A DNA stretch of 64,000 nucleotides from Chloroflexota bacterium (GTDB lineage Bacteria; Chloroflexota; Dehalococcoidia; Lucifugimonadales; Lucifugimonadaceae). The notes beneath the pieces are model-generated. The model had not been told where the DNA came from, ran no database searches, and saw only the letters and a program-made list of their open reading frames with translations. Of the stretch, positions 1-64,000 are shown one piece after another. The DNA lies in assembly GCA_002718415.1 (NCBI GenBank), contig PBEM01000006.1, positions 36,009 to 100,008 of the forward strand, in the 5' to 3' direction. Each line of letters opens with the position of its first letter. Within the stretch, counting starts at the first letter, position 1. The position numbers and the translations under genes were made by a program.

Positions 1-41
1 TATTAGAGGATTATACGTAATAATTTCTAAAAATGAACCGG

Positions 42-1109
42 TTATATTCGCCCTTGGAAAACATTATCGCTAATTCCAGGTCTTAATTGTTCTGCAACCT
101 GTAGAGCATAATTGTCAGTCATACCGCAAACCATATCCGCAGCCGCTCTCTCATTATTTTTAGATACATCTTTCAACCATTTAGGTATTAAATCTGGATT
201 TTCAAAATAATAACTAAATAAAATTTCTACAATTTCTGCGGACCTTTTTCCTTCCACAGATGAACTTATAGGATGATAAAATTTTTCAAACATAAAATTT
301 CTTAATTCAGTAATAATATGTTTCAATTTATCTGACATTCTGATCCAAGGTATACACGAATCCCCTTTTTCTCCAGTACAATCCCACGAAGAATTAATCA
401 CATCTGTAACGAAAGTTGAAATTCTTTGAGAATGTCTTTCTCCTAAAGTATTTATAATATCTTTTGGAAAATCAGAAATTAATAAAAATTCTGATCTCAA
501 AGCATCTAAAATATCGTGGGCTAAATAAGCCAAAGCATCTGATATTCTTAATATTTGAGCTTCAAGACTTAATCCTCTAACGGAATCAAATGAAATAAAT
601 TCTCCTTCAGGTTTAGAATGATTACGAATTCCTTCAATAACTTCATTAGTTAGATTTAATCCCTTCCCCTGTTTTTCTAATTTAGTAATTAATCTAATTG
701 AATGTCTACTATGGTGAAACCCATCTGATAATAATTTATTTAAAACACTTTCCCCAATATGTCCAAAAGGGGTATGCCCTAAATCATGTCCTAAACACAT
801 AGCTTCTACTAAATCTTCATTTAAATTTAAAGCTCTAGCAATAGTCCTTCCTACCTGAGAAACCTCAATTACATGTGTCAATCTTGTAGTAAAATGATCT
901 CCTTGAGGAGCTACAAAAACTTGACTTTTATGCTTTAGTCTTCTGAATGAATTACAGTGAATAATTCTATCCCTATCTCTTTGAAATTCAGTTCTAACAG
1001 AGGATTTTTCTTCAATAATTTCTCTAGTTGAATTGAACGATCTTAAAGCATAAGGAGATAAAAGTTCCTCTTTTTTTTCAAGATTTTCTCTAACAATATT
1101 TATATTCAT
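42..1109 (-). CDS. dgt: dGTPase-like HD-domain deoxyguanosinetriphosphate triphosphohydrolase
   Basis: 355 aa; FQRDRDRIIHCNSFRRLKHKSQVF, RLTHVIEVSQVGRTIARAL and CLGHDLGHTPFGHIGE (HD motif) match the dGTPase family. Confidence 0.9.
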   Translation of the reverse strand: MNINIVRENLEKKEELLSPYALRSFNSTREIIEEKSSVRTEFQRDRDRIIHCNSFRRLKHKSQVFVAPQGDHFTTRLTHVIEVSQVGRTIARALNLNEDLVEAMCLGHDLGHTPFGHIGESVLNKLLSDGFHHSRHSIRLITKLEKQGKGLNLTNEVIEGIRNHSKPEGEFISFDSVRGLSLEAQILRISDALAYLAHDILDALRSEFLLISDFPKDIINTLGERHSQRISTFVTDVINSSWDCTGEKGDSCIPWIRMSDKLKHIITELRNFMFEKFYHPISSSVEGKRSAEIVEILFSYYFENPDLIPKWLKDVSKNNERAAADMVCGMTDNYALQVAEQLRPGISDNVFQGRI

Positions 1110-1116
1110 GATTTAT

Positions 1117-2361
1117 CTAATCTTTAGCTTCAGTAATCTTAATATTCCTAATATTGGGTTTAAACAATAATATTACTAAGGTTATTAATGCAAGTATAAT
1201 AGCACTAATAGTTACTGCAAGCCTTTCATCATAAAGTTCGGCTACAAAACCTCCCATCATTCCTCCAAGAGGTATTAAACTAAATGTAATCGTATATATT
1301 CCCATTACTCTTCCTCGCATTTCATTTGAAACTCTAAGTTGTATTATCGTCATTGACGTAACAAAATATAAAGTGTTAAAAAAGGGACCTATAAATAAAA
1401 ATAATAATGAGTAATAAAGATTTGTAGAGAAAGAAAAAAACACCAAACTTATTGAAAAGAAAATGGAACCGGATAACATTATATAACCTATATAATTATT
1501 TCTCTTGATTTTTTGAACTACAACAGTCCCAATCAGTGAAGCAACCCCCATAATAGAAAACATTAATCCCAAACCTCCAGCATCCTGTCCTAATCTTTTT
1601 GCAAAAAGTGGCATTAATTGTAATAACTGGAATCCAAAAAAATGCGTGCAATATGTCATTATAATAATCATAAAAATTTCGTTATTTTTATTAATATACT
1701 TAAATCCTTCAATTAATTGATCAAAGAATCTAAAATTATCTTGTTTTGATTTAATCTCAACTTTTATAGTAATTAGAAATAAGATCATAAGAATCCATCC
1801 TAAGGATGCAACGAGAAATGCCCCTCCTATGCCTGCGGAAACTATAACCCAACCTCCTAAGGCAGGAGCTAAAATTCTTCCAAGTTGCCACATAGCAGAA
1901 CTTAAAGCTACAGCACTCATCATATGATTTCTGGAAATTAATAGTGGGAAAAATGAACTTCTTAATGGACCGTCAAGACCTCCAAATAAACCTTGAAGTG
2001 CGGCAATGAGTAAAACATGCCAAAGTTTTATATTTCCTGTCGAAACTAATAATGCAAGTAAAATCAAACTTAGAGCCATAAAAGAAGAAATAATAAACAT
2101 CAATGTCCGTTTATTAAATTTATCTGCAAGTACCCCTCCAAATATAGCTACAATAATAGTTGGTATTGAAGTTGCAGCCCCTAAGTAACCTAACCATAAA
2201 GGACTACCTCCTAATTCATCGATAATTAGCCAACCTTGAACCAAAACAGAAATTTGAATGGCGCCAACAGAAGCAAAAGAACCTAGCCAATATCTACGAA
2301 ATGCAGGAACATTAAAAGCTCCTAAATTATCTTTTATTTTCGATAAAAATGTTGATTGCAT
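1117..2361 (-). CDS. MFS transporter
   Basis: 414 aa, multiple hydrophobic segments, GGVLADKFNKR loop typical of MFS. Confidence 0.85.
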   Translation of the reverse strand: MQSTFLSKIKDNLGAFNVPAFRRYWLGSFASVGAIQISVLVQGWLIIDELGGSPLWLGYLGAATSIPTIIVAIFGGVLADKFNKRTLMFIISSFMALSLILLALLVSTGNIKLWHVLLIAALQGLFGGLDGPLRSSFFPLLISRNHMMSAVALSSAMWQLGRILAPALGGWVIVSAGIGGAFLVASLGWILMILFLITIKVEIKSKQDNFRFFDQLIEGFKYINKNNEIFMIIIMTYCTHFFGFQLLQLMPLFAKRLGQDAGGLGLMFSIMGVASLIGTVVVQKIKRNNYIGYIMLSGSIFFSISLVFFSFSTNLYYSLLFLFIGPFFNTLYFVTSMTIIQLRVSNEMRGRVMGIYTITFSLIPLGGMMGGFVAELYDERLAVTISAIILALITLVILLFKPNIRNIKITEAKD

Positions 2362-2419
2362 TTTATAAATATCTAACCTAAAGTTATTCCTCCATCACTG
2401 AGTGGATACAAACAGTAAA

Positions 2420-2548
2420 TTATTCTTCCATGTAATTCTCTGCGAGAATGCCTTTTTCTTTTAATGTTTTTGTTAGTTTTTCTAAATGAACGAGTGCAGC
2501 CACACCAACCATCCCAAAAACAAATCCTATGACTGTTAATCGTTCCAT
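2420..2548 (-). CDS. small (42 aa) putative single-pass membrane protein MERLTVIGFVFGMVGVAALVHLEKLTKTLKEKGILAENYMEE
   Basis: ATG preceded by GGAG with good spacing (GGAGAAAATTATG on the minus strand); one hydrophobic helix then a charged tail; not in the supplied ORF track. Confidence 0.55.
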   Translation of the reverse strand: MERLTVIGFVFGMVGVAALVHLEKLTKTLKEKGILAENYMEE

Positions 2549-2561
2549 AATTTTCTCCTTT

Positions 2562-2595
2562 TAATTCACTGTTTAAACTTACTCAACAGTGACTG
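2562..2595 (-). repeat. direct repeat copy B: displaced glmS 3'-end fragment (…KAVTVE-stop + 13 nt)
   Basis: CAGTCACTGTTGAGTAAGTTTAAACAGTGAATTA aligns gaplessly with 3056-3089 (26/34 identical); in frame it encodes AVTVE-stop. Confidence 0.75.
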
Positions 2596-2619
2596 CCTTG
2601 GAAAAAAATGATTAAATTA

Positions 2620-3063
2620 TTAAGTATTTTTCCAAAAATTTAATGTTCTCTTACTAACTTGATTGTTATTTTTAATTAACTCTAAAACATAATTATAAAA
2701 ATTGTCTGCTTCTTCATCAGAGACTAATAATCTTAAACACTTTATAACTCTAGTTATCCTTAATTGATTGTGGTTATGTTGAGCATTCCAATACATATTT
2801 CTCTCCAAAAAAGAATAAAACCAATGAGAGGAAAAAATAATATTATTAGTTGCTTCTTTATTGTTTTTAATTTGATCTACAAGATCTTGACTATCAAGAT
2901 AATATCCGTGGAACACAGATTGACTGGGTTTATTTAATGGAAAAACTATTTGAATAAAATCATGATTTTCTTCTATTTCTTTATCTGTAAAAGACCAAAT
3001 ATCTTCAAGGGTTCTTCCTTTGAAATCTTTTCCTTTAAGAGTTAAGAAGTCTTCGTAATTCAC
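2620..3063 (-). CDS. opioid growth factor receptor (OGFr) conserved-domain-like protein
   Basis: 147 aa, GTG start; GRTLEDIWSFTDKEIEENHDFIQIVFPLNKPS ... HNHNQLRITRVIKCLRLL ... SKRTLNFW resemble the OGFr_N conserved region found in some bacteria. Confidence 0.75.
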   Translation of the reverse strand: MNYEDFLTLKGKDFKGRTLEDIWSFTDKEIEENHDFIQIVFPLNKPSQSVFHGYYLDSQDLVDQIKNNKEATNNIIFSSHWFYSFLERNMYWNAQHNHNQLRITRVIKCLRLLVSDEEADNFYNYVLELIKNNNQVSKRTLNFWKNT

Positions 3064-3089
3064 TGTTTTGTTCTACTCCACCGTAACTG
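3056..3089 (-). repeat. direct repeat copy A: authentic glmS 3' end plus 13 nt (includes the GTG start of the OGFr-like gene)
   Basis: CAGTTACGGTGGAGTAGAACAAAACAGTGAATTA; see copy B at 2562-2595. Confidence 0.75.
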
Positions 3090-4926
3090 TTTTTGCTAAA
3101 TTTCTAGGTTTGTCAGGATCAAGATTTAAACTAATCGCTGTATGATAGGCAATAATTTGCAATGCAATAATAAATAGTATTGGAGATAAAAGATTATTAA
3201 TTTTTGGAACTACAATTAAATCATCTGATAATGTCCTTAAATCTTTAGAATTACTATCGGTAATTACAAGAGTTTTACTACCCCTAGCTTTAACTTCATT
3301 AATAGTTCCTAAATTCTTTTCAAATAATTCATCATCAGGAATTATAAGTATTGTCGGCATTTTTGAACCTAATAGAGCATTTACTCCATGCTTCATCTCT
3401 CCTGCAGGATAACCTTCTGCATGTAAATATGCTATTTCTTTCATTTTTAAAGCACCTTCTAATGCAGTAGAGATATTAATTCCTCTGCCAAGATATAAGA
3501 TATTAGAATAACCTGACATACTATTGCCTAATTTTTTTATCTCAGTTTCACAATTTAATACTTCAGAAATAGAAGAAGGTAATATAGAAATATCTTTTAT
3601 TAATGATGAAATTGTGTTCCCAACAGATTTATTTAAATCTAAATTAAAAAAAAGAGCTAATTGTATAAGAGTTACCATAGTAGATGTTAGCGTTTTAGTG
3701 GCAGCAACCCCTATCTCTTGTCCCGCTTTAATACGTATGGTAGAGTCAGAAATCCTTGATGCTTCAGTACCAAAAGATTCAACAATTGAAATAACTTTAC
3801 ATGATTTATTTTTGAAATGTTCTATTGCCGATAATGTATCTGCTGTTTCTCCAGATTGAGTTATAGCTATTAATAGTGTTTTATCGTCAATTACCGGATT
3901 TCTATATCTTAATTCAGAGGAATTTTCGGCTGAAGAAGCAATTCCTAATATATTTTCAAATATATATGCTCCATACATTGCAGCATGTAGTGAAGTTCCC
4001 ATACCAGTAAAAATTATCCTATTAAATTCAGATATATTAATTTCTTTATTATCTATCTCGGGTAATATAACAGTATTAGATGAAAAATTTATTCTTCCGG
4101 CAATAGATGATTGAATTGAATTTGGCTGTTCATTGATTTCTTTAATCATATAATGTGGATATTCTCCTTTATCAACATCATATTTATCTACTTCAATTTT
4201 TTGGGGAGATCTATCGATTTCTTCTAAATCTGAATTATATAATTTGTAATTTCGATTTGAAATTTTAATAATTTCTTGATTCTCTAAATATAAAATTTTA
4301 TTAGTTCTTGGTAATAAAGCAGATAAATCTGAAGATATATATGTAGCATTATCATCTAAACCAACAACTATTCCTCCTGCATTTCCTAATCGTATCCCAA
4401 TTATTTCTTCAGGATTTGATATTGATATTGCTAAAATAGAAGAATTACCTCTTATTACTTTTTTTAATTTCGAAACCGCCTTAAGTAAATTTTCTCCTTT
4501 TTTTATTTCATACGAAAGATAATTGGCTATAATTTCACTATCGGTCTGAGATGAAAACCTAATACCTAAACATTCTAGTTTTTGTTTAATTTCTAAGTAA
4601 TTTTCTATAATGCCATTATGAACTATTGCTACTGTATTGTCGGAATCTGAATGCGGATGAGAATTATTTTTTGAAATCTCACCATGTGTTGCCCATCTAG
4701 TATGACCAATTCCGATATTTCCATTAAATTTATTATCTTTTATACTTTTTGTTAATTTATCAATACTAGATTTATGTTCTCCAAATTTTGAAATGTTGAT
4801 ATTTCCAACATTATCAATAACTGCAATACCGGCAGAATCATAACCCCTATACTCTAAGGATCTTAACCCTTTAACAATTATCTGAGCGGCAGAATGTTCT
4901 CCAATATATCCATAAATTCCACACAT
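3073..4926 (-). CDS. glmS: glutamine--fructose-6-phosphate aminotransferase (isomerizing)
   Basis: 617 aa; MCGIYGYIG N-terminal Cys, GIGHTRWATHGE, two SIS domains, C-terminal PRNLAKTVTVE. Confidence 0.97.
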   Translation of the reverse strand: MCGIYGYIGEHSAAQIIVKGLRSLEYRGYDSAGIAVIDNVGNINISKFGEHKSSIDKLTKSIKDNKFNGNIGIGHTRWATHGEISKNNSHPHSDSDNTVAIVHNGIIENYLEIKQKLECLGIRFSSQTDSEIIANYLSYEIKKGENLLKAVSKLKKVIRGNSSILAISISNPEEIIGIRLGNAGGIVVGLDDNATYISSDLSALLPRTNKILYLENQEIIKISNRNYKLYNSDLEEIDRSPQKIEVDKYDVDKGEYPHYMIKEINEQPNSIQSSIAGRINFSSNTVILPEIDNKEINISEFNRIIFTGMGTSLHAAMYGAYIFENILGIASSAENSSELRYRNPVIDDKTLLIAITQSGETADTLSAIEHFKNKSCKVISIVESFGTEASRISDSTIRIKAGQEIGVAATKTLTSTMVTLIQLALFFNLDLNKSVGNTISSLIKDISILPSSISEVLNCETEIKKLGNSMSGYSNILYLGRGINISTALEGALKMKEIAYLHAEGYPAGEMKHGVNALLGSKMPTILIIPDDELFEKNLGTINEVKARGSKTLVITDSNSKDLRTLSDDLIVVPKINNLLSPILFIIALQIIAYHTAISLNLDPDKPRNLAKTVTVE

Positions 4927-4945
4927 ATTTAAATACTTTTCATAA

Positions 4946-5611
4946 TTAATTTATATAAGAAAAATTAATATTCTTACTTATCTCATAACTGCCATGATAT
5001 TTATCTGGTAACTGCATTGCTATTTTTATCATTATTTCGTTTGTAGCTTCATCATAATCTTTTTTCTTAGAAAAACTTTCATTTTTTAAAGTAAATGCTT
5101 TACCAATATTTATTCTTAATTTTGAAATTGGAGCAAGAACTTTTAATAAATTTTGCAAGTTTTCAGACCCAGAAATACCTATTGGTACAATTGGAGTTTC
5201 TGTTAATGTAGCAAGTCTAGCAACACCTGATTTTCCTTTCATTAACTTTCCGGATTTACTTCTAGTGCCTTCAGGAAACAATATTAAGGCTTCTCCTAAT
5301 TTCAATTTATTCTCTCCCCATTTTAGAGCTGAAATATCTGCCCTACTCCTATCTACAGGATATGCACCATATGATCTCAAAAAAATGTTAAGAAAAGTAT
5401 TACTAAATAATTCTTTTTTTGCTAAAAAATTTGGTCTTCTATTTATAGAAGCTGCCACAATTGCTGGATCTATATTAGCAATATGATTTGAAACAATAAT
5501 AACAGGACCATCTAAAGGTATATTTTCTTGACCAGAAATTTTTATATCGGAAAAAACTGTTAAAGTTTTTTTAAAAGAAAAATTACATACATGAAATAAC
5601 CAATCACTCAA
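4946..5611 (-). CDS. plsC: 1-acyl-sn-glycerol-3-phosphate acyltransferase
   Basis: NHIANIDP (HX4D-like) and FPEGTRSKSGKLMKGKSGVA motifs. Confidence 0.92.
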   Translation of the reverse strand: MSDWLFHVCNFSFKKTLTVFSDIKISGQENIPLDGPVIIVSNHIANIDPAIVAASINRRPNFLAKKELFSNTFLNIFLRSYGAYPVDRSRADISALKWGENKLKLGEALILFPEGTRSKSGKLMKGKSGVARLATLTETPIVPIGISGSENLQNLLKVLAPISKLRINIGKAFTLKNESFSKKKDYDEATNEIMIKIAMQLPDKYHGSYEISKNINFSYIN

Positions 5612-5613
5612 AA

Positions 5614-6285
5614 TTATAGTACCTCTAAAAATTTCATTATTTCAATGACAGAAATATCAAAACTCATTTCACTCGTATCAATAACAATCGCATCCTTAGC
5701 TGGAATCAAAGGAGAGTTTTTCCTTGATATATCAATACTATCGCGTTTCTTTATATCATAAAGTATTTCTTCATAAGAAAGATTATTTAGAAATAATAAA
5801 TCCTTAAACCTTCTTTTTGCCCTAATCTCCGGTGTCGCCGTAATAAAAAATTTATGATCTGCTTCTGGTAAAACTACCGTTCCTATATCTCTTCCTACCA
5901 TGACTAAATTATTATTTAAAGCAATTTGTCTTTGGTGATTTACTAAAATTTTTCTTACTAGTGAATATTTAGCTATTAACGAAACAGTACTATCTATATT
6001 TCTTTCCTTAAGTGAGGCTGTTACTTTTTTTCCTTGAAAATATACTTCTCCTTTTTGTAAATCAAAAGATGAAATATCAATATTATTTGAAATATCTACA
6101 ATAGCTTTTTCGTTATTTACATCAATTCCATCTAACAATGATCTAAATGCAACAAATCTATACATCAATCCGGTATCTAAAAATTTGTAATTGATTCTTA
6201 AAGCTAATTCTTCTCCTAAGGTAGTCTTCCCAGAAGCAGCGGGTCCATCAATAGATATATTCTTATATGTATTTTTATTTTGCAA
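5614..6285 (-). CDS. cmk: cytidylate kinase
   Basis: ISIDGPAASGKTTLGEELA, LDTGLMYR, GRDIGTVVLPEADHKFFITA; TTG start. Confidence 0.94.
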   Translation of the reverse strand: MQNKNTYKNISIDGPAASGKTTLGEELALRINYKFLDTGLMYRFVAFRSLLDGIDVNNEKAIVDISNNIDISSFDLQKGEVYFQGKKVTASLKERNIDSTVSLIAKYSLVRKILVNHQRQIALNNNLVMVGRDIGTVVLPEADHKFFITATPEIRAKRRFKDLLFLNNLSYEEILYDIKKRDSIDISRKNSPLIPAKDAIVIDTSEMSFDISVIEIMKFLEVL

Positions 6286-6340
6286 ATGAATAATTTTTAT
6301 TTTATATACTAAGTATATTTAATTTATAAAATTTTTCTCA

Positions 6341-7393
6341 TTATCTCAAAATTGGTAATTCCAATAACATCACATCCAACACTAGATTCGTAGATACATT
6401 TTTATCTAAATTTTCTTTAGTTTGAAAAAGTAAATTGATCGCATTTACTATAGCTTCGATTTCAATATTGTTAGATAAGTTATTATAGGCTTCAATATTT
6501 TCTCTAAATAGAATATAGTCTGAAAGTTCATTTTTTATTAATGCTAAATCTCTAAACCAATCAATCCATCCATCCAATTCAGTATAAACCTCGATCCTAC
6601 TTTTCCTAAATTGATTAGAAAGTTTTCGAGAATAGTTAAGTCTTCCTTCAACATTTTCAGATATTATTTCAAATATTCTATTTGACATTTGATAATAAGA
6701 ATCAAGTAAAATTTCATCACTAACTGCAGAAATTGCCCATCCAGGACATCCTCTTGAGAAATGAGCTAATATTTTGGACTTTTCAGCATCTACCTGAAAT
6801 CTGTTTTGAAGCATTTCAGAAATTAAATCTTCTTCGACTCTATTTAGATTAACTATCTGACATCTTGAAATAATAGTCTTAGGAATATTATTTATTGAAT
6901 CAGTAGTTAGTATAAAATAATTATCGTCAAATGGTTCCTCTAATATCTTTAGAAACGCATTAGCTGCTTCTGTAGTCATTCTATGAGAGTTTTGAATAAT
7001 AAATATTTTCGATTTCCCTTCAAAAGCTTTAATTGAAGTGTCTTTTTTTATATTTTTTATATGCTCAATAGAAATATTGATTTTGGATCGAATTTCTTTT
7101 CCATCTAAAAAATAAGGTGTATCAATATCTATTATTTTGACATCTGAATTTAAACCTCTTCTTATCCTAGAAGCTTGATCATTTTTTTGTACATCAATTA
7201 TTTGATCATCTTGAAAAATATAAGAAAAATTAACCAAAAAAGCTAAATCTAAAGCTAAAGTCAGTTTCCCTACTCCTTTCGGCCCGTTTATCAAATATGC
7301 ATGAGAAAGCATATTTTTTTCTACTGATTTTATAAAGAAATTAAGGGCATGATTTTGCCCAAAAGTAGTCCAATTAGTAAATTTACTGCTCAA
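6341..7393 (-). CDS. holB: DNA polymerase III subunit delta'
   Basis: HAYLINGPKGVGKLTLA, TTEAANAFLKILEEP; TTG start directly after the lysA stop. Confidence 0.88.
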   Translation of the reverse strand: MSSKFTNWTTFGQNHALNFFIKSVEKNMLSHAYLINGPKGVGKLTLALDLAFLVNFSYIFQDDQIIDVQKNDQASRIRRGLNSDVKIIDIDTPYFLDGKEIRSKINISIEHIKNIKKDTSIKAFEGKSKIFIIQNSHRMTTEAANAFLKILEEPFDDNYFILTTDSINNIPKTIISRCQIVNLNRVEEDLISEMLQNRFQVDAEKSKILAHFSRGCPGWAISAVSDEILLDSYYQMSNRIFEIISENVEGRLNYSRKLSNQFRKSRIEVYTELDGWIDWFRDLALIKNELSDYILFRENIEAYNNLSNNIEIEAIVNAINLLFQTKENLDKNVSTNLVLDVMLLELPILR

Positions 7394-8719
7394 TTAATCA
7401 ATATTAATACTTGTTGACAATAAATCTTCATAAGTTTCCCGACGTTTGATTAATCTAGCTATTCCATCTTTTACTAATAAAACTGGAGGTCGAACTTGCA
7501 TATTATAGTTACTAGACATACCAATACAATACGCACCAGACGAAGGTAATGCCAATAAATCACCACTTGTTAGATCTGGTAATAATACATCTTTTGCTAG
7601 AATATCTCCTGATTCACAAAATTTTCCAGAAATAGTTACTTTATTATTATTTTCTTGATTAATTTTTTCTATTGCAATGACAGAATATTCCGAACCATAA
7701 ATAGCAGGTCGAATATTATCACCCATACCACCATCAACAGATACATAAGTCCGTATACCTGGGATTTCTTTTATAGATCCAACTGTATAAATTGCAACAC
7801 CTGACCTACCAACAATAGCTCTTCCAGGTTCAACAATTAGCTCAGGGGGATTGAAATTATATTTCTCGCAACTTTCCAATAATGAATCAGAAATAACTTT
7901 GGCATATTCAGAAATGTTAGGAGGTAATTGTGTAGATAAATATCCAATAGCAAATCCTCCTCCAGGGCTAAATCTACTCAATTTAAATCCATAAGAATCT
8001 CTCATTTTTGCACAAAAATCAATCACATATTCTATAGCTTGCACATATGGATCTAATTCAAAAATAGGAGAACCTAAGTGAAAATGCACGCCTAATAATT
8101 CCAAAGAATTAATTTTTAGAACACGTTTTATTGCTTCTTCTGCATCACCGGTTTCAATAGAAAATCCAAATTTAGAATCCAAAATCCCTGTAGTAGTTAG
8201 TAAATGGGTGTGAGGATCAATGCTAGGCGATACTCTAATCATAACTTTTTGAATTTTAGATTTTTTCTTAAGTATTTTTTCTAAAAGATTTATTTCATGG
8301 AAAGAATCAATAGTAATAGTACCTATTCCATATTCTATTGCCTCTTGTAATTCTATCTCACTCTTATTGTTTCCATGAAAATTTATTCGACCTGGCGGAA
8401 AATTTGAAGCAATGGCAACAGCAAGTTCACCTCCTGTAACCACATCAATATCTAAACCTTCTTCATCAATAATTTTATTGACTACAGGATTCGAAAATGC
8501 TTTCGTTGAATATTCAATTTTCGTAGGTTGATAGAATTTATTAAATTCTGCTGTAAATTGTTTGCATATTGATCTTATAGTATCCTCATCATATACATAT
8601 AAAGGTGTCCCAAATTTTTCTACTAAATTGTTTAATTCGCAACCGCCGATTGATAGTGCCCCATTAATATTCTGAGCAGTAATAGGAAGAATGTTTATAT
8701 CTGGAAAATTATTATTCAA
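7394..8719 (-). CDS. lysA: diaminopimelate decarboxylase
   Basis: 441 aa; EYSTKAFSNP, HFHLGSPI, GRAIVGRSG, SGAYCIGMSSNYN. Confidence 0.95.
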   Translation of the reverse strand: MNNNFPDINILPITAQNINGALSIGGCELNNLVEKFGTPLYVYDEDTIRSICKQFTAEFNKFYQPTKIEYSTKAFSNPVVNKIIDEEGLDIDVVTGGELAVAIASNFPPGRINFHGNNKSEIELQEAIEYGIGTITIDSFHEINLLEKILKKKSKIQKVMIRVSPSIDPHTHLLTTTGILDSKFGFSIETGDAEEAIKRVLKINSLELLGVHFHLGSPIFELDPYVQAIEYVIDFCAKMRDSYGFKLSRFSPGGGFAIGYLSTQLPPNISEYAKVISDSLLESCEKYNFNPPELIVEPGRAIVGRSGVAIYTVGSIKEIPGIRTYVSVDGGMGDNIRPAIYGSEYSVIAIEKINQENNNKVTISGKFCESGDILAKDVLLPDLTSGDLLALPSSGAYCIGMSSNYNMQVRPPVLLVKDGIARLIKRRETYEDLLSTSINID

Positions 8720-8821
8720 CTAAAGTACACTTAATTCTATTTCAAAATTCACTTATAATTTTATTACATTAATCAAATTGTATAAAATTTAATTAGATAT
8801 ATTTTTTGTTAAATTAGTTTC

Positions 8822-9883
8822 ATGGAACATAATAATTATAGATTAACTCAATTAGCATCATCGGCTGGTTGAGCTGGAAAGCTTTCACAGAGCGAGCTCT
8901 CAAGTATTTTGAGCAAACTATCTCATGTTAATCATAATGATGAAAATATTCTCCTTGATCATAAAACAGGTGATGATGCAGCAATATATAAAATAGATGA
9001 ACGTCTATCTTTAGTTCTTACTTTAGATTTTTTTGCACCTATAGTAGATGATGGGTTTATTTATGGAGAAATTGCAGCAGCAAATGCTTTATCTGATATT
9101 TATGCTGTGGGAGGAAAACCTATCATTGCATTAAACATAGCAGCTTTCCCGCGAGATCTTCCTACAGAAATAATATCTTCTATATTGGAAGGAGGTATGT
9201 CTAAAGTAAAAGAAGCAAATACTGCTATAGTTGGAGGGCATACTATAGAAGATAAAGAGCCTAAATATGGTATGGCCATCACAGGATTCATAAACACTGG
9301 TGAACAAATTACAAATACCCAAGCTATGACAGGAGATATTTTAATTCTTACTAAACCTATCGGTACAGGTATTATTACAACCGCTCTAAGAAATAATAAA
9401 GATTTGCTCGATCAAGAATACTTGGATAACGCTATAGACTCAATGACTCAATTAAATAATATTGCTTCTAAAGCTATGAATCTTTTTCAGGTAAAATCCG
9501 CCACAGATATTACAGGTTTTGGATTATTAGGTCATTTACATAAAATGATGATAGAAAGTAAACAATCTGCAATTATTTCAGAAAATAAAGTACCAATACT
9601 TAAGGGTGCTAAAGAATTAGTTGAAAAAAATATATGTCCTGGAGGAACAACTAGAAACCTAGAATATGTGAAAGATTATGTTGAATTCTCAAAAGATTTA
9701 ACTATGGAACATAAAAAATTGCTTGCTGATCCTCAAACCTCCGGAGGAATACTAATGTCTGTGAAAGAGTCAAAAGTAAATCAATTATCTAATTACCTAA
9801 ATGACAACGGTTTAACAGGCCATAAAGTGATAGGTGAAATTACAGATAAAAAAGATTCTACTATAAAAGTATCTACTATTTAG
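8822..9883 (+). CDS. selD: selenide, water dikinase with predicted selenocysteine at codon 17 (TGA 8870-8872)
   Basis: ATG at 8822 in frame with the supplied ORF (8909); reading through TGA gives MEHNNYRLTQLASSAGUAGKLSQSELSSILSKLSH..., matching the SelD N-terminus (LTxxSxxAG-C/U-xxK) with U17/K20; the rest is canonical SelD. Confidence 0.93.
8899..8913 (+). promoter_or_regulatory. candidate bacterial SECIS apical hairpin CUCAA-GUAUU-UUGAG
   Basis: 5-bp perfect stem, 5-nt loop beginning with G (GU), 31 nt between the TGA and the loop, within the described bSECIS spacing. Confidence 0.45.
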
Positions 9884-10643
9884 CTGATACTTTTGTCTGC
9901 TTCCAAAGTTGATTTATTTGATCTTTTGAAAGCTCATCTAATGGTTTATTAGCAATTTTTTCGGTACTGATAATTCTGTCTCTTAGTTGTATAGATGCTG
10001 ATTTGAGTATACTTTCAGGATCTAGCCCCATTTGGATAATTTCCAAAGTAATCTCGAGTAATTTTTCGCCAATTTCAGATTCATTATGATGTTTTACAAA
10101 ATTTTTGGAAGAACTCTCCAGTTTAATACCAGACTTAACTGCCCTCTTTTGAATTTCGCTAGCATACGCTAATGCTGGCATAGATTTAGGCAAACTATAA
10201 ACAATAGATCGACTTTTATCTGTCTCTAGCCTTTTAAATGACTCCCATTTTAATTCAACGTCTTCAGATGTTTTAATATCAAGATTAGATTCTTTATCTC
10301 CAAATACATGAGGATGCCTTATTATCATTTTTTCCGAAACATTTTTACATACATCACTAATATCTAATTTATTTGATTTATTTAATAAAACTGAGTGAAA
10401 AATTATTTGTAATAATATATCTCCCAATTCTTCCATGATTTTATTTGGATTAGATTCATCTATGGATTCAAATAGTTCATATACTTCTTCTAAAATTTGT
10501 GGGGCTAAAGATTTATGAGTTTGTTTCTTGTCCCAAGGACAACCTTCTGGGCCCGTGAGATCTTCCACAATTGAAACTAATTGATTAAAATTTAAATGCA
10601 TTGTTGAATTACATAATTCTTCTTTGACCATAATTATTAACAA
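9876..10643 (-). CDS. mazG: MazG-family nucleoside triphosphate pyrophosphohydrolase
   Basis: LTGPEGCPWDKKQTHKSLAPQILEEVYELFESID...EELGDILLQIIFH; RHPHVFG; true start may be downstream of 10643. Confidence 0.92.
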   Translation of the reverse strand: MLIIMVKEELCNSTMHLNFNQLVSIVEDLTGPEGCPWDKKQTHKSLAPQILEEVYELFESIDESNPNKIMEELGDILLQIIFHSVLLNKSNKLDISDVCKNVSEKMIIRHPHVFGDKESNLDIKTSEDVELKWESFKRLETDKSRSIVYSLPKSMPALAYASEIQKRAVKSGIKLESSSKNFVKHHNESEIGEKLLEITLEIIQMGLDPESILKSASIQLRDRIISTEKIANKPLDELSKDQINQLWKQTKVSAK

Positions 10644-10683
10644 CCTTTTTTGGAATTTTTATCAAAAAACTTAATGTATAAAT

Positions 10684-11373
10684 ATGATAAAGATCAATAA
10701 TATAATTGTCACGGTAATTTGTCTTCTAATGCCTATATCGTTGATAACTTCAAACATAACCTATTTAGTTAATTCTGACTGGCTTTATAACTATAATTGG
10801 GAACGTAATAATATTACAAATAAAACACAAATCCCTGAAGAAACTTTAGATTTCGCCTCGGAAAAAATTAAAGTTTATTTTATTGATAGTTCTGAAAGAT
10901 TAAACATTAATATCAAGATAAATAATATAGAAGAACCTCTATATAGTGAAAAAGAAATCTTACATATGATAGATGTCAAACATCTAATGAAATCAGTTTA
11001 CTTTGTATCAATCTTTTCTACTATAGGACTACTTTGCATCATATTTTCGATTTTAATAATAATGGGAAGGGAATCCTATAAGATATTATCTATTTCAACT
11101 AAATATTCTATGATATTTTTTGGATCAATAGTACTTTTTTTTCTTCTAGCTTCAACAATAAATTTTTCATGGATTTTTACTCAATTCCACTTATTATCTT
11201 TTAGTAACGATCTTTGGATATTAGATCCTAGAAAAGATAAACTGATTATGATGTTTCCACAAAGATTTTTTTTAGAAACCACTCTTCTAATAGGTTTATT
11301 TACTATTGTAGAATATTTAATTATTTGGTTTGGTTTTGAATTAAATTATAGAAAGAAAAAACTAAGAAATTAA
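10684..11373 (+). CDS. TIGR01906/DUF1461-like integral membrane protein
   Basis: 229 aa; four predicted TM segments; LYSEKEILHMIDVKHLM resembles the HxxDVK signature of the family. Confidence 0.65.
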   Translation: MIKINNIIVTVICLLMPISLITSNITYLVNSDWLYNYNWERNNITNKTQIPEETLDFASEKIKVYFIDSSERLNINIKINNIEEPLYSEKEILHMIDVKHLMKSVYFVSIFSTIGLLCIIFSILIIMGRESYKILSISTKYSMIFFGSIVLFFLLASTINFSWIFTQFHLLSFSNDLWILDPRKDKLIMMFPQRFFLETTLLIGLFTIVEYLIIWFGFELNYRKKKLRN

Positions 11374-12120
11374 TGTTGTTCTCCAATTCCTTACTAATTC
11401 AGGAAATTCATTTAAATTAGAAATTGTAAAATTCGGTTTAGTGATAGGTTTTCGATTATCTTGTCCTGATAACCAAGTAGTATTAATTCCTAATTGAGAG
11501 GCTCCAAATATATCAGTTAATAAATTGTCTCCAATATGCATTATAAAATTTGGATCGATTTTCATAATTTCTAAAGTTTCTCGAAATATTTTGTCTTTGG
11601 GTTTAGCTATCCCAATCTCATTTGAAAACATCATTACAGAAAAATATTTAGATAATCCTTCATTATTAAACCACTTCCTATAAGTATCAGGTGATGTTAG
11701 TCCTGTATTGGAAATAAGACCCATTTCAAATCCCATAAGATGAATTTCATTTAGAACAGATCTTGTATCATTATAAATATAAGGCGGAATTTTTAAAAAA
11801 GCAGAATCGATTAATAATCCAATATTTTCAACCTCCTTTGAACCTATTCTTTCTGAAATTCCTGGGGACATTAAATTCAATACATCTGAGACACTTTCAT
11901 GAAATTTCTTATCTTTTCCAATATTATGTCTAGAAGTTATAATTGATGAAATTTCTTTGAAAGAATTATTTATAACTTCTATAGAAATATTTTCCTTAAA
12001 TTCAAGTAGTTTTTTTTGAGTTAATTCAGATCTCAATAAATTTCTACTCGCAGATTGACTTCCACCTTCAATTTCACCTATTAAAGTTAACCATAAATCA
12101 AATGTAATTCCTAACTTCAT
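11362..12120 (-). CDS. HAD-superfamily hydrolase
   Basis: MKLGITFDLWLTLIGE start (residue 20 of the supplied ORF), GLISNTG, AKPKDKIF, MHIGDNLLTDIFGA. Confidence 0.85.
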   Translation of the reverse strand: MKLGITFDLWLTLIGEIEGGSQSASRNLLRSELTQKKLLEFKENISIEVINNSFKEISSIITSRHNIGKDKKFHESVSDVLNLMSPGISERIGSKEVENIGLLIDSAFLKIPPYIYNDTRSVLNEIHLMGFEMGLISNTGLTSPDTYRKWFNNEGLSKYFSVMMFSNEIGIAKPKDKIFRETLEIMKIDPNFIMHIGDNLLTDIFGASQLGINTTWLSGQDNRKPITKPNFTISNLNEFPELVRNWRTTLIS

Positions 12121-12121
12121 A

Positions 12122-12643
12122 TCAATCCTCAACAACAGTAAAAACATTTGAATTTTTTGGCAATTTTTTTCTTCCATTCAGTTCTAATAGTTCGATTACA
12201 AATAAAAAATTCTTTACTAAAGAACCGGATTTACTGATTAGATCATTAGCAGCTAAAGCAGAACCACCTGTAGCTAATAAATCGTCAATTAAAGCTACAT
12301 TACTATTAATTGAAACTAAATTCCTAGAAAGTTCTAGAGTTGAACTTCCATATTCTAATTGATAATTTGAACTATAAACATCTGGAGGTAATTTTCCTTT
12401 TTTTCTCAATAATACAAATGGAATAGATAATTTATAGGAAACAGGAGCTCCGAAAATAAAACCACGAGAATCTATAGAACATATAACATCAATTTCTGAT
12501 GGATTAATATGATCACATAATTTATCTATTATATATTTAAATACTTTCGGGGAATAAATTAAAGGGGTAATGTCTCTAAATAATATTCCAGATGAAGGAT
12601 AATTATCTACGTATCTAATATAAGATTTTATATCCATTATCAA
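12122..12643 (-). CDS. apt: adenine phosphoribosyltransferase
   Basis: YPSSGILFRDITPL, DSRGFIFGAPVSYKL, LIDDLLATGGSALAA. Confidence 0.94.
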   Translation of the reverse strand: MIMDIKSYIRYVDNYPSSGILFRDITPLIYSPKVFKYIIDKLCDHINPSEIDVICSIDSRGFIFGAPVSYKLSIPFVLLRKKGKLPPDVYSSNYQLEYGSSTLELSRNLVSINSNVALIDDLLATGGSALAANDLISKSGSLVKNFLFVIELLELNGRKKLPKNSNVFTVVED

Positions 12644-12763
12644 ATTTTTCTATCAGTTTATCTAAGTAATTTAGTAAAACTCATATATATATAGTATATT
12701 TCATAATATTAAATTTTATAATTTCATATTACTGATATTAATTATTTTTTATCGGAGAAAAAA

Positions 12764-13933
12764 ATTTTTATCTCAAAACTAATAATAAGTGGATTTCGAA
12801 ACCATATTGATACTAATCTTGATTTATCTAATGGAATTTCTATATTTATAGGAAAAAATGGACAAGGAAAAAGTAATCTTATAGAAGCTATATATATGTT
12901 AGCTATCGCTAAATCAACAAGAACCTCCTATGAGATTGAATTAATTAATAATGAAATTTCAAAGAAAAATGGACATGTACAAATTTCTGCAATAGGTAAA
13001 TCGGATACAAAAAATATCCAAGCTCAAATTGATTTTGATGTAACTACAGGAAAAACAAATCCAGATAAATCATTAATCCTAAGAAAATCATTAAGAGTAA
13101 ATGGTCTAGTTAGGAAATCTCCTGATTTTGTTGGAAGTATTAATGTCGTCTGCTTCGAAGTAAATAATTTAGAAATATTAACCGGACCTCCATCTAATAG
13201 AAGAAAATATATAGATATTCTCATTTCTCAAACAGATCAAGATTATATTAGAACACTACAAAGATATAGAAATGTAATAAAACAAAGGAACTACTTACTT
13301 AAACTAATTAAAGAAAAAAAATCCTCAGAGAAAGAATTGTCTTTTTGGGATGAAAGATTAATCTATGAAGGAGCAAATATTTTTCTTAGCAGAAAAAGAA
13401 TTATCCAAAAATTAATAGAATTCCTAGTACCTCAACACGCTATTTTATCTGGTGGCGATGAAATAGAAATTATTTATAGACCAAAAATTTCTACCAAACA
13501 ACAAAACATAAATAATTTAACCCGCGAAGAGATTGAAAGTCTAATGATGGAAAATTTAAGAAAAATTAAAAGTTTAGAAATTATTCAAGGAATATCTTTA
13601 TTGGGACCTCATCGAGATGATATAGAAATTAAATTTAATGGAGAATTAGCGAGTTCAAGAGCATCTAGGGGCCAAAGTAGAATTATCGTATTATCATTGA
13701 AATTATCTGAAGCTTCAATACTTAAGGAACTAACGGGATATTCACCAATATTAGCTTTAGATGATATCCTTTCAGAATTAGATGAAGAAAAAAGAAAAAT
13801 TGTTTTAGAGACTACAATAAATTATGAACAGGTATTTATTACTTCAAGTGATGAATTTATTTTTAAAAATATAAATTTGCCTAAATCAAAAATGTACAAT
13901 ATCTATGAAGGTAAAGTTACTGAAAAGAATTAA
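12764..13933 (+). CDS. recF: DNA replication/repair protein RecF, predicted AUU start
   Basis: Walker A GKNGQGKSNLIEAIYML lies upstream of the track's ATG (12896); the frame is open from 12722 with GGAG at 12754-12757 and ATT at 12764; GPHRDDIEIKFNG, SRGQSRIIVLSLKLSE, ALDDILSELDE. Confidence 0.88.
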   Translation: MFISKLIISGFRNHIDTNLDLSNGISIFIGKNGQGKSNLIEAIYMLAIAKSTRTSYEIELINNEISKKNGHVQISAIGKSDTKNIQAQIDFDVTTGKTNPDKSLILRKSLRVNGLVRKSPDFVGSINVVCFEVNNLEILTGPPSNRRKYIDILISQTDQDYIRTLQRYRNVIKQRNYLLKLIKEKKSSEKELSFWDERLIYEGANIFLSRKRIIQKLIEFLVPQHAILSGGDEIEIIYRPKISTKQQNINNLTREEIESLMMENLRKIKSLEIIQGISLLGPHRDDIEIKFNGELASSRASRGQSRIIVLSLKLSEASILKELTGYSPILALDDILSELDEEKRKIVLETTINYEQVFITSSDEFIFKNINLPKSKMYNIYEGKVTEKN

Positions 13934-13938
13934 GCCAT

Positions 13939-15270
13939 ATGACATTTGAAACAGACATAAAAAGATATATTAACAATAACCCTAAATCAAAAAAATTACA
14001 TGATTTAGCAAAAAAAGTAATGCCAGGTGGGGATACACGTAATTCCATTTATTGGAATCCATTTCCAATTTATCTATCTGAAGGAAATGGTTCAAAAGTT
14101 AAAGATGTAGATAATAACGTTAGAGTTGATTTAGTTAACAATATGACTACATTAATTTTAGGACATAACAATAAAAATGTCAGAAAAGCTATAATCAATC
14201 AAACGGAAAAAGGTACCTCTTTTCCTGCCCCTACTTCACCAATAATAGAACTGGCTCAAATTTTGTGCGAAAGAGTAAAATCTGTCGAGAAAATTAGATT
14301 TGTAAACTCTGGAACTGAAGCCACTTTAAATGCAATAAGAGCTTCTAGAGCATTTACCCATAAACAAAAAATTGTTAAATGTGAAGGAGCTTACCATGGT
14401 AATCACGATGCTGTTCAAATTAGCGTTACACCAGATTTATCTTTAGCGGGGAGTAAAAATACACCTAAGCCAGTAAAAGCTTTTGAGGGTATTGCGAATT
14501 CGGCTACAGAAGATATTTTAATTATCCCATTTAACAATGATGAGGTCGCGGAAAAAATCATAACGGAAAATGCAGAAGAAATTGCTGCTGTTATTGTAGA
14601 ACCTATTAATGGACAGTGTGGAATGATTCCAGCCAAAAAATCTTTTTTAGAAAAACTTAGATACATAACAAAAAAACATAATATAGTTTTAATTTTTGAT
14701 GAAGTGATTTCATTTAGAATTTCAAGTGGGGGCGCACAAGAATATTTTGATATTTACCCTGATATTACTTGTTTTGGAAAAATTATTGGGGGAGGTATGC
14801 CTGTTGGAGCATTTGGCGGAAATAAAAAAATTATGAACTTATGGGATCCTTCTAAATCAAAGAAATATGTTCAACATGCCGGAACTTTCAATGGGAATCC
14901 TATTACTGCTATAGCAGGATTAACTACTTTAAAATCACTAAAAAAAGATACATATGAAAAATTAAATAAAAAAGGGGATTATTTACGAAATAAATTATCT
15001 GATTTATTCCTTGAGATGGAAGCCCCACTAACTACTACAGGAGTTGGTTCTTTATTCGCAATACAATGTACAGCTGATCAAGTAATAGATTATCGATCAT
15101 ATTCTAAAAATGATCAAGTACTTTTAAATAAAATTTTTATTTCATTACTTAATTCTGGTTTTCTGATATCAAACAGATGTAGTGGAAGTGTTTCTGTATC
15201 TAATTCATACGAAGAAATCGATTCATTTGTTCTATCTTTAAAAAAAATATTGTCTAATTTAGGATATTAA
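13939..15270 (+). CDS. class III aminotransferase, glutamate-1-semialdehyde 2,1-aminomutase-like
   Basis: MPGGDTRN, RFVNSGTEATLNAIRASRAFT, IFDEVISFR, FGKIIGGGMPVGAFGG. Confidence 0.88.
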   Translation: MTFETDIKRYINNNPKSKKLHDLAKKVMPGGDTRNSIYWNPFPIYLSEGNGSKVKDVDNNVRVDLVNNMTTLILGHNNKNVRKAIINQTEKGTSFPAPTSPIIELAQILCERVKSVEKIRFVNSGTEATLNAIRASRAFTHKQKIVKCEGAYHGNHDAVQISVTPDLSLAGSKNTPKPVKAFEGIANSATEDILIIPFNNDEVAEKIITENAEEIAAVIVEPINGQCGMIPAKKSFLEKLRYITKKHNIVLIFDEVISFRISSGGAQEYFDIYPDITCFGKIIGGGMPVGAFGGNKKIMNLWDPSKSKKYVQHAGTFNGNPITAIAGLTTLKSLKKDTYEKLNKKGDYLRNKLSDLFLEMEAPLTTTGVGSLFAIQCTADQVIDYRSYSKNDQVLLNKIFISLLNSGFLISNRCSGSVSVSNSYEEIDSFVLSLKKILSNLGY

Positions 15271-15279
15271 GATTATTGT

Positions 15280-15996
15280 TTATTTCTTTAAACTTATTAA
15301 AAATAACTTATATATAGCCTCAATAATAATTTTAATTGTCAATTTAGAATTTCCAAAATTTCTACTATGAAATACATAAGGAATTTCCTTAATTTTAAAA
15401 TTCTTTTTGTTACATTCAAAAATCATCTCAGATTGAAAAATAAATCCTGTCGATATAATTTTTTTAAAGTCGATTTGTTTTAAAACTGCAGATTTATACC
15501 CTTTATATCCTGAGGTGATATCAAACACTTTAATCCCTAGAAATACTCTAATAAAAAAATTAGAATATTTACTTAATAATAACCTAAATATCCCATATTC
15601 TTTATCTGTACCACCATCAGGGATATATCGAGATGCTATAACAACATCAAATTCATTTAATTCAATAACTAAATCTTTTATTTTTTCTGGAGGATGCGAA
15701 AGGTCAGCATCCATTTGAATAATAATATCTGCACCAGAATTTATTGCTTCAGTAAAACCTTGAATATATGCTTTAGCAATCCCTGATTTTCTTTCTCTTC
15801 TGATGACTCTAAAAAAGGTCCCATCTAATAATCTAGATATTTCAATTGCTTTATCAGCTGTTCCATCAGGGGAAGAATCATCAACAATTATAAATCCTAA
15901 ATTTAGTTCTAGTAGGTTTAATTCATTAATAATTATTCCTATATTCTCAACTTCATTATAAGTGGGAATAACTACAATAATTTTAGGTGTAATCAT
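15280..15996 (-). CDS. family 2 glycosyltransferase, dolichol-phosphate mannosyltransferase-like
   Basis: VVIPTYNEVENIG, VDDSSPDGTADKA, QMDADLSHPPE, DITSGYKGYK. Confidence 0.88.
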   Translation of the reverse strand: MITPKIIVVIPTYNEVENIGIIINELNLLELNLGFIIVDDSSPDGTADKAIEISRLLDGTFFRVIRRERKSGIAKAYIQGFTEAINSGADIIIQMDADLSHPPEKIKDLVIELNEFDVVIASRYIPDGGTDKEYGIFRLLLSKYSNFFIRVFLGIKVFDITSGYKGYKSAVLKQIDFKKIISTGFIFQSEMIFECNKKNFKIKEIPYVFHSRNFGNSKLTIKIIIEAIYKLFLISLKK

Positions 15997-16714
15997 TCTT
16001 ATTTAAATTATATTTACCTCTTAAATGATTAATCTTTATATTAATTACTTCTATAAATGCTCCAATACCTTTACTTAACGTTACTTTACTGCCTTGTGAA
16101 TGATGCCATTCTATGCCGGTTTCACATATTGAATAATTTAATTCCTTTGCAATAAAAATGCTTTCAACATCAAACGCAAACCCTTTAATTAATTGTTTGG
16201 AAAAAATATTTTCTGCTACCTTATCACGAAATAACTTAAATCCACACTGTGTATCCTGAATTTCTGAAAAAATTAAAATCTTAACAAATATATTAAATAA
16301 TTTTCCATATAAATGTCTGTAAAAAGGTTCATCATATCTATTAGATCCAATGGCCTCTCTTGAACCTATAATTAAATCATATTTATTGGTATAAGAAATA
16401 AATCTTTCAATATTCCCTATAGGCATAGATAGATCTGCATCACATAAAAATCTCCACTCTCCATTAGCTTCAAGCATCCCTTTAGCAACAGCATCACCTT
16501 TCCCAAAGTTTTTTTTAGAAATAATTAGTTTTACTCTATCATCCAACTTAACTATTTTAGAAACTTCATTTCTAGTTTTATCGATTGAACCATCATCAAC
16601 GACAATAATTTCCCATTTATATTTTTTCTTGTCAAAGTAATCTATTAATTCATTTAGTGTTTTATTAATCCTATTAGATTCGTTGTATGCTGGAATAATA
16701 ATACTGAGAAACAT
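15983..16714 (-). CDS. family 2 glycosyltransferase, dolichyl-phosphate glucosyltransferase-like
   Basis: IIIPAYNESNRI, VVDDGSIDKT, LCDADLSMP, DTQCGFKLF. Confidence 0.88.
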   Translation of the reverse strand: MFLSIIIPAYNESNRINKTLNELIDYFDKKKYKWEIIVVDDGSIDKTRNEVSKIVKLDDRVKLIISKKNFGKGDAVAKGMLEANGEWRFLCDADLSMPIGNIERFISYTNKYDLIIGSREAIGSNRYDEPFYRHLYGKLFNIFVKILIFSEIQDTQCGFKLFRDKVAENIFSKQLIKGFAFDVESIFIAKELNYSICETGIEWHHSQGSKVTLSKGIGAFIEVINIKINHLRGKYNLNKNDYT

Positions 16715-16740
16715 AAAAACTATTTATTAAATAACTATTA

Positions 16741-17967
16741 TTACGACTTATCCAAATTAAAAGATTTATGTAAATTACTAACTGCTATTTCAACAAGTTC
16801 AGACTTAATTATTACAGTAATCCTTATTTCTGAAGTAGTGATCATATCAATATTTACGTTAGAATCAGCTAAAGTTTTAAACATTTTTGAAGCATAACCC
16901 GGAGAATTTTGCATTCCTGTCCCTACTAAACTTACTTTAGATAAGCCTTTTCCTGTTATAACCTGACTGTATGATATTTCATTTTGATTCTCAATTAATT
17001 TTGTTGCTCTATTTAAATCAGAATCTGATACCGTGAATGTAAAATCAGTGTTCCCATTGATACTAGAGTTTTGAACTATAACATCTACGCTAATACCTTC
17101 ATCTGATAAAGGTTTTAGTAAATTAGCTGCTATACCAGGCTCATCTTTGATACCTATAATAGAAATTTTACTTATATTGCGATCAATCGCTATCCCAGTT
17201 ATTGGATTAATATCTTCCATATTGTTTCCTCCATGTATTAAGGTTCCTTCAGATTTTGAAAACGTAGAACATACATAAATAGGCATGTCATTTATTGCTG
17301 CTAATTCTATTGATCTCGGATTCATCTTAGCTCCTAAAGAAGCCATTTCCAACATTTCATTGAAGTTTATTTCCTTTAATTTTTTTGCAGAATTAATTAT
17401 CCTGGGATCAGTTGTAAAAATACCTTCAACATCTGTATAAATTTCACATCTTTTAGCACCTAGTGAAACAGCTAGAGCTACCGCAGATGTATCAGAACCG
17501 CCTCTACCTAATGTAGTTGTATCTCCATCATTAGAATATCCTTGAAATCCAGCAATTACTACTACATTTCCTTTATGAATTTCATTTAAAATTCTATCTG
17601 TTTTTATATTTGAAATTCTAGCTGAACCATGAATAGGATCTGTTTGTATCCCTGCTTGTAAACCACTAAGACTTATAGCATCACAATTTTTAGAAATTAA
17701 TGCCATTGACATTAATGCTGAACTGGCAAGTTCACCTGTTGAAAGTAAAATATCCATTTCTCTAAGAGAAGATAAATTATTTTTAGTAACAGAATTAGCA
17801 ATACTTATTAATTCATCTGTACTATCTCCCATTGCGGAAACCACAACTACTAATAAATCTCCAGATTTTTTTCTATCTATTATTGCTTCAGCAATCTTTT
17901 GAATATTCTGAGGATTAGATACAGAGCTGCCTCCATATTTCTGTACTATTATATTTTTTTTATTCAT
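16741..17967 (-). CDS. lysC: aspartate kinase
   Basis: MNKKNIIVQKYGGSSVSN (start at residue 14 of the supplied ORF), GRGGSDTSAVALA, two C-terminal ACT domains. Confidence 0.95.
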   Translation of the reverse strand: MNKKNIIVQKYGGSSVSNPQNIQKIAEAIIDRKKSGDLLVVVVSAMGDSTDELISIANSVTKNNLSSLREMDILLSTGELASSALMSMALISKNCDAISLSGLQAGIQTDPIHGSARISNIKTDRILNEIHKGNVVVIAGFQGYSNDGDTTTLGRGGSDTSAVALAVSLGAKRCEIYTDVEGIFTTDPRIINSAKKLKEINFNEMLEMASLGAKMNPRSIELAAINDMPIYVCSTFSKSEGTLIHGGNNMEDINPITGIAIDRNISKISIIGIKDEPGIAANLLKPLSDEGISVDVIVQNSSINGNTDFTFTVSDSDLNRATKLIENQNEISYSQVITGKGLSKVSLVGTGMQNSPGYASKMFKTLADSNVNIDMITTSEIRITVIIKSELVEIAVSNLHKSFNLDKS

Positions 17968-18862
17968 AACTATCGATAAATGCTCCAGTATCAGAAATAG
18001 GAACAATTATAGATTCCCCTTCAACTTGAGATAATCTGGCAGCCTCAGCCATTTCATATCTAACAGTAACTTCTTTTCCTCTAGTTATTGCAACTATTGT
18101 GGGTCCAGAACCTGATATATATACGCCATTAGCCCCACCTTTAATTGCACCTTTAACAATAGATTGATAACCAGGAATATTTCCTGATCGATATGGTTGA
18201 TGTATTTTATCTTTTGTTGCAATATTAAGTAAATTAAAACTCTGTTTATTGAAGGAATTAATCAATAAAGCAACTCTTGCTATATTATAAATAACATCAG
18301 ATCTTGAAATGTTTTCTGGAAGATTTGATCGTGATTGATGTGTATCAATATAAAAATTTGGGATAAATAAAATAGCATTCACTTCTTTAGAAATAGATAC
18401 TTCATCTATTATCCATTTATTTTGCTCCTTTAAACCTATAGTAAAACCTCCATATATTGCAGGAGCTACATTGTCAGGATGTCCCTCAATTTCAGAAGCT
18501 AAATTTACTAAAGTCTCCTTATCCAAATTTGCTCCACTCAAAACTGATCCTGCTAAAAGACCTGAAACTATAGCAGCTGAACTACTTCCCAATCCTCTTG
18601 AAAAAGGAATTTTATTATTACAAATATAAGAATATTTTTTTGGTTTTTTACCAATATAGTTAAATACAGCTTCTAAACCAGTAACTATTAAATTTCTAGA
18701 ATCTAAAGGTATTTGATTCACACCTTCACCCTCAATTTCAATACTAAAGTCGCCTTCTGTAACTTTCAATTCATTCCATAAATCTAATGCAATTCCCAAA
18801 CAATCAAAACCTGGACCTAAATTTGCAGTAGTTGCGGGAGTCTTTATTATTACTGATTTCAA
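17960..18862 (-). CDS. thrB: homoserine kinase
   Basis: PATTANLGPGFDCLGIAL, FSRGLGSSSAAIVSGL, GHPDNVAPAIYGG. Confidence 0.95.
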   Translation of the reverse strand: MKSVIIKTPATTANLGPGFDCLGIALDLWNELKVTEGDFSIEIEGEGVNQIPLDSRNLIVTGLEAVFNYIGKKPKKYSYICNNKIPFSRGLGSSSAAIVSGLLAGSVLSGANLDKETLVNLASEIEGHPDNVAPAIYGGFTIGLKEQNKWIIDEVSISKEVNAILFIPNFYIDTHQSRSNLPENISRSDVIYNIARVALLINSFNKQSFNLLNIATKDKIHQPYRSGNIPGYQSIVKGAIKGGANGVYISGSGPTIVAITRGKEVTVRYEMAEAARLSQVEGESIIVPISDTGAFIDSYE

Positions 18863-18985
18863 AATATATATAACCTACTATATAAAAAAATTGAGGTTTA
18901 AAATTTTTTACATTTAAGTATAATCATAGTTGATTATTTATAATATAGTGAATGTGTACTTGAATATAAAAAGGAGCAAATTAGA

Positions 18986-19993
18986 ATGTCTAATAAAGTA
19001 GTAGTTTTAGGCCCAACTAAAGGGAATATTAAATCCAAAATTGACGATAAAACAATAAAAGAACTAAATTCCTATGCAAAAAATTATAAGGAATTAGAAC
19101 TATTTTATGTAGATACTTCTCAATCTATTGAAAAAGTAATTGAACAATGTAAAAACGCTTTAGTCATTTTTCCAACAACAATTTTCCCTGAAATAACATT
19201 CATTGCAGAAAAAATCCCTTCATTAAAACTTATTCAAACTTTTAGTGCTGGAACAGATTGGTTAGATAAAATTAAACTGTCAGAACTAGGAGTAGATGTA
19301 GCGAATAATAATGGAGCTAATGCTGTAGCCGTAGCAGAACATGCAATAAATCTAATGTTCTCTGTTAACAGAAAATTAGATCAACAAATCACTTCAGTTA
19401 AAAATGGGCAATGGATGGATGACGTGAAGGGAGATATAGAAGAATTCCATACACTTGTTGGTAAACGTATTGGAATAATTGGCTTAGGTCGAATAGGTTC
19501 ACGTGTGGCAAAAAGATTACATGGATGGGAATGTGAATTAGTTTATTATGATAATTTGGTTTTAGAAACAAAATACGTACAAGATTCAGGGGCAAAATAT
19601 TTAGAATTACATGAACTTCTAGAAACATCAGATATTATAACTATACATGTACCTTTAGATCGATCCACAAAACATATGATTTCAAAAAATGAATTTAAAT
19701 TAATGAAAAAAACCGCAATTTTCATTAATACATGCCGTGGGCCAGTAGTAGATGAAAAAGCGATGATTGAAGCATTATTAAATAACGAAATTTTTGCAGC
19801 AGGTTTAGATGTTACTGAAATAGAACCTATAGAAAAAGATAACCCATTACTAAAAATGGAAAATGTGATCATAACTCCTCACTTAGCAACAAGGGCAATA
19901 GAATCACAAAAAAATGCCTATGAAAATAGTCTAAAAAATGCAACAAGAATAGTAAAAGGTGAAAAACCTCAGTCAATAATTAAAGCTGTGTAA
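18986..19993 (+). CDS. D-isomer-specific 2-hydroxyacid dehydrogenase
   Basis: GKRIGIIGLGRIGSRVAKRL, FINTCRGPVVDEKAM, AGLDVTEIEP; RBS AAGGAG upstream. Confidence 0.9.
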   Translation: MSNKVVVLGPTKGNIKSKIDDKTIKELNSYAKNYKELELFYVDTSQSIEKVIEQCKNALVIFPTTIFPEITFIAEKIPSLKLIQTFSAGTDWLDKIKLSELGVDVANNNGANAVAVAEHAINLMFSVNRKLDQQITSVKNGQWMDDVKGDIEEFHTLVGKRIGIIGLGRIGSRVAKRLHGWECELVYYDNLVLETKYVQDSGAKYLELHELLETSDIITIHVPLDRSTKHMISKNEFKLMKKTAIFINTCRGPVVDEKAMIEALLNNEIFAAGLDVTEIEPIEKDNPLLKMENVIITPHLATRAIESQKNAYENSLKNATRIVKGEKPQSIIKAV

Positions 19994-20947
19994 TCACTTA
20001 TTTACTTTAAAATTAAGAACATTTTGATAAGCTGATAAAGCAGCTATCGCACCTTGAGAAGCAGCAGTAATGGTTTGTTTTAGATCTGTTCCATCAGTGA
20101 GATCTCCAGCTGCGTAAATACCTTTTACAGATGTATTTTGATGCTTATCCACGTGAACTTCCCCACTATCGGAATTTAATTTTAAACCAAGTTGATTAGG
20201 TATTTCCAATCTAGGATCAGCACCAATTTCTACAAAAATTCCGTCTAAATTTATGTGTTTCTGGTCATTAATTTTTTTATTGATTTTTATTCCATTTAAT
20301 CCTTTTTCATCTCCTAATAAAGAAATCACTTGAGTTTCAAGAAGAATAATAATATTTTCACTATTATTTAAAATTTCTAACAAAATAGGCTCTGGTCTAA
20401 AAAATTTGCTCCCTCTATATATCAAATATACTTTTTTAGCGTATTTTGATAATAATATTGTCCCTTCAACTGCAGCATTACCTCCACCAATTACAGCTAC
20501 TGCTTCTTTATTTTTATACAAAGGTGCATCACATGTAGAACAATAAGAAACTCCTTTCCCCATCCATTCTTCTTCATTATCCAAACCAAGCTTACGTCTC
20601 TCTCTACCCATAGCTAAAATAACAGATTTAGACAAGAAAATTTCTCCGTTATTTAAAGTAGATCGAAAACTTCCATCAGAAATTTTTTCTACATTTTTTA
20701 AATTAGAATCAAATGTTTCTGTATTTAAATTATCTACTTGTTCTTTAAATTTCATCATAAGATCAAAACCATCAATATCTGGTTGCCCAGGATAATTTTC
20801 AATCATTCCTCCTATGGCTGTCTCTCCTCCAAATTCCTCTCCTACTATAACAGTATCAATTTGATATCTTTTACAATACAAAGCCGCAGAATATGCAGCA
20901 GCACCTAAACCAGCAATTAATACATCAGTATTTATTTCATTACTCAT
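19994..20947 (-). CDS. trxB: thioredoxin reductase
   Basis: CSTCDAPLYKNKEAVAVIGGGNAAVEG, GIYAAGDLTDG. Confidence 0.93.
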   Translation of the reverse strand: MSNEINTDVLIAGLGAAAYSAALYCKRYQIDTVIVGEEFGGETAIGGMIENYPGQPDIDGFDLMMKFKEQVDNLNTETFDSNLKNVEKISDGSFRSTLNNGEIFLSKSVILAMGRERRKLGLDNEEEWMGKGVSYCSTCDAPLYKNKEAVAVIGGGNAAVEGTILLSKYAKKVYLIYRGSKFFRPEPILLEILNNSENIIILLETQVISLLGDEKGLNGIKINKKINDQKHINLDGIFVEIGADPRLEIPNQLGLKLNSDSGEVHVDKHQNTSVKGIYAAGDLTDGTDLKQTITAASQGAIAALSAYQNVLNFKVNK

Positions 20948-21112
20948 GGTGTTTCCTTAGACGTGATTAGTGTTCATAAAACAAATTCAGATTAAAAGTT
21001 GATATTAATACTGTACAACAAAATAAGTTATGCTTGTTATACTCAGAAATAAATACTCTATAAATATTTGAGTCTTTTTAAATAAAAAATAATCAAAATT
21101 GAGAAAAACACT

Positions 21113-22327
21113 ATGAAATCATCAATAAAAATCATAGAAAATGGCTCCATTAGTTCTCCTAAAGGTTTTAAATCTGGAGCTATTTTTGCAGGCATAAAAA
21201 CTCCAGGAGAAGACAAAAAAGATATTGGAATATTATTTTCTGATGAACCATGTACAGTAGCAGGAACATACTCTCAAAATAGTATTCTTTCTCCTTCAGT
21301 AACACTTACAAAAGAAAGAGTAAATTCTAAAAGAAAAATTAGAGGTTTAGTCGCAAATTCAGGATGTGCAAACTGTTCGGTAGGTGAACAAGGTTATTTA
21401 GATGCGAAAGAAACTACAAACATTACCGCTAAATTCTTAAATGTTGATGAGGAGGAAATTCTAGTAGCTTCTACAGGAATAATTGGTATAGAACTTCCTA
21501 TGGCATTAATGAGAGAATATATTCCAAAAATTTCTATTTCAAATGATTATGGAAAAGAGTTTGCTAAATCAATTTTAACTACAGATAAAAAAACCAAAGA
21601 AATAGCCTTAGTTATTGAATTAGGTGACCAGAGGGTTAATTTAGCTGGAGTAGCTAAAGGTTCAGGAATGATACATCCAAACATGGCAACTATGCTAGCA
21701 TTCATAACCACAGATGCAAAAATAGAAAAAGAATTATTACAAAAAATATTATCAGAAGCTATTAAAAAATCATTTAATCAAACAGATGTAGATGGAGATC
21801 AAAGTACCAACGATACTGTGCTAATTTTTGCAAATGGAAAATCTGGAGTAAATATAGACCATAAAGATATTTCTAATGTTTTTAGTGAAGCTGTAACAAA
21901 AATATGTCAGTACCTAGCTAAAGAAATCGCAAAAGATGGTGAAGGTGCTTCTAAATTAATTGAAGTAACAGTAGAAGGAGCAAAAAGTGATAATGACGCT
22001 CTTTTGGCTTCAAGATCAGTGGCAAGTTCACTGCTTGTTAGAACTGCAGTATATGGTAGAGATCCAAATTGGGGAAGAATTTTAATGGCAGTAGGTAAAA
22101 CAGGAATTGATTTAGAGGAATCTAAAATTGATCTATATATTAATGAAATTCAGATTGCTTCTGAGGGAAAGGCTATTGCTTATAATGTTCAAAGTGTAAT
22201 CACTGCTTTAGGCAAAGAAGAAGTTTCAATTAAAGTTAGCTTAAATATTGGAAGTGGTTATGGACAAGCCTGGGGAAGTGATTTAACAGAAGAATATGTA
22301 ATTTTTAATTCAGCTTACACAACTTAA
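21113..22327 (+). CDS. argJ: bifunctional glutamate N-acetyltransferase/amino-acid acetyltransferase
   Basis: VAKGSGMIHPNMATMLAFITTDA, GRDPNWGRI. Confidence 0.95.
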   Translation: MKSSIKIIENGSISSPKGFKSGAIFAGIKTPGEDKKDIGILFSDEPCTVAGTYSQNSILSPSVTLTKERVNSKRKIRGLVANSGCANCSVGEQGYLDAKETTNITAKFLNVDEEEILVASTGIIGIELPMALMREYIPKISISNDYGKEFAKSILTTDKKTKEIALVIELGDQRVNLAGVAKGSGMIHPNMATMLAFITTDAKIEKELLQKILSEAIKKSFNQTDVDGDQSTNDTVLIFANGKSGVNIDHKDISNVFSEAVTKICQYLAKEIAKDGEGASKLIEVTVEGAKSDNDALLASRSVASSLLVRTAVYGRDPNWGRILMAVGKTGIDLEESKIDLYINEIQIASEGKAIAYNVQSVITALGKEEVSIKVSLNIGSGYGQAWGSDLTEEYVIFNSAYTT

Positions 22328-22366
22328 TTATTTTAATTTTGTAAATGATTTTAGTATGACGTCAAT

Positions 22367-23167
22367 ATGATTGATCAATCCATAGATAATAAAAATAAAA
22401 TTATAGTAATAAAGATAGGTGGTAGTACGCTAGGAGAGGGTGACAGTACAATACCAGATATTATTTCAATAAAAAAATCTGGTTATTATCCTGTAATAAT
22501 ACACGGGGGAGGAAAAGAAATAAATGAATGGATAAAAAAATTAGGTATTATGCCTGAATTTGTAAATGGTTTACGAAAAACAAATAAAATTACATTAGAT
22601 ATAGCAATAGCTGTACTAACAGGATTAGTAAATTCTCAACTGGTTGCCGAATTTACTAATTTAAATCAAAATGTTATAGGTTTATCTGGATTGGATGGAA
22701 ATATACTAAGGGCAAAAATTAAATCACCTGACCTTGGATATGTAGGAGAAATTGTAGAAACAAACATTTCATTCATCAAAAGAATTATTGAGTTGAACCT
22801 TATACCAATTATATCTCCTGCAGCATTAAACATAAATTCAGAGAATACAAATGACCAAATATTAAATATTAATGCTGATACAGCAGCTGGACATATTGCC
22901 AAATCCTTAAATGCAAATATGTTAATTTTTCAAACTGATGTACCTGGAGTAATGGATATTAGAAAAAGGATAATACCTCATATGACTACATTACAGGCTA
23001 GAGAACTAATTGACACTGGTGTAGCTATAGGAGGAATGATACCTAAAATAGAAGCATGTATATTCGCATCAAAAAAAATTAACACTGGTTATATAATTGA
23101 CGGAAGAATAAAAGGTGCTTTAACAGATTGTATTTCAGGAAAAAAAATAGGGACAAAAATTACATAA
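22367..23167 (+). CDS. argB: acetylglutamate kinase
   Basis: IIVIKIGGSTLG, PVIIHGGGKEIN, INADTAAGHIAKSL, GGMIPKIEA. Confidence 0.94.
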   Translation: MIDQSIDNKNKIIVIKIGGSTLGEGDSTIPDIISIKKSGYYPVIIHGGGKEINEWIKKLGIMPEFVNGLRKTNKITLDIAIAVLTGLVNSQLVAEFTNLNQNVIGLSGLDGNILRAKIKSPDLGYVGEIVETNISFIKRIIELNLIPIISPAALNINSENTNDQILNINADTAAGHIAKSLNANMLIFQTDVPGVMDIRKRIIPHMTTLQARELIDTGVAIGGMIPKIEACIFASKKINTGYIIDGRIKGALTDCISGKKIGTKIT

Positions 23168-23272
23168 TATACAATGTCAATAAGTTTTAAAGGGATACTT
23201 AAAAAATAGATCATATATAGTTGCAAGATAAAGATTAAGAAATATATCATCTCAAAAATAAGGAATTTATAA

Positions 23273-24475
23273 ATGGTAAAATCTTCAGAATATAAAGACT
23301 TGGAATCTAAATACTATATGCAAGTAGTAAATAGAATGCCACCCGTACTAGTAAGAGGCTCCGGTTCTTATGTATATGATAATGAAAATAAATCTTATCT
23401 AGATTTTACAGCTGGTTGGGCAGTTTTAAATTTGGGACATTCTCATCCTGAAACAACAAAAGCTATTCAAGATCAATCCTCTAAAATAATACAGATGTCA
23501 AATCTATTTTTTACTACACCTCAACTTGGTTTAGCAGAAATAATTGTCGAAAACTCGGATATAGATAGGGTATTTTTTTGCAACTCTGGAGCTGAGGCAA
23601 ATGAAGGTGCTTGTAAATTAGCTAGAAAATGGGGAAAGAAAAAGTTAGGAGGTGCATATGAAATAATAACAGCTCTTGATTCATTCCATGGGAGAACTCA
23701 AGCGATGATGGCAGCTACTGGTCAACCTCATTACCAAGAAAATTGGAAACCTTTAATGCCAGGTTTTGTAAATGTAAAATATAATAGTTTATCTGCAATT
23801 AAAGAGGTTTTCAGTAAAGATAAAACATGTGCTGTTCTTTTAGAGCCAATTCAAGGTGAAGGAGGGGTGAACGTTCCCGATGATAATTATTTAGAATCTG
23901 TCATGGATTTCTGTAAAGAAAATAATATACTTTTTATGCTAGATGAGGTTCAAACTGGGATGGGTAGGTTAGGAAAATTGTTCGGATATCAAAGATTTAA
24001 GAATATACAACCAGATGTCATAACTTTAGGTAAGGCATTAGGTGCAGGGACTCCCTTAGGTGCATTCGCCTCAAAAGAATATTGTTCTGTTCTTGAACCA
24101 GGAGATCATGGTTCAACATTTGGTGGAAATGCATTAACTACTGCTGCAGGTAAAGCAGCGGCTAATTACATGGTCAAAAATAATATACCTTCTCTTGCTT
24201 TAGAAACTGGTATATACCTAACAAAAAAACTCGAATCTTTAAAAAGTAAATATGATTTTATAATCGAAATTAGAGGTATGGGACTATTAATTGGAATGGA
24301 AATGAATAAAGATATTTCATCTGAAATAGTAAAAATATGCTTAGAAAAAGGTTTATTACTAAACGCTGTAAGACCAAATATGCTTCGTTTTATGCCTCCG
24401 TTAAATGTTTCAAAAAAAGAAATAGATATAGCGATAAAGATATTGGATGAATCAATATCAAAAACAATAAACTAA
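23273..24475 (+). CDS. argD: acetylornithine aminotransferase
   Basis: FCNSGAEANEGACKLARKW, FMLDEVQTGMGRLGK, LGKALGAGTPLGAF; arg cluster context. Confidence 0.92.
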   Translation: MVKSSEYKDLESKYYMQVVNRMPPVLVRGSGSYVYDNENKSYLDFTAGWAVLNLGHSHPETTKAIQDQSSKIIQMSNLFFTTPQLGLAEIIVENSDIDRVFFCNSGAEANEGACKLARKWGKKKLGGAYEIITALDSFHGRTQAMMAATGQPHYQENWKPLMPGFVNVKYNSLSAIKEVFSKDKTCAVLLEPIQGEGGVNVPDDNYLESVMDFCKENNILFMLDEVQTGMGRLGKLFGYQRFKNIQPDVITLGKALGAGTPLGAFASKEYCSVLEPGDHGSTFGGNALTTAAGKAAANYMVKNNIPSLALETGIYLTKKLESLKSKYDFIIEIRGMGLLIGMEMNKDISSEIVKICLEKGLLLNAVRPNMLRFMPPLNVSKKEIDIAIKILDESISKTIN

Positions 24476-24497
24476 TAAAAGGGTATTATAAAAAATT

Positions 24498-25721
24498 ATG
24501 TCTAAAGAAAAATGCATTCTAGCATATAGCGGTGGAATGGATTCTACTATTTCTGTGGCTTGGATAAAAGAGGAATATAATATTGATGTTATTACTTTAA
24601 CTCTTGATCTTGGTGGTGGTCCTGAATTAGATGGTGTAGTTGAAAGAGCAAAATTCGCAGGAGCATTAGATACTTTAATATGGGATGTTAAAGAGGAATT
24701 TGTAAATAATTACATTTTTAAAGGTCTAAAAGCTGGGGCTCTCTATGAAGGTGTTTATCCGTTATCTACGGCCTTAGGTCGGCCTTTAATGGCTAAAAAA
24801 TTAGTAGAAGCTGCTAAATTACATGGTGCAACATATATAGCTCATGGCTGTACAGGAAAAGGGAATGATCAAGTTAGATTTGATGCAGGAATTATGACTC
24901 TTTCTGCCCACACGGACCAAATAAAAATTATTGCTCCAGCTAGGGAGTGGGGAATGTCTAGAGATGAAGAAAAAATGTACGCACAAAAAGTTGGATTAGA
25001 ACTAAGAGAAGTCGGAGATGAACAGAAGGTATATTCGATAGATAGAAATTTATGGGGGCAAGCTATAGAGGGAGAAGATCTTGAAGACGCCTGGATAATA
25101 CCTCCAGAAGATGCATATTCTTGGACTAAACCTATAGAAAACACTCCAAATAATTTTGAGGATGTTGTTATCGGGTTTGAAAAAGGAATACCTACTTCTT
25201 TAAATAACAAAAAGTTGTCTGGAGTTAAATTAATTGAAGACCTGAATGCTATAGCAGGGAATCATGGCGTTGGAAGAATTGATCATTTAGAAAATCGCTT
25301 AGTTGGAATTAAATCTAGAGAAATATACGAGACACCAGCCGCAATCGTACTACACACAGCAATAAATTCTTTAGAAACTATGTGTTTATCTAGAGAACAA
25401 CAAAGAGTTAAGCAAAATCTTTCTCAAATTTATTCTGATTTAGTATATGATGGTAAATGGTTTACTGAATTACGTTCTAATATAGATGCATTTATAGATG
25501 ATGTTTTAAAATTTACTTCAGGCGAAGTAAAAGTTCGATTATATAAGGGTTCTACCACAGTTATAGGTACAAAATCAAATTATTCTTTATATGATTTTGA
25601 ACTTGCAACATATTCAACTAAAGATATTTTTGATCATTCAGCTGCAACGGGATTTATAGATATTTTTTCTCTATCATCTAGAACACAGGCAAAAAAACAA
25701 ACATATAAAGATGCTAAATAA
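24498..25721 (+). CDS. argG: argininosuccinate synthase
   Basis: CILAYSGGMDSTISVAWIKE, HGCTGKGNDQVRFD, NHGVGRIDHLENRLVGIKSREIYE. Confidence 0.96.
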   Translation: MSKEKCILAYSGGMDSTISVAWIKEEYNIDVITLTLDLGGGPELDGVVERAKFAGALDTLIWDVKEEFVNNYIFKGLKAGALYEGVYPLSTALGRPLMAKKLVEAAKLHGATYIAHGCTGKGNDQVRFDAGIMTLSAHTDQIKIIAPAREWGMSRDEEKMYAQKVGLELREVGDEQKVYSIDRNLWGQAIEGEDLEDAWIIPPEDAYSWTKPIENTPNNFEDVVIGFEKGIPTSLNNKKLSGVKLIEDLNAIAGNHGVGRIDHLENRLVGIKSREIYETPAAIVLHTAINSLETMCLSREQQRVKQNLSQIYSDLVYDGKWFTELRSNIDAFIDDVLKFTSGEVKVRLYKGSTTVIGTKSNYSLYDFELATYSTKDIFDHSAATGFIDIFSLSSRTQAKKQTYKDAK

Positions 25722-25736
25722 GAAAGTTTCAATAAT

Positions 25737-27128
25737 ATGTCCTCAAATAAAGAAATAAATCCAGCTTCATCAGCAAGAGGTTCGGAGTTAGCTAGTAATT
25801 TTACTGTATCACTAAATTTCGATAAGAGATTATATAAACAAGATATTTTAGTATCCATAGCTCATGCAAAAATGTTAGGGAAACAAGAAATTATAAGTGA
25901 TGAAGATTCTAAATTAATAGTTTCAGGTTTAATCAAAATTCAAAAAGAAATCGAATCCGATAAATTTCCTTGGGATGAAAAACTTGAAGATATACATATG
26001 AATATAGAGTCAAGGCTTTTCGAAATTATAGGTAATCAAGCTGGAAAATTACATACAGCTAGATCACGGAATGATCAAGTAGCAACAGATATCCGTTTAT
26101 GGATAAAAGATGCATGTATTAACTTAATTGAAAATTCCAAAAAATTACAATTAAGTTTACTATCTTTAGCTAAAAACAATTTAAATGTTTCCTTACCTGG
26201 ATACACTCATCTACAAAAAGCACAACCTATTTTATTATCTCATCACTTTTTAGCTTACTTTGAAATGTTTCAAAGAGACATTGAAAGATGGAAGAAAACT
26301 TATAATTCTGCTGATGTAATGCCTTTAGGTTCTGGAGCAATTTCAGGTGTTCCATACAATATCGATAGAAAGTATGTAGCAGAAGAATTAGGATTTTCTT
26401 TCATCTCAAATAATTCTATTGATGCAGTATCAGATAGAGATTTTATAGTCGAATTTATATCTGCATCTTCAATATGTATGAGCCATTTATCTAAATTATC
26501 AGAAGAAATTGTTATTTGGTCATCAGACGAATTTAATTTCATTTCTTTATCAGATGAATATACATCTGGATCAAGCATTATGCCTCAAAAAAGAAATCCA
26601 GATTTTGCAGAATTAATAAGAGGTAAAACAGGTAGGGTTTATGGGGATTTAATTGGAATATTGACAGTTTTAAAAGGTTTACCATTATCATACAACCGTG
26701 ATTTACAAGAAGATAAAGAAAGTACATTCGATGCTTATGACACGACCCTTGCTTGTATAAAATCAGCAAACGGCATAGTAAAAAACTTAATTATTAATGA
26801 CAAAATTATGAAAACTTCAGCAGAAAAAGGATTTATACTAGCCACTGACATAGCTGATTACCTCACAAAAAAGGGGTTACCTTTTAGACAGTCACATATA
26901 ATAATGACAAAACTATCTAATCATTGCAAAAAACTCGGTAAAGATTTATCAGAAATAAGCGTAGAAGAATATAAATCTATATCAAAATTCTTTTCTGATG
27001 ATGTAAAGAATATTTCCGTAAATCAATCAATCAATTCTAGAGAAATAAAAGGTGGAACTTCTTTGAATCAAATAAAAAATGCAATAAAAAATGCTAATAT
27101 CACAATTAATCAAAAATGGCCAAAATAA
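25737..27128 (+). CDS. argH: argininosuccinate lyase
   Basis: HTARSRNDQVATDIRLW, PGYTHLQKAQPI, GSSIMPQKRNPDFAELIRGK. Confidence 0.96.
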   Translation: MSSNKEINPASSARGSELASNFTVSLNFDKRLYKQDILVSIAHAKMLGKQEIISDEDSKLIVSGLIKIQKEIESDKFPWDEKLEDIHMNIESRLFEIIGNQAGKLHTARSRNDQVATDIRLWIKDACINLIENSKKLQLSLLSLAKNNLNVSLPGYTHLQKAQPILLSHHFLAYFEMFQRDIERWKKTYNSADVMPLGSGAISGVPYNIDRKYVAEELGFSFISNNSIDAVSDRDFIVEFISASSICMSHLSKLSEEIVIWSSDEFNFISLSDEYTSGSSIMPQKRNPDFAELIRGKTGRVYGDLIGILTVLKGLPLSYNRDLQEDKESTFDAYDTTLACIKSANGIVKNLIINDKIMKTSAEKGFILATDIADYLTKKGLPFRQSHIIMTKLSNHCKKLGKDLSEISVEEYKSISKFFSDDVKNISVNQSINSREIKGGTSLNQIKNAIKNANITINQKWPK

Positions 27129-27802
27129 ACAATATCTCTAAAAAAAAATTTAAAATCTCTGTTTCATTATTATCAGCAAATTTTTATAATTTATGTAGTC
27201 AAATTAAAGACATCGAAAATTCAAAAGCAGATGAATTTCACTTTGATGTTATGGATGGTCATTTTGTACCTAATATATCTATGGGACTTCCTATTTTTGA
27301 ATCAATAAGACCATTAATAAAAAAACCCATAGAAGTACATATGATGGTAACTAATCCAGATAATCATATAAAATCATTTAGTAATGCAGGCGCAAATTTA
27401 TTTACTTTCCACATAGAAACTTCAAAAAATCCCACTTTAACGATAGAAACTATAAAAAAATCAAACATGCTTGTAGGTGTATCAATTAAACCAAACACTC
27501 CAATCACCAAAATTATTGATCTTATAAAGATTGTCGATAGGGTATTAATAATGACTGTAGAACCAGGATTTGGTGGTCAAAAATTTATTACTGACATGTT
27601 AAAAAAAATTGAATCAATTTCCAAAATAATAAATGATGGTAAATATTCTACAGAGCTAGCAGTAGATGGAGGAATAAAACTAGATAATGTTAAATCTGCA
27701 TATCTAGCAGGTGCTACGACATTAATTTCAGGATCCGGTATACTCAATAGTGAAAAAGGGATAATTCATGGAGTCGAGGATATGATAACTAAGATAAAAT
27801 AA
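27116..27802 (+). CDS. rpe: ribulose-phosphate 3-epimerase
   Basis: HFDVMDGHFVPNISMG, EVHMMVTNPD, MTVEPGFGGQKF, AVDGGIKLDN. Confidence 0.95.
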   Translation: MAKINNISKKKFKISVSLLSANFYNLCSQIKDIENSKADEFHFDVMDGHFVPNISMGLPIFESIRPLIKKPIEVHMMVTNPDNHIKSFSNAGANLFTFHIETSKNPTLTIETIKKSNMLVGVSIKPNTPITKIIDLIKIVDRVLIMTVEPGFGGQKFITDMLKKIESISKIINDGKYSTELAVDGGIKLDNVKSAYLAGATTLISGSGILNSEKGIIHGVEDMITKIK

Positions 27803-28021
27803 TTACCCTAAATTTAAACCTTTCTTGTCTAAGGTTCGAATTTCCCTAGCCGTTAATTTTACTTTTACTTTTTCTCCATCTATTTCTACCCATCTGCTCT
27901 GAATATTTGGTTTTGACATTTTACGAGTAGCATTCAAAGCATGGGACCTATTATTTCCAAATAAAGGCTTTTTTAGAGGCCCAAGGCCTAATTTTTCTCG
28001 TATTTTATTTGATTTTGACAT
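27803..28021 (-). CDS. rpmB: 50S ribosomal protein L28
   Basis: 72 aa; NNRSHALNATRKMSKPNIQ, VKLTAREIRTLDKKGL. Confidence 0.9.
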   Translation of the reverse strand: MSKSNKIREKLGLGPLKKPLFGNNRSHALNATRKMSKPNIQSRWVEIDGEKVKVKLTAREIRTLDKKGLNLG

Positions 28022-28158
28022 TACTTAACCCTATAAGAATAATAAAGTTGTTAAATCCATATATTTAGAACTCAGAGCAATTGAATTAAAATTATACAGG
28101 ATATTTAGATACAATATAAAAAATTTAATTACCATTCTACTTATAAATTTATTAAATT

Positions 28159-29760
28159 ATGAATAATTCTCAAGCAAATAAAAATATAGAATTAGGTGGG
28201 GAGACACTATTTCAAATAATAGAAGGTGGAGCTAAGGCTTTAGAAAAAAACATGGATAAAATTAATACAATTAATGTCTTTCCTGTACCTGATGGTGACA
28301 CAGGAACAAATATGGCTCTAACACTAAATTCTATATTAGATGATTTAAAAGACTCTAAAGAAGAACATGCAGGCAAACTTGCTAAAAAAATGTATGATTC
28401 AGCATTATTGGGTTCAAGGGGTAATTCAGGATTAATCTTAACTCAATTTTTTAAAGGAATGACACAAAGCATTTTAAATGAAAAGTTTTTACCAGAAAAT
28501 TTTCTGAATATTTTTAAATACGCCTCAGAAAATTCATTAAATGCAATCCCTAACCCCGAATCAGGAACAATGATTACAGTTTATAGTGACTGCGCAAAAA
28601 AAATAAATGTAATAGATAATAAAGATATCTCTTATATACTTGAGATTTTATCTACTCAAGCTATCGATACTGTTAAAAAAACTCCGACTATGCTAAGTAT
28701 ATTAAGAGAAGCTAATGTTGTAGATTCTGGAGCCTTTGGTTTAGCTGTAATGCTAATAGGAGCCTTAGATGTGATAAAGAATAAAGGCGATGGAAATATT
28801 GATGTAAATATACCTACACCAGACTTTTCAGAATTAGGAAATCTAAATGAAGATTTTTTAGAAGGAATAAAAGAAGAAATTTGGGGTTACTGTACTGTTT
28901 TTGCTATCAAAGGAAAAAATCTAAACCTTAAAAAAATTAAGGATCAAATATCAAAAATTGGAAAATCAACCGTTGTTGCAGGTAATGAAAGTATTATAAA
29001 AATTCATACACACGTCGATAATCCTGGCAATGTTATTTCTCTAGGAGCAGATATAGGAATTCTATCTAATATAGAAATAAAAAATATGGATGAACAAACA
29101 AATGACTGGGCAAATAATCAAAAAATATTAACTAAAGATGATAGCCCAGCTATACTTTCTGTGGCACATGGTGATGGAATAATAAAATTAATGAAAGAAA
29201 TAAATCAAAATAACTTGACCATATTACCAATTGATAAAAATATAAAGCTAGAGATTAATTATCTAGTACAATTTATAGAAAAAATTGAGTCAACGAATAT
29301 AATATTTTTGCCTAATGACAAAAATATTTTTGAAAGCACTAAAGAAATCATAAATTTAACAAAAAAGAATTTATCCATCATTCCAAGTGTATCTATATCT
29401 TCTGGTATAGCATGTATTTTTACTTTTGAAGAAAATTCTAGTATAGATAAAAACATAGAAAATATGAATCAATCTTTGGATGAAATAATAACAGCAGATG
29501 TATATAAAAGTAGCCAAAATAAATTTATTGGTAGGATTGAAGGGAAAATTGTTGTTAATGATAGTACTCCAGAAAAAGTTTTAAAAGAGTTAATAAAACA
29601 AACATCAACTAAAGATTCTTTGGTAACCATTTATACTAAAATAAAAACAGATACAAAAAAAATTGAAGATTATGTAACACATGACACTAATAATGATTTT
29701 GAAATAGAAATAATATATGGTGGACAATATAAATATGATTATTTACTAAGTATTGAATAA
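28159..29760 (+). CDS. DAK2-domain (YloV/FakA-like) protein
   Basis: NVFPVPDGDTGTNMALTL, GSRGNSGLILTQFFKG. Confidence 0.9.
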   Translation: MNNSQANKNIELGGETLFQIIEGGAKALEKNMDKINTINVFPVPDGDTGTNMALTLNSILDDLKDSKEEHAGKLAKKMYDSALLGSRGNSGLILTQFFKGMTQSILNEKFLPENFLNIFKYASENSLNAIPNPESGTMITVYSDCAKKINVIDNKDISYILEILSTQAIDTVKKTPTMLSILREANVVDSGAFGLAVMLIGALDVIKNKGDGNIDVNIPTPDFSELGNLNEDFLEGIKEEIWGYCTVFAIKGKNLNLKKIKDQISKIGKSTVVAGNESIIKIHTHVDNPGNVISLGADIGILSNIEIKNMDEQTNDWANNQKILTKDDSPAILSVAHGDGIIKLMKEINQNNLTILPIDKNIKLEINYLVQFIEKIESTNIIFLPNDKNIFESTKEIINLTKKNLSIIPSVSISSGIACIFTFEENSSIDKNIENMNQSLDEIITADVYKSSQNKFIGRIEGKIVVNDSTPEKVLKELIKQTSTKDSLVTIYTKIKTDTKKIEDYVTHDTNNDFEIEIIYGGQYKYDYLLSIE

Positions 29761-29784
29761 TCTACAATAAAATAAGGATAAAAA

Positions 29785-30618
29785 ATGAATATCGCAGTAG
29801 TTACAGATAGTACTTCAGATATATCAAAAAAATTAGCTGAAGAAAAAAATATTAATATAGTACCTCTAAACGTTCATTTTGGATTAAAAACATATCTAGA
29901 TGGAATAAATATTGATTCAAATACTTTTTATAAAAGACTACTTGAAGGAGATATATTACCTACAACTTCTGCTCCTTCTGTAGGAACATTTATAGAAACA
30001 TATAAGAAACTTTCAAAAACTCATGATGCTATAATTTCCATACACGTTTCTTCAAAGACTAGTGCTACTTATTCTTCAGCACTTCAAGCATCTAAGGAAG
30101 TTGATATTCCAATCAAAGTAATTGACTCAGGATTTGTTTCTGCTGGATTGGCAGTAGTAGCTATCAAAGTAGCCGAAGCAGTTCAATCAGATAAAAATCT
30201 TGACGAAATAGCTTCACTTACTAAGTCGTTAATTTCTAGAACCGATATTTTCTTCTTACTAGAAACTATTGAATATCTAGTAAAAGGTGGAAGAATGGGA
30301 AAGGCTAGAGGTTTATTAGGTACCCTACTAAAAATTAAACCAATTTTAACTTTCGATGAAGGTGAAGTAAACGTCGCAGAAAAAATAAGAAGTTCAAAAA
30401 AAGCTATCCAAAAAATGCATGATTTAGCTGATTTAAACGGACCTTACGAATCAGCTGCTATTATTTATTCTACTGATCAAATGGAGCCTTTAAGATTGAA
30501 AAGTCAACTTGAATTAAATACATCAAATAAAAACATATTAAGTCTACAACTAGGACCTGTTGTAGGTACATATGGCGGACCAAATGTATTAGGGTATGCT
30601 GGAATAAGATCTGATTAG
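29785..30618 (+). CDS. DegV family (fatty-acid binding) protein
   Basis: AVVTDSTSDISKKLAEE, TTSAPSVGTFIE, YLVKGGRMGKARG. Confidence 0.92.
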   Translation: MNIAVVTDSTSDISKKLAEEKNINIVPLNVHFGLKTYLDGINIDSNTFYKRLLEGDILPTTSAPSVGTFIETYKKLSKTHDAIISIHVSSKTSATYSSALQASKEVDIPIKVIDSGFVSAGLAVVAIKVAEAVQSDKNLDEIASLTKSLISRTDIFFLLETIEYLVKGGRMGKARGLLGTLLKIKPILTFDEGEVNVAEKIRSSKKAIQKMHDLADLNGPYESAAIIYSTDQMEPLRLKSQLELNTSNKNILSLQLGPVVGTYGGPNVLGYAGIRSD

Positions 30619-33028
30619 GACAAGAAAAAATCAACCTGATATAGAAAAGATAAAAGCCTTAATAAAAATATTTGAGGCTGAATACTCTAATGGATGTAAA
30701 GACGAGACTGTTTTAGGTGGAATGGATAAATTTTTATCAAGAACACCTAAAAATTTAATCTGGATTCTCGATACTCCACCTCTACACGGAACTGTCTACA
30801 CAGCTCTCACGATTTCGAATAGAATAAAATGGATTAGAATCATAAGAACAAAACTAGTCCATTTTTTAAATTCTCTTGAAAAAAAAAATAATATTTCCTT
30901 AGAATCAAAACTATCTGAAACAGGATTGATACATAAATCATTTATAGGAAAATTTAATAAATTAAATAAAATAACTATAAGAGATTTATTATGGAACTTA
31001 CCTGAAAGATATATAGATTATTCTAAAATTATCAACATTAACGATTTAAAAAAACCTACTTTTAGAGATTCTTTATTCACGATAGTAGGAAAAGTAATTA
31101 GCTCTAATAGAATATTTATGGGTAAATTTCCTGGAACAAAAATAACGATTAAGGATAACTCAGGTATTATAGAAGCCGTTTTTTTTAGACAACCTTATTT
31201 AGCCAAAATATTTAAAAAAAATTACAATTTTTCATTAAGTGGTAAACTAAATGGTTTTGTTGGTTCAAAACCTCAAATGATAAATCCTGAATATCAAGAA
31301 ATTAGTTCTGAAACTACTTTTTCAAATGTAGGAAAATTATTACCAGTTTATTCATCTACTGAAAAATTCGCTCAAAGATCAATTAGGTCTTCAATACAAA
31401 AAATTTTACAAGAATATTTTCAACTAATTGAAGATTTTATAGATAATAAAATTTTAGATAGAAATAACCTTATATCTTTACAAAAATCTATTTATGGTAT
31501 TCATTATCCTAAATCATTACCAGAAGCAGAAAACGCTAGAAAAAGATTAGCATTTAATGAATTACTAATATATCAAATAGTTGCAATTCAAAAAAAATAT
31601 CTACGAAATAAAAATACTGGAATAAATATCCAAGATTCTTTAAATAAAATAAAAAAATTTTGTAATGGGTTAGATTTTGAATTAACAAATGAACAAAAAA
31701 AAGTATTAAATGATTTGTCCACAGAAATGAATTCTAATTATCCCGTTGCGCGCCTTTTACAAGGAGAAGTCGGGTCTGGCAAGACTATAGTTGCATTAGC
31801 TGCTCTGATTGCTATTGCACAATCTAATCACCAAGGTGTACTTTTATCTCCTACAGAAGTTTTAGCCGAACAGCATTATATAAATATTTGTAGAGAACTA
31901 AAGACAGAGCCTTATATCTTCAGTTCAACGAAATATGTCGAAATTTCCACTTCAAAAAGTTTAGATAATCCTATCGTTGTAGCTCTTCTTACAGGAAGCC
32001 TTTCTCAAAAAATAAAAAATGAAATTAGAAAATTGATACAAAGAGGAGATATACATATAATTGTTGGGACTCATACTCTTTTACAAGATACCTTAGAATT
32101 TAGGAACTTAGGAATGGTAGTTGTTGATGAACAACATAGATTTGGTGTTGAGCAAAGAAATTTTCTATCAAAAAGATCTCCTGTTCCTCATTTACTAGCT
32201 CTTTCAGCTACACCTATTCCTAGAACTTTAGCTTTGACAATTTATGGAGATTTAGACTTGTCAACAATTAAAGAATTACCAAAAGGAAGAAAAACAATTA
32301 CTACAAAATTAGTTCAAGAAAATGGTATTAAAGATGTTTGGAATTTTATTAAAAATGAAGTTTCTAAAGGGCATCAAGCTTTTATAGTATGCCCTTTTAT
32401 TGAGCCTTCAGAAAAAATACAAGCAATGTCAGCTATTAATCAATATGAGTTATTATCTACAGGAGAACTTTCAAAATTAAAATTAGGCTTATTACATGGA
32501 TCTATGTCAATTAATGAAAAACAAGACATAATGTCTAAATTAAGAGACAAAGAAATTGATGTGTTAGTTTCCACTCCTGTAATAGAAGTTGGAGTAGATA
32601 TACCAAATGCTACTGTAATTGTAATTTTGAGTTCTGAAAGATTTGGGATTGCTCAATTACATCAACTTCGAGGTCGAGTTGGAAGAGGAGAAAATGAATC
32701 ATTTTGTTTTTTGGTACCATCTAATAATTTTACTGAAAATCCTAACTCACAAAAAAGATTGAATGCAATAGTTGATAATAATGATGGATTTAAACTATCA
32801 GAAGAAGATTTAATCCTAAGGGGTCCGGGTGATTATCTTGGAACTAGACAAAGCGGATGGGATGAATTGAAAATCGCTACTGTAAATGATAGAGACTTAT
32901 TACAAATGGCAAGAAAAGAAGCTATATCGATTCTTGAGCAAGATCCTAATTTATCAAAACAAAAAAATTTAGGATTGAAAAATAATCTAGACCAAATTTC
33001 TGAAAATAAATTTTCAGAATTTTTTTAA
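30611..33028 (+). CDS. recG: ATP-dependent DNA helicase RecG; N-terminal extension with non-AUG start overlapping degV
   Basis: LQGEVGSGKTIVA, VVDEQHRFGVEQR, LSATPIPRTLALTIYGDLD, QLRGRVGRGE; frame open upstream of ATG 30722 to CTG 30611/ATT 30614. Confidence 0.9.
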   Translation: MIRTRKNQPDIEKIKALIKIFEAEYSNGCKDETVLGGMDKFLSRTPKNLIWILDTPPLHGTVYTALTISNRIKWIRIIRTKLVHFLNSLEKKNNISLESKLSETGLIHKSFIGKFNKLNKITIRDLLWNLPERYIDYSKIININDLKKPTFRDSLFTIVGKVISSNRIFMGKFPGTKITIKDNSGIIEAVFFRQPYLAKIFKKNYNFSLSGKLNGFVGSKPQMINPEYQEISSETTFSNVGKLLPVYSSTEKFAQRSIRSSIQKILQEYFQLIEDFIDNKILDRNNLISLQKSIYGIHYPKSLPEAENARKRLAFNELLIYQIVAIQKKYLRNKNTGINIQDSLNKIKKFCNGLDFELTNEQKKVLNDLSTEMNSNYPVARLLQGEVGSGKTIVALAALIAIAQSNHQGVLLSPTEVLAEQHYINICRELKTEPYIFSSTKYVEISTSKSLDNPIVVALLTGSLSQKIKNEIRKLIQRGDIHIIVGTHTLLQDTLEFRNLGMVVVDEQHRFGVEQRNFLSKRSPVPHLLALSATPIPRTLALTIYGDLDLSTIKELPKGRKTITTKLVQENGIKDVWNFIKNEVSKGHQAFIVCPFIEPSEKIQAMSAINQYELLSTGELSKLKLGLLHGSMSINEKQDIMSKLRDKEIDVLVSTPVIEVGVDIPNATVIVILSSERFGIAQLHQLRGRVGRGENESFCFLVPSNNFTENPNSQKRLNAIVDNNDGFKLSEEDLILRGPGDYLGTRQSGWDELKIATVNDRDLLQMARKEAISILEQDPNLSKQKNLGLKNNLDQISENKFSEFF

Positions 33029-33043
33029 CATAGTATAAATTTT

Positions 33044-33850
33044 TTATACCATTACTTGTCCACCATCACACTGTATAGTTTGTCCTGTAATATTAGCTGC
33101 ATCATCTGAAGCTAAAAAGGCAGCTAATGCTCCTATCTCTGAAGGAGTCTGAGGTCTACCCATTGGAATTACTTCTTTTAATTGATCCATAAAAACTTTA
33201 TATTTGTCCTTACCTATTACAGCTTGATCTCCACTTTTTTCTCTTTCATCCATCCAATCTTGGTGAAAAGCAGTCCATATCCTACCTGGAGCTATAGCAT
33301 TTACATTAATATTTTGTAAAGCAAATTCTCTAGCTAATGCTTGAGTATAAGCTATAACAGACATTTTTGAAGTCGCATAATAAGCAGTGGTATATTTTGC
33401 AGCTCTGGCCGCCACAGAAGAAATATTTATTATTTTTCCATATTTTCGCTCAAGCATATGTGGTAAAACTTCTTCAGTCACATCTGATAAACCTTTAACA
33501 TTTACTTTCCATGTAAACTCCCAGTCAATATCCCTAAATGCTGTACCTGTAGAGCCTGGAGCTCCTGCTACTCCAGCATTATTAACTAATATATCTATTT
33601 TTTTTGTTTGAGAAATAATTTCATCAATCGATTTTTTAATTGATAATTTATCTGTGACATCCATATACGAAGTCCAAGCTTTATTACCCATCTTTTCAAT
33701 GATTTTTTTAGCATTTAATGCATTTGCATCATTGATATCAACTATAACAATATCAGCACCTTGTTCAGCTAATCTTTGTACAATACCTAAACCTAAACCT
33801 TGCCCTCCACCAGTAATTAGTGCAATTTTATTACTTAAATCAGCTAACAT
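33044..33850 (-). CDS. short-chain dehydrogenase/reductase
   Basis: ALITGGGQGLGLGIVQRLAEQGA, LVNNAGVAG, YYATSKMSV, ASDDAANITGQTIQCDGG. Confidence 0.93.
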   Translation of the reverse strand: MLADLSNKIALITGGGQGLGLGIVQRLAEQGADIVIVDINDANALNAKKIIEKMGNKAWTSYMDVTDKLSIKKSIDEIISQTKKIDILVNNAGVAGAPGSTGTAFRDIDWEFTWKVNVKGLSDVTEEVLPHMLERKYGKIINISSVAARAAKYTTAYYATSKMSVIAYTQALAREFALQNINVNAIAPGRIWTAFHQDWMDEREKSGDQAVIGKDKYKVFMDQLKEVIPMGRPQTPSEIGALAAFLASDDAANITGQTIQCDGGQVMV

Positions 33851-33965
33851 TCAATACTCCATTCTTTCTAAAAATAAAAAATTATCATAATCATAATAAC
33901 TCCCCCTTTAACGATTCCACATTAAACTTAAGGTTCATTATCATTAATTATCTATAAATATAAAT

Positions 33966-34970
33966 ATGAATACTAAAAAGTCTATAAAATATGAAGCTAT
34001 AGAAGGTTGGGCAAAAATACCTCATGGATTTTGGTTAAGGGAAGCCACCTCGGTAGCGGTAGATAGCAATGATAATGTATATGTATTTAATCGAGGTAAT
34101 ATGCCTGTAATTGTTCTAGATCAAGAAGGTAATGTCATTAATTATTGGGGAACTGATAATAGTATAAATGATACTGTTATCAGAACAGATGCTTATGGAA
34201 ATTCTCTACAATTTTGGGAAACATGGTTTGTTCGTCCTCATGCCATAACTATAGATCATGAAGATAATTTATGGGTGGTAGATGACTCTGGTCATCAAAT
34301 TCATAAAATGTCAAAAACCGGAGAATTTTTGTTATCTCTGGGAACTGGCAAACCTTCAAAAAAACAAAGTGGAGAAATGTTTAATCGCCCAACAGATGTA
34401 GTTGTTTCAAAAACAACAGGAGAAATTTTTATTAGTGATGGATATGGAAACTCAAGAATTCATCGCTTCGATAGTGAAGGAAACCATATCCTTTCATTTG
34501 GTGAATCAGGAACTGAACGTGGAAAATTTAATCTCCCTCACAATATAGCTTTAATTGATGATGATGAAATTATAGTTTGTGATAGGGAAAATAATAGAGT
34601 ACAAATTTTTTCTGTTGATGGTGAGTACAAAAGGGAATGGATGGCACATAAGGCTGTTGCTGTAGAAGTTACAGGAAGTGGAGATAATACAAAAATTTAT
34701 GTAGCTGAACAAGGACCCGCTCCAGTTCAAAGAGGAGTCGCAAATATTGGTAATTGTGTCCGAATCTACAATAAAAATGGTAACCAAATTCTACGTTTTG
34801 GTGATGAACATTTTGGTGAAAACTTTGATCAATTTTTATGGCCACATAGTTTAGCAATAGATTCTAAAGAAAACATTTATATAGCAGAAGTTTCATTTAC
34901 TGAATGGGGAAGACATCAAACTCCAAGAAGAGAAATGCCAAGTTTAAAAAAATGGTCTAAGAAAAATTAG
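33966..34970 (+). CDS. NHL-repeat protein, peptidyl-alpha-hydroxyglycine alpha-amidating lyase-like
   Basis: Repeated DSNDNVYVFNRG / EDNLWVVDDSGHQIHKM / GEIFISDGYGNSRIHRF / NIYIAEVSF blades. Confidence 0.82.
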   Translation: MNTKKSIKYEAIEGWAKIPHGFWLREATSVAVDSNDNVYVFNRGNMPVIVLDQEGNVINYWGTDNSINDTVIRTDAYGNSLQFWETWFVRPHAITIDHEDNLWVVDDSGHQIHKMSKTGEFLLSLGTGKPSKKQSGEMFNRPTDVVVSKTTGEIFISDGYGNSRIHRFDSEGNHILSFGESGTERGKFNLPHNIALIDDDEIIVCDRENNRVQIFSVDGEYKREWMAHKAVAVEVTGSGDNTKIYVAEQGPAPVQRGVANIGNCVRIYNKNGNQILRFGDEHFGENFDQFLWPHSLAIDSKENIYIAEVSFTEWGRHQTPRREMPSLKKWSKKN

Positions 34971-34980
34971 TTATTATAAT

Positions 34981-35415
34981 TTAATTAGCAACTATATTTA
35001 CAAGTTTCCCCTTAATAAATATTTTTTTTCTAATAGTATTATTTATTAGAAATTTTTGTACTTTTTTACTCTCAACTGCTAATCTCAGGGCTTCTTCTTC
35101 TTTAATTGAACTTGAAACTTTTATTTGATCTCTAACTTTTCCATTAACTTGTATAACCAATGTAATATTTTCAGAAATGGTGTACAAATCATTATATTCT
35201 GGTACATTTTGTAAATGAATAGAATTATTATTGCCAATTCTATTCCAGATTTCCTCTGATATATAAGGTGCAATAGGTGCCATATGCAATATTAACCTTC
35301 TGATTGATTCATTCCAAAGTTTTTTAGAAATTTTAGCTTCTTCATAAATCTTATATAAAAAATTAGTGTATTCCATCATTGAAGCTATTGCTGTATTAAA
35401 TTTAAAAGATTCCAT
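34981..35415 (-). CDS. leuS: leucyl-tRNA synthetase, C-terminal (anticodon-binding) part, separated from the rest by an in-frame TAA
   Basis: SFKFNTAIASMMEYTNFLYK ... LHMAPIAPYISEEIWNRIG ... VNGKVRDQIKV; same frame as 35419-37428. Confidence 0.88.
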   Translation of the reverse strand: MESFKFNTAIASMMEYTNFLYKIYEEAKISKKLWNESIRRLILHMAPIAPYISEEIWNRIGNNNSIHLQNVPEYNDLYTISENITLVIQVNGKVRDQIKVSSSIKEEEALRLAVESKKVQKFLINNTIRKKIFIKGKLVNIVAN

Positions 35416-35418
35416 ATC

Positions 35419-37428
35419 TTAAAGTATTTTTTTAGTGGTTTTATGAGAAAAAACAATTAAAGTTTCATCCTTTTTTTGGTCTCCAACATCATTAAATTTT
35501 TTAATACTGATACTGATAGCCCAAACCCTATTTAACCATCGATATATACCATTAATTCCTGAATCAGACCAGTCCCCTCCTTGATCCCATGGACCCAAAA
35601 ACATTAAATACGATCTTAATGTATCAGAGCCATATTTTTGGATTACAGGATCAGGATTTAAAGGATTTGATCTTTTTGAAATTTTTTTATGATCTTTAAT
35701 CAACATTCCTTGATTGAAAAGTTTTGTATATGGTTCACTTATATTTACATAATTTAAATCTCTTAAAGCTTTGGTAAAAAACCTAGAATACAATAAATGC
35801 ATTACTGCGTGTTCCGCCCCGCCCATATACTGGTGAATTGGCCCCCAATTTATTAGATCTTCAGACCTAAAAGGAACATCTTTTGAGTCAGGACTCATAA
35901 ATTTGAAATGGTACCAAGAAGAATCCACAAACGTATCCATTGTATCCGTTTCTCTTTTAGCTTCATCACCACATTTTGGACATGTAGTATATAAAAATTC
36001 TTTATTAAGAGTCAAAGGAGATTTTCCAGTTGGATTAAATTCAACATTATCCGGCAATAAAACTGGTAGTTGATCAAAAGGCACTGGAACTGTTCCGCAT
36101 TGTTCACAATAAATTATTGGAATAGGTGTACCCCAATATCTTTGCCTAGAAATTAACCAATCTCTTAAATGATAAGTAATTGTCCTTGTTCCTAATTTTT
36201 TTTCCTCTATGAAATCAGCTATTGTATCTTTAGCAAGATTATTATTTAGTCCACTAAATTCTCCAGAATTAATTAAATTTCCTTCTTCCACCCAAGCTTC
36301 ATTAATATTAAAATTTTCCTCAGGTTTTACTACTACCCTTATTTCTAAGTTGTATTTTTCAGCAAAAATATAATCTCTTTGATCATGTGCAGGTACACCC
36401 ATTACAGCACCTGTACCATAACTAGATAATACATAGTCTCCAACATAAATAGGAATACGTTCATTGTTCAGAGGATTGATACAATACGCTCCTGTAAATA
36501 CTCCTGTTTTGTCTCTTTCAGTTGAAGTTCTTTCTATCTCAGAAATTCTTGCCGCATTTTCTATATAAGAATATACTGAATCTCTTTGTTCATCTTGGAT
36601 TATAGATTTCAAGATTTTATGTTCAGGAGATAACACAATAAAAGTGACCCCAAAAATAGTATCTATACGCGTAGTAAATGTTTCAATAAATTCACCTTCA
36701 ATAAATTCATCTAAATCAAATTTAATGGTCACACCTATAGATTTTCCTATCCAATTTCTCTGCATCATTTTTATTTTTTCTGGCCAATTTATCTTGCCCA
36801 TATCTAAAAGTTCTTCTGCATAATCAGTAATACGAAAAAACCATTGAGGCAATTCTTTTTTTAAAACTTCTGTACCGCATCTTTCACAACTACCATCCTT
36901 AACCTGCTCATTAGCAAGTGTTGTTTGATCTTTTGGACACCAATTTGCTAATCCAGAAGCCCTATATGCCAAATTATTATTATAAAATTCTAGAAAAAAA
37001 TGCTGATTCCATTTGTAATATTCTGGATCAGAAGTCACTAGTTCTCTTGACCAATCATATGATGTCCCCATAGATCTAAATTCTTTTCGAAAATTATTAA
37101 TATTTTCTAATGTCCATTTAGAAGGATTAATCCCATTTTCTATTGCTGCATTTTCTGCTGGTAGACCAAAAGAATCAAACCCTTGAGGATGCATTACATT
37201 ATAACCTTGCATTCTACGAAATCGAGCGTGAGCATCAGCTGGGGCAAATGCATACCAGTGACCAATATGTAAATTACCAGAAGGATATGGAAACATGCTT
37301 AATGCAAAATAATTTTCCTTGCCTTTAACATTATTTTTTGCATTATATATTCCATCTTCCTCCCACTTAACTGTCCATTTGTTCTCTATTAAAGACGGAT
37401 TATATTTCTCAAATTTATCAGACTCCAA
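35419..37428 (-). CDS. leuS: leucyl-tRNA synthetase, N-terminal/catalytic and editing part
   Basis: MFPYPSGNLHIGHW, NVMHPQGFDSFGLPAENAAIENG, TRIDTIFGVTFIVLSPEH, YLMFLGPWDQGGDWSDSGINGIYRWLNRVW. Confidence 0.93.
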   Translation of the reverse strand: MESDKFEKYNPSLIENKWTVKWEEDGIYNAKNNVKGKENYFALSMFPYPSGNLHIGHWYAFAPADAHARFRRMQGYNVMHPQGFDSFGLPAENAAIENGINPSKWTLENINNFRKEFRSMGTSYDWSRELVTSDPEYYKWNQHFFLEFYNNNLAYRASGLANWCPKDQTTLANEQVKDGSCERCGTEVLKKELPQWFFRITDYAEELLDMGKINWPEKIKMMQRNWIGKSIGVTIKFDLDEFIEGEFIETFTTRIDTIFGVTFIVLSPEHKILKSIIQDEQRDSVYSYIENAARISEIERTSTERDKTGVFTGAYCINPLNNERIPIYVGDYVLSSYGTGAVMGVPAHDQRDYIFAEKYNLEIRVVVKPEENFNINEAWVEEGNLINSGEFSGLNNNLAKDTIADFIEEKKLGTRTITYHLRDWLISRQRYWGTPIPIIYCEQCGTVPVPFDQLPVLLPDNVEFNPTGKSPLTLNKEFLYTTCPKCGDEAKRETDTMDTFVDSSWYHFKFMSPDSKDVPFRSEDLINWGPIHQYMGGAEHAVMHLLYSRFFTKALRDLNYVNISEPYTKLFNQGMLIKDHKKISKRSNPLNPDPVIQKYGSDTLRSYLMFLGPWDQGGDWSDSGINGIYRWLNRVWAISISIKKFNDVGDQKKDETLIVFSHKTTKKIL

Positions 37429-37452
37429 ATTATTTCATCCAAAAAATTATTA

Positions 37453-38379
37453 CTAAGATCCGATTCTGTCATCAAAATGAGTTCTCAAATTAGGATTATC
37501 AACTATGAAATCCTTAACATACATAATTGCTTCTTCTGGAAGTTGTATACTTAATCCTCCATCAACAGGAAGAACCACACCTGTTATAAAAGAAGCTTCA
37601 TCTGAACATAAAAATGAAATAGCATTGGCAATATCTGCTGGTACACCAGTCCTTCTCACAGGATATTGTAATTCAAATAATTTAAATCCTGCTTCATTAC
37701 CTTGTTCTCTCCACATAGCTTCTCCACTTTCAGTTACTACATGGCCTGGAGCTATAGCATTTACTGTTATACCTAATGGACCAAAATCTATGGCCATTTG
37801 ACGAGTAATTCCTATTACAGCTGCCTTACCGGCTTCATAAATCAGTGCTCTAGGAGCCTGTAAAAGTCCATGAACTGATGAAATATTAATTATTCGTCCA
37901 ACATTTTGTTTGGGAGGTTCTCCATGCCTCAAACCTGCCCCTGACCATTCAATATCTTCTTTAGAAATACTTCCAGATTCTTCCATTACAGGAACAGCAT
38001 ATTTGGCACCTAAATATAATGATTTTGCCAATAAATTTAATCCTCTATCCCAAGCTTCTGAACTAATTTCAACAGCACTACCAAAAGAATGGGCTCCGCC
38101 ACCATATGCGTTTTGGACTAACATGTCCAATCTTCCTGTTTTTTGTAAGGTAAATTCAATCATTTCCTTAATAGTATTTTCTTCAGAAACATCTCCTATT
38201 ATATAATCGGCTGTTCCTCCTGAAGATTTAATATTATTTACATTTTTAATAGCAGAAGATTCGTCAATATCAATAATAATTACATGTGCACCCCCCTCCG
38301 CTAATTTTCTTGCAGTACCACCACCAATACCTCTGGCACCTCCAGTTACAATAGCTGTTCTTTTGTCAAATTTACCCAT
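37453..38379 (-). CDS. short-chain dehydrogenase/reductase
   Basis: AIVTGGARGIGGGTARKLAEGGA, YEAGKAAVIGITR, CSDEASFITGVVLPVDGG. Confidence 0.92.
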   Translation of the reverse strand: MGKFDKRTAIVTGGARGIGGGTARKLAEGGAHVIIIDIDESSAIKNVNNIKSSGGTADYIIGDVSEENTIKEMIEFTLQKTGRLDMLVQNAYGGGAHSFGSAVEISSEAWDRGLNLLAKSLYLGAKYAVPVMEESGSISKEDIEWSGAGLRHGEPPKQNVGRIINISSVHGLLQAPRALIYEAGKAAVIGITRQMAIDFGPLGITVNAIAPGHVVTESGEAMWREQGNEAGFKLFELQYPVRRTGVPADIANAISFLCSDEASFITGVVLPVDGGLSIQLPEEAIMYVKDFIVDNPNLRTHFDDRIGS

Positions 38380-38503
38380 TTTATTCCCCTACTTTTATAA
38401 ATTATTACTTTTAAATTTATCAATAGTATAATATTTTCGTCTTATTGAAATAATCCGATTTTTGTTGTCAATAAATTTATTATAAATATCTTAAACAAAA
38501 TAA

Positions 38504-39796
38504 TTATGGTTTAACCATACTACCATCACCTCTTCTAGCAGGACCCCAAGCTCCACCATATGCGCGTTCCTTAAAAGGAAATTTTTTTGCCATTTCTTCG
38601 TTTAAATCTATTCCTAAACCTGGTTTACCGTTTGACCACATATACCCATCTCTTACCTCTGGAAAACCTGGAAACATTTCTCTTGTTCTTTCAGGTGGAA
38701 TAGCATACTCTTGAATGCCAAAATTATAATTATTTAAATCTAAATTTAAATTAGCAGCATGACCTACAGGAGAAGTATCTCCTGGCCCATGCCAAGCTGT
38801 ACGTACATTAAATAGCTCACCCATTGCTGATATTTTCTTAGCTGGAGTTATCCCACCAATCTGAGACATATGTATTCTAATAAAATCTATTAAACGATCC
38901 TTAATCATAGGAATTACTTCATGAGGATTATTCCATAATTCTCCCATTGCAATAGGGGTTGAACATTGATTTCTAACCATTTTAAAATATTGATTATCTT
39001 CAGGACTAAATAAATCTTCTAAAAAGAAAAGTTGATATTTTTCAACTTCTTTTGCAAACCAAACTCCTAAAATGGGAGGTATTCTTTCATGAACATCATG
39101 TAACATTTCGAAATCCCAACCTACAGAATTTCTTAAATGCTCAAAAAGTTTAATAGCAGATCTTAAATAGGGTTTAGGTTCAAAAATACCTGCAGGATGA
39201 GCAACAATTAAATCAGAATTACTCTCATCTGGTATCCAGGAAGTAATCCATTTAGGACCAGTAAAAGCTTTAGGGTCAGGAGTATTTTTTGTTTTTTTCT
39301 TACTCCCATAATTAGAAGTTAATCCTTCAGTTGCCATTTGAACACGAATATGGTGAAAACCTTTTTCTATAAATGAGCGTACTTGATCTTCTACTTCTAC
39401 TACATTTGAACCTGAAGCATGGACATAAACCGCTGCTGCTTCTCTAGCTCTACCACCAAGTAGATCATAAACGGGCATATTTGCCATCTTACCTTTAATG
39501 TCCCAAAGAGCTTGATCAATACCAGATAAAGCATTATTTAAAACAGGGCCATTTCTCCAGTATGAAGAAACATAGCTAGTTTGCCAAATATCTTCAATAT
39601 CAGAGACATTCTTTCCTATCAAAAAAGGTTTAAGATAGTCATTAATGGCAGTAGCGACCGCTGTAGGTCTTTGGGTAAAAGTTGCATCACCTATCCCATA
39701 TAATTCTGGTTCAGTTGTATTAATCTTTACTGTTACCAACCTAATATTATCTGGTTCAGTAAGAAAAACTTTTATATCTTTAATCTTTACATCCAT
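38504..39796 (-). CDS. enolase superfamily (mandelate racemase/D-mannonate dehydratase, RspA-like) protein
   Basis: GIDQALWDIKGKMANMPVYDLLGGRAREA, LEDLFSPEDNQYF, IAMGELWNNPHE, HGPGDTSPVGHAANLNLDL. Confidence 0.88.
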   Translation of the reverse strand: MDVKIKDIKVFLTEPDNIRLVTVKINTTEPELYGIGDATFTQRPTAVATAINDYLKPFLIGKNVSDIEDIWQTSYVSSYWRNGPVLNNALSGIDQALWDIKGKMANMPVYDLLGGRAREAAAVYVHASGSNVVEVEDQVRSFIEKGFHHIRVQMATEGLTSNYGSKKKTKNTPDPKAFTGPKWITSWIPDESNSDLIVAHPAGIFEPKPYLRSAIKLFEHLRNSVGWDFEMLHDVHERIPPILGVWFAKEVEKYQLFFLEDLFSPEDNQYFKMVRNQCSTPIAMGELWNNPHEVIPMIKDRLIDFIRIHMSQIGGITPAKKISAMGELFNVRTAWHGPGDTSPVGHAANLNLDLNNYNFGIQEYAIPPERTREMFPGFPEVRDGYMWSNGKPGLGIDLNEEMAKKFPFKERAYGGAWGPARRGDGSMVKP

Positions 39797-39918
39797 ATTA
39801 TTTTTCTTTCTAATTTATAATAAGTGCCTAAAAATGGATTCTATACTCTTTTATTTATAGCAACAAATAGAATATAGCTAGACCTATATAATAATTATAA
39901 AAAATTAGGATATTAAAA

Positions 39919-40914
39919 TTGAAACAAGTAACTTGGCATGGGAAGAATGTTTTTACATTGGATGATGTACCAGACTTAAATCCACAAGAAGGGTGGGTTA
40001 AAATAAAAATTGATACTGTAGGAATTTGTGGTACCGATGTTCATATTACACAAGGATTATTTCCTGCAACACCTCCACAAGTTTTGGGACATGAGGGCTC
40101 TGGAATCATATCAGAAGTAGGAATTGGTGTAGATAAAAAAAGGATTGGAGAAAGAGTTACTATAAATACTACTTCAAATTGTGGTAACTGTAAAAACTGC
40201 ATTGACTGGACTATTTCTAGATGTGAAAATGCAGAAAGATCTACACCATTTTTTTCCGAATTTTCACTTGCTCCTGATCAAAATGCTATAAAAATTCCTG
40301 ATGATTTAGATCTTGAAATAGCATGTATGACTGAACCGGCATCATGTTGTCTTTCAGGTGTAAAAATGTTGTCTAATTTAGAAAATAGTAGAGCATTAGT
40401 AATTGGAGGAGGAATAATGGGGCAGTTTTGCGCAGGGTTTTTAAAAACTCATGGGGCTAAAGAAGTAATTATGTCTGAACCAATTAAATCTAGAAGAGAA
40501 ATATCAAAAGATATGAATGTGGATATTTTACATGATCCCAAAGAATCTAATTTGGAAGAATTTATTGATGATTTAACTGACTCTAAAGGAATAGATATAG
40601 CAATCGAAGCAGTGGGTAAACCTGAGTTAGTAGATAAATGCATTAAGATATCTAAACCTGGAGGACAGGTCTTGATGATAGGTGTAAACCCTTCGAAAAG
40701 TAATCTAAAAACTGATTTATACGAAATGCACTATAGGGAGATAACACTCAAAGGAGCATTTGGGAGAGGAAATGTTTTTCATCAAACACCAAAAGCATTA
40801 CAAAAACTTAAATTAACAAATATGATTTCAAAGAGATATCCTCTAAATCAAGTAGAAAAAGCAATACACGACTCCTCCCTCGGAAAAGGGATCAAACTTG
40901 TAGTTAAACCTTAA
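39919..40914 (+). CDS. zinc-dependent alcohol dehydrogenase family protein
   Basis: GICGTDVHITQGLFPATPPQVLGHEGSGII, NCGNCKNC; TTG start. Confidence 0.88.
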   Translation: MKQVTWHGKNVFTLDDVPDLNPQEGWVKIKIDTVGICGTDVHITQGLFPATPPQVLGHEGSGIISEVGIGVDKKRIGERVTINTTSNCGNCKNCIDWTISRCENAERSTPFFSEFSLAPDQNAIKIPDDLDLEIACMTEPASCCLSGVKMLSNLENSRALVIGGGIMGQFCAGFLKTHGAKEVIMSEPIKSRREISKDMNVDILHDPKESNLEEFIDDLTDSKGIDIAIEAVGKPELVDKCIKISKPGGQVLMIGVNPSKSNLKTDLYEMHYREITLKGAFGRGNVFHQTPKALQKLKLTNMISKRYPLNQVEKAIHDSSLGKGIKLVVKP

Positions 40915-40920
40915 TTTTTA

Positions 40921-41520
40921 TTATTTTGCAGTGGCAGTTGCTGTTGCACTAGCATTTTCTGGAGTTAAAACACTAACTAATTTTATGTCGAATGTTAAAG
41001 TTGCATTCCCAGGAATTACAGGAGGCCTACCATTAATACCATATGCTAATTCTGAAGGTATTTCTACTCTTCTTCTCCCACCTTCTTTCATACTTTGCAA
41101 AGTTTCAGTCCAACCTTTTATAACTTGAACTAAAAGAAAGTTACTTGGTACTCCACGTAAGTACGAAGCATCAAATAAACACCCGTCCTCAAGCCAACCT
41201 GAATAATGAACGGTCACTAAATCATTTAAGGTAGGAGATGCGCCTTCTCCAATAACAATATCATATTGATTTAAGTACAAAGAATCTTCATTATTATCCT
41301 GAAATTGTGACTTTATTTTACTAAATTGGGATTGACCTACAGCATCAAATTTTGGAGCATCCACAGGATATTCATCATTCATACAATAACTTTTAGAAAC
41401 TGTAGGTTCAATGATTGGTATCGCTGCCTCTTCTGGATTTTTACCCGCTACTTGACAATTTACTATAGATAATAAAATGAAAATAACTAATAATAATTTT
41501 TTTATCATAATAAAATCCAA
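40921..41520 (-). CDS. FKBP-type peptidyl-prolyl cis-trans isomerase, putative lipoprotein
   Basis: Signal peptide with ILLSIVNC lipobox-like Cys; VTVHYSGWLEDGCLFDASYLRG, IPSELAYGINGRPPVIPGNATLTFDIKLV. Confidence 0.87.
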   Translation of the reverse strand: MDFIMIKKLLLVIFILLSIVNCQVAGKNPEEAAIPIIEPTVSKSYCMNDEYPVDAPKFDAVGQSQFSKIKSQFQDNNEDSLYLNQYDIVIGEGASPTLNDLVTVHYSGWLEDGCLFDASYLRGVPSNFLLVQVIKGWTETLQSMKEGGRRRVEIPSELAYGINGRPPVIPGNATLTFDIKLVSVLTPENASATATATAK

Positions 41521-41521
41521 A

Positions 41522-42286
41522 TTATAAAGCTGAGTTTGCTTTATCTATAAAATTCCTAGAACCCTTACCAAGCCAATCATATATTCCAACAGAAATAACT
41601 CTGACACCCATATCTACAAATTTTTCAACATTTTCATCATTTGCTAATGTTCCTGCAGTTTTACCGGAACTAACTATCCGATTAATAGAATCATCTAATT
41701 TTTCCTGTACTTCAGGATGAGTTATATTGTTAATATATCCCATAGATGCTGCAAAATCAGATGGTGCTACGAAAAATGTATCTATTCCATCTACGGATAG
41801 AATTTCATCTAAGTTTTCCCATGCTTCTATATCTTCAATCAATACAATTAGAGACGTTTCATCATTTGCTTTAAGTAAATAATCTTCTACTCCATATCCC
41901 TGACGACTTGTAAATAATCCTCTTTTTCCTAATGGTGCAAATTTCCCTCCATCAACAACATTTTGTGCTTCTTTTTTGTTATTCACATGCGGAACTACTA
42001 TAGCCTGAGCACCTCTATCTAAAGTCCTATATATTAAACCTTGATCGTTAGAATTAATCCTAGCAACAGAGGTCATACCCCATATATCACAAGCTCTAGT
42101 TAAATTACCTAGCTCCGAGGCATCTACCCATCCATGTTCTCCTTCAAGCCAAATACCATCAAAATTATTCGGTCCAAATGAATCAATATCATCTGGATGA
42201 GTTAATCCCATTGCAATAAAAGCTATTTCACCATTCGATACTTTATGTTTTATTCGATTTTTTCTTAAGTTCATATAATTCTCCAT
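41522..42286 (-). CDS. HpcH/HpaI aldolase family protein
   Basis: GIWLEGEHGWVD, DRGAQAIVVPHVNNKKEAQNVVDGGKFAPLGKRGL. Confidence 0.88.
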   Translation of the reverse strand: MENYMNLRKNRIKHKVSNGEIAFIAMGLTHPDDIDSFGPNNFDGIWLEGEHGWVDASELGNLTRACDIWGMTSVARINSNDQGLIYRTLDRGAQAIVVPHVNNKKEAQNVVDGGKFAPLGKRGLFTSRQGYGVEDYLLKANDETSLIVLIEDIEAWENLDEILSVDGIDTFFVAPSDFAASMGYINNITHPEVQEKLDDSINRIVSSGKTAGTLANDENVEKFVDMGVRVISVGIYDWLGKGSRNFIDKANSAL

Positions 42287-42302
42287 AAATTATTACTAGT
42301 AT

Positions 42303-43634
42303 TTATCTCCCATGACAAAATTTATATTTTTTTTCACTACCACAAGGACAAGGTTTATTTCTTTGAGCCCCAGAGTAAATATCTGTGTTAGTTGTTATTT
42401 TTTTTGCTCTTGTCATTATATTAGAAGGAGGACGACCAAACTTTATTTCATTAGCCATAAATTTCATATAAGGAGAAGTATGTCCAAAAAAAATTTTATA
42501 CCCTTTACATAAATAGTTTAAACCTGGTTCTCCATCAGGAGTATTTATAAAACGCTGTTTTGGACAACCTCCATTACAGGCAAATTTAAATTCACATTCC
42601 TGACAATATTTTGGTAAAGTATTTTTTTTGTCCAATCCAAATTTTCTTTGTTGAGGAGAGTCAGTCATTTGTCTTATAGTTTTTTTCTTAACATTGCCTA
42701 ATTTATAATCCGGATAGACAAAATGATCACAAGAATAAACATCTCCATTATGCTCAATAATCATCGCATCTCCACAGGTTTCTGAAAAAATACATAGCCC
42801 TGGATTCTGACCCACCCAAGAAGCTAAAGTTGTATCAAAAATTTGTACAAATCTATCTCCAACATCCTTTCTTACCCATAAATCAAATATTGTTGCCAAA
42901 AATTTTCCATACTGCTCAGATCCTATGGACCATTCTGTTAAATCAGCTTCTTGATGGTCAGGATCAACCAGCTTTAATTTATCCTTGCGATCAGATCGTG
43001 ATTCACGTTCTACTATAGGTATAAATTGCATAAATTTACTGTCTAATTCTTCACTTAAAAATTTATAAACTTTTTCAGGATAATCGGCATTGAATCTATG
43101 AAGGACAGTTAATGTATTAAATTCTACATTAAATTTTTTTAAAAAATTTAAACCTTCAATAACTCTTTCAAAAGTAGGATTTCCTCCTCTATCAACACGA
43201 TACTTATCATGAAGATCTTTTGGCCCGTCTATAGATACACCAATTAAAAAATTTTCTTCTTTAAGAAATTCAGCCCATTCATCATTAATTAGAATTGCGT
43301 TTGTCTGAAACGCATTAGTTATTGTTTTTCCATTAGAATATTTTTTTTGTAATTTTACAGCTTTCTTATAAAAATCTACCCCAAGTAAAGTTGGCTCCCC
43401 TCCCTGCCAAGCAAAATTAACTACATTAATTTTTTGAGCTTCAATATATTGCTTAACATATTTCTCCAATATTTCATCATTCATCTGCCATTTAGATCTG
43501 GAAACAGAAGGATATAATTTCTCTTTTTCTAAATAAAAACAATACTCACAAGAAATATTACATATAGCTCCAGAAGGTTTAGCCATAACATGGACCGATA
43601 AAGGGTTATTTACTATTTTTTCTTTTGAAACCAT
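42303..43634 (-). CDS. anaerobic sulfatase-maturating enzyme (radical SAM/SPASM) with C-terminal SEC-C motif
   Basis: HVMAKPSGAICNISCEYCFYLEK, NFAWQGGEPTLLG, SPASM Cys clusters (YCQECEFKFACNGGCPK), C-terminal RNKPCPCGSEKKYKFCHG. Confidence 0.9.
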   Translation of the reverse strand: MVSKEKIVNNPLSVHVMAKPSGAICNISCEYCFYLEKEKLYPSVSRSKWQMNDEILEKYVKQYIEAQKINVVNFAWQGGEPTLLGVDFYKKAVKLQKKYSNGKTITNAFQTNAILINDEWAEFLKEENFLIGVSIDGPKDLHDKYRVDRGGNPTFERVIEGLNFLKKFNVEFNTLTVLHRFNADYPEKVYKFLSEELDSKFMQFIPIVERESRSDRKDKLKLVDPDHQEADLTEWSIGSEQYGKFLATIFDLWVRKDVGDRFVQIFDTTLASWVGQNPGLCIFSETCGDAMIIEHNGDVYSCDHFVYPDYKLGNVKKKTIRQMTDSPQQRKFGLDKKNTLPKYCQECEFKFACNGGCPKQRFINTPDGEPGLNYLCKGYKIFFGHTSPYMKFMANEIKFGRPPSNIMTRAKKITTNTDIYSGAQRNKPCPCGSEKKYKFCHGR

Positions 43635-43638
43635 GTTT

Positions 43639-44559
43639 CTATTTAACTGACACCTCTCCATTTACCCAAGATTTTATAAGATGATGAGCTATAGCTACAG
43701 GACCTGGTATATTAATCTTTGTAGATTGTTCTTTAATAGCCAATTCTACCTCTGTTTTTGAAAACCATTTAACATCAGACATTTCTTCTTCATCAAAAAC
43801 TATTTCTTCTGTAATAGCACGAGCATGGCATCCTATCATTAATGAAGACGGAAAAGGCCATGGTTGTGATGAATGATAAACTATATTATCAACCAATAAC
43901 CCAGATTCTTCTTTTACTTCACGCTTAACAGCCTCTTCAATTGATTCTCCTTGGTCAATAAATCCTGCTAAACAAGAATAAAATCCCTTCCTTTGCCTAG
44001 CCCTAGTTTGTCCCAAAATACAATTTTCTCCATTATAAACTAACATTATAGCTACAGGATCTGTACGAGGAAAATGTTCCATCTTACACTCAGAACATTG
44101 ACGTACTTGACCTCCCCTATACGAAATTGTTTTATTTCCACATGAAGAACAAAATCTCGTTTTATTATGCCATATTAATTGGGCCCTAGCTTGAGCTAAA
44201 ATACCTGATTCTCCAGGTGATAATTGAGTTGCCACTTCTCTAGAATCGAAAAATTTTTCTTTACTATTAGAAAATTTATCATTCTGTTTGTTTACATTAA
44301 TAACAAAAAAATCATTTTTATTTTTTGATCCTAAAAATATTATTTTTTCATCATTTTTTGATGATAAGATTTCTGATACTTCGGCGAATGTCTTCCAAGA
44401 AATTTTTAGATGATTAATCTCTGAATTAACTAATGGGTTAAGGTCTTTCATTATTAAATATCTGGCATTTGGATTTTGGGAATTTATTAAAATTAAACTC
44501 TCATCTCTTCTAACTACATCTCCCCTATCTAAAGGATTACCAGCAAAAATATGTTCCAT
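43639..44559 (-). CDS. nudC: NAD(+) diphosphatase (NADH pyrophosphatase, Nudix)
   Basis: FCSSCGNKTISYRGGQVRQCSECKMEHFPRTDPVAIML zinc site; GFIDQGESIEEAVKREVKEESGL Nudix box; SQPWPFPSSLM. Confidence 0.93.
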   Translation of the reverse strand: MEHIFAGNPLDRGDVVRRDESLILINSQNPNARYLIMKDLNPLVNSEINHLKISWKTFAEVSEILSSKNDEKIIFLGSKNKNDFFVINVNKQNDKFSNSKEKFFDSREVATQLSPGESGILAQARAQLIWHNKTRFCSSCGNKTISYRGGQVRQCSECKMEHFPRTDPVAIMLVYNGENCILGQTRARQRKGFYSCLAGFIDQGESIEEAVKREVKEESGLLVDNIVYHSSQPWPFPSSLMIGCHARAITEEIVFDEEEMSDVKWFSKTEVELAIKEQSTKINIPGPVAIAHHLIKSWVNGEVSVK

Positions 44560-44687
44560 AATTAAATATTCCGATATTTATTCTCTAATAGCTCTCAATT
44601 TAACGAATTATTTCATAGTATAGGGAACAATAAGAATTTAATTAGCTTATAAAACAACAAATAAATACTTTATAAAAATCTATAAAA

Positions 44688-46688
44688 ATGAAATCAAACC
44701 CTAAAAATAAGAATGCTACCTCTTCAGTAACTGTAGAAGATATATTGGAATCTAACTCATCATTTACGAATAAGTTTATTCAAACTCATGCTACTGGACC
44801 AAAAGGAAAACTACCTTTCACTCCAGAATTTCTAATTGACAATCCTAGTGGAGATCATTTTGGAATGACTCAAAATGCAGGAATGGGTTGGAATCCTAAA
44901 GAACTGATGAGAAAACAATTTATAATTCTTTCTACTTCTGGGGGTATTAGAGATGACGATGGATCGCCCGTAGCTTTAGGATTGCATACAGGGCATTTCG
45001 AACTAAGAGATCAGGTTAGAGCTGCAGCTTTAGAAATCAGAAAACTAAAAGGAATACCTTTTGCCGTTTTTTGCTCAGATCCATGTGACGGTAGATCAAA
45101 TGGCACTACAGGTATGTTAGATTCTTTACCTTATAGAAATGACGCAGCTAAAGTTTTTAGAAGATTAGCTAGATCCTTACCAACAGCTAAAGGAGTGCTA
45201 GGAGTGGCTTCTTGCGATAAAGGATTACCAGCAATGATGATGGCATTAGCTGGACTTAAAGATAGCCCAGTAGTATTAATACCTGGTGGAGTAACTTTAG
45301 CACCTGAATCTGGCGAAGATACAGGTAAAATACAATCTATCGGTGCAAGATTTGCTCAAGGAGAAGTTAGTCTAAGATATGCTCAAGATGTAGGGTGTAG
45401 AGCATGTGCATCTCCAGGTGGAGGATGCCAGTTTCTTGGAACTGCAGGAACATCTCAAGTCGTCTCTGAATCTCTGGGCTTAGCAATTACACATTCAGCA
45501 TTATCTCCATCTGGAACTCCCGCATGGTTTGACATTGCTAAAAGATCTGCTAAAGCACTTATTTATCTTGAAAATAAAGGTATTAAATCAAAAAATATAA
45601 TAACAGATGAATCTTTAAATAATGCCATGGTGGTACATGCAGCATTTGGCGGTTCAACTAATTTACTTTTACACATACCTGCTATAGCTCATTCTGCAGG
45701 AAAAAAAAGAATGTTAGTAGAAGATTGGATAAGAATAAATTTAAAAGTTCCAAGATTAGTAGATGTTTTACCTAATGGTCCAACTGGTTATCCAACTTCA
45801 CAACTTTACGCTGCAGGAGCTGTTCCTGAAGTGATGTTACATCTAAGAAAACTTGGGCTATTAAATACAAATGTAACAACTGCAACCGGTCAATCTTTGG
45901 ACGAAAATTTAAACTGGTGGAAAGAATCTAGTAGAAGATTTGAAATGAAAAAATATCTACAAGAAGTAGATCATATTGATCCGGATAATATAATAATGTC
46001 TGCACAAAAAGCAAAATCAAGAGGCTTAACAAGTACTGTAACTTTTCCTAAAGGAAATATCTCTCCTGAAGGATCTGTTATTAAGAGTACGGCAATTGAT
46101 CCTAGTGTTGTTGATAATGATGGTATATATAGAAACAAAGGTAAGGCTAGAGTTTTTAGATCTGAAAAAGATGCAATAAAGGCTATAAAAGCAACAGACA
46201 ATAATAAAATAGTTCCCGGAGAAATCATGATTGTTACTTGTGGAGGCCCTATGGGAACAGGAATGGAAGAAGTATACCAATTAACTGCTGCATTAAAACA
46301 TTTATCTTATGGAAATAAAATCGCACTAATTACAGATGCTCGCTTTTCTGGAGTATCAACGGGTGCTTGTATCGGACATGTTGGACCTGAAGCTTTAGCT
46401 GGCGGACCAATAGGTAAATTAAGAGATGGCGATTTAATCGGTATTGAAATTGATACTATAAACCTAGTTGGAAAAATAAATCTAATCGGAGAAAATGGAA
46501 AAAATCTAGGAATTGATTGGGGCACAAAAGAATTACAAAATAGAACTACTCCCAATGACCTTAAACCTCACCCTAAACTTCCGGATGATTCTAAATTATG
46601 GGCGGCTTTACAATCCGTAAGCGGAGGTACCTGGGGTGGTTGCGTATATGACGTAGACTCTATTGTTGACGCTTTAAATAAAAATTAA
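44688..46688 (+). CDS. IlvD/Edd family dehydratase, YjhG/YagF (D-xylonate dehydratase)-like
   Basis: Full-length resemblance to recalled YjhG: NPSGDHFGMTQNAGMGWNPKEL, SDPCDGRSNGTTGMLDSLPYRNDA, GCRACASPGGGCQFLGTAGTSQVVSE, HAAFGGSTNLLLHIPAIAHSAG, SGGTWGGCVYDV. Confidence 0.9.
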   Translation: MKSNPKNKNATSSVTVEDILESNSSFTNKFIQTHATGPKGKLPFTPEFLIDNPSGDHFGMTQNAGMGWNPKELMRKQFIILSTSGGIRDDDGSPVALGLHTGHFELRDQVRAAALEIRKLKGIPFAVFCSDPCDGRSNGTTGMLDSLPYRNDAAKVFRRLARSLPTAKGVLGVASCDKGLPAMMMALAGLKDSPVVLIPGGVTLAPESGEDTGKIQSIGARFAQGEVSLRYAQDVGCRACASPGGGCQFLGTAGTSQVVSESLGLAITHSALSPSGTPAWFDIAKRSAKALIYLENKGIKSKNIITDESLNNAMVVHAAFGGSTNLLLHIPAIAHSAGKKRMLVEDWIRINLKVPRLVDVLPNGPTGYPTSQLYAAGAVPEVMLHLRKLGLLNTNVTTATGQSLDENLNWWKESSRRFEMKKYLQEVDHIDPDNIIMSAQKAKSRGLTSTVTFPKGNISPEGSVIKSTAIDPSVVDNDGIYRNKGKARVFRSEKDAIKAIKATDNNKIVPGEIMIVTCGGPMGTGMEEVYQLTAALKHLSYGNKIALITDARFSGVSTGACIGHVGPEALAGGPIGKLRDGDLIGIEIDTINLVGKINLIGENGKNLGIDWGTKELQNRTTPNDLKPHPKLPDDSKLWAALQSVSGGTWGGCVYDVDSIVDALNKN

Positions 46689-47978
46689 TTAAATCAAAAC
46701 ATTATTATTAATTTTTATAGGTTTTCCATTCTTAATAACAGAAGAAGCATCAGATAGATTTCTAATATTTTTTGCAGGATCTTTGGAAAATGCAGCAAAA
46801 TTAGCATAAAAGTTTTTCTTTATTCTTCCGATCTTTTCTCCAAAACCAAGAGCTTCTGCAGTATCTGATGTTGAAGCTTTAATTGCTTTCCAATTATCCC
46901 AACCTAAAAGTTCCACTAATGACCAAGCATTAGCCACAGATTTATCATGATTGCCAAATGCCATACCCATATCCAAGCCTGTTGTAAAACGAACTCCAAG
47001 ATTCTGCATTATCAATAATTTCTCAATATGTTCTTCCATAGGAACATCTTTTCCAATAGCCCAATGTGATTTCATATTTTTATCTTGTCCATCGTGGGCA
47101 CTTGAATTTATTGGATCTACATTTACATCTTTTCTCAATAATTGATGCCCCAATGTTGGATCTACCCATTGATTTTGATCAACCATTTTTTTTACTATTT
47201 CTTTTCTAAAATCTATCCCTTTATTTGGATTTTTATCATACCATCTCGCATGAATTAAATGATCTACTTTAGCATCAACACAATTTTCAATTCCATCAGC
47301 AGATAAAGTATGTGCTGCAACTGGAATATTAAATCTTTTTGCCTCTAACACAACTTCCTTCAATATTTCTACACTGTATTGAGTTCTACGTGGGTTAGAT
47401 GTAGGAGTAAACATACCACCTGTAGCCATAATTTTAATAACTTTAGCTCCAAATTTTATCTGTCTTCTTACAGCTTTTATAACTTCATCCTTAGAATCTG
47501 CTTCAGTTCCAAAAATCCAACAATGACCAGATGTAATAGTAATTGGTGCCCCAGATAAAATTAAATCTGGTCCTGGAATATTATTATCATCTATCATTTG
47601 TTTCACTGGAAAAGCAATATTATTCTTTGAGCCTAAATCTCTTACTGTAGTTGTTCCAGATAAAACACATTTTCGCATATTATTTACTGCACGAATAATT
47701 AATTGTGAATCGGTCTCATTATAAGCTAGTTCCTGAGCGTTAGAAGTTGCACTACAATGCATATGACAATGTGCATCTATAATTCCTGGTAATAAAAAAA
47801 TTTTCCCAAGATCATATATTTCCATTTTGTTGGATAAATCATTAGGAAGTTCAGAAATATGTAAGACATCTTTTATTATAGATCCTGAGACTACAACGGC
47901 ATGATTATCAAGCCATCCGGAATTTTCAGGATTAGATATTCTGTCCGCTTTGTAAACTATCAAGCTGTTATTCTTCAT
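46689..47978 (-). CDS. amidohydrolase family protein (imidazolonepropionase/prolidase-like)
   Basis: LPGIIDAHCHMHC, GTTTVRDLGSKN, VKIMATGGMFTPTSNPR, VAAHTLSADGI. Confidence 0.88.
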   Translation of the reverse strand: MKNNSLIVYKADRISNPENSGWLDNHAVVVSGSIIKDVLHISELPNDLSNKMEIYDLGKIFLLPGIIDAHCHMHCSATSNAQELAYNETDSQLIIRAVNNMRKCVLSGTTTVRDLGSKNNIAFPVKQMIDDNNIPGPDLILSGAPITITSGHCWIFGTEADSKDEVIKAVRRQIKFGAKVIKIMATGGMFTPTSNPRRTQYSVEILKEVVLEAKRFNIPVAAHTLSADGIENCVDAKVDHLIHARWYDKNPNKGIDFRKEIVKKMVDQNQWVDPTLGHQLLRKDVNVDPINSSAHDGQDKNMKSHWAIGKDVPMEEHIEKLLIMQNLGVRFTTGLDMGMAFGNHDKSVANAWSLVELLGWDNWKAIKASTSDTAEALGFGEKIGRIKKNFYANFAAFSKDPAKNIRNLSDASSVIKNGKPIKINNNVLI

Positions 47979-47994
47979 GAAAATTTATTATTTT

Positions 47995-48843
47995 TTATAA
48001 TCCTTTGAAGAATTTCTTACCTTTCCAGGTAATGATAGTTCCCCAACCCGGATAACTTAAGTGAGAACCTATAGCTATCAATTTTTCGTCATGAACTTTA
48101 TTTATTAATTCATGACGGGTTTTTCTTCCAAGTTCAGGATCACTATCTGGCATATATGGATAATTTGACTCAGTAATTTGCATTGGAGAACCAACTACAT
48201 CTCCAAGTAACATAGCTCTTTCATTTCCAGAAGAAATCAATAAACTCATATGACCTGGTGTATGTCCTGGAGTATGAATAGCTTGCACCCCTTTTGTTAG
48301 ATTAGTGTCACCTTCCATTAAATCTAATAACCCATCATCCAGTAATGGTAAAACACTTCTTCTAAGAGAGTCATTAGGGTCATCAGATAGCATTTTTTCA
48401 GATAACCAATGATCCCAATCCAAACGATTAACCATATATTTTGCGTTAGGAAATGTTGGAGGACGATCATCTAAATCTTCACGATAATTCCATCCATAGT
48501 GATCACCATGTAGATGTGTTAAAAAAACTTTATCTATTGATTCAAACGAAATATTATTATTTTTAAAATCTTGTATTAATTGGCCTGGAACTGATGTTCC
48601 AAACATATCACCATGAGGACCAAGGCCAGTATCTACAACAATTGAAGCATCATTATTTGAAATAACAAATGTTCCTAAATTTACCTTAAAATGTTTGCCA
48701 TGAAAAAACTCCGGAAAAATATCATAATATGGTTCCCATGCTTCTAAAGGAGTTTCAGGAAACAAAATAGTAGGATCAATAACGTTAGGTCCATCTGAAA
48801 GGCCAGTTATATTTATATCACCTATTTTTAATAAATTATTCAT
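47995..48843 (-). CDS. metallo-beta-lactamase fold hydrolase
   Basis: KVFLTHLHGDHYGW, AIHTPGHTPGHMSLLI. Confidence 0.9.
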   Translation of the reverse strand: MNNLLKIGDINITGLSDGPNVIDPTILFPETPLEAWEPYYDIFPEFFHGKHFKVNLGTFVISNNDASIVVDTGLGPHGDMFGTSVPGQLIQDFKNNNISFESIDKVFLTHLHGDHYGWNYREDLDDRPPTFPNAKYMVNRLDWDHWLSEKMLSDDPNDSLRRSVLPLLDDGLLDLMEGDTNLTKGVQAIHTPGHTPGHMSLLISSGNERAMLLGDVVGSPMQITESNYPYMPDSDPELGRKTRHELINKVHDEKLIAIGSHLSYPGWGTIITWKGKKFFKGL

Positions 48844-48849
48844 ATTTTT

Positions 48850-48926
48850 TGGCGATCCCGAGCAGATTCGAACTGCCGATCTCCTCCTTGACAGGGAGGC
48901 GTGTTAGGCCGCTACACCACGGGACC
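48850..48926 (-). tRNA. tRNA-Asp (GTC), CCA encoded
   Basis: GGTCCCGTGGTGTAGCGGCCTAACACGCCTCCCTGTCAAGGAGGAGATCGGCAGTTCGAATCTGCTCGGGATCGCCA; cloverleaf with CTGTCAA anticodon loop. Confidence 0.95.
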
Positions 48927-49025
48927 ACATTCCTAGATTATTTTATTATACAAATAATAGAGTCATTAGTGTGATTAATTTTTGTACTATAAATTATTTC
49001 TGTAATGAAAAGTTTAAATAATCTT

Positions 49026-49271
49026 TTAGCTATAATTGCAACCAATACCTTTATATCCTACCTCAACTGTTCCATCAGGTTTAACCATAAGAGGTGTTAT
49101 CCTGTCCCCTCCAGAAAGATTTTCAACATCTGACCATTTTTCTGGATTTTTTGAAACATCAATTTCATTGAATTCAATGTCTTTATCAATTAAATCTTCT
49201 TTCAATAAATCACAATAACCACATGTTGGATGAGTATATATTATAGTAATGTTTTCTGAAGGTAATTTCAT
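49026..49271 (-). CDS. glutaredoxin-like protein
   Basis: IIYTHPTCGYCDLLKEDL, DRITPLMVKPDGTVEVGYKG. Confidence 0.88.
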   Translation of the reverse strand: MKLPSENITIIYTHPTCGYCDLLKEDLIDKDIEFNEIDVSKNPEKWSDVENLSGGDRITPLMVKPDGTVEVGYKGIGCNYS

Positions 49272-49343
49272 AATTTACACTCTCTGATCAATTAATATTA
49301 ATTCATATTTCTATTAAATATAAACTAAAGTCGAATAATATAT

Positions 49344-49373
49344 TTGACAATACTGCCATTTAAATAATACAAT
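49344..49373 (+). promoter_or_regulatory. sigma70-type promoter for rpoBC
   Basis: TTGACA (49344-49349), 18-bp spacer, TACAAT (49368-49373), ~210 nt upstream of the rpoB start. Confidence 0.65.
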
Positions 49374-49491
49374 GAGAGATTGTCAAAGAATACTTTTTTT
49401 GAACTAATTAGTCCTAATTCCCAATAATTATACAGGCTCAATTATATTTGAATAACTGCAAAATCGCTCCAAATAAAAGGGGTATAGTTTT

Positions 49492-49525
49492 GGCTGTGTT
49501 TCCTTCGCAGTCATTTTTATTTTTA
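49492..49525 (+). terminator. terminator/attenuator-like hairpin in the rpoB leader
   Basis: GGCTGTG-TTTCCTT-CGCAGTC 7-bp stem (two G.U) followed by ATTTTTATTTTT, between the predicted promoter and the rpoB ATG. Confidence 0.4.
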
Positions 49526-49586
49526 AATGTAGTAATGGATTTTGTTCATAAAAATATTAATACTATTTCTAAAAAGGTTTTTATTT

Positions 49587-53645
<4,059 letters not shown>

Positions 53646-53692
53646 TTGAAATATGTTTTTTTATACTTTTTTAAATAGGGAGACCATATAAA

Positions 53693-56600
53693 ATGCCAGA
53701 GACAGGTTTTAATGCTATAAAAATTTCACTTGCTTCACCTGACCAAATTCGCGCTTGGTCAAATGGTGAAGTCACAAAACCAGAAACAATTAATTATCGA
53801 ACTCTAAGACCTGAAAAAGATGGGTTGTTTTGTGAAAAAATATTTGGCCCCACAAAAGATTGGGAATGCTATTGTGGAAAATATAAAAAAATTAGATATC
53901 GTGGAGTTATTTGTGATAGATGTGGTGTTGAAGTAACAAGATCTAAAGTCAGAAGAGAAAGAATGGGACACATAAAACTTGCAGCCCCAGTTTCTCATAT
54001 TTGGTTTGCAAAAGGAACTCCTTCAAGAATTGGATTACTTCTAGATGTATCTCCAAAAAATCTTGAAAGAGTAATTTATTTTTCTCAATATATAATTACA
54101 TCAGTAAACGAAAACATAAAAGAAGAGGCTATTCAGAATTTAGAAGATTATCGCACTTCTGAAATTTCCAGGCTTGATGAAGAAAAACAAAAAGCTTTAG
54201 ATGAACTAAAACAAACTAAACAAAAAGATAAAATAAAAATTACTGATGAACTTGAATTAAATTACGAAAACCTAAAAAAAGAAATCGAGTATGATACTGA
54301 ACAAAAAATTATTGAAATTAATTCTATTAAAGAAATGGACCTTCTAACAGAAACAAGATTTAGAGAATTAAATGATAAAGCTAGCGGTGTATTTGTTGCA
54401 AGAATGGGTGCTGAAGCAGTAAAAGAACTTTTAGAAAAAATAGATCTAGAAAAATTAAGAACTACTTTAAAACATGAAATTATTTCTGCATCAGGACAAA
54501 AAAGACTTCGATCAATAAAAAGATTAAGAGTAGTTGAAGCTTTCCGTAAAGGAAGTAATAAACCTGAATGGATGATCCTAACTATTTTACCAGTGTTACC
54601 CCCAGATTTACACCCAATGGTTCAACTTGATGGAGGCAGATTTGCTACTAGTGATCTTAATGATCTATATAGAAGAGTAATAAATAGGAATAATAGATTA
54701 AGACATTTATTAGAATTACAGGCTCCAGATATTATTATTAGAAATGAAAAGAGAATGCTTCAAGAAGCTGTTGATGCTCTAATTGATAACGGTAGACGAG
54801 GAAGGCCAATTTCTGGTAGTCATAATCATAAATTAAAATCTTTAAGTGACCTTTTGCGTGGAAAACAAGGACGTTTCAGGCAAAATCTATTAGGAAAAAG
54901 GGTAGATTATTCTGGAAGATCAGTAATTATCTCAGGTCCAACTTTAAAATTAAATGAATGTGGATTACCTAGAAAGATGGCTTTGGAACTTTTTAAACCT
55001 TTTGTAATGAATTCATTAATTACCAGAGGTTACGCTCTAAATATCAAAAGTGCAAAAAAAATGTCTGAAAGTGGAATGCCAGAAGTACAAGATATTTTGG
55101 AAGAAGTTATCATAGATCATCCTGTTTTATTAAACCGAGCTCCAACACTTCATCGATTAGGAATACAAGCTTTTAATCCTGTTTTAGTTGATGGATTCGC
55201 AATACAATTACATCCATTAGTATGTACTGCCTTTAATGCAGATTTTGATGGAGATCAAATGGCAGTTCATGTCCCTTTATCAAAAGAAGCTATTATAGAA
55301 GCAAAAAAATTAATGATGTCTACAAATAACATGTTAGCTCCAAGTTCAGGATTTCCTATAGTTTCACCTACGCTGGATATGGTTTTAGGAATTTATTATT
55401 TAACTTCCTTTGAATTATCAGATGATGACGAAAATATAAAACATTTTTCTAGCCTACATGATACTAAACTAGCTCACGAAACTAAGAATATACGCATAAA
55501 AGAAAAGATTAAAGTCAATATTGATAATAACTGGATAGAGACAACTGTAGGAAGAATGATTTTTAATGAATGTCTACCTATAGAAGAATATCGGAATAAA
55601 ACATTTAATAGAGGTGAAATAGAAGATGTCGTTGCAGAAGTATTTAACCTTTTTGGAACTGAAGCAACTTCAAAAATGCTTGATGAAATGAAGGATGTTG
55701 GATTTAAATATGCCACTCAATCAGGAACTACAATAGCAATAAGAGATATTGTAACTCCTTCTAGTAAACAATCATTGCTGTCAAATGCGGATCAAAAAAT
55801 TCGAGGTTTAGACCAACAATACTTATCTGGCTTAATTACTGAAAAAGAAAGATATTCTGCATCTATAGATATTTGGACTGATGTTTCAGACAAAATGACA
55901 AAAGCTGTTAATGATAATTTGCCTGATTATCAGGGAATTTATACAATGGCTGATTCAGGAGCAAAAGGTAATATAGCTCAAATTAAGCAAATGGCCGGGA
56001 TGAGAGGTCTAATGTCGGATCCTAAAGGTAGAATTATTGATATGCCTATTAGGTCCAGTTTTGCTGAAGGTCTTTCAGTACTTGAATATTTTATCTCAAC
56101 TCATGGAGCTAGAAAAGGTTTAGCAGATACTGCACTAAGAACTGCTGACTCAGGGTATCTTACACGACGTTTAGCTGACGTAGCACAAGATGTAATAATA
56201 AATGATGATGATGATTTAAATGCTCAAGGATTCTTAATTCAAGATTCTGAAGAAAACAGTATGCAAGCTAGAATTTCTGAAAGAATTGTTAGTAGATTCC
56301 CTGCAGAAGACATTATTGATCCTAATACAGGAGAAGTATTAGCTGATCGAGATACACTAATTACCATGGAAATAGCAAAAAAAATCCAAGATGCTGGAAT
56401 TAAACAGTGTTATGTTTTATCACCCTTAAGTACTACTAGTCAAAAAGGTATTTCACAAAAATGTTATGGTGCTTCTTTGGCTACTGGAAATAAAGTTATG
56501 ATTGGTGAAGCTGTAGGTATAATGGCAGCACAATCAATTGGTGAACCAGGAACACAGCTTACAATGAGAACCTTCCATACAGGTGGAATTGCTGGTCAAG

Positions 56601-57787
56601 ACATTACTTCTGGACTTCCTAGGGTTGTAGAAATTTTTGAAGCAAGAACCCCAAAAGGTTGTGCTGTAATTGCAGATATTTCTGGTAAAGCAGAATTACA
56701 ACAATCCTCTGAAGGAAGATTAGTAAAGGTAGTATCATCTGAAAAACATGAAGAAGCTATCGAAATACCTACTGATACACATAAACAGTTGGTAAAAAGT
56801 GGCGAATGGGTAGATGCTGGACAACCAATTATAGGAATAAAGAAAACATTAAGTAAAACAGCTATTAAATCTATACTTGAAGAAAAACCAGAAAATTACC
56901 TTGCACCATTCCCTGGTACAGTTAATATCTCAAAGGGAATTGTTTATATAAATTGGGATGAATTAACAGAAAGGGAATATATTATCCCTGCAGCCGCAGA
57001 ATTATTGGTTAGTGATGGAGATGATATCAATGCTGGAGAAGCTTTATGTAGTGGACCTTTGAATCCACATGATATTTTAAGAATTAAGGGAGCTGCATCG
57101 TTACAAAGGTATATAGTAGATGAAGTACAGGCAGTATATAGATCTCAAGGTGTGAAATTACATGATAAACATATTGAGCTTATCGTAAGGCAAATGCTTC
57201 GTAAGGTAAGAATAGATAATCCAGGTTCATCAGACTTAATTCTTGGAGAGCTCGTTGATGCCACAGTATTTGAAACAGAAAACCAAAGAATTATAAGTAA
57301 TGGTGGAACTCCAGCTAATGCTAGCCCAATATTACTTGGTGTCACAAGGGCGTCATTAAATACAGATTCTTTCCTCTCAGCGGCATCATTCCAAGAAACT
57401 GCTCGGGTACTAACTGAGGCAGCTGTAACAAGTTCTACCGATCAATTAAATGGTTTAAAAGAAAATGTAATCATTGGACGCCTTATCCCTGCCAGATTAG
57501 ATCAAACTAATGAAGGTAGAAATAGATTAGGAGTTGAAGAATCATCAACAGGAGGTCTAACAGGTATAACGAAAGGTCCTCAAACTTTTGAAGAAGCTGT
57601 TGCTTTAATGGCAGGAGAAAATATTTCTTCTGAAACTATCAATAATTCTGATACAGATATTAATATCTCTTCTGAAGAAGCGCAAAAAGCTGCTATGGCT
57701 ATGCAAGAAAGTGTTAGTAATGATGATTCAGAAATTGAAAAATTAGCTGATGCTTTCTTTGAATCTGAAGATAATAATGATGAATAA
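53693..57787 (+). CDS. rpoC: RNA polymerase subunit beta'
   Basis: [59 protein letters not shown]. Confidence 0.98.
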
Positions 57788-57790
57788 CCT

Positions 57791-57867
57791 GGGCGGTTAG
57801 CTCAGCTGGCTAGAGCGCGTCGTTGACATCGACGAGGTCACAGGTTCAAGTCCTGTATCGCCCACCA
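57791..57867 (+). tRNA. tRNA-Val (GAC), CCA encoded
   Basis: GGGCGGTTAGCTCAGCTGGCTAGAGCGCGTCGTTGACATCGACGAGGTCACAGGTTCAAGTCCTGTATCGCCCACCA; anticodon loop TTGACAT. Confidence 0.95.
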
Positions 57868-57955
57868 GCATAAAATCACTCAAAGAAAGTTAGATTTTTA
57901 ACTACCTAGTTGTTTCATACTCATAAGTTTAGATGTTGGATGATCATATAAATTT

Positions 57956-58264
57956 TTAAATAAAAAATTCAAATACCCAAATTATTGTTAGTCCAACCAA
58001 AAGTGTAAGTACTATTGATTTGGATAATAATGCAACAAACATTGCAATCAGAGCAGCAAAAATATTAGGATTATTTAAAATAATAGAATTTTCTTCATTA
58101 ATTAATATTGAATTTATAATGATTGGTGTTAAAACAGCTATGGATACATAACCTAATCCACCTTGAATAAAATTTGGTAAAGTTTTCGGCATTATCTTAG
58201 ATAAAGGTAAAAATCTAGTACAAAAAGTTAGTACCCCAGAAAAAATAATAACTGTCCAAATCAT
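57956..58264 (-). CDS. azlD: AzlD family branched-chain amino acid exporter small subunit
   Basis: 102 aa hydrophobic; TFCTRFLPLS; directly downstream of azlC-like gene. Confidence 0.82.
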   Translation of the reverse strand: MIWTVIIFSGVLTFCTRFLPLSKIMPKTLPNFIQGGLGYVSIAVLTPIIINSILINEENSIILNNPNIFAALIAMFVALLSKSIVLTLLVGLTIIWVFEFFI

Positions 58265-58954
58265 TTATTTTGTCCTTATTTTATTAGAAATTAACATACC
58301 AAACAAAATAGCAATTAATGCAGAAAAAATAATCCATAAATTCCAGGGCAAATCTTTAAAAGCTACTGATAACACTGCACTAGTTATAAAAACACTAAAT
58401 TTTATTTTATCTTTAATTGAAATTACTACTATTGCTATAAAGGAAAGCGGAATAGCAAATTCTAAATTTAGAGATTCTGGAATGAAATGCCCTATGAATA
58501 TTCCTAGAAAAGTTGCAATTTGCCATGATGTCCATAAGGTTAGTCCACTACCTAATAAATGGTAATGCATATTTTTTGTTTTTTTCTTTTCAGAAAAACG
58601 CTTATATGAAACTGCATAGGCTTCATCTGTAATTAAGTATGCTAGTATTAATCTCCATCCAAGAGTTAAATTCTTTAAATATCCCGATAAAGAAATCCCA
58701 TATAAAATATGGCGTAAATTTACAATTCCTACAGTACCTACAATGATTGATGCAGGAGTAGAAGTAAATATTAGTTGAGCAAAAACAATTTGACTGGCAC
58801 CAGCAAATACTATTGAAGATAGTAGAAAAGTTTGTATATTACTTAGCCCGCACTCTATACCTAAAATTCCAAATGCAAGTCCAAAAGGAAAAACACCAAT
58901 TTGTAAAGGGATTTCTCCAAAACATCCATCCTTGAATTCTGAGAATTTTGTCAT
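58265..58954 (-). CDS. azlC: AzlC family ABC/branched-chain amino acid permease
   Basis: PLQIGVFPFGLAFGILGIECGL, AGASQIVFAQLI, NLRHILYGISLS, TDEAYAV. Confidence 0.9.
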   Translation of the reverse strand: MTKFSEFKDGCFGEIPLQIGVFPFGLAFGILGIECGLSNIQTFLLSSIVFAGASQIVFAQLIFTSTPASIIVGTVGIVNLRHILYGISLSGYLKNLTLGWRLILAYLITDEAYAVSYKRFSEKKKTKNMHYHLLGSGLTLWTSWQIATFLGIFIGHFIPESLNLEFAIPLSFIAIVVISIKDKIKFSVFITSAVLSVAFKDLPWNLWIIFSALIAILFGMLISNKIRTK

Positions 58955-58964
58955 TATAAAAAAT

Positions 58965-59005
58965 TATCGCCCACTATTATGAATCATAGATCTAAGTGGG
59001 CGATA
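58965..59005 (-). terminator. perfect 11-bp inverted repeat with U-run on the minus strand, directly upstream of azlC
   Basis: TATCGCCCACT ... 19 nt ... AGTGGGCGATA, followed on the minus strand by ATTTTTTATA then the azlC ATG. Confidence 0.6.
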
Positions 59006-59024
59006 TAAATTTCCAATTAATGAA

Positions 59025-59669
59025 TTATGATTTGCTTCTAATTACAGCTATTCCTAGTAAAGTACTAAATATAACCCAACCAAACCAACTAAGCATTCCC
59101 GTTATATCTTGCATAGTAAACACATTAACAATATTGGCTATACCAACTATAAGAAAACCAAAACTTACAATATTTAATAATATCGCTGGTTCTAATTTAT
59201 TCTTTGCATCCCTAATAGCTCTACCTAAAGCTATTAAAGCTATACCAAACACTATATCCATTGCACCTAAATCCGTAGTACCTGCTACAAATATAGTCAA
59301 AGCTTCTGCAGGTTCAGTTCCATGATAAGAAAGTGCACTAACAAAAGAATTAGCGCCAAATAAGTTAATTGTCCCAGAAATTAAAAGTAGTAAAGCTGAA
59401 AGGTTACCTAGAAACGGATTATCACTATCAGCACCAACACCTCTAGAAAACATAACGAAAGAGGCAACTACAAAGGTAAAGCTCACTCCAGCAATACTGA
59501 TTAATAATTTATTAATTGTTGCACTTTCTGCTATTTTATCAAGAAAAGCTTTAGGGCCATCATCTCCACCTCCTCCAACTCCCATCCAAATATACATCCA
59601 TAAAGCTGTCATAAGAATTGGTAAGATAGCTAAACTCCATCCAATAAATGTTTTTTGTGTAATATTCAT
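59025..59669 (-). CDS. hypothetical multi-pass membrane protein
   Basis: 214 aa, about five hydrophobic segments; no family recognised. Confidence 0.7.
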   Translation of the reverse strand: MNITQKTFIGWSLAILPILMTALWMYIWMGVGGGGDDGPKAFLDKIAESATINKLLISIAGVSFTFVVASFVMFSRGVGADSDNPFLGNLSALLLLISGTINLFGANSFVSALSYHGTEPAEALTIFVAGTTDLGAMDIVFGIALIALGRAIRDAKNKLEPAILLNIVSFGFLIVGIANIVNVFTMQDITGMLSWFGWVIFSTLLGIAVIRSKS

Positions 59670-59818
59670 AAAATAATCCCCTTCTGTTTTATAAAATTAT
59701 AATTAGCATTGTAGCAGTACTCTAAAATATTCAATAAATAAATTAATATATTATTTTAAAATTAAGACAATTTACTAGTAAAATATTTTTAATAATTATC
59801 CTAATAACTCAGTAATAA

Positions 59819-59959
59819 ATGAAACAATTTAAGTGGAATGGCATACCGGTAAATATACCAAACTCAAATAAAGAATGGATTTTTTTTATATTAATTACTT
59901 TTTTATCATCGATTATTTCAATAGTAATAATAATTAATATCTTATTTTTAAATAATTGA
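59819..59959 (+). CDS. small (46 aa) putative membrane protein MKQFKWNGIPVNIPNSNKEWIFFILITFLSSIISIVIIINILFLNN
   Basis: Complete ORF with one strong TM helix; stop overlaps the TTG start of the sulfatase ORF; not in the supplied track. Confidence 0.45.
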   Translation: MKQFKWNGIPVNIPNSNKEWIFFILITFLSSIISIVIIINILFLNN

Positions 59960-61605
59960 AAAATATAATGCTAGAAAAAAAACCAAATATATTATTTATA
60001 ATGGCAGATCAAATGAAATCTTCTATTTTAAAGATGTATTCAGAAATTGGAATAGAATGCCCTCAATTAGAAAAACTTGCACGTGAAGGTGTACTCTACC
60101 AAAATGCATTTACCCCACATCCATTATGTGTCCCAGCTAGAACTTCTATGATGACCGGTAAATATCCACATAAAACTGGTTGCAGAAGAAATGAAACATT
60201 AATGCCTGAAAATGAATTACATGCTTTTAAAATTTGGAAAAAGCTAAATTATGTAACAGGATTAATTGGGAAAAATCACTGTTTTGACAAACAATCAGAT
60301 TTAGATTTGTTTGATGTAAGATTAGAAATATCACATAGAGGACTTCCAAGAAGTGGTTACAAAGGAGAAAATATTGGAAATAAAGGTATGGAATGGATCG
60401 TAGACGAAAAGTTAATTAATGAAGCTAATAATAATCGATTGGAAATGGGTATTTGGGATAAAACACACTTCTCTTCTGATACCCCCGAAGAATTATTTCC
60501 AACTTCATTAATTACAAAACAAACTGAAAAATTTCTAGAAGAATATTCTGCTGGAGAATTTGGGAAAACCGATAATCCTTTTTCATTATGGGTTTCTTTC
60601 CCTGATCCACACGAACCTTATATAGCTCCTTCTAGATACGTAAATATGTTCCCTTCAGAAAAAGTTGTTCTTCCTAATAATCGAGAAGATGAATTCACAG
60701 ATGGAACAGCCCCTGAAAGAAATAGATTATTGTATAAAATATTGAAACATAATACAAATTCTGAAGAAGAAATCAGATCTCAAATAAGTGTTTATCAAGC
60801 TATGACGAAATTTATTGACGACGGAATAAAAAAAATTATAGAAAAACTTGATACTTTAGGATTAAAAGAAAATACTATAATAGTCTTCACTTCTGATCAT
60901 GGAGATTTCATGGGAGAACACGGAATGACTGTTAAGGGAGGTGTGTTTTATGACTGTCTAGTAAAAGTTCCACTAATAATTTCTTGGCCAAATGGAAAAT
61001 TTGATACAGGAGTTATTGATGAATCTATGGTAAATACTATAGATATTTTACCTACATTATTATTTTTACAAGGTTTAGGGGATTTTAAGAATTTAGGAAA
61101 AGGATGGACTAATAACAATCAAAAGAAAGATAAATTTCTAAATGAATATGAAATGAGAAGTTTTGATGGAAAATTATTACCCTCCATTACAAATTCAAAA
61201 CCTTCGGAAGTTGCTTTTTCCGAATATGGCGCTGGAGGTCCTCAATATAAACTTGAAGATTTAAATAAAATAAATAAACCTTATGGTCATAAAACTCTAC
61301 TAGAAACACTTTGGGCAAGAGAATCAGAAGGAAAAAGAAGGATGGTAAGAACTAAAGATTGGAAATATATTACTGATATAAATGCAAAAGGCCATACTAT
61401 AAGTTCAGCTATTGATGGTGGACCTGGAGATATAGACGAATTATATGATCTTAAAAATGATCCATGGGAACTGTATAATATAGCCCAAAATCCTAAATAT
61501 AAAGAAGTTATTGTACAGATGAAAGAACATTTATTAGAATGGATGATAGATACTGAAGACTATAAACCAGTAGAAATACCAAATAAAATAGGAATAAATT
61601 TTTAA
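59956..61605 (+). CDS. type I sulfatase (Cys-type), TTG start at 59956 or ATG at 59968
   Basis: KPNILFIMADQ; formylglycine motif CVPARTSMMTGKYPHKTG; TSDHGDFMGEHGM. Confidence 0.92.
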   Translation: MKNIMLEKKPNILFIMADQMKSSILKMYSEIGIECPQLEKLAREGVLYQNAFTPHPLCVPARTSMMTGKYPHKTGCRRNETLMPENELHAFKIWKKLNYVTGLIGKNHCFDKQSDLDLFDVRLEISHRGLPRSGYKGENIGNKGMEWIVDEKLINEANNNRLEMGIWDKTHFSSDTPEELFPTSLITKQTEKFLEEYSAGEFGKTDNPFSLWVSFPDPHEPYIAPSRYVNMFPSEKVVLPNNREDEFTDGTAPERNRLLYKILKHNTNSEEEIRSQISVYQAMTKFIDDGIKKIIEKLDTLGLKENTIIVFTSDHGDFMGEHGMTVKGGVFYDCLVKVPLIISWPNGKFDTGVIDESMVNTIDILPTLLFLQGLGDFKNLGKGWTNNNQKKDKFLNEYEMRSFDGKLLPSITNSKPSEVAFSEYGAGGPQYKLEDLNKINKPYGHKTLLETLWARESEGKRRMVRTKDWKYITDINAKGHTISSAIDGGPGDIDELYDLKNDPWELYNIAQNPKYKEVIVQMKEHLLEWMIDTEDYKPVEIPNKIGINF

Positions 61606-61703
61606 TATGGATACTTATTTTATTTTATACAAATTTTCTGGCATTCTTTATTATCAATATTTAGGATAAACTTAATTTCAAATTCCCTTAATGGACAAAA
61701 TAT

Positions 61704-63461
61704 ATGCCTAAAGATTTTAATCAGTTAAATTTCAAAGAAAAACAAATATATTTAGATAAGTTAAGACATTCTTCAGCTCATGTCTTGGCTGAAGCTGTAA
61801 TAAAGCTTTTCCCTAAAGCAAAATTAACTATCGGACCACCAATTGAGGATGGGTTCTACTATGATTTTGACGTTCAAAACGCTTTCACTCCAAAAGATCT
61901 TAAGAAGATTGAACAAGAAATGAGAAGAATAATTAATCAAGATACTGATTTTATTGAAAGAGAAGTAACAAGAGACGAAGCTATGTTATCTGTGAAAGAT
62001 AACCAATTTAAAATCGAAATTTTAGAGTCAATCCCAAAAAATGAAAAAATCACTTTATGTAGTCACTCTAATGGAAATTTTGAAGATTTATGTAGAGGGG
62101 GACATGTAGATAAAACTGGAGATATAAAAGCTCTTAAACTTATGTCTACATCTGGCGCTTACTGGAGAGGAGATGAGAAAAATCCTATGTTACAACGTAT
62201 TTATGGAACAGCTTGGGAATCAAAAGAATCTTTAGATAATTATCTCAATAGAAGGCAAGAAGCAAAAAAAAGAGATCATAGAAAATTAGGCAGAGATTTA
62301 GATTTATTTTTTTTCGATGATCTATCTCCTGCAAGTCCATATTTTTTACCGAAAGGAACAATAATACTAAATGAACTATATAAATACGTTCGTGAACTTT
62401 ATGAGAAATATGATTATAAAGAAGTAGTTACACCTCAAATATTCGATACAGAATTATGGAAATTATCCGGACATTACTCAAATTATTCTGAAAATATGTA
62501 TTTTGTAAAACAAGATGAAAAAGAACATGGCGTAAAGCCTATGAATTGTCCAGCAGCGGCAATGCTCTATAAGTCAAAATCTCATTCATATAGAGATTTA
62601 CCATTAAGATTAGCTGATTTTGGAAGATTACATAGATATGAAAGATCAGGAGTAACTCATGGATTAACTAGAGTTAGAACTTTTACTCAAGATGATGCAC
62701 ATATTTTTTGTACAGTTAATCAAATAGGGATAGAGATTAAATCTTTTCTTGACATGCTTTCAGAATCATATAAAACTTTTGGATTTAACGAATTTAGATT
62801 AGCTTTATCGACTAGACCTGAAAAAAAGGTTGGTGATGATAAAATTTGGGACAATGCCGAATCTATATTAAAAGAAGTCTTAGATAAATTCTCCTCCGAT
62901 TTCACAATAGAAGATGGAGAAGGAGCATTCTATGGTCCGAAAATAGATGTTTTCGTACCAGATGCTATAGGTAGAGAGTGGCAATTAGGAACCATACAAT
63001 TAGATTTTTCATTACCAGATAAATTTGATTTAGAATATACATCTCAGGATGGGACAAGAACTAATTGTGTCGTAATTCACAGGGCTATGTTAGGGTCAAT
63101 GGAAAGATTTCTAGGGGTATTAATTGAACATCTTTCAGCTGATTTTCCTTTATGGTTAACTCCAGTACAATCTATTATCATTCCGATCACAGATAAACAT
63201 AACGAATACTGTAATTTAATTAATGTAAAATTAAAAAATGCTGGAATAAGATCTGAAATAGATAAATCTAACGAAAGAATGAATGCAAAAATTCGTCAAG
63301 CTCAACTAAAAAAAATTCCTTATATGATAATAATTGGTGATAAAGAACTTGAAAATCAAACAATTTCTATAAGATCGAGGACACAAAAAAATTCAGATGT
63401 TATTTCCATTATTGATTTTATAATAAACATCAAAGAAGAAATTAAATTACGAACTTTATAG
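61704..63461 (+). CDS. thrS: threonyl-tRNA synthetase
   Basis: HSSAHVLAEAV, GPPIEDGFYYDFD, MNCPAAAMLYKS, RSGVTHGLTRVRTFTQDDAHIFC, IHRAMLGSMERF. Confidence 0.96.
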   Translation: MPKDFNQLNFKEKQIYLDKLRHSSAHVLAEAVIKLFPKAKLTIGPPIEDGFYYDFDVQNAFTPKDLKKIEQEMRRIINQDTDFIEREVTRDEAMLSVKDNQFKIEILESIPKNEKITLCSHSNGNFEDLCRGGHVDKTGDIKALKLMSTSGAYWRGDEKNPMLQRIYGTAWESKESLDNYLNRRQEAKKRDHRKLGRDLDLFFFDDLSPASPYFLPKGTIILNELYKYVRELYEKYDYKEVVTPQIFDTELWKLSGHYSNYSENMYFVKQDEKEHGVKPMNCPAAAMLYKSKSHSYRDLPLRLADFGRLHRYERSGVTHGLTRVRTFTQDDAHIFCTVNQIGIEIKSFLDMLSESYKTFGFNEFRLALSTRPEKKVGDDKIWDNAESILKEVLDKFSSDFTIEDGEGAFYGPKIDVFVPDAIGREWQLGTIQLDFSLPDKFDLEYTSQDGTRTNCVVIHRAMLGSMERFLGVLIEHLSADFPLWLTPVQSIIIPITDKHNEYCNLINVKLKNAGIRSEIDKSNERMNAKIRQAQLKKIPYMIIIGDKELENQTISIRSRTQKNSDVISIIDFIINIKEEIKLRTL

Positions 63462-63536
63462 TTTTTTTTAATTTAACTTAAATTATTCAATTTTTTATTC
63501 CCTTTTCTAGACTGATAAATAATATAATCTTTGGAT

Positions 63537-64000
63537 ATGGAAAATAAAAACGTAAAATTATATAGAGGTCTTCAAGGTGTATATTTTGATAGAACTCAAA
63601 CCACTTATATAGATGGTTCAAAAGGTATTCTGGAATATCGTGGTTATAATATACATGATCTTGCTGAAAAATCTACTTTTGAAGAAGTAGCATATCTTCT
63701 AATATATGGAGATTTACCAAACAAAAAACAATTTGAAGAATTTGATTCCCAATTAAAAAATTCTCGAAATTTACCTAAAGAAGTTTTTAAAGTAATAGAA
63801 ACAATAAAAGAATCTCACCCTATGGATGTTCTTAGAACTATCGTATCTATGTTAGCTTCATATGATGAAGATAGAGAAGATAATTCTGTTGAAGCCAGCA
63901 TTAGGAAGGGAATAAGATTAACAGCACAAGTACCAACTATAGTAATGGCGCACCATAACATCCGTAATGGTAGAATCCCCGTAGAACCAAATAATAACTT
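63537..64000 (+). CDS. gltA: citrate synthase, 5' part (runs off window)
   Basis: MENKNVKLYRGLQGVYFDRTQTTYIDGSKGILEYRGYNIHDLAEKSTFEEVAYLLIYGDLP...HPMDVLRTIVSML; open to the window end. Confidence 0.9.
   Translation, partial: MENKNVKLYRGLQGVYFDRTQTTYIDGSKGILEYRGYNIHDLAEKSTFEEVAYLLIYGDLPNKKQFEEFDSQLKNSRNLPKEVFKVIETIKESHPMDVLRTIVSMLASYDEDREDNSVEASIRKGIRLTAQVPTIVMAHHNIRNGRIPVEPNNN

Follow-up and report, generated by a model that had tools for sequence, protein, structure and literature searches.

How a second copy of the glmS terminus came to lie behind the glmS gene of a SAR202-type Chloroflexota bacterium is the question raised by this locus. In the window (the whole stretch of 64,000 nucleotides that was analysed), the minus-strand sequences at 3056-3089 (copy A) and 2562-2595 (copy B) can be aligned without gaps, and 26 of their 34 positions are identical. 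The original prediction read this pair as an integrated module with a replacement terminus, which had left the old terminus of the host behind as a scar, or alternatively as the residue of a larger element or a tandem duplication of glmS. Our results suggest, with a probability of roughly 85%, that two mobile gene cassettes lie in tandem at this locus, both from a family of small, non-autonomous elements whose target is the final few codons of glmS.

The glmS locus and its relatives

Copy A was compared with both strands of the 64 kb. Apart from copy B, every other place gave 22/34 identities or fewer, and the maximum in thirty third-order Markov sequences of 128 kb was 23/34, so the predicted pair of repeats is real. 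The prediction that a single OGFr-like gene lies between copies A and B and starts with a GTG inside copy A was also confirmed by the ORF found there (Table 1). Its product scored 34.5 bits against PF04664, which is above the gathering cut-off of 22 and places it in OGFr_N. The product of the second ORF, of 42 aa, would probably be a small membrane protein, as judged from its sequence. No significant match was given by an Rfam scan of positions 2000-5200 of the window.

A decayed third copy, C, had been overlooked. It lies past the 42-aa ORF on the minus strand (2422-2384, TAATTTACTGTTTGTATCCACTCAGTGATGGAGGAATAA) and contains an inverted arm that matches both other copies. On the minus strand the order is glmS, the OGFr cassette, the 42-aa cassette and an MFS gene, and a glmS-terminus-like site is present at all three junctions: A (glmS/OGFr), B (OGFr/42 aa) and C (42 aa/MFS).

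Table 1. Features of the cassette array behind glmS, in window coordinates
Feature	Position	Strand	Description
glmS, anchor gene; SIS and GATase domains	3073..4926	-	64% identical to glmS of the congener G002; last codons ACG-GTG-GAG-TAG probably supplied by the first cassette
Site A, glmS/OGFr junction	3056..3089	-	CAGTTACGGTGGAGTAG-AACAA-AACAGTGA-ATTA; putative exchange point, AC at 3084-3083
Cassette 1, OGFr-like, 494 bp	2590..3084	-	also in G002 and in the SAR86 loci L211 and L213
OGFr_N-like ORF, 147 aa	2620..3063	-	GTG start within site A; PF04664, E 2e-8
Site B, cassette 1/2 junction	2562..2620	-	degenerate right-end arm of the OGFr cassette, then GCAGTCACTGTTGAGTAA-GTTTA-AACAGTGA-ATTA; putative exchange point, AC at 2590-2589
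Cassette 2, 42-aa, 195 bp	2395..2590	-	in G175 and G237, a glmS-terminus copy past the 42-aa homologue at exactly this 195-bp spacing
42-aa ORF	2420..2548	-	MERLTVIGFVFGMVGVAALVHLEKLTKTLKEKGILAENYMEE; homologues across phyla
Site C	2384..2422	-	right-end inverted arm TAATTTACTGTTTGTATCCACTC and decayed core CAGTGATGGAGGAATAA; G002 equivalent TCGCTCACAGTCGAATAG; most likely the displaced original glmS terminus
MFS transporter, conserved, non-cassette	1117..2361	-	far side of the array; Pfam MFS; identical position in G002

Gene order in the congener G002 (glmS-OGFr-MFS-dgt) is that of the window, except that the 42-aa ORF is missing. Its OGFr gene is flanked by a perfect 15-bp inverted repeat (TTTCGAACAGTGATT / AATCACTGTTCGAAA) and followed by a glmS-terminus copy (AAACACTCGCTCACAGTCGAATAG), 496 bp past the glmS site. 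The predicted module of about 494 bp bounded by glmS-terminus repeats is thus present in this relative, and it is found in SAR86 too. Genes homologous to the 42-aa ORF were found immediately after glmS in other families of the order. As had been expected from the original prediction, the cargo at the glmS boundary differs between relatives.

Both cassettes of the window occur in SAR86. The OGFr cassette stands behind glmS in L213 and within an array in L211, and the DNA of the window cassette is 86.5% identical to L211 (480 bp) and 84.8% identical to L213, versus 71.5% to the congener G002. The identity of the adjacent glmS is reversed, with 50% to SAR86 and 69% to G002. The C-terminal part of the L213 glmS is 98% identical to the glmS of another SAR86 genome, so this contig is not mis-assigned. 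The 42-aa cassette shares 84% DNA identity over 195 bp with the copy in a gammaproteobacterial MAG (L154). Homologues of its ORF were found in SAR202, SAR86, other Gammaproteobacteria and a Myxococcales MAG; in the latter MAG and in SAR86 the cassette again lies behind glmS, and the ORF begins at +47 from the site in all seven copies compared. This transfer argument rests on the identities, since the inner fork of the OGFr tree (six sequences) lacks resolution. Cassettes shared behind glmS by unrelated marine bacteria point to an undescribed route of single-gene exchange.

A recurring site and its arrays

The sites follow the consensus TCNGTNACNGTNGARTAR-N5-AACAGTGAWTTA with a fixed geometry. 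At left junctions, VTVE-stop is followed by five free bases and then by AACAGTGAWTTA; at right junctions, a TCACTGTT-like arm is often followed by nine bases and then by TCNGTNACNGTNGARTAR. The upstream arm is absent in many sites, and imperfect palindromy about a central AC is common. We inspected the termini of glmS in the order (47 distinct sequences), a few of whose loci had been obtained via cargo genes and not via the site. A AACAGTGA-like motif with at least 7/8 matches was observed only at offset 5 past the stop (3/47). With at least 6/8 matches, offset 5 gave 5/47 and each of 24 other offsets gave 0-1. Most glmS genes of this order have no such element behind them.

The site was detected in 59 of 107 genomes of the SAR86 family (94 matches), which, except for the centre genome of the family, were not chosen for the site; the reversed control pattern gave 0 matches. 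It is rarer in the order of the window, where 10 of 247 genomes contained it (11 matches, control 0). A search of GTDB genomes with a loose pattern returned at least 118 stretches, mostly from marine bacteria among the matches listed. In the loci examined, 71 of the 144 distinct sites were at a glmS end and the remainder elsewhere. In L114, L123 and L140, the AACAGTGAC arm seems to serve as the core itself: CAGTGAC stands directly before a NGTNGARTRR-like sequence, and an empty unit of about 22 bp remains, possibly an excision scar.

Tandem arrays were found in many SAR86 genomes, where same-strand runs of up to six or seven sites lie behind glmS and often enclose one small gene per segment. 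The same cassettes recur across these arrays beside different neighbours, for example the cassette of a 365-aa DUF6607 protein. GFA, DUF805, DUF6607 and sulfotransferase families are among the cargo, and a 4.2-kb cassette between two sites (L240:4216-8385) contains a type III restriction-modification pair, which is a defence cargo. In another SAR86 array (L235), the site at 9590 is on the opposite strand, which suggests inversion of a cassette block. At a contig end of G132 (L068), a 42-aa-type ORF and a site were observed with no intact glmS adjoining, that is, a cassette off its usual anchor.

The repeats could also be explained with no mobile cassette at all, by a duplication of glmS or by ordinary downstream operon genes with chance or decayed termini, and the glmS-OGFr-MFS order kept in G002 could look ancestral. 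We give this explanation practically no weight: the same geometry is found in many unrelated genomes with zero control matches, cassettes recur with different neighbours, and the closer relative of the window OGFr is in SAR86 and not in the congener, the opposite of what glmS shows. OGFr as an ancestral operon gene was dropped after its right-hand repeat in G002 and its SAR86 copies had been found. Likewise, the repeats in relatives, the arrays and the SAR86 identities ruled out a unique scar of about 494 bp and a tandem glmS duplication; the locus is instead one array of a widespread family.

The region of exchange and the search for an enzyme

Sites sharing one of their two cassettes delimit the region of exchange. 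In pairs sharing the left cassette, the identity was 0.85 through position 4 (numbered along CNGTNACNGTN) and at chance (0.30) at position 7. In pairs sharing the right cassette, position 4 was at chance (0.22), and the identity was 0.51-0.68 at positions 7-10. Among 56 same-right comparisons, which are not mutually independent events, the switch was sharp at AC in 29, near the border of N5 and AACAGTGA in 10 and mixed in 17. These data do not establish one point of exchange for all sites. In most comparisons the exchange is inside the last glmS codons.

This junction rule implies that the OGFr cassette gave glmS its present last codons, in support of the predicted swap of the terminus. Copy B would be a cassette-cassette junction, and copy C, by the same rule, the displaced terminus of the host. 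The integration reading thus stands as far as the module with a replacement terminus is concerned. Its account of copy B as the stranded old host terminus has to be corrected, with the left half belonging to the OGFr cassette and the right half to the 42-aa cassette, and its scar and duplication options are given up.

On the model that we propose, a cassette would start with a replacement glmS terminus and a conserved arm (NGTNGARTAR-N5-AACAGTGAWTTA), usually carry one gene, and end with a half-site (TCNGTN-AC) that resembles the upstream portion of the glmS terminus and in many cases follows the inverted arm TCACTGTT. The exchange would be site-specific, at GTN^AC in the glmS terminus; it would insert the cassette, restore the glmS reading frame and shift the old terminus to the far side. 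Each insertion would generate a fresh site, at which further cassettes could stack in tandem. The sequences themselves document the site and its geometry, the tandem arrays, the recurrence of cassettes beside changing neighbours, their occurrence in more than one phylum and the region in which the exchange falls. A recombinase acting in trans, of the tyrosine or large serine type, would presumably do this work with a circular intermediate.

Homologous recombination or transformation between glmS loci, with the repeats as short homology, was weighed as the sole mechanism. Positions 2870-5200 of the window are about 96-100% identical to L031 of the same-genus G001. This near-identical block of about 2.3 kb takes in glmS, the first part of OGFr and a portion of the gene that follows; beyond it, the identity falls abruptly to about 74%. 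The G001 contig terminates inside OGFr. Either alleles were exchanged here recently, in the surroundings of the cassettes, or the block is an assembly artefact; allele exchange of this kind may happen at the locus. Homologous recombination alone is nevertheless improbable: the switch points fall within a site of about 20 bp, SAR202 and SAR86 share cassettes despite flanks that align poorly (glmS only 50% identical), and such recombination would leave the stacking in tandem and the exchange within arrays without an explanation.

An enzyme for site-specific insertion of cassettes was searched for. A PF00589 search of whole genomes gave mostly exactly two tyrosine recombinases per SAR86 array genome, which were taken to be XerC and XerD from their number and length. 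The serine resolvase domain PF00239 was absent from all SAR86 array genomes searched; it was present in 5 of 33 genomes overall, none of them SAR86. With the Y-recombinase model, about 140 array loci yielded no full-length enzyme of the tyrosine type. Fragments of such enzymes were found in two loci, the alphaproteobacterial L113 and that of HTCC2143 (three matches, two of which, L188 and L247, are both the HTCC2143 locus). Neither a recombinase linked to the repeat, which had been looked for on the original prediction, nor a circular form or a direct insertion event was found. A resident enzyme could escape detection, since the genomes are for the most part incomplete MAGs or SAGs.

Vectors were searched as well. 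In IMG/VR, the exact strict site and relatives of OGFr gave 0 matches each, and the loose-pattern matches (L105-L110) were rejected because they have no site context and look like chance. The site had no match in plasmid records and only chance-level matches in phage records (E about 5). The 42-aa ORF was rejected as a phage gene since it has no phage match, and neither cassette nor site was found in viral contigs, where both would be expected if the carrier were a temperate phage or satellite. The enzyme is apparently not resident in SAR86 array genomes. With no resident candidate there and these searches empty, a recombinase in trans is our working hypothesis.

Small proteins of 64-119 aa with a serine-recombinase-type HTH adjoin the site in L242, L244, L247, L113, L159, L177 and L179. 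They occur in Alpha- and Gammaproteobacteria, mostly as the first cassette behind glmS. One member matched the Recombinase/HTH domain PF07508 (E 3.7e-5), and in several the reading frame crosses the AACAGTGA arm, which then encodes NSD or NSE. The HTH protein, which has no catalytic domain, is a candidate site-binding factor.

As to the type of enzyme, a tyrosine recombinase like those of integrons or SE elements, encoded on an unsampled element and using inverted arms and an overlap of 6-8 bp (ACNGTN), is possible, although we hold it at somewhat below even odds. The transition zone of about 6 bp, the recombinase fragments in L113 and HTCC2143, and arms with a short spacer resembling core sites such as those of SE elements (PMC9345347) are consistent with it. 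On the other side are the XerC/XerD-like enzymes as the only ones in most SAR86 array genomes, the array loci without a full-length enzyme, and a site unlike attC, whose best match to the canonical XerD arm was no better than shuffled sequence (the canonical arm may differ from a clade-specific dif). A Ccr-like large serine recombinase in trans, with AC as a 2-bp overlap at the centre of the imperfect palindrome, much as for SCC elements at the 3' end of rlmH, is rather doubtful. The palindromy around AC, the sharp switch there in 29/56 comparisons, and the small ORFs with a PF07508-type HTH that several Alpha- and Gammaproteobacteria have past the site, in many cases immediately after glmS, speak for it; the absence of PF00239 from SAR86 array genomes, the HTH ORFs without a catalytic domain, and the partial sharing at positions 7-10, which exceeds 2 bp, speak against it.

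Comparison with known systems

Leaning slightly in its favour, we suggest that the cassettes form a separate, integron-like system of marine bacteria, in which the glmS terminus is the dock, each cassette brings a new dock, and a dedicated recombinase acts in trans across phyla. Its hosts would be Chloroflexota, Pseudomonadota and Myxococcota, and possibly others. No description of glmS-anchored cassettes was found in open PMC full text. Few mobile elements have been recognised in SAR86 and SAR202, which are abundant, streamlined bacteria of the ocean and for the most part uncultured, and a searchable 30-bp site that marks cross-phylum transfer of single genes would be a direct handle on gene exchange in such genomes. 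The model predicts that new genes arrive behind glmS, that small membrane proteins, DUF805, DUF6607, GFA enzymes, a sulfotransferase and a type III restriction system are mobile, and that a site-specific recombinase is still to be found. The first cassette would rewrite the end of an essential gene with its product unchanged, so that docking would be unusually safe.

The conserved coding end of glmS is also what Tn7 and Tn7-like elements recognise at attTn7, and variation at third positions is tolerated by them. In contrast to their downstream insertion, with an intact coding end and a 5-bp target duplication, insertion of a cassette replaces the coding end. The selector TniQ/TnsD was above the cut-off in 0 of 35 genomes, a cut-off which also misses E. 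coli-type controls, and it might be supplied in trans.

In SE elements (strand-biased circularising integrative elements), imperfect inverted arms of 19 bp surround a spacer of 6 bp at the junction; these elements encode IntA/IntB and have other target sites (PMC9345347). Their junction is similar in its inverted arms and short spacer, whereas the glmS cassettes encode no recombinase. The pdif modules of XerC/XerD are likewise small gene modules between short recombination sites.

With integrons, the system shares tandem, mostly single-gene cassettes of mixed and mostly unknown functions, one site per cassette, and shuffling from host to host. It differs in that the anchor is the glmS coding end and not attI, and the attC core GTTRRRY stands at the corresponding position in just 9 of 144 sites. 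IntI with attI was not seen beside the array, and SAR86 array genomes and loci, the genomes being incomplete, gave no IntI-type integrase, usually having XerC/D-like enzymes only.

The final codons of a housekeeping gene, rlmH, are the insertion target of SCC elements and CIMEs, which restore the terminus of that gene and accrete in tandem, with gene-end copies between stacked elements and inverted arms at element ends; some of these elements are recombinase-less. The glmS system has in common with them the insertion at a 3' coding end, of glmS and not rlmH, and a gene-end copy at each junction. It differs in its cassettes, which are 0.2-4 kb long, often carry one gene and are common to several phyla, and in that no ccr-type large serine recombinase was found in SAR86 arrays. 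In conclusion, the system works like an integron or SCC yet lacks defining features of both, and functionally it is closest to integron cassettes and to the accretion of SCC/CIME elements at a gene end.

Follow-up and report, generated by a model that had tools for sequence, protein, structure and literature searches.

LeuRS is essential, and in Aquifex aeolicus it is encoded by two separate genes, with the break in the CP1 editing region. Its composition of two subunits was described by Xu et al. 2002, as cited in PMC3436685. The leuS gene analysed here resembles that system in encoding LeuRS as two reading frames, but its break lies instead in the anticodon-binding bundle, amounts to one stop codon within an unchanged frame and is private to one assembly. 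The CP1 editing domain (residues 224-407) is intact and the break is located at residue 670, so that the difference from the Aquifex split pointed out in the original prediction holds.

The gene is part of a window of 64,000 nucleotides, the whole stretch of DNA that was analysed, from a metagenome-assembled genome (MAG) of an uncultured bacterium. This bin (G000) comprises 15 contigs with a total length of 1.06 Mb, is 74% complete and is identified by its relatives as marine SAR202-type (Chloroflexota, Dehalococcoidia). The encoded protein matches Thermus thermophilus LeuRS (PDB 1h3n) over almost its full length and has the same catalytic, editing and anticodon-binding domains. With the stop read as X it scores 981.8 bits against the family profile TIGR00396 leuS_bact, for which the cut-off is 548.4. 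It differs from bacterial LeuRS (TIGR00396; PDB 1h3n) by the in-frame TAA at codon 670, which leaves the frame interrupted in the window assembly. A second difference is shared with SAR202 relatives: in LeuRS of this group, including that of the window (34981-37428), the ~60-residue insertion before the KMSKS motif is missing, and the motif reads KISKR.

The interrupted leuS gene

leuS lies on the minus strand at 37428-34981, with a TTG start at 37428 and a terminal TAA at 34983-34981. The assembled sequence contains one in-frame TAA within the gene, at 35419-35421 (codon 670), where the minus strand reads AAA AAA ATA CTT TAA GAT ATG GAA TCT TTT and the frame is identical on both sides. The 669-codon ORF (35419-37428) and the 144-codon ORF (34981-35415) share this frame and combine to an 815-residue LeuRS, which aligns with its relatives over the full span. 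This is exactly the reading of the gene and its single stop given by the original prediction. Slippage on the preceding A7 run was rejected as an explanation, since there is no frame shift between the halves that a single slip could correct. The features of the locus are as follows.

35422..37428, minus strand: upstream part of leuS, 669 codons from the TTG start, comprising the catalytic and CP1 editing domains plus helices 1 and 2 of the anticodon-binding bundle
35419..35421, minus strand: in-frame TAA as codon 670, where the sister species has GAA
35413..35415, minus strand: ATG (Met672) at which translation might restart, likewise ATG in G001 and G002 and not preceded by a Shine-Dalgarno sequence
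34981..35415, minus strand: downstream part of leuS, 144 codons plus stop, with the remaining anticodon-binding bundle and the C-terminal domain
Codons around the stop, minus strand: CTT 35424-35422, TAA 35421-35419, GAT 35418-35416, ATG 35415-35413

The break had initially been placed in a helical linker between the catalytic and anticodon-binding domains, which proved inaccurate. The catalytic, CP1 editing and anticodon-binding domains are all present in the protein (PF00133, PF13603 and PF08264 were found), and Pfam Anticodon_1, at residues 660-779, encloses the stop. An AlphaFold2 model, for which the window protein with the stop read as Glu and 36 relatives served as input (mean pLDDT 88), places residue 670 near the end of the second helix (651-673) in the anticodon-binding bundle and the break near the loop between bundle helices 2 and 3. 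As both the Pfam domain and the modelled helix enclose residue 670, the break lies inside the anticodon-binding domain. The residue is highly variable, being A, T, S, E, D, N, Q, G, L, H, K, V or R in relatives.

Distribution of the stop and constraint on the gene

In the sister species (G001; 87% protein identity), which is collinear with most of the window, the site reads TTG GAA GAT ATG GAA and the frame is open. This agrees with the GAA ancestor that had been proposed from the window sequence, as one G-to-T change on the coding strand explains the TAA. A stop at codon 670 was found in 1 of 105 leuS alignments, a set that contains duplicate copies of some genes present in two collections; the one case is the window gene, while ~100 other SAR202/Dehalococcoidia leuS loci have a sense codon. 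A lineage-wide split or recoding was rejected on the same grounds, the stop being shared by no relative. An exact-pattern scan over viral contigs yielded no match, and literature searches on this LeuRS split point returned nothing.

The two parts of the gene were compared with their counterparts in the sister species. Between the two bins dN is 0.067 for the N part and 0.104 for the C part, with dS ~0.95 in both, and the resulting C/N ratio of 1.56 is close to the control median of 1.52 from 113 pairs of intact leuS genes, which share species and hence are not independent. Derived amino acid changes in the C part number 12 in G000 and 11 in G001, those in the N part 31 and 41, respectively. 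Judged by these substitutions, the downstream 144 codons are not decaying and evolve as any leuS C-terminus. A long-silenced C part would show an excess of changes on the G000 side; the stop is recent, spurious or decoded, or the C part is still made. The normal constraint on the downstream part rules against an old pseudogene.

A second leuS elsewhere in the genome had been listed among the possible explanations, and a search of the bin revealed one other LeuRS, 47% identical, on contig C1 (L133, G000:C1:1-18709). This contig has a GC content of 53%, against 30% for the window's contig, contains 210 Ns and encodes archaeal-type ribosomal proteins S4 and S13 together with RNA polymerase subunit D. 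C1 is very probably an archaeal binning contaminant, which leaves the interrupted gene as the only LeuRS recovered for the organism; a rescue of function by the second leuS was rejected because its contig is archaeal. The LeuRS on this archaeal contig is itself bacterial-type, with a long C-terminal extension. Nearly all members of the class have a single leuS.

Sporadic breaks in related assemblies

When 207 genes on the contig of the window were set against the sister species, no clean nonsense codon in the middle of a G000 gene emerged other than that in leuS. One more stop, close to the beginning of an ORF of 248 codons, is likely spurious, and G000 frameshifts were seen in a HAD-like gene and, next to an ambiguous base, in a prephenate dehydratase-like gene. 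The sister assembly has comparable breaks. Its rpoC (L120, G001:C26 about 52010) carries an in-frame TAG at the conserved Trp of KPEWMIL..., directly followed by an ATG, and its D-2-hydroxyacid dehydrogenase-like gene contains two stops; one homopolymer frameshift is also present. The window orthologue of this rpoC (53693-57787) is intact, and the stop flagged in rpoC of G025 sits in an alignment gap and is not counted here. Besides that of the window, the lone stops among the ~150 Dehalococcoidia leuS matches listed are a TAG at Tyr155 in G229 and a TAG at Gln142 in G197. The leuS stop of G017 does not count as a comparable case, as it arises from a homopolymer frameshift in an A run. Two more genes with a lone interior stop were found among 75 neighbouring loci. 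An ATG directly after the stop was seen in the sister rpoC, while the other stops lacked it.

These sporadic single-base breaks in MAGs (rpoC of G001, leuS of G229 and G197, L065 and L116) have in common with the window gene one private stop in a gene that is otherwise intact and conserved; the stop codon and its position vary from case to case. Breaks at varied places, with varied stop codons and partly in essential genes, form a pattern typical of consensus noise or of rare alleles and not of a conserved mechanism. The TAA of the window, a private single-base change with comparable breaks in sister assemblies, conforms to this pattern.

Outside the window, ambiguous bases occur in clusters on its contig; upstream of it, G000:C6:3498-4876 contains 98 single Ns in 1.4 kb, as if divergent sequences had been merged. 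A published pipeline joins contigs from different samples at 95% identity using Minimus2 (PMC5769542) and is taken to be the one behind G001; that the window's own bin also came from a merging pipeline of the Minimus2 type is only a guess, judged by the scattered Ns. Two further regions of the window stand out in the comparison with the sister species. The DNA of a glmS-like gene (3073-4926) is 99.5% identical to the end of G001 contig C26, compared with ~78-88% for the compared neighbours, indicating either recent recombination or a chimeric contig end. Four ORFs downstream of rpoC, at 57956-61605, lack a match on the collinear contig of G001; two of them form an AzlCD-like transporter pair, and the others encode a membrane protein and a sulfatase-like product.

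We infer that the TAA is an artefact or a rare allele, because it is private, the sister species having GAA and all other leuS loci examined having a sense codon there, because the normally constrained downstream part has not been silent for long, because the bin holds no other genuine leuS for an essential enzyme, because private single-base breaks hit essential genes of related bins too, and because ambiguous-base clusters occur on the contig, albeit outside the window. In all likelihood, the organism would have an ordinary, continuous bacterial LeuRS, and the TAA would be a sporadic change of one base in the consensus assembled from the metagenome, caused by a sequencing or consensus error or by a rare population nonsense allele caught in the consensus. 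Some observations count against an error or rare allele: no ambiguous base of the window lies near the site, the stop falls at a tolerant spot (a variable residue close to the end of a helix), and an ATG follows two codons after the stop, as an ATG also follows the rpoC stop of the sister species. The original prediction had listed four options, an error, read-through, re-initiation and a second leuS, with no preference among them; the tests favour the error, here extended to a rare allele, and disfavour the others.

Alternative readings of the two frames

A real split LeuRS, in which ribosomes would terminate at the TAA and start again 3 nt further on, at the ATG, to give chains of 669 and 144 residues that assemble into one enzyme, appears improbable. 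The TAA-N3-ATG spacing, the normal constraint on both parts and the position of the break near the loop between bundle helices 2 and 3 would suit such an enzyme, but the break divides the helices of the bundle between the two chains, and no relative has the arrangement. As Met672 is also an ATG in the intact G001 and G002, the ATG did not evolve as a restart, and no Shine-Dalgarno sequence was found before it (AAAAAAATACTTTAAGAT). The chance that a leuS codon has an ATG within the next two codons is ~4%, which makes the spacing mildly suggestive at most. With neither a ribosome-binding signal nor a conserved arrangement found, the re-initiation proposed earlier has no positive evidence in its favour. 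There is a slim chance that a two-polypeptide LeuRS is made from one mRNA by TAA-N3-ATG termination-reinitiation, split in the anticodon-binding bundle and fixed in one SAR202 species.

It is very unlikely that the gene is a true recent pseudogene whose work is done by another leuS of the organism, missing from the 74% complete bin. The incompleteness of the bin and the presence of the second LeuRS on C1 leave room for this reading, whereas the archaeal genes, deviating GC content and Ns of C1, the single leuS of nearly all class members and the absence of decay in either part of the gene argue against it. Read-through, with the TAA decoded as an amino acid to yield full-length LeuRS, would be compatible with the many amino acids tolerated at residue 670 and with the constraint downstream, but is most unlikely. 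TAA is the usual terminator (157 of 216 ORFs on the contig, 73%), and a stop-reading anticodon was absent from all tRNA genes found in this bin, which is 74% complete, so that general read-through of TAA is implausible; the stop occurs in no relative, and a read-through signal was not identified.

If real, the split would be at a new point for an essential synthetase and a rare example from nature of a core enzyme rebuilt by coupled re-initiation. The more likely lesson is that a lone stop in an essential gene of a MAG, such as those in leuS here and in rpoC of the sister bin, should not be taken as biology without read support.
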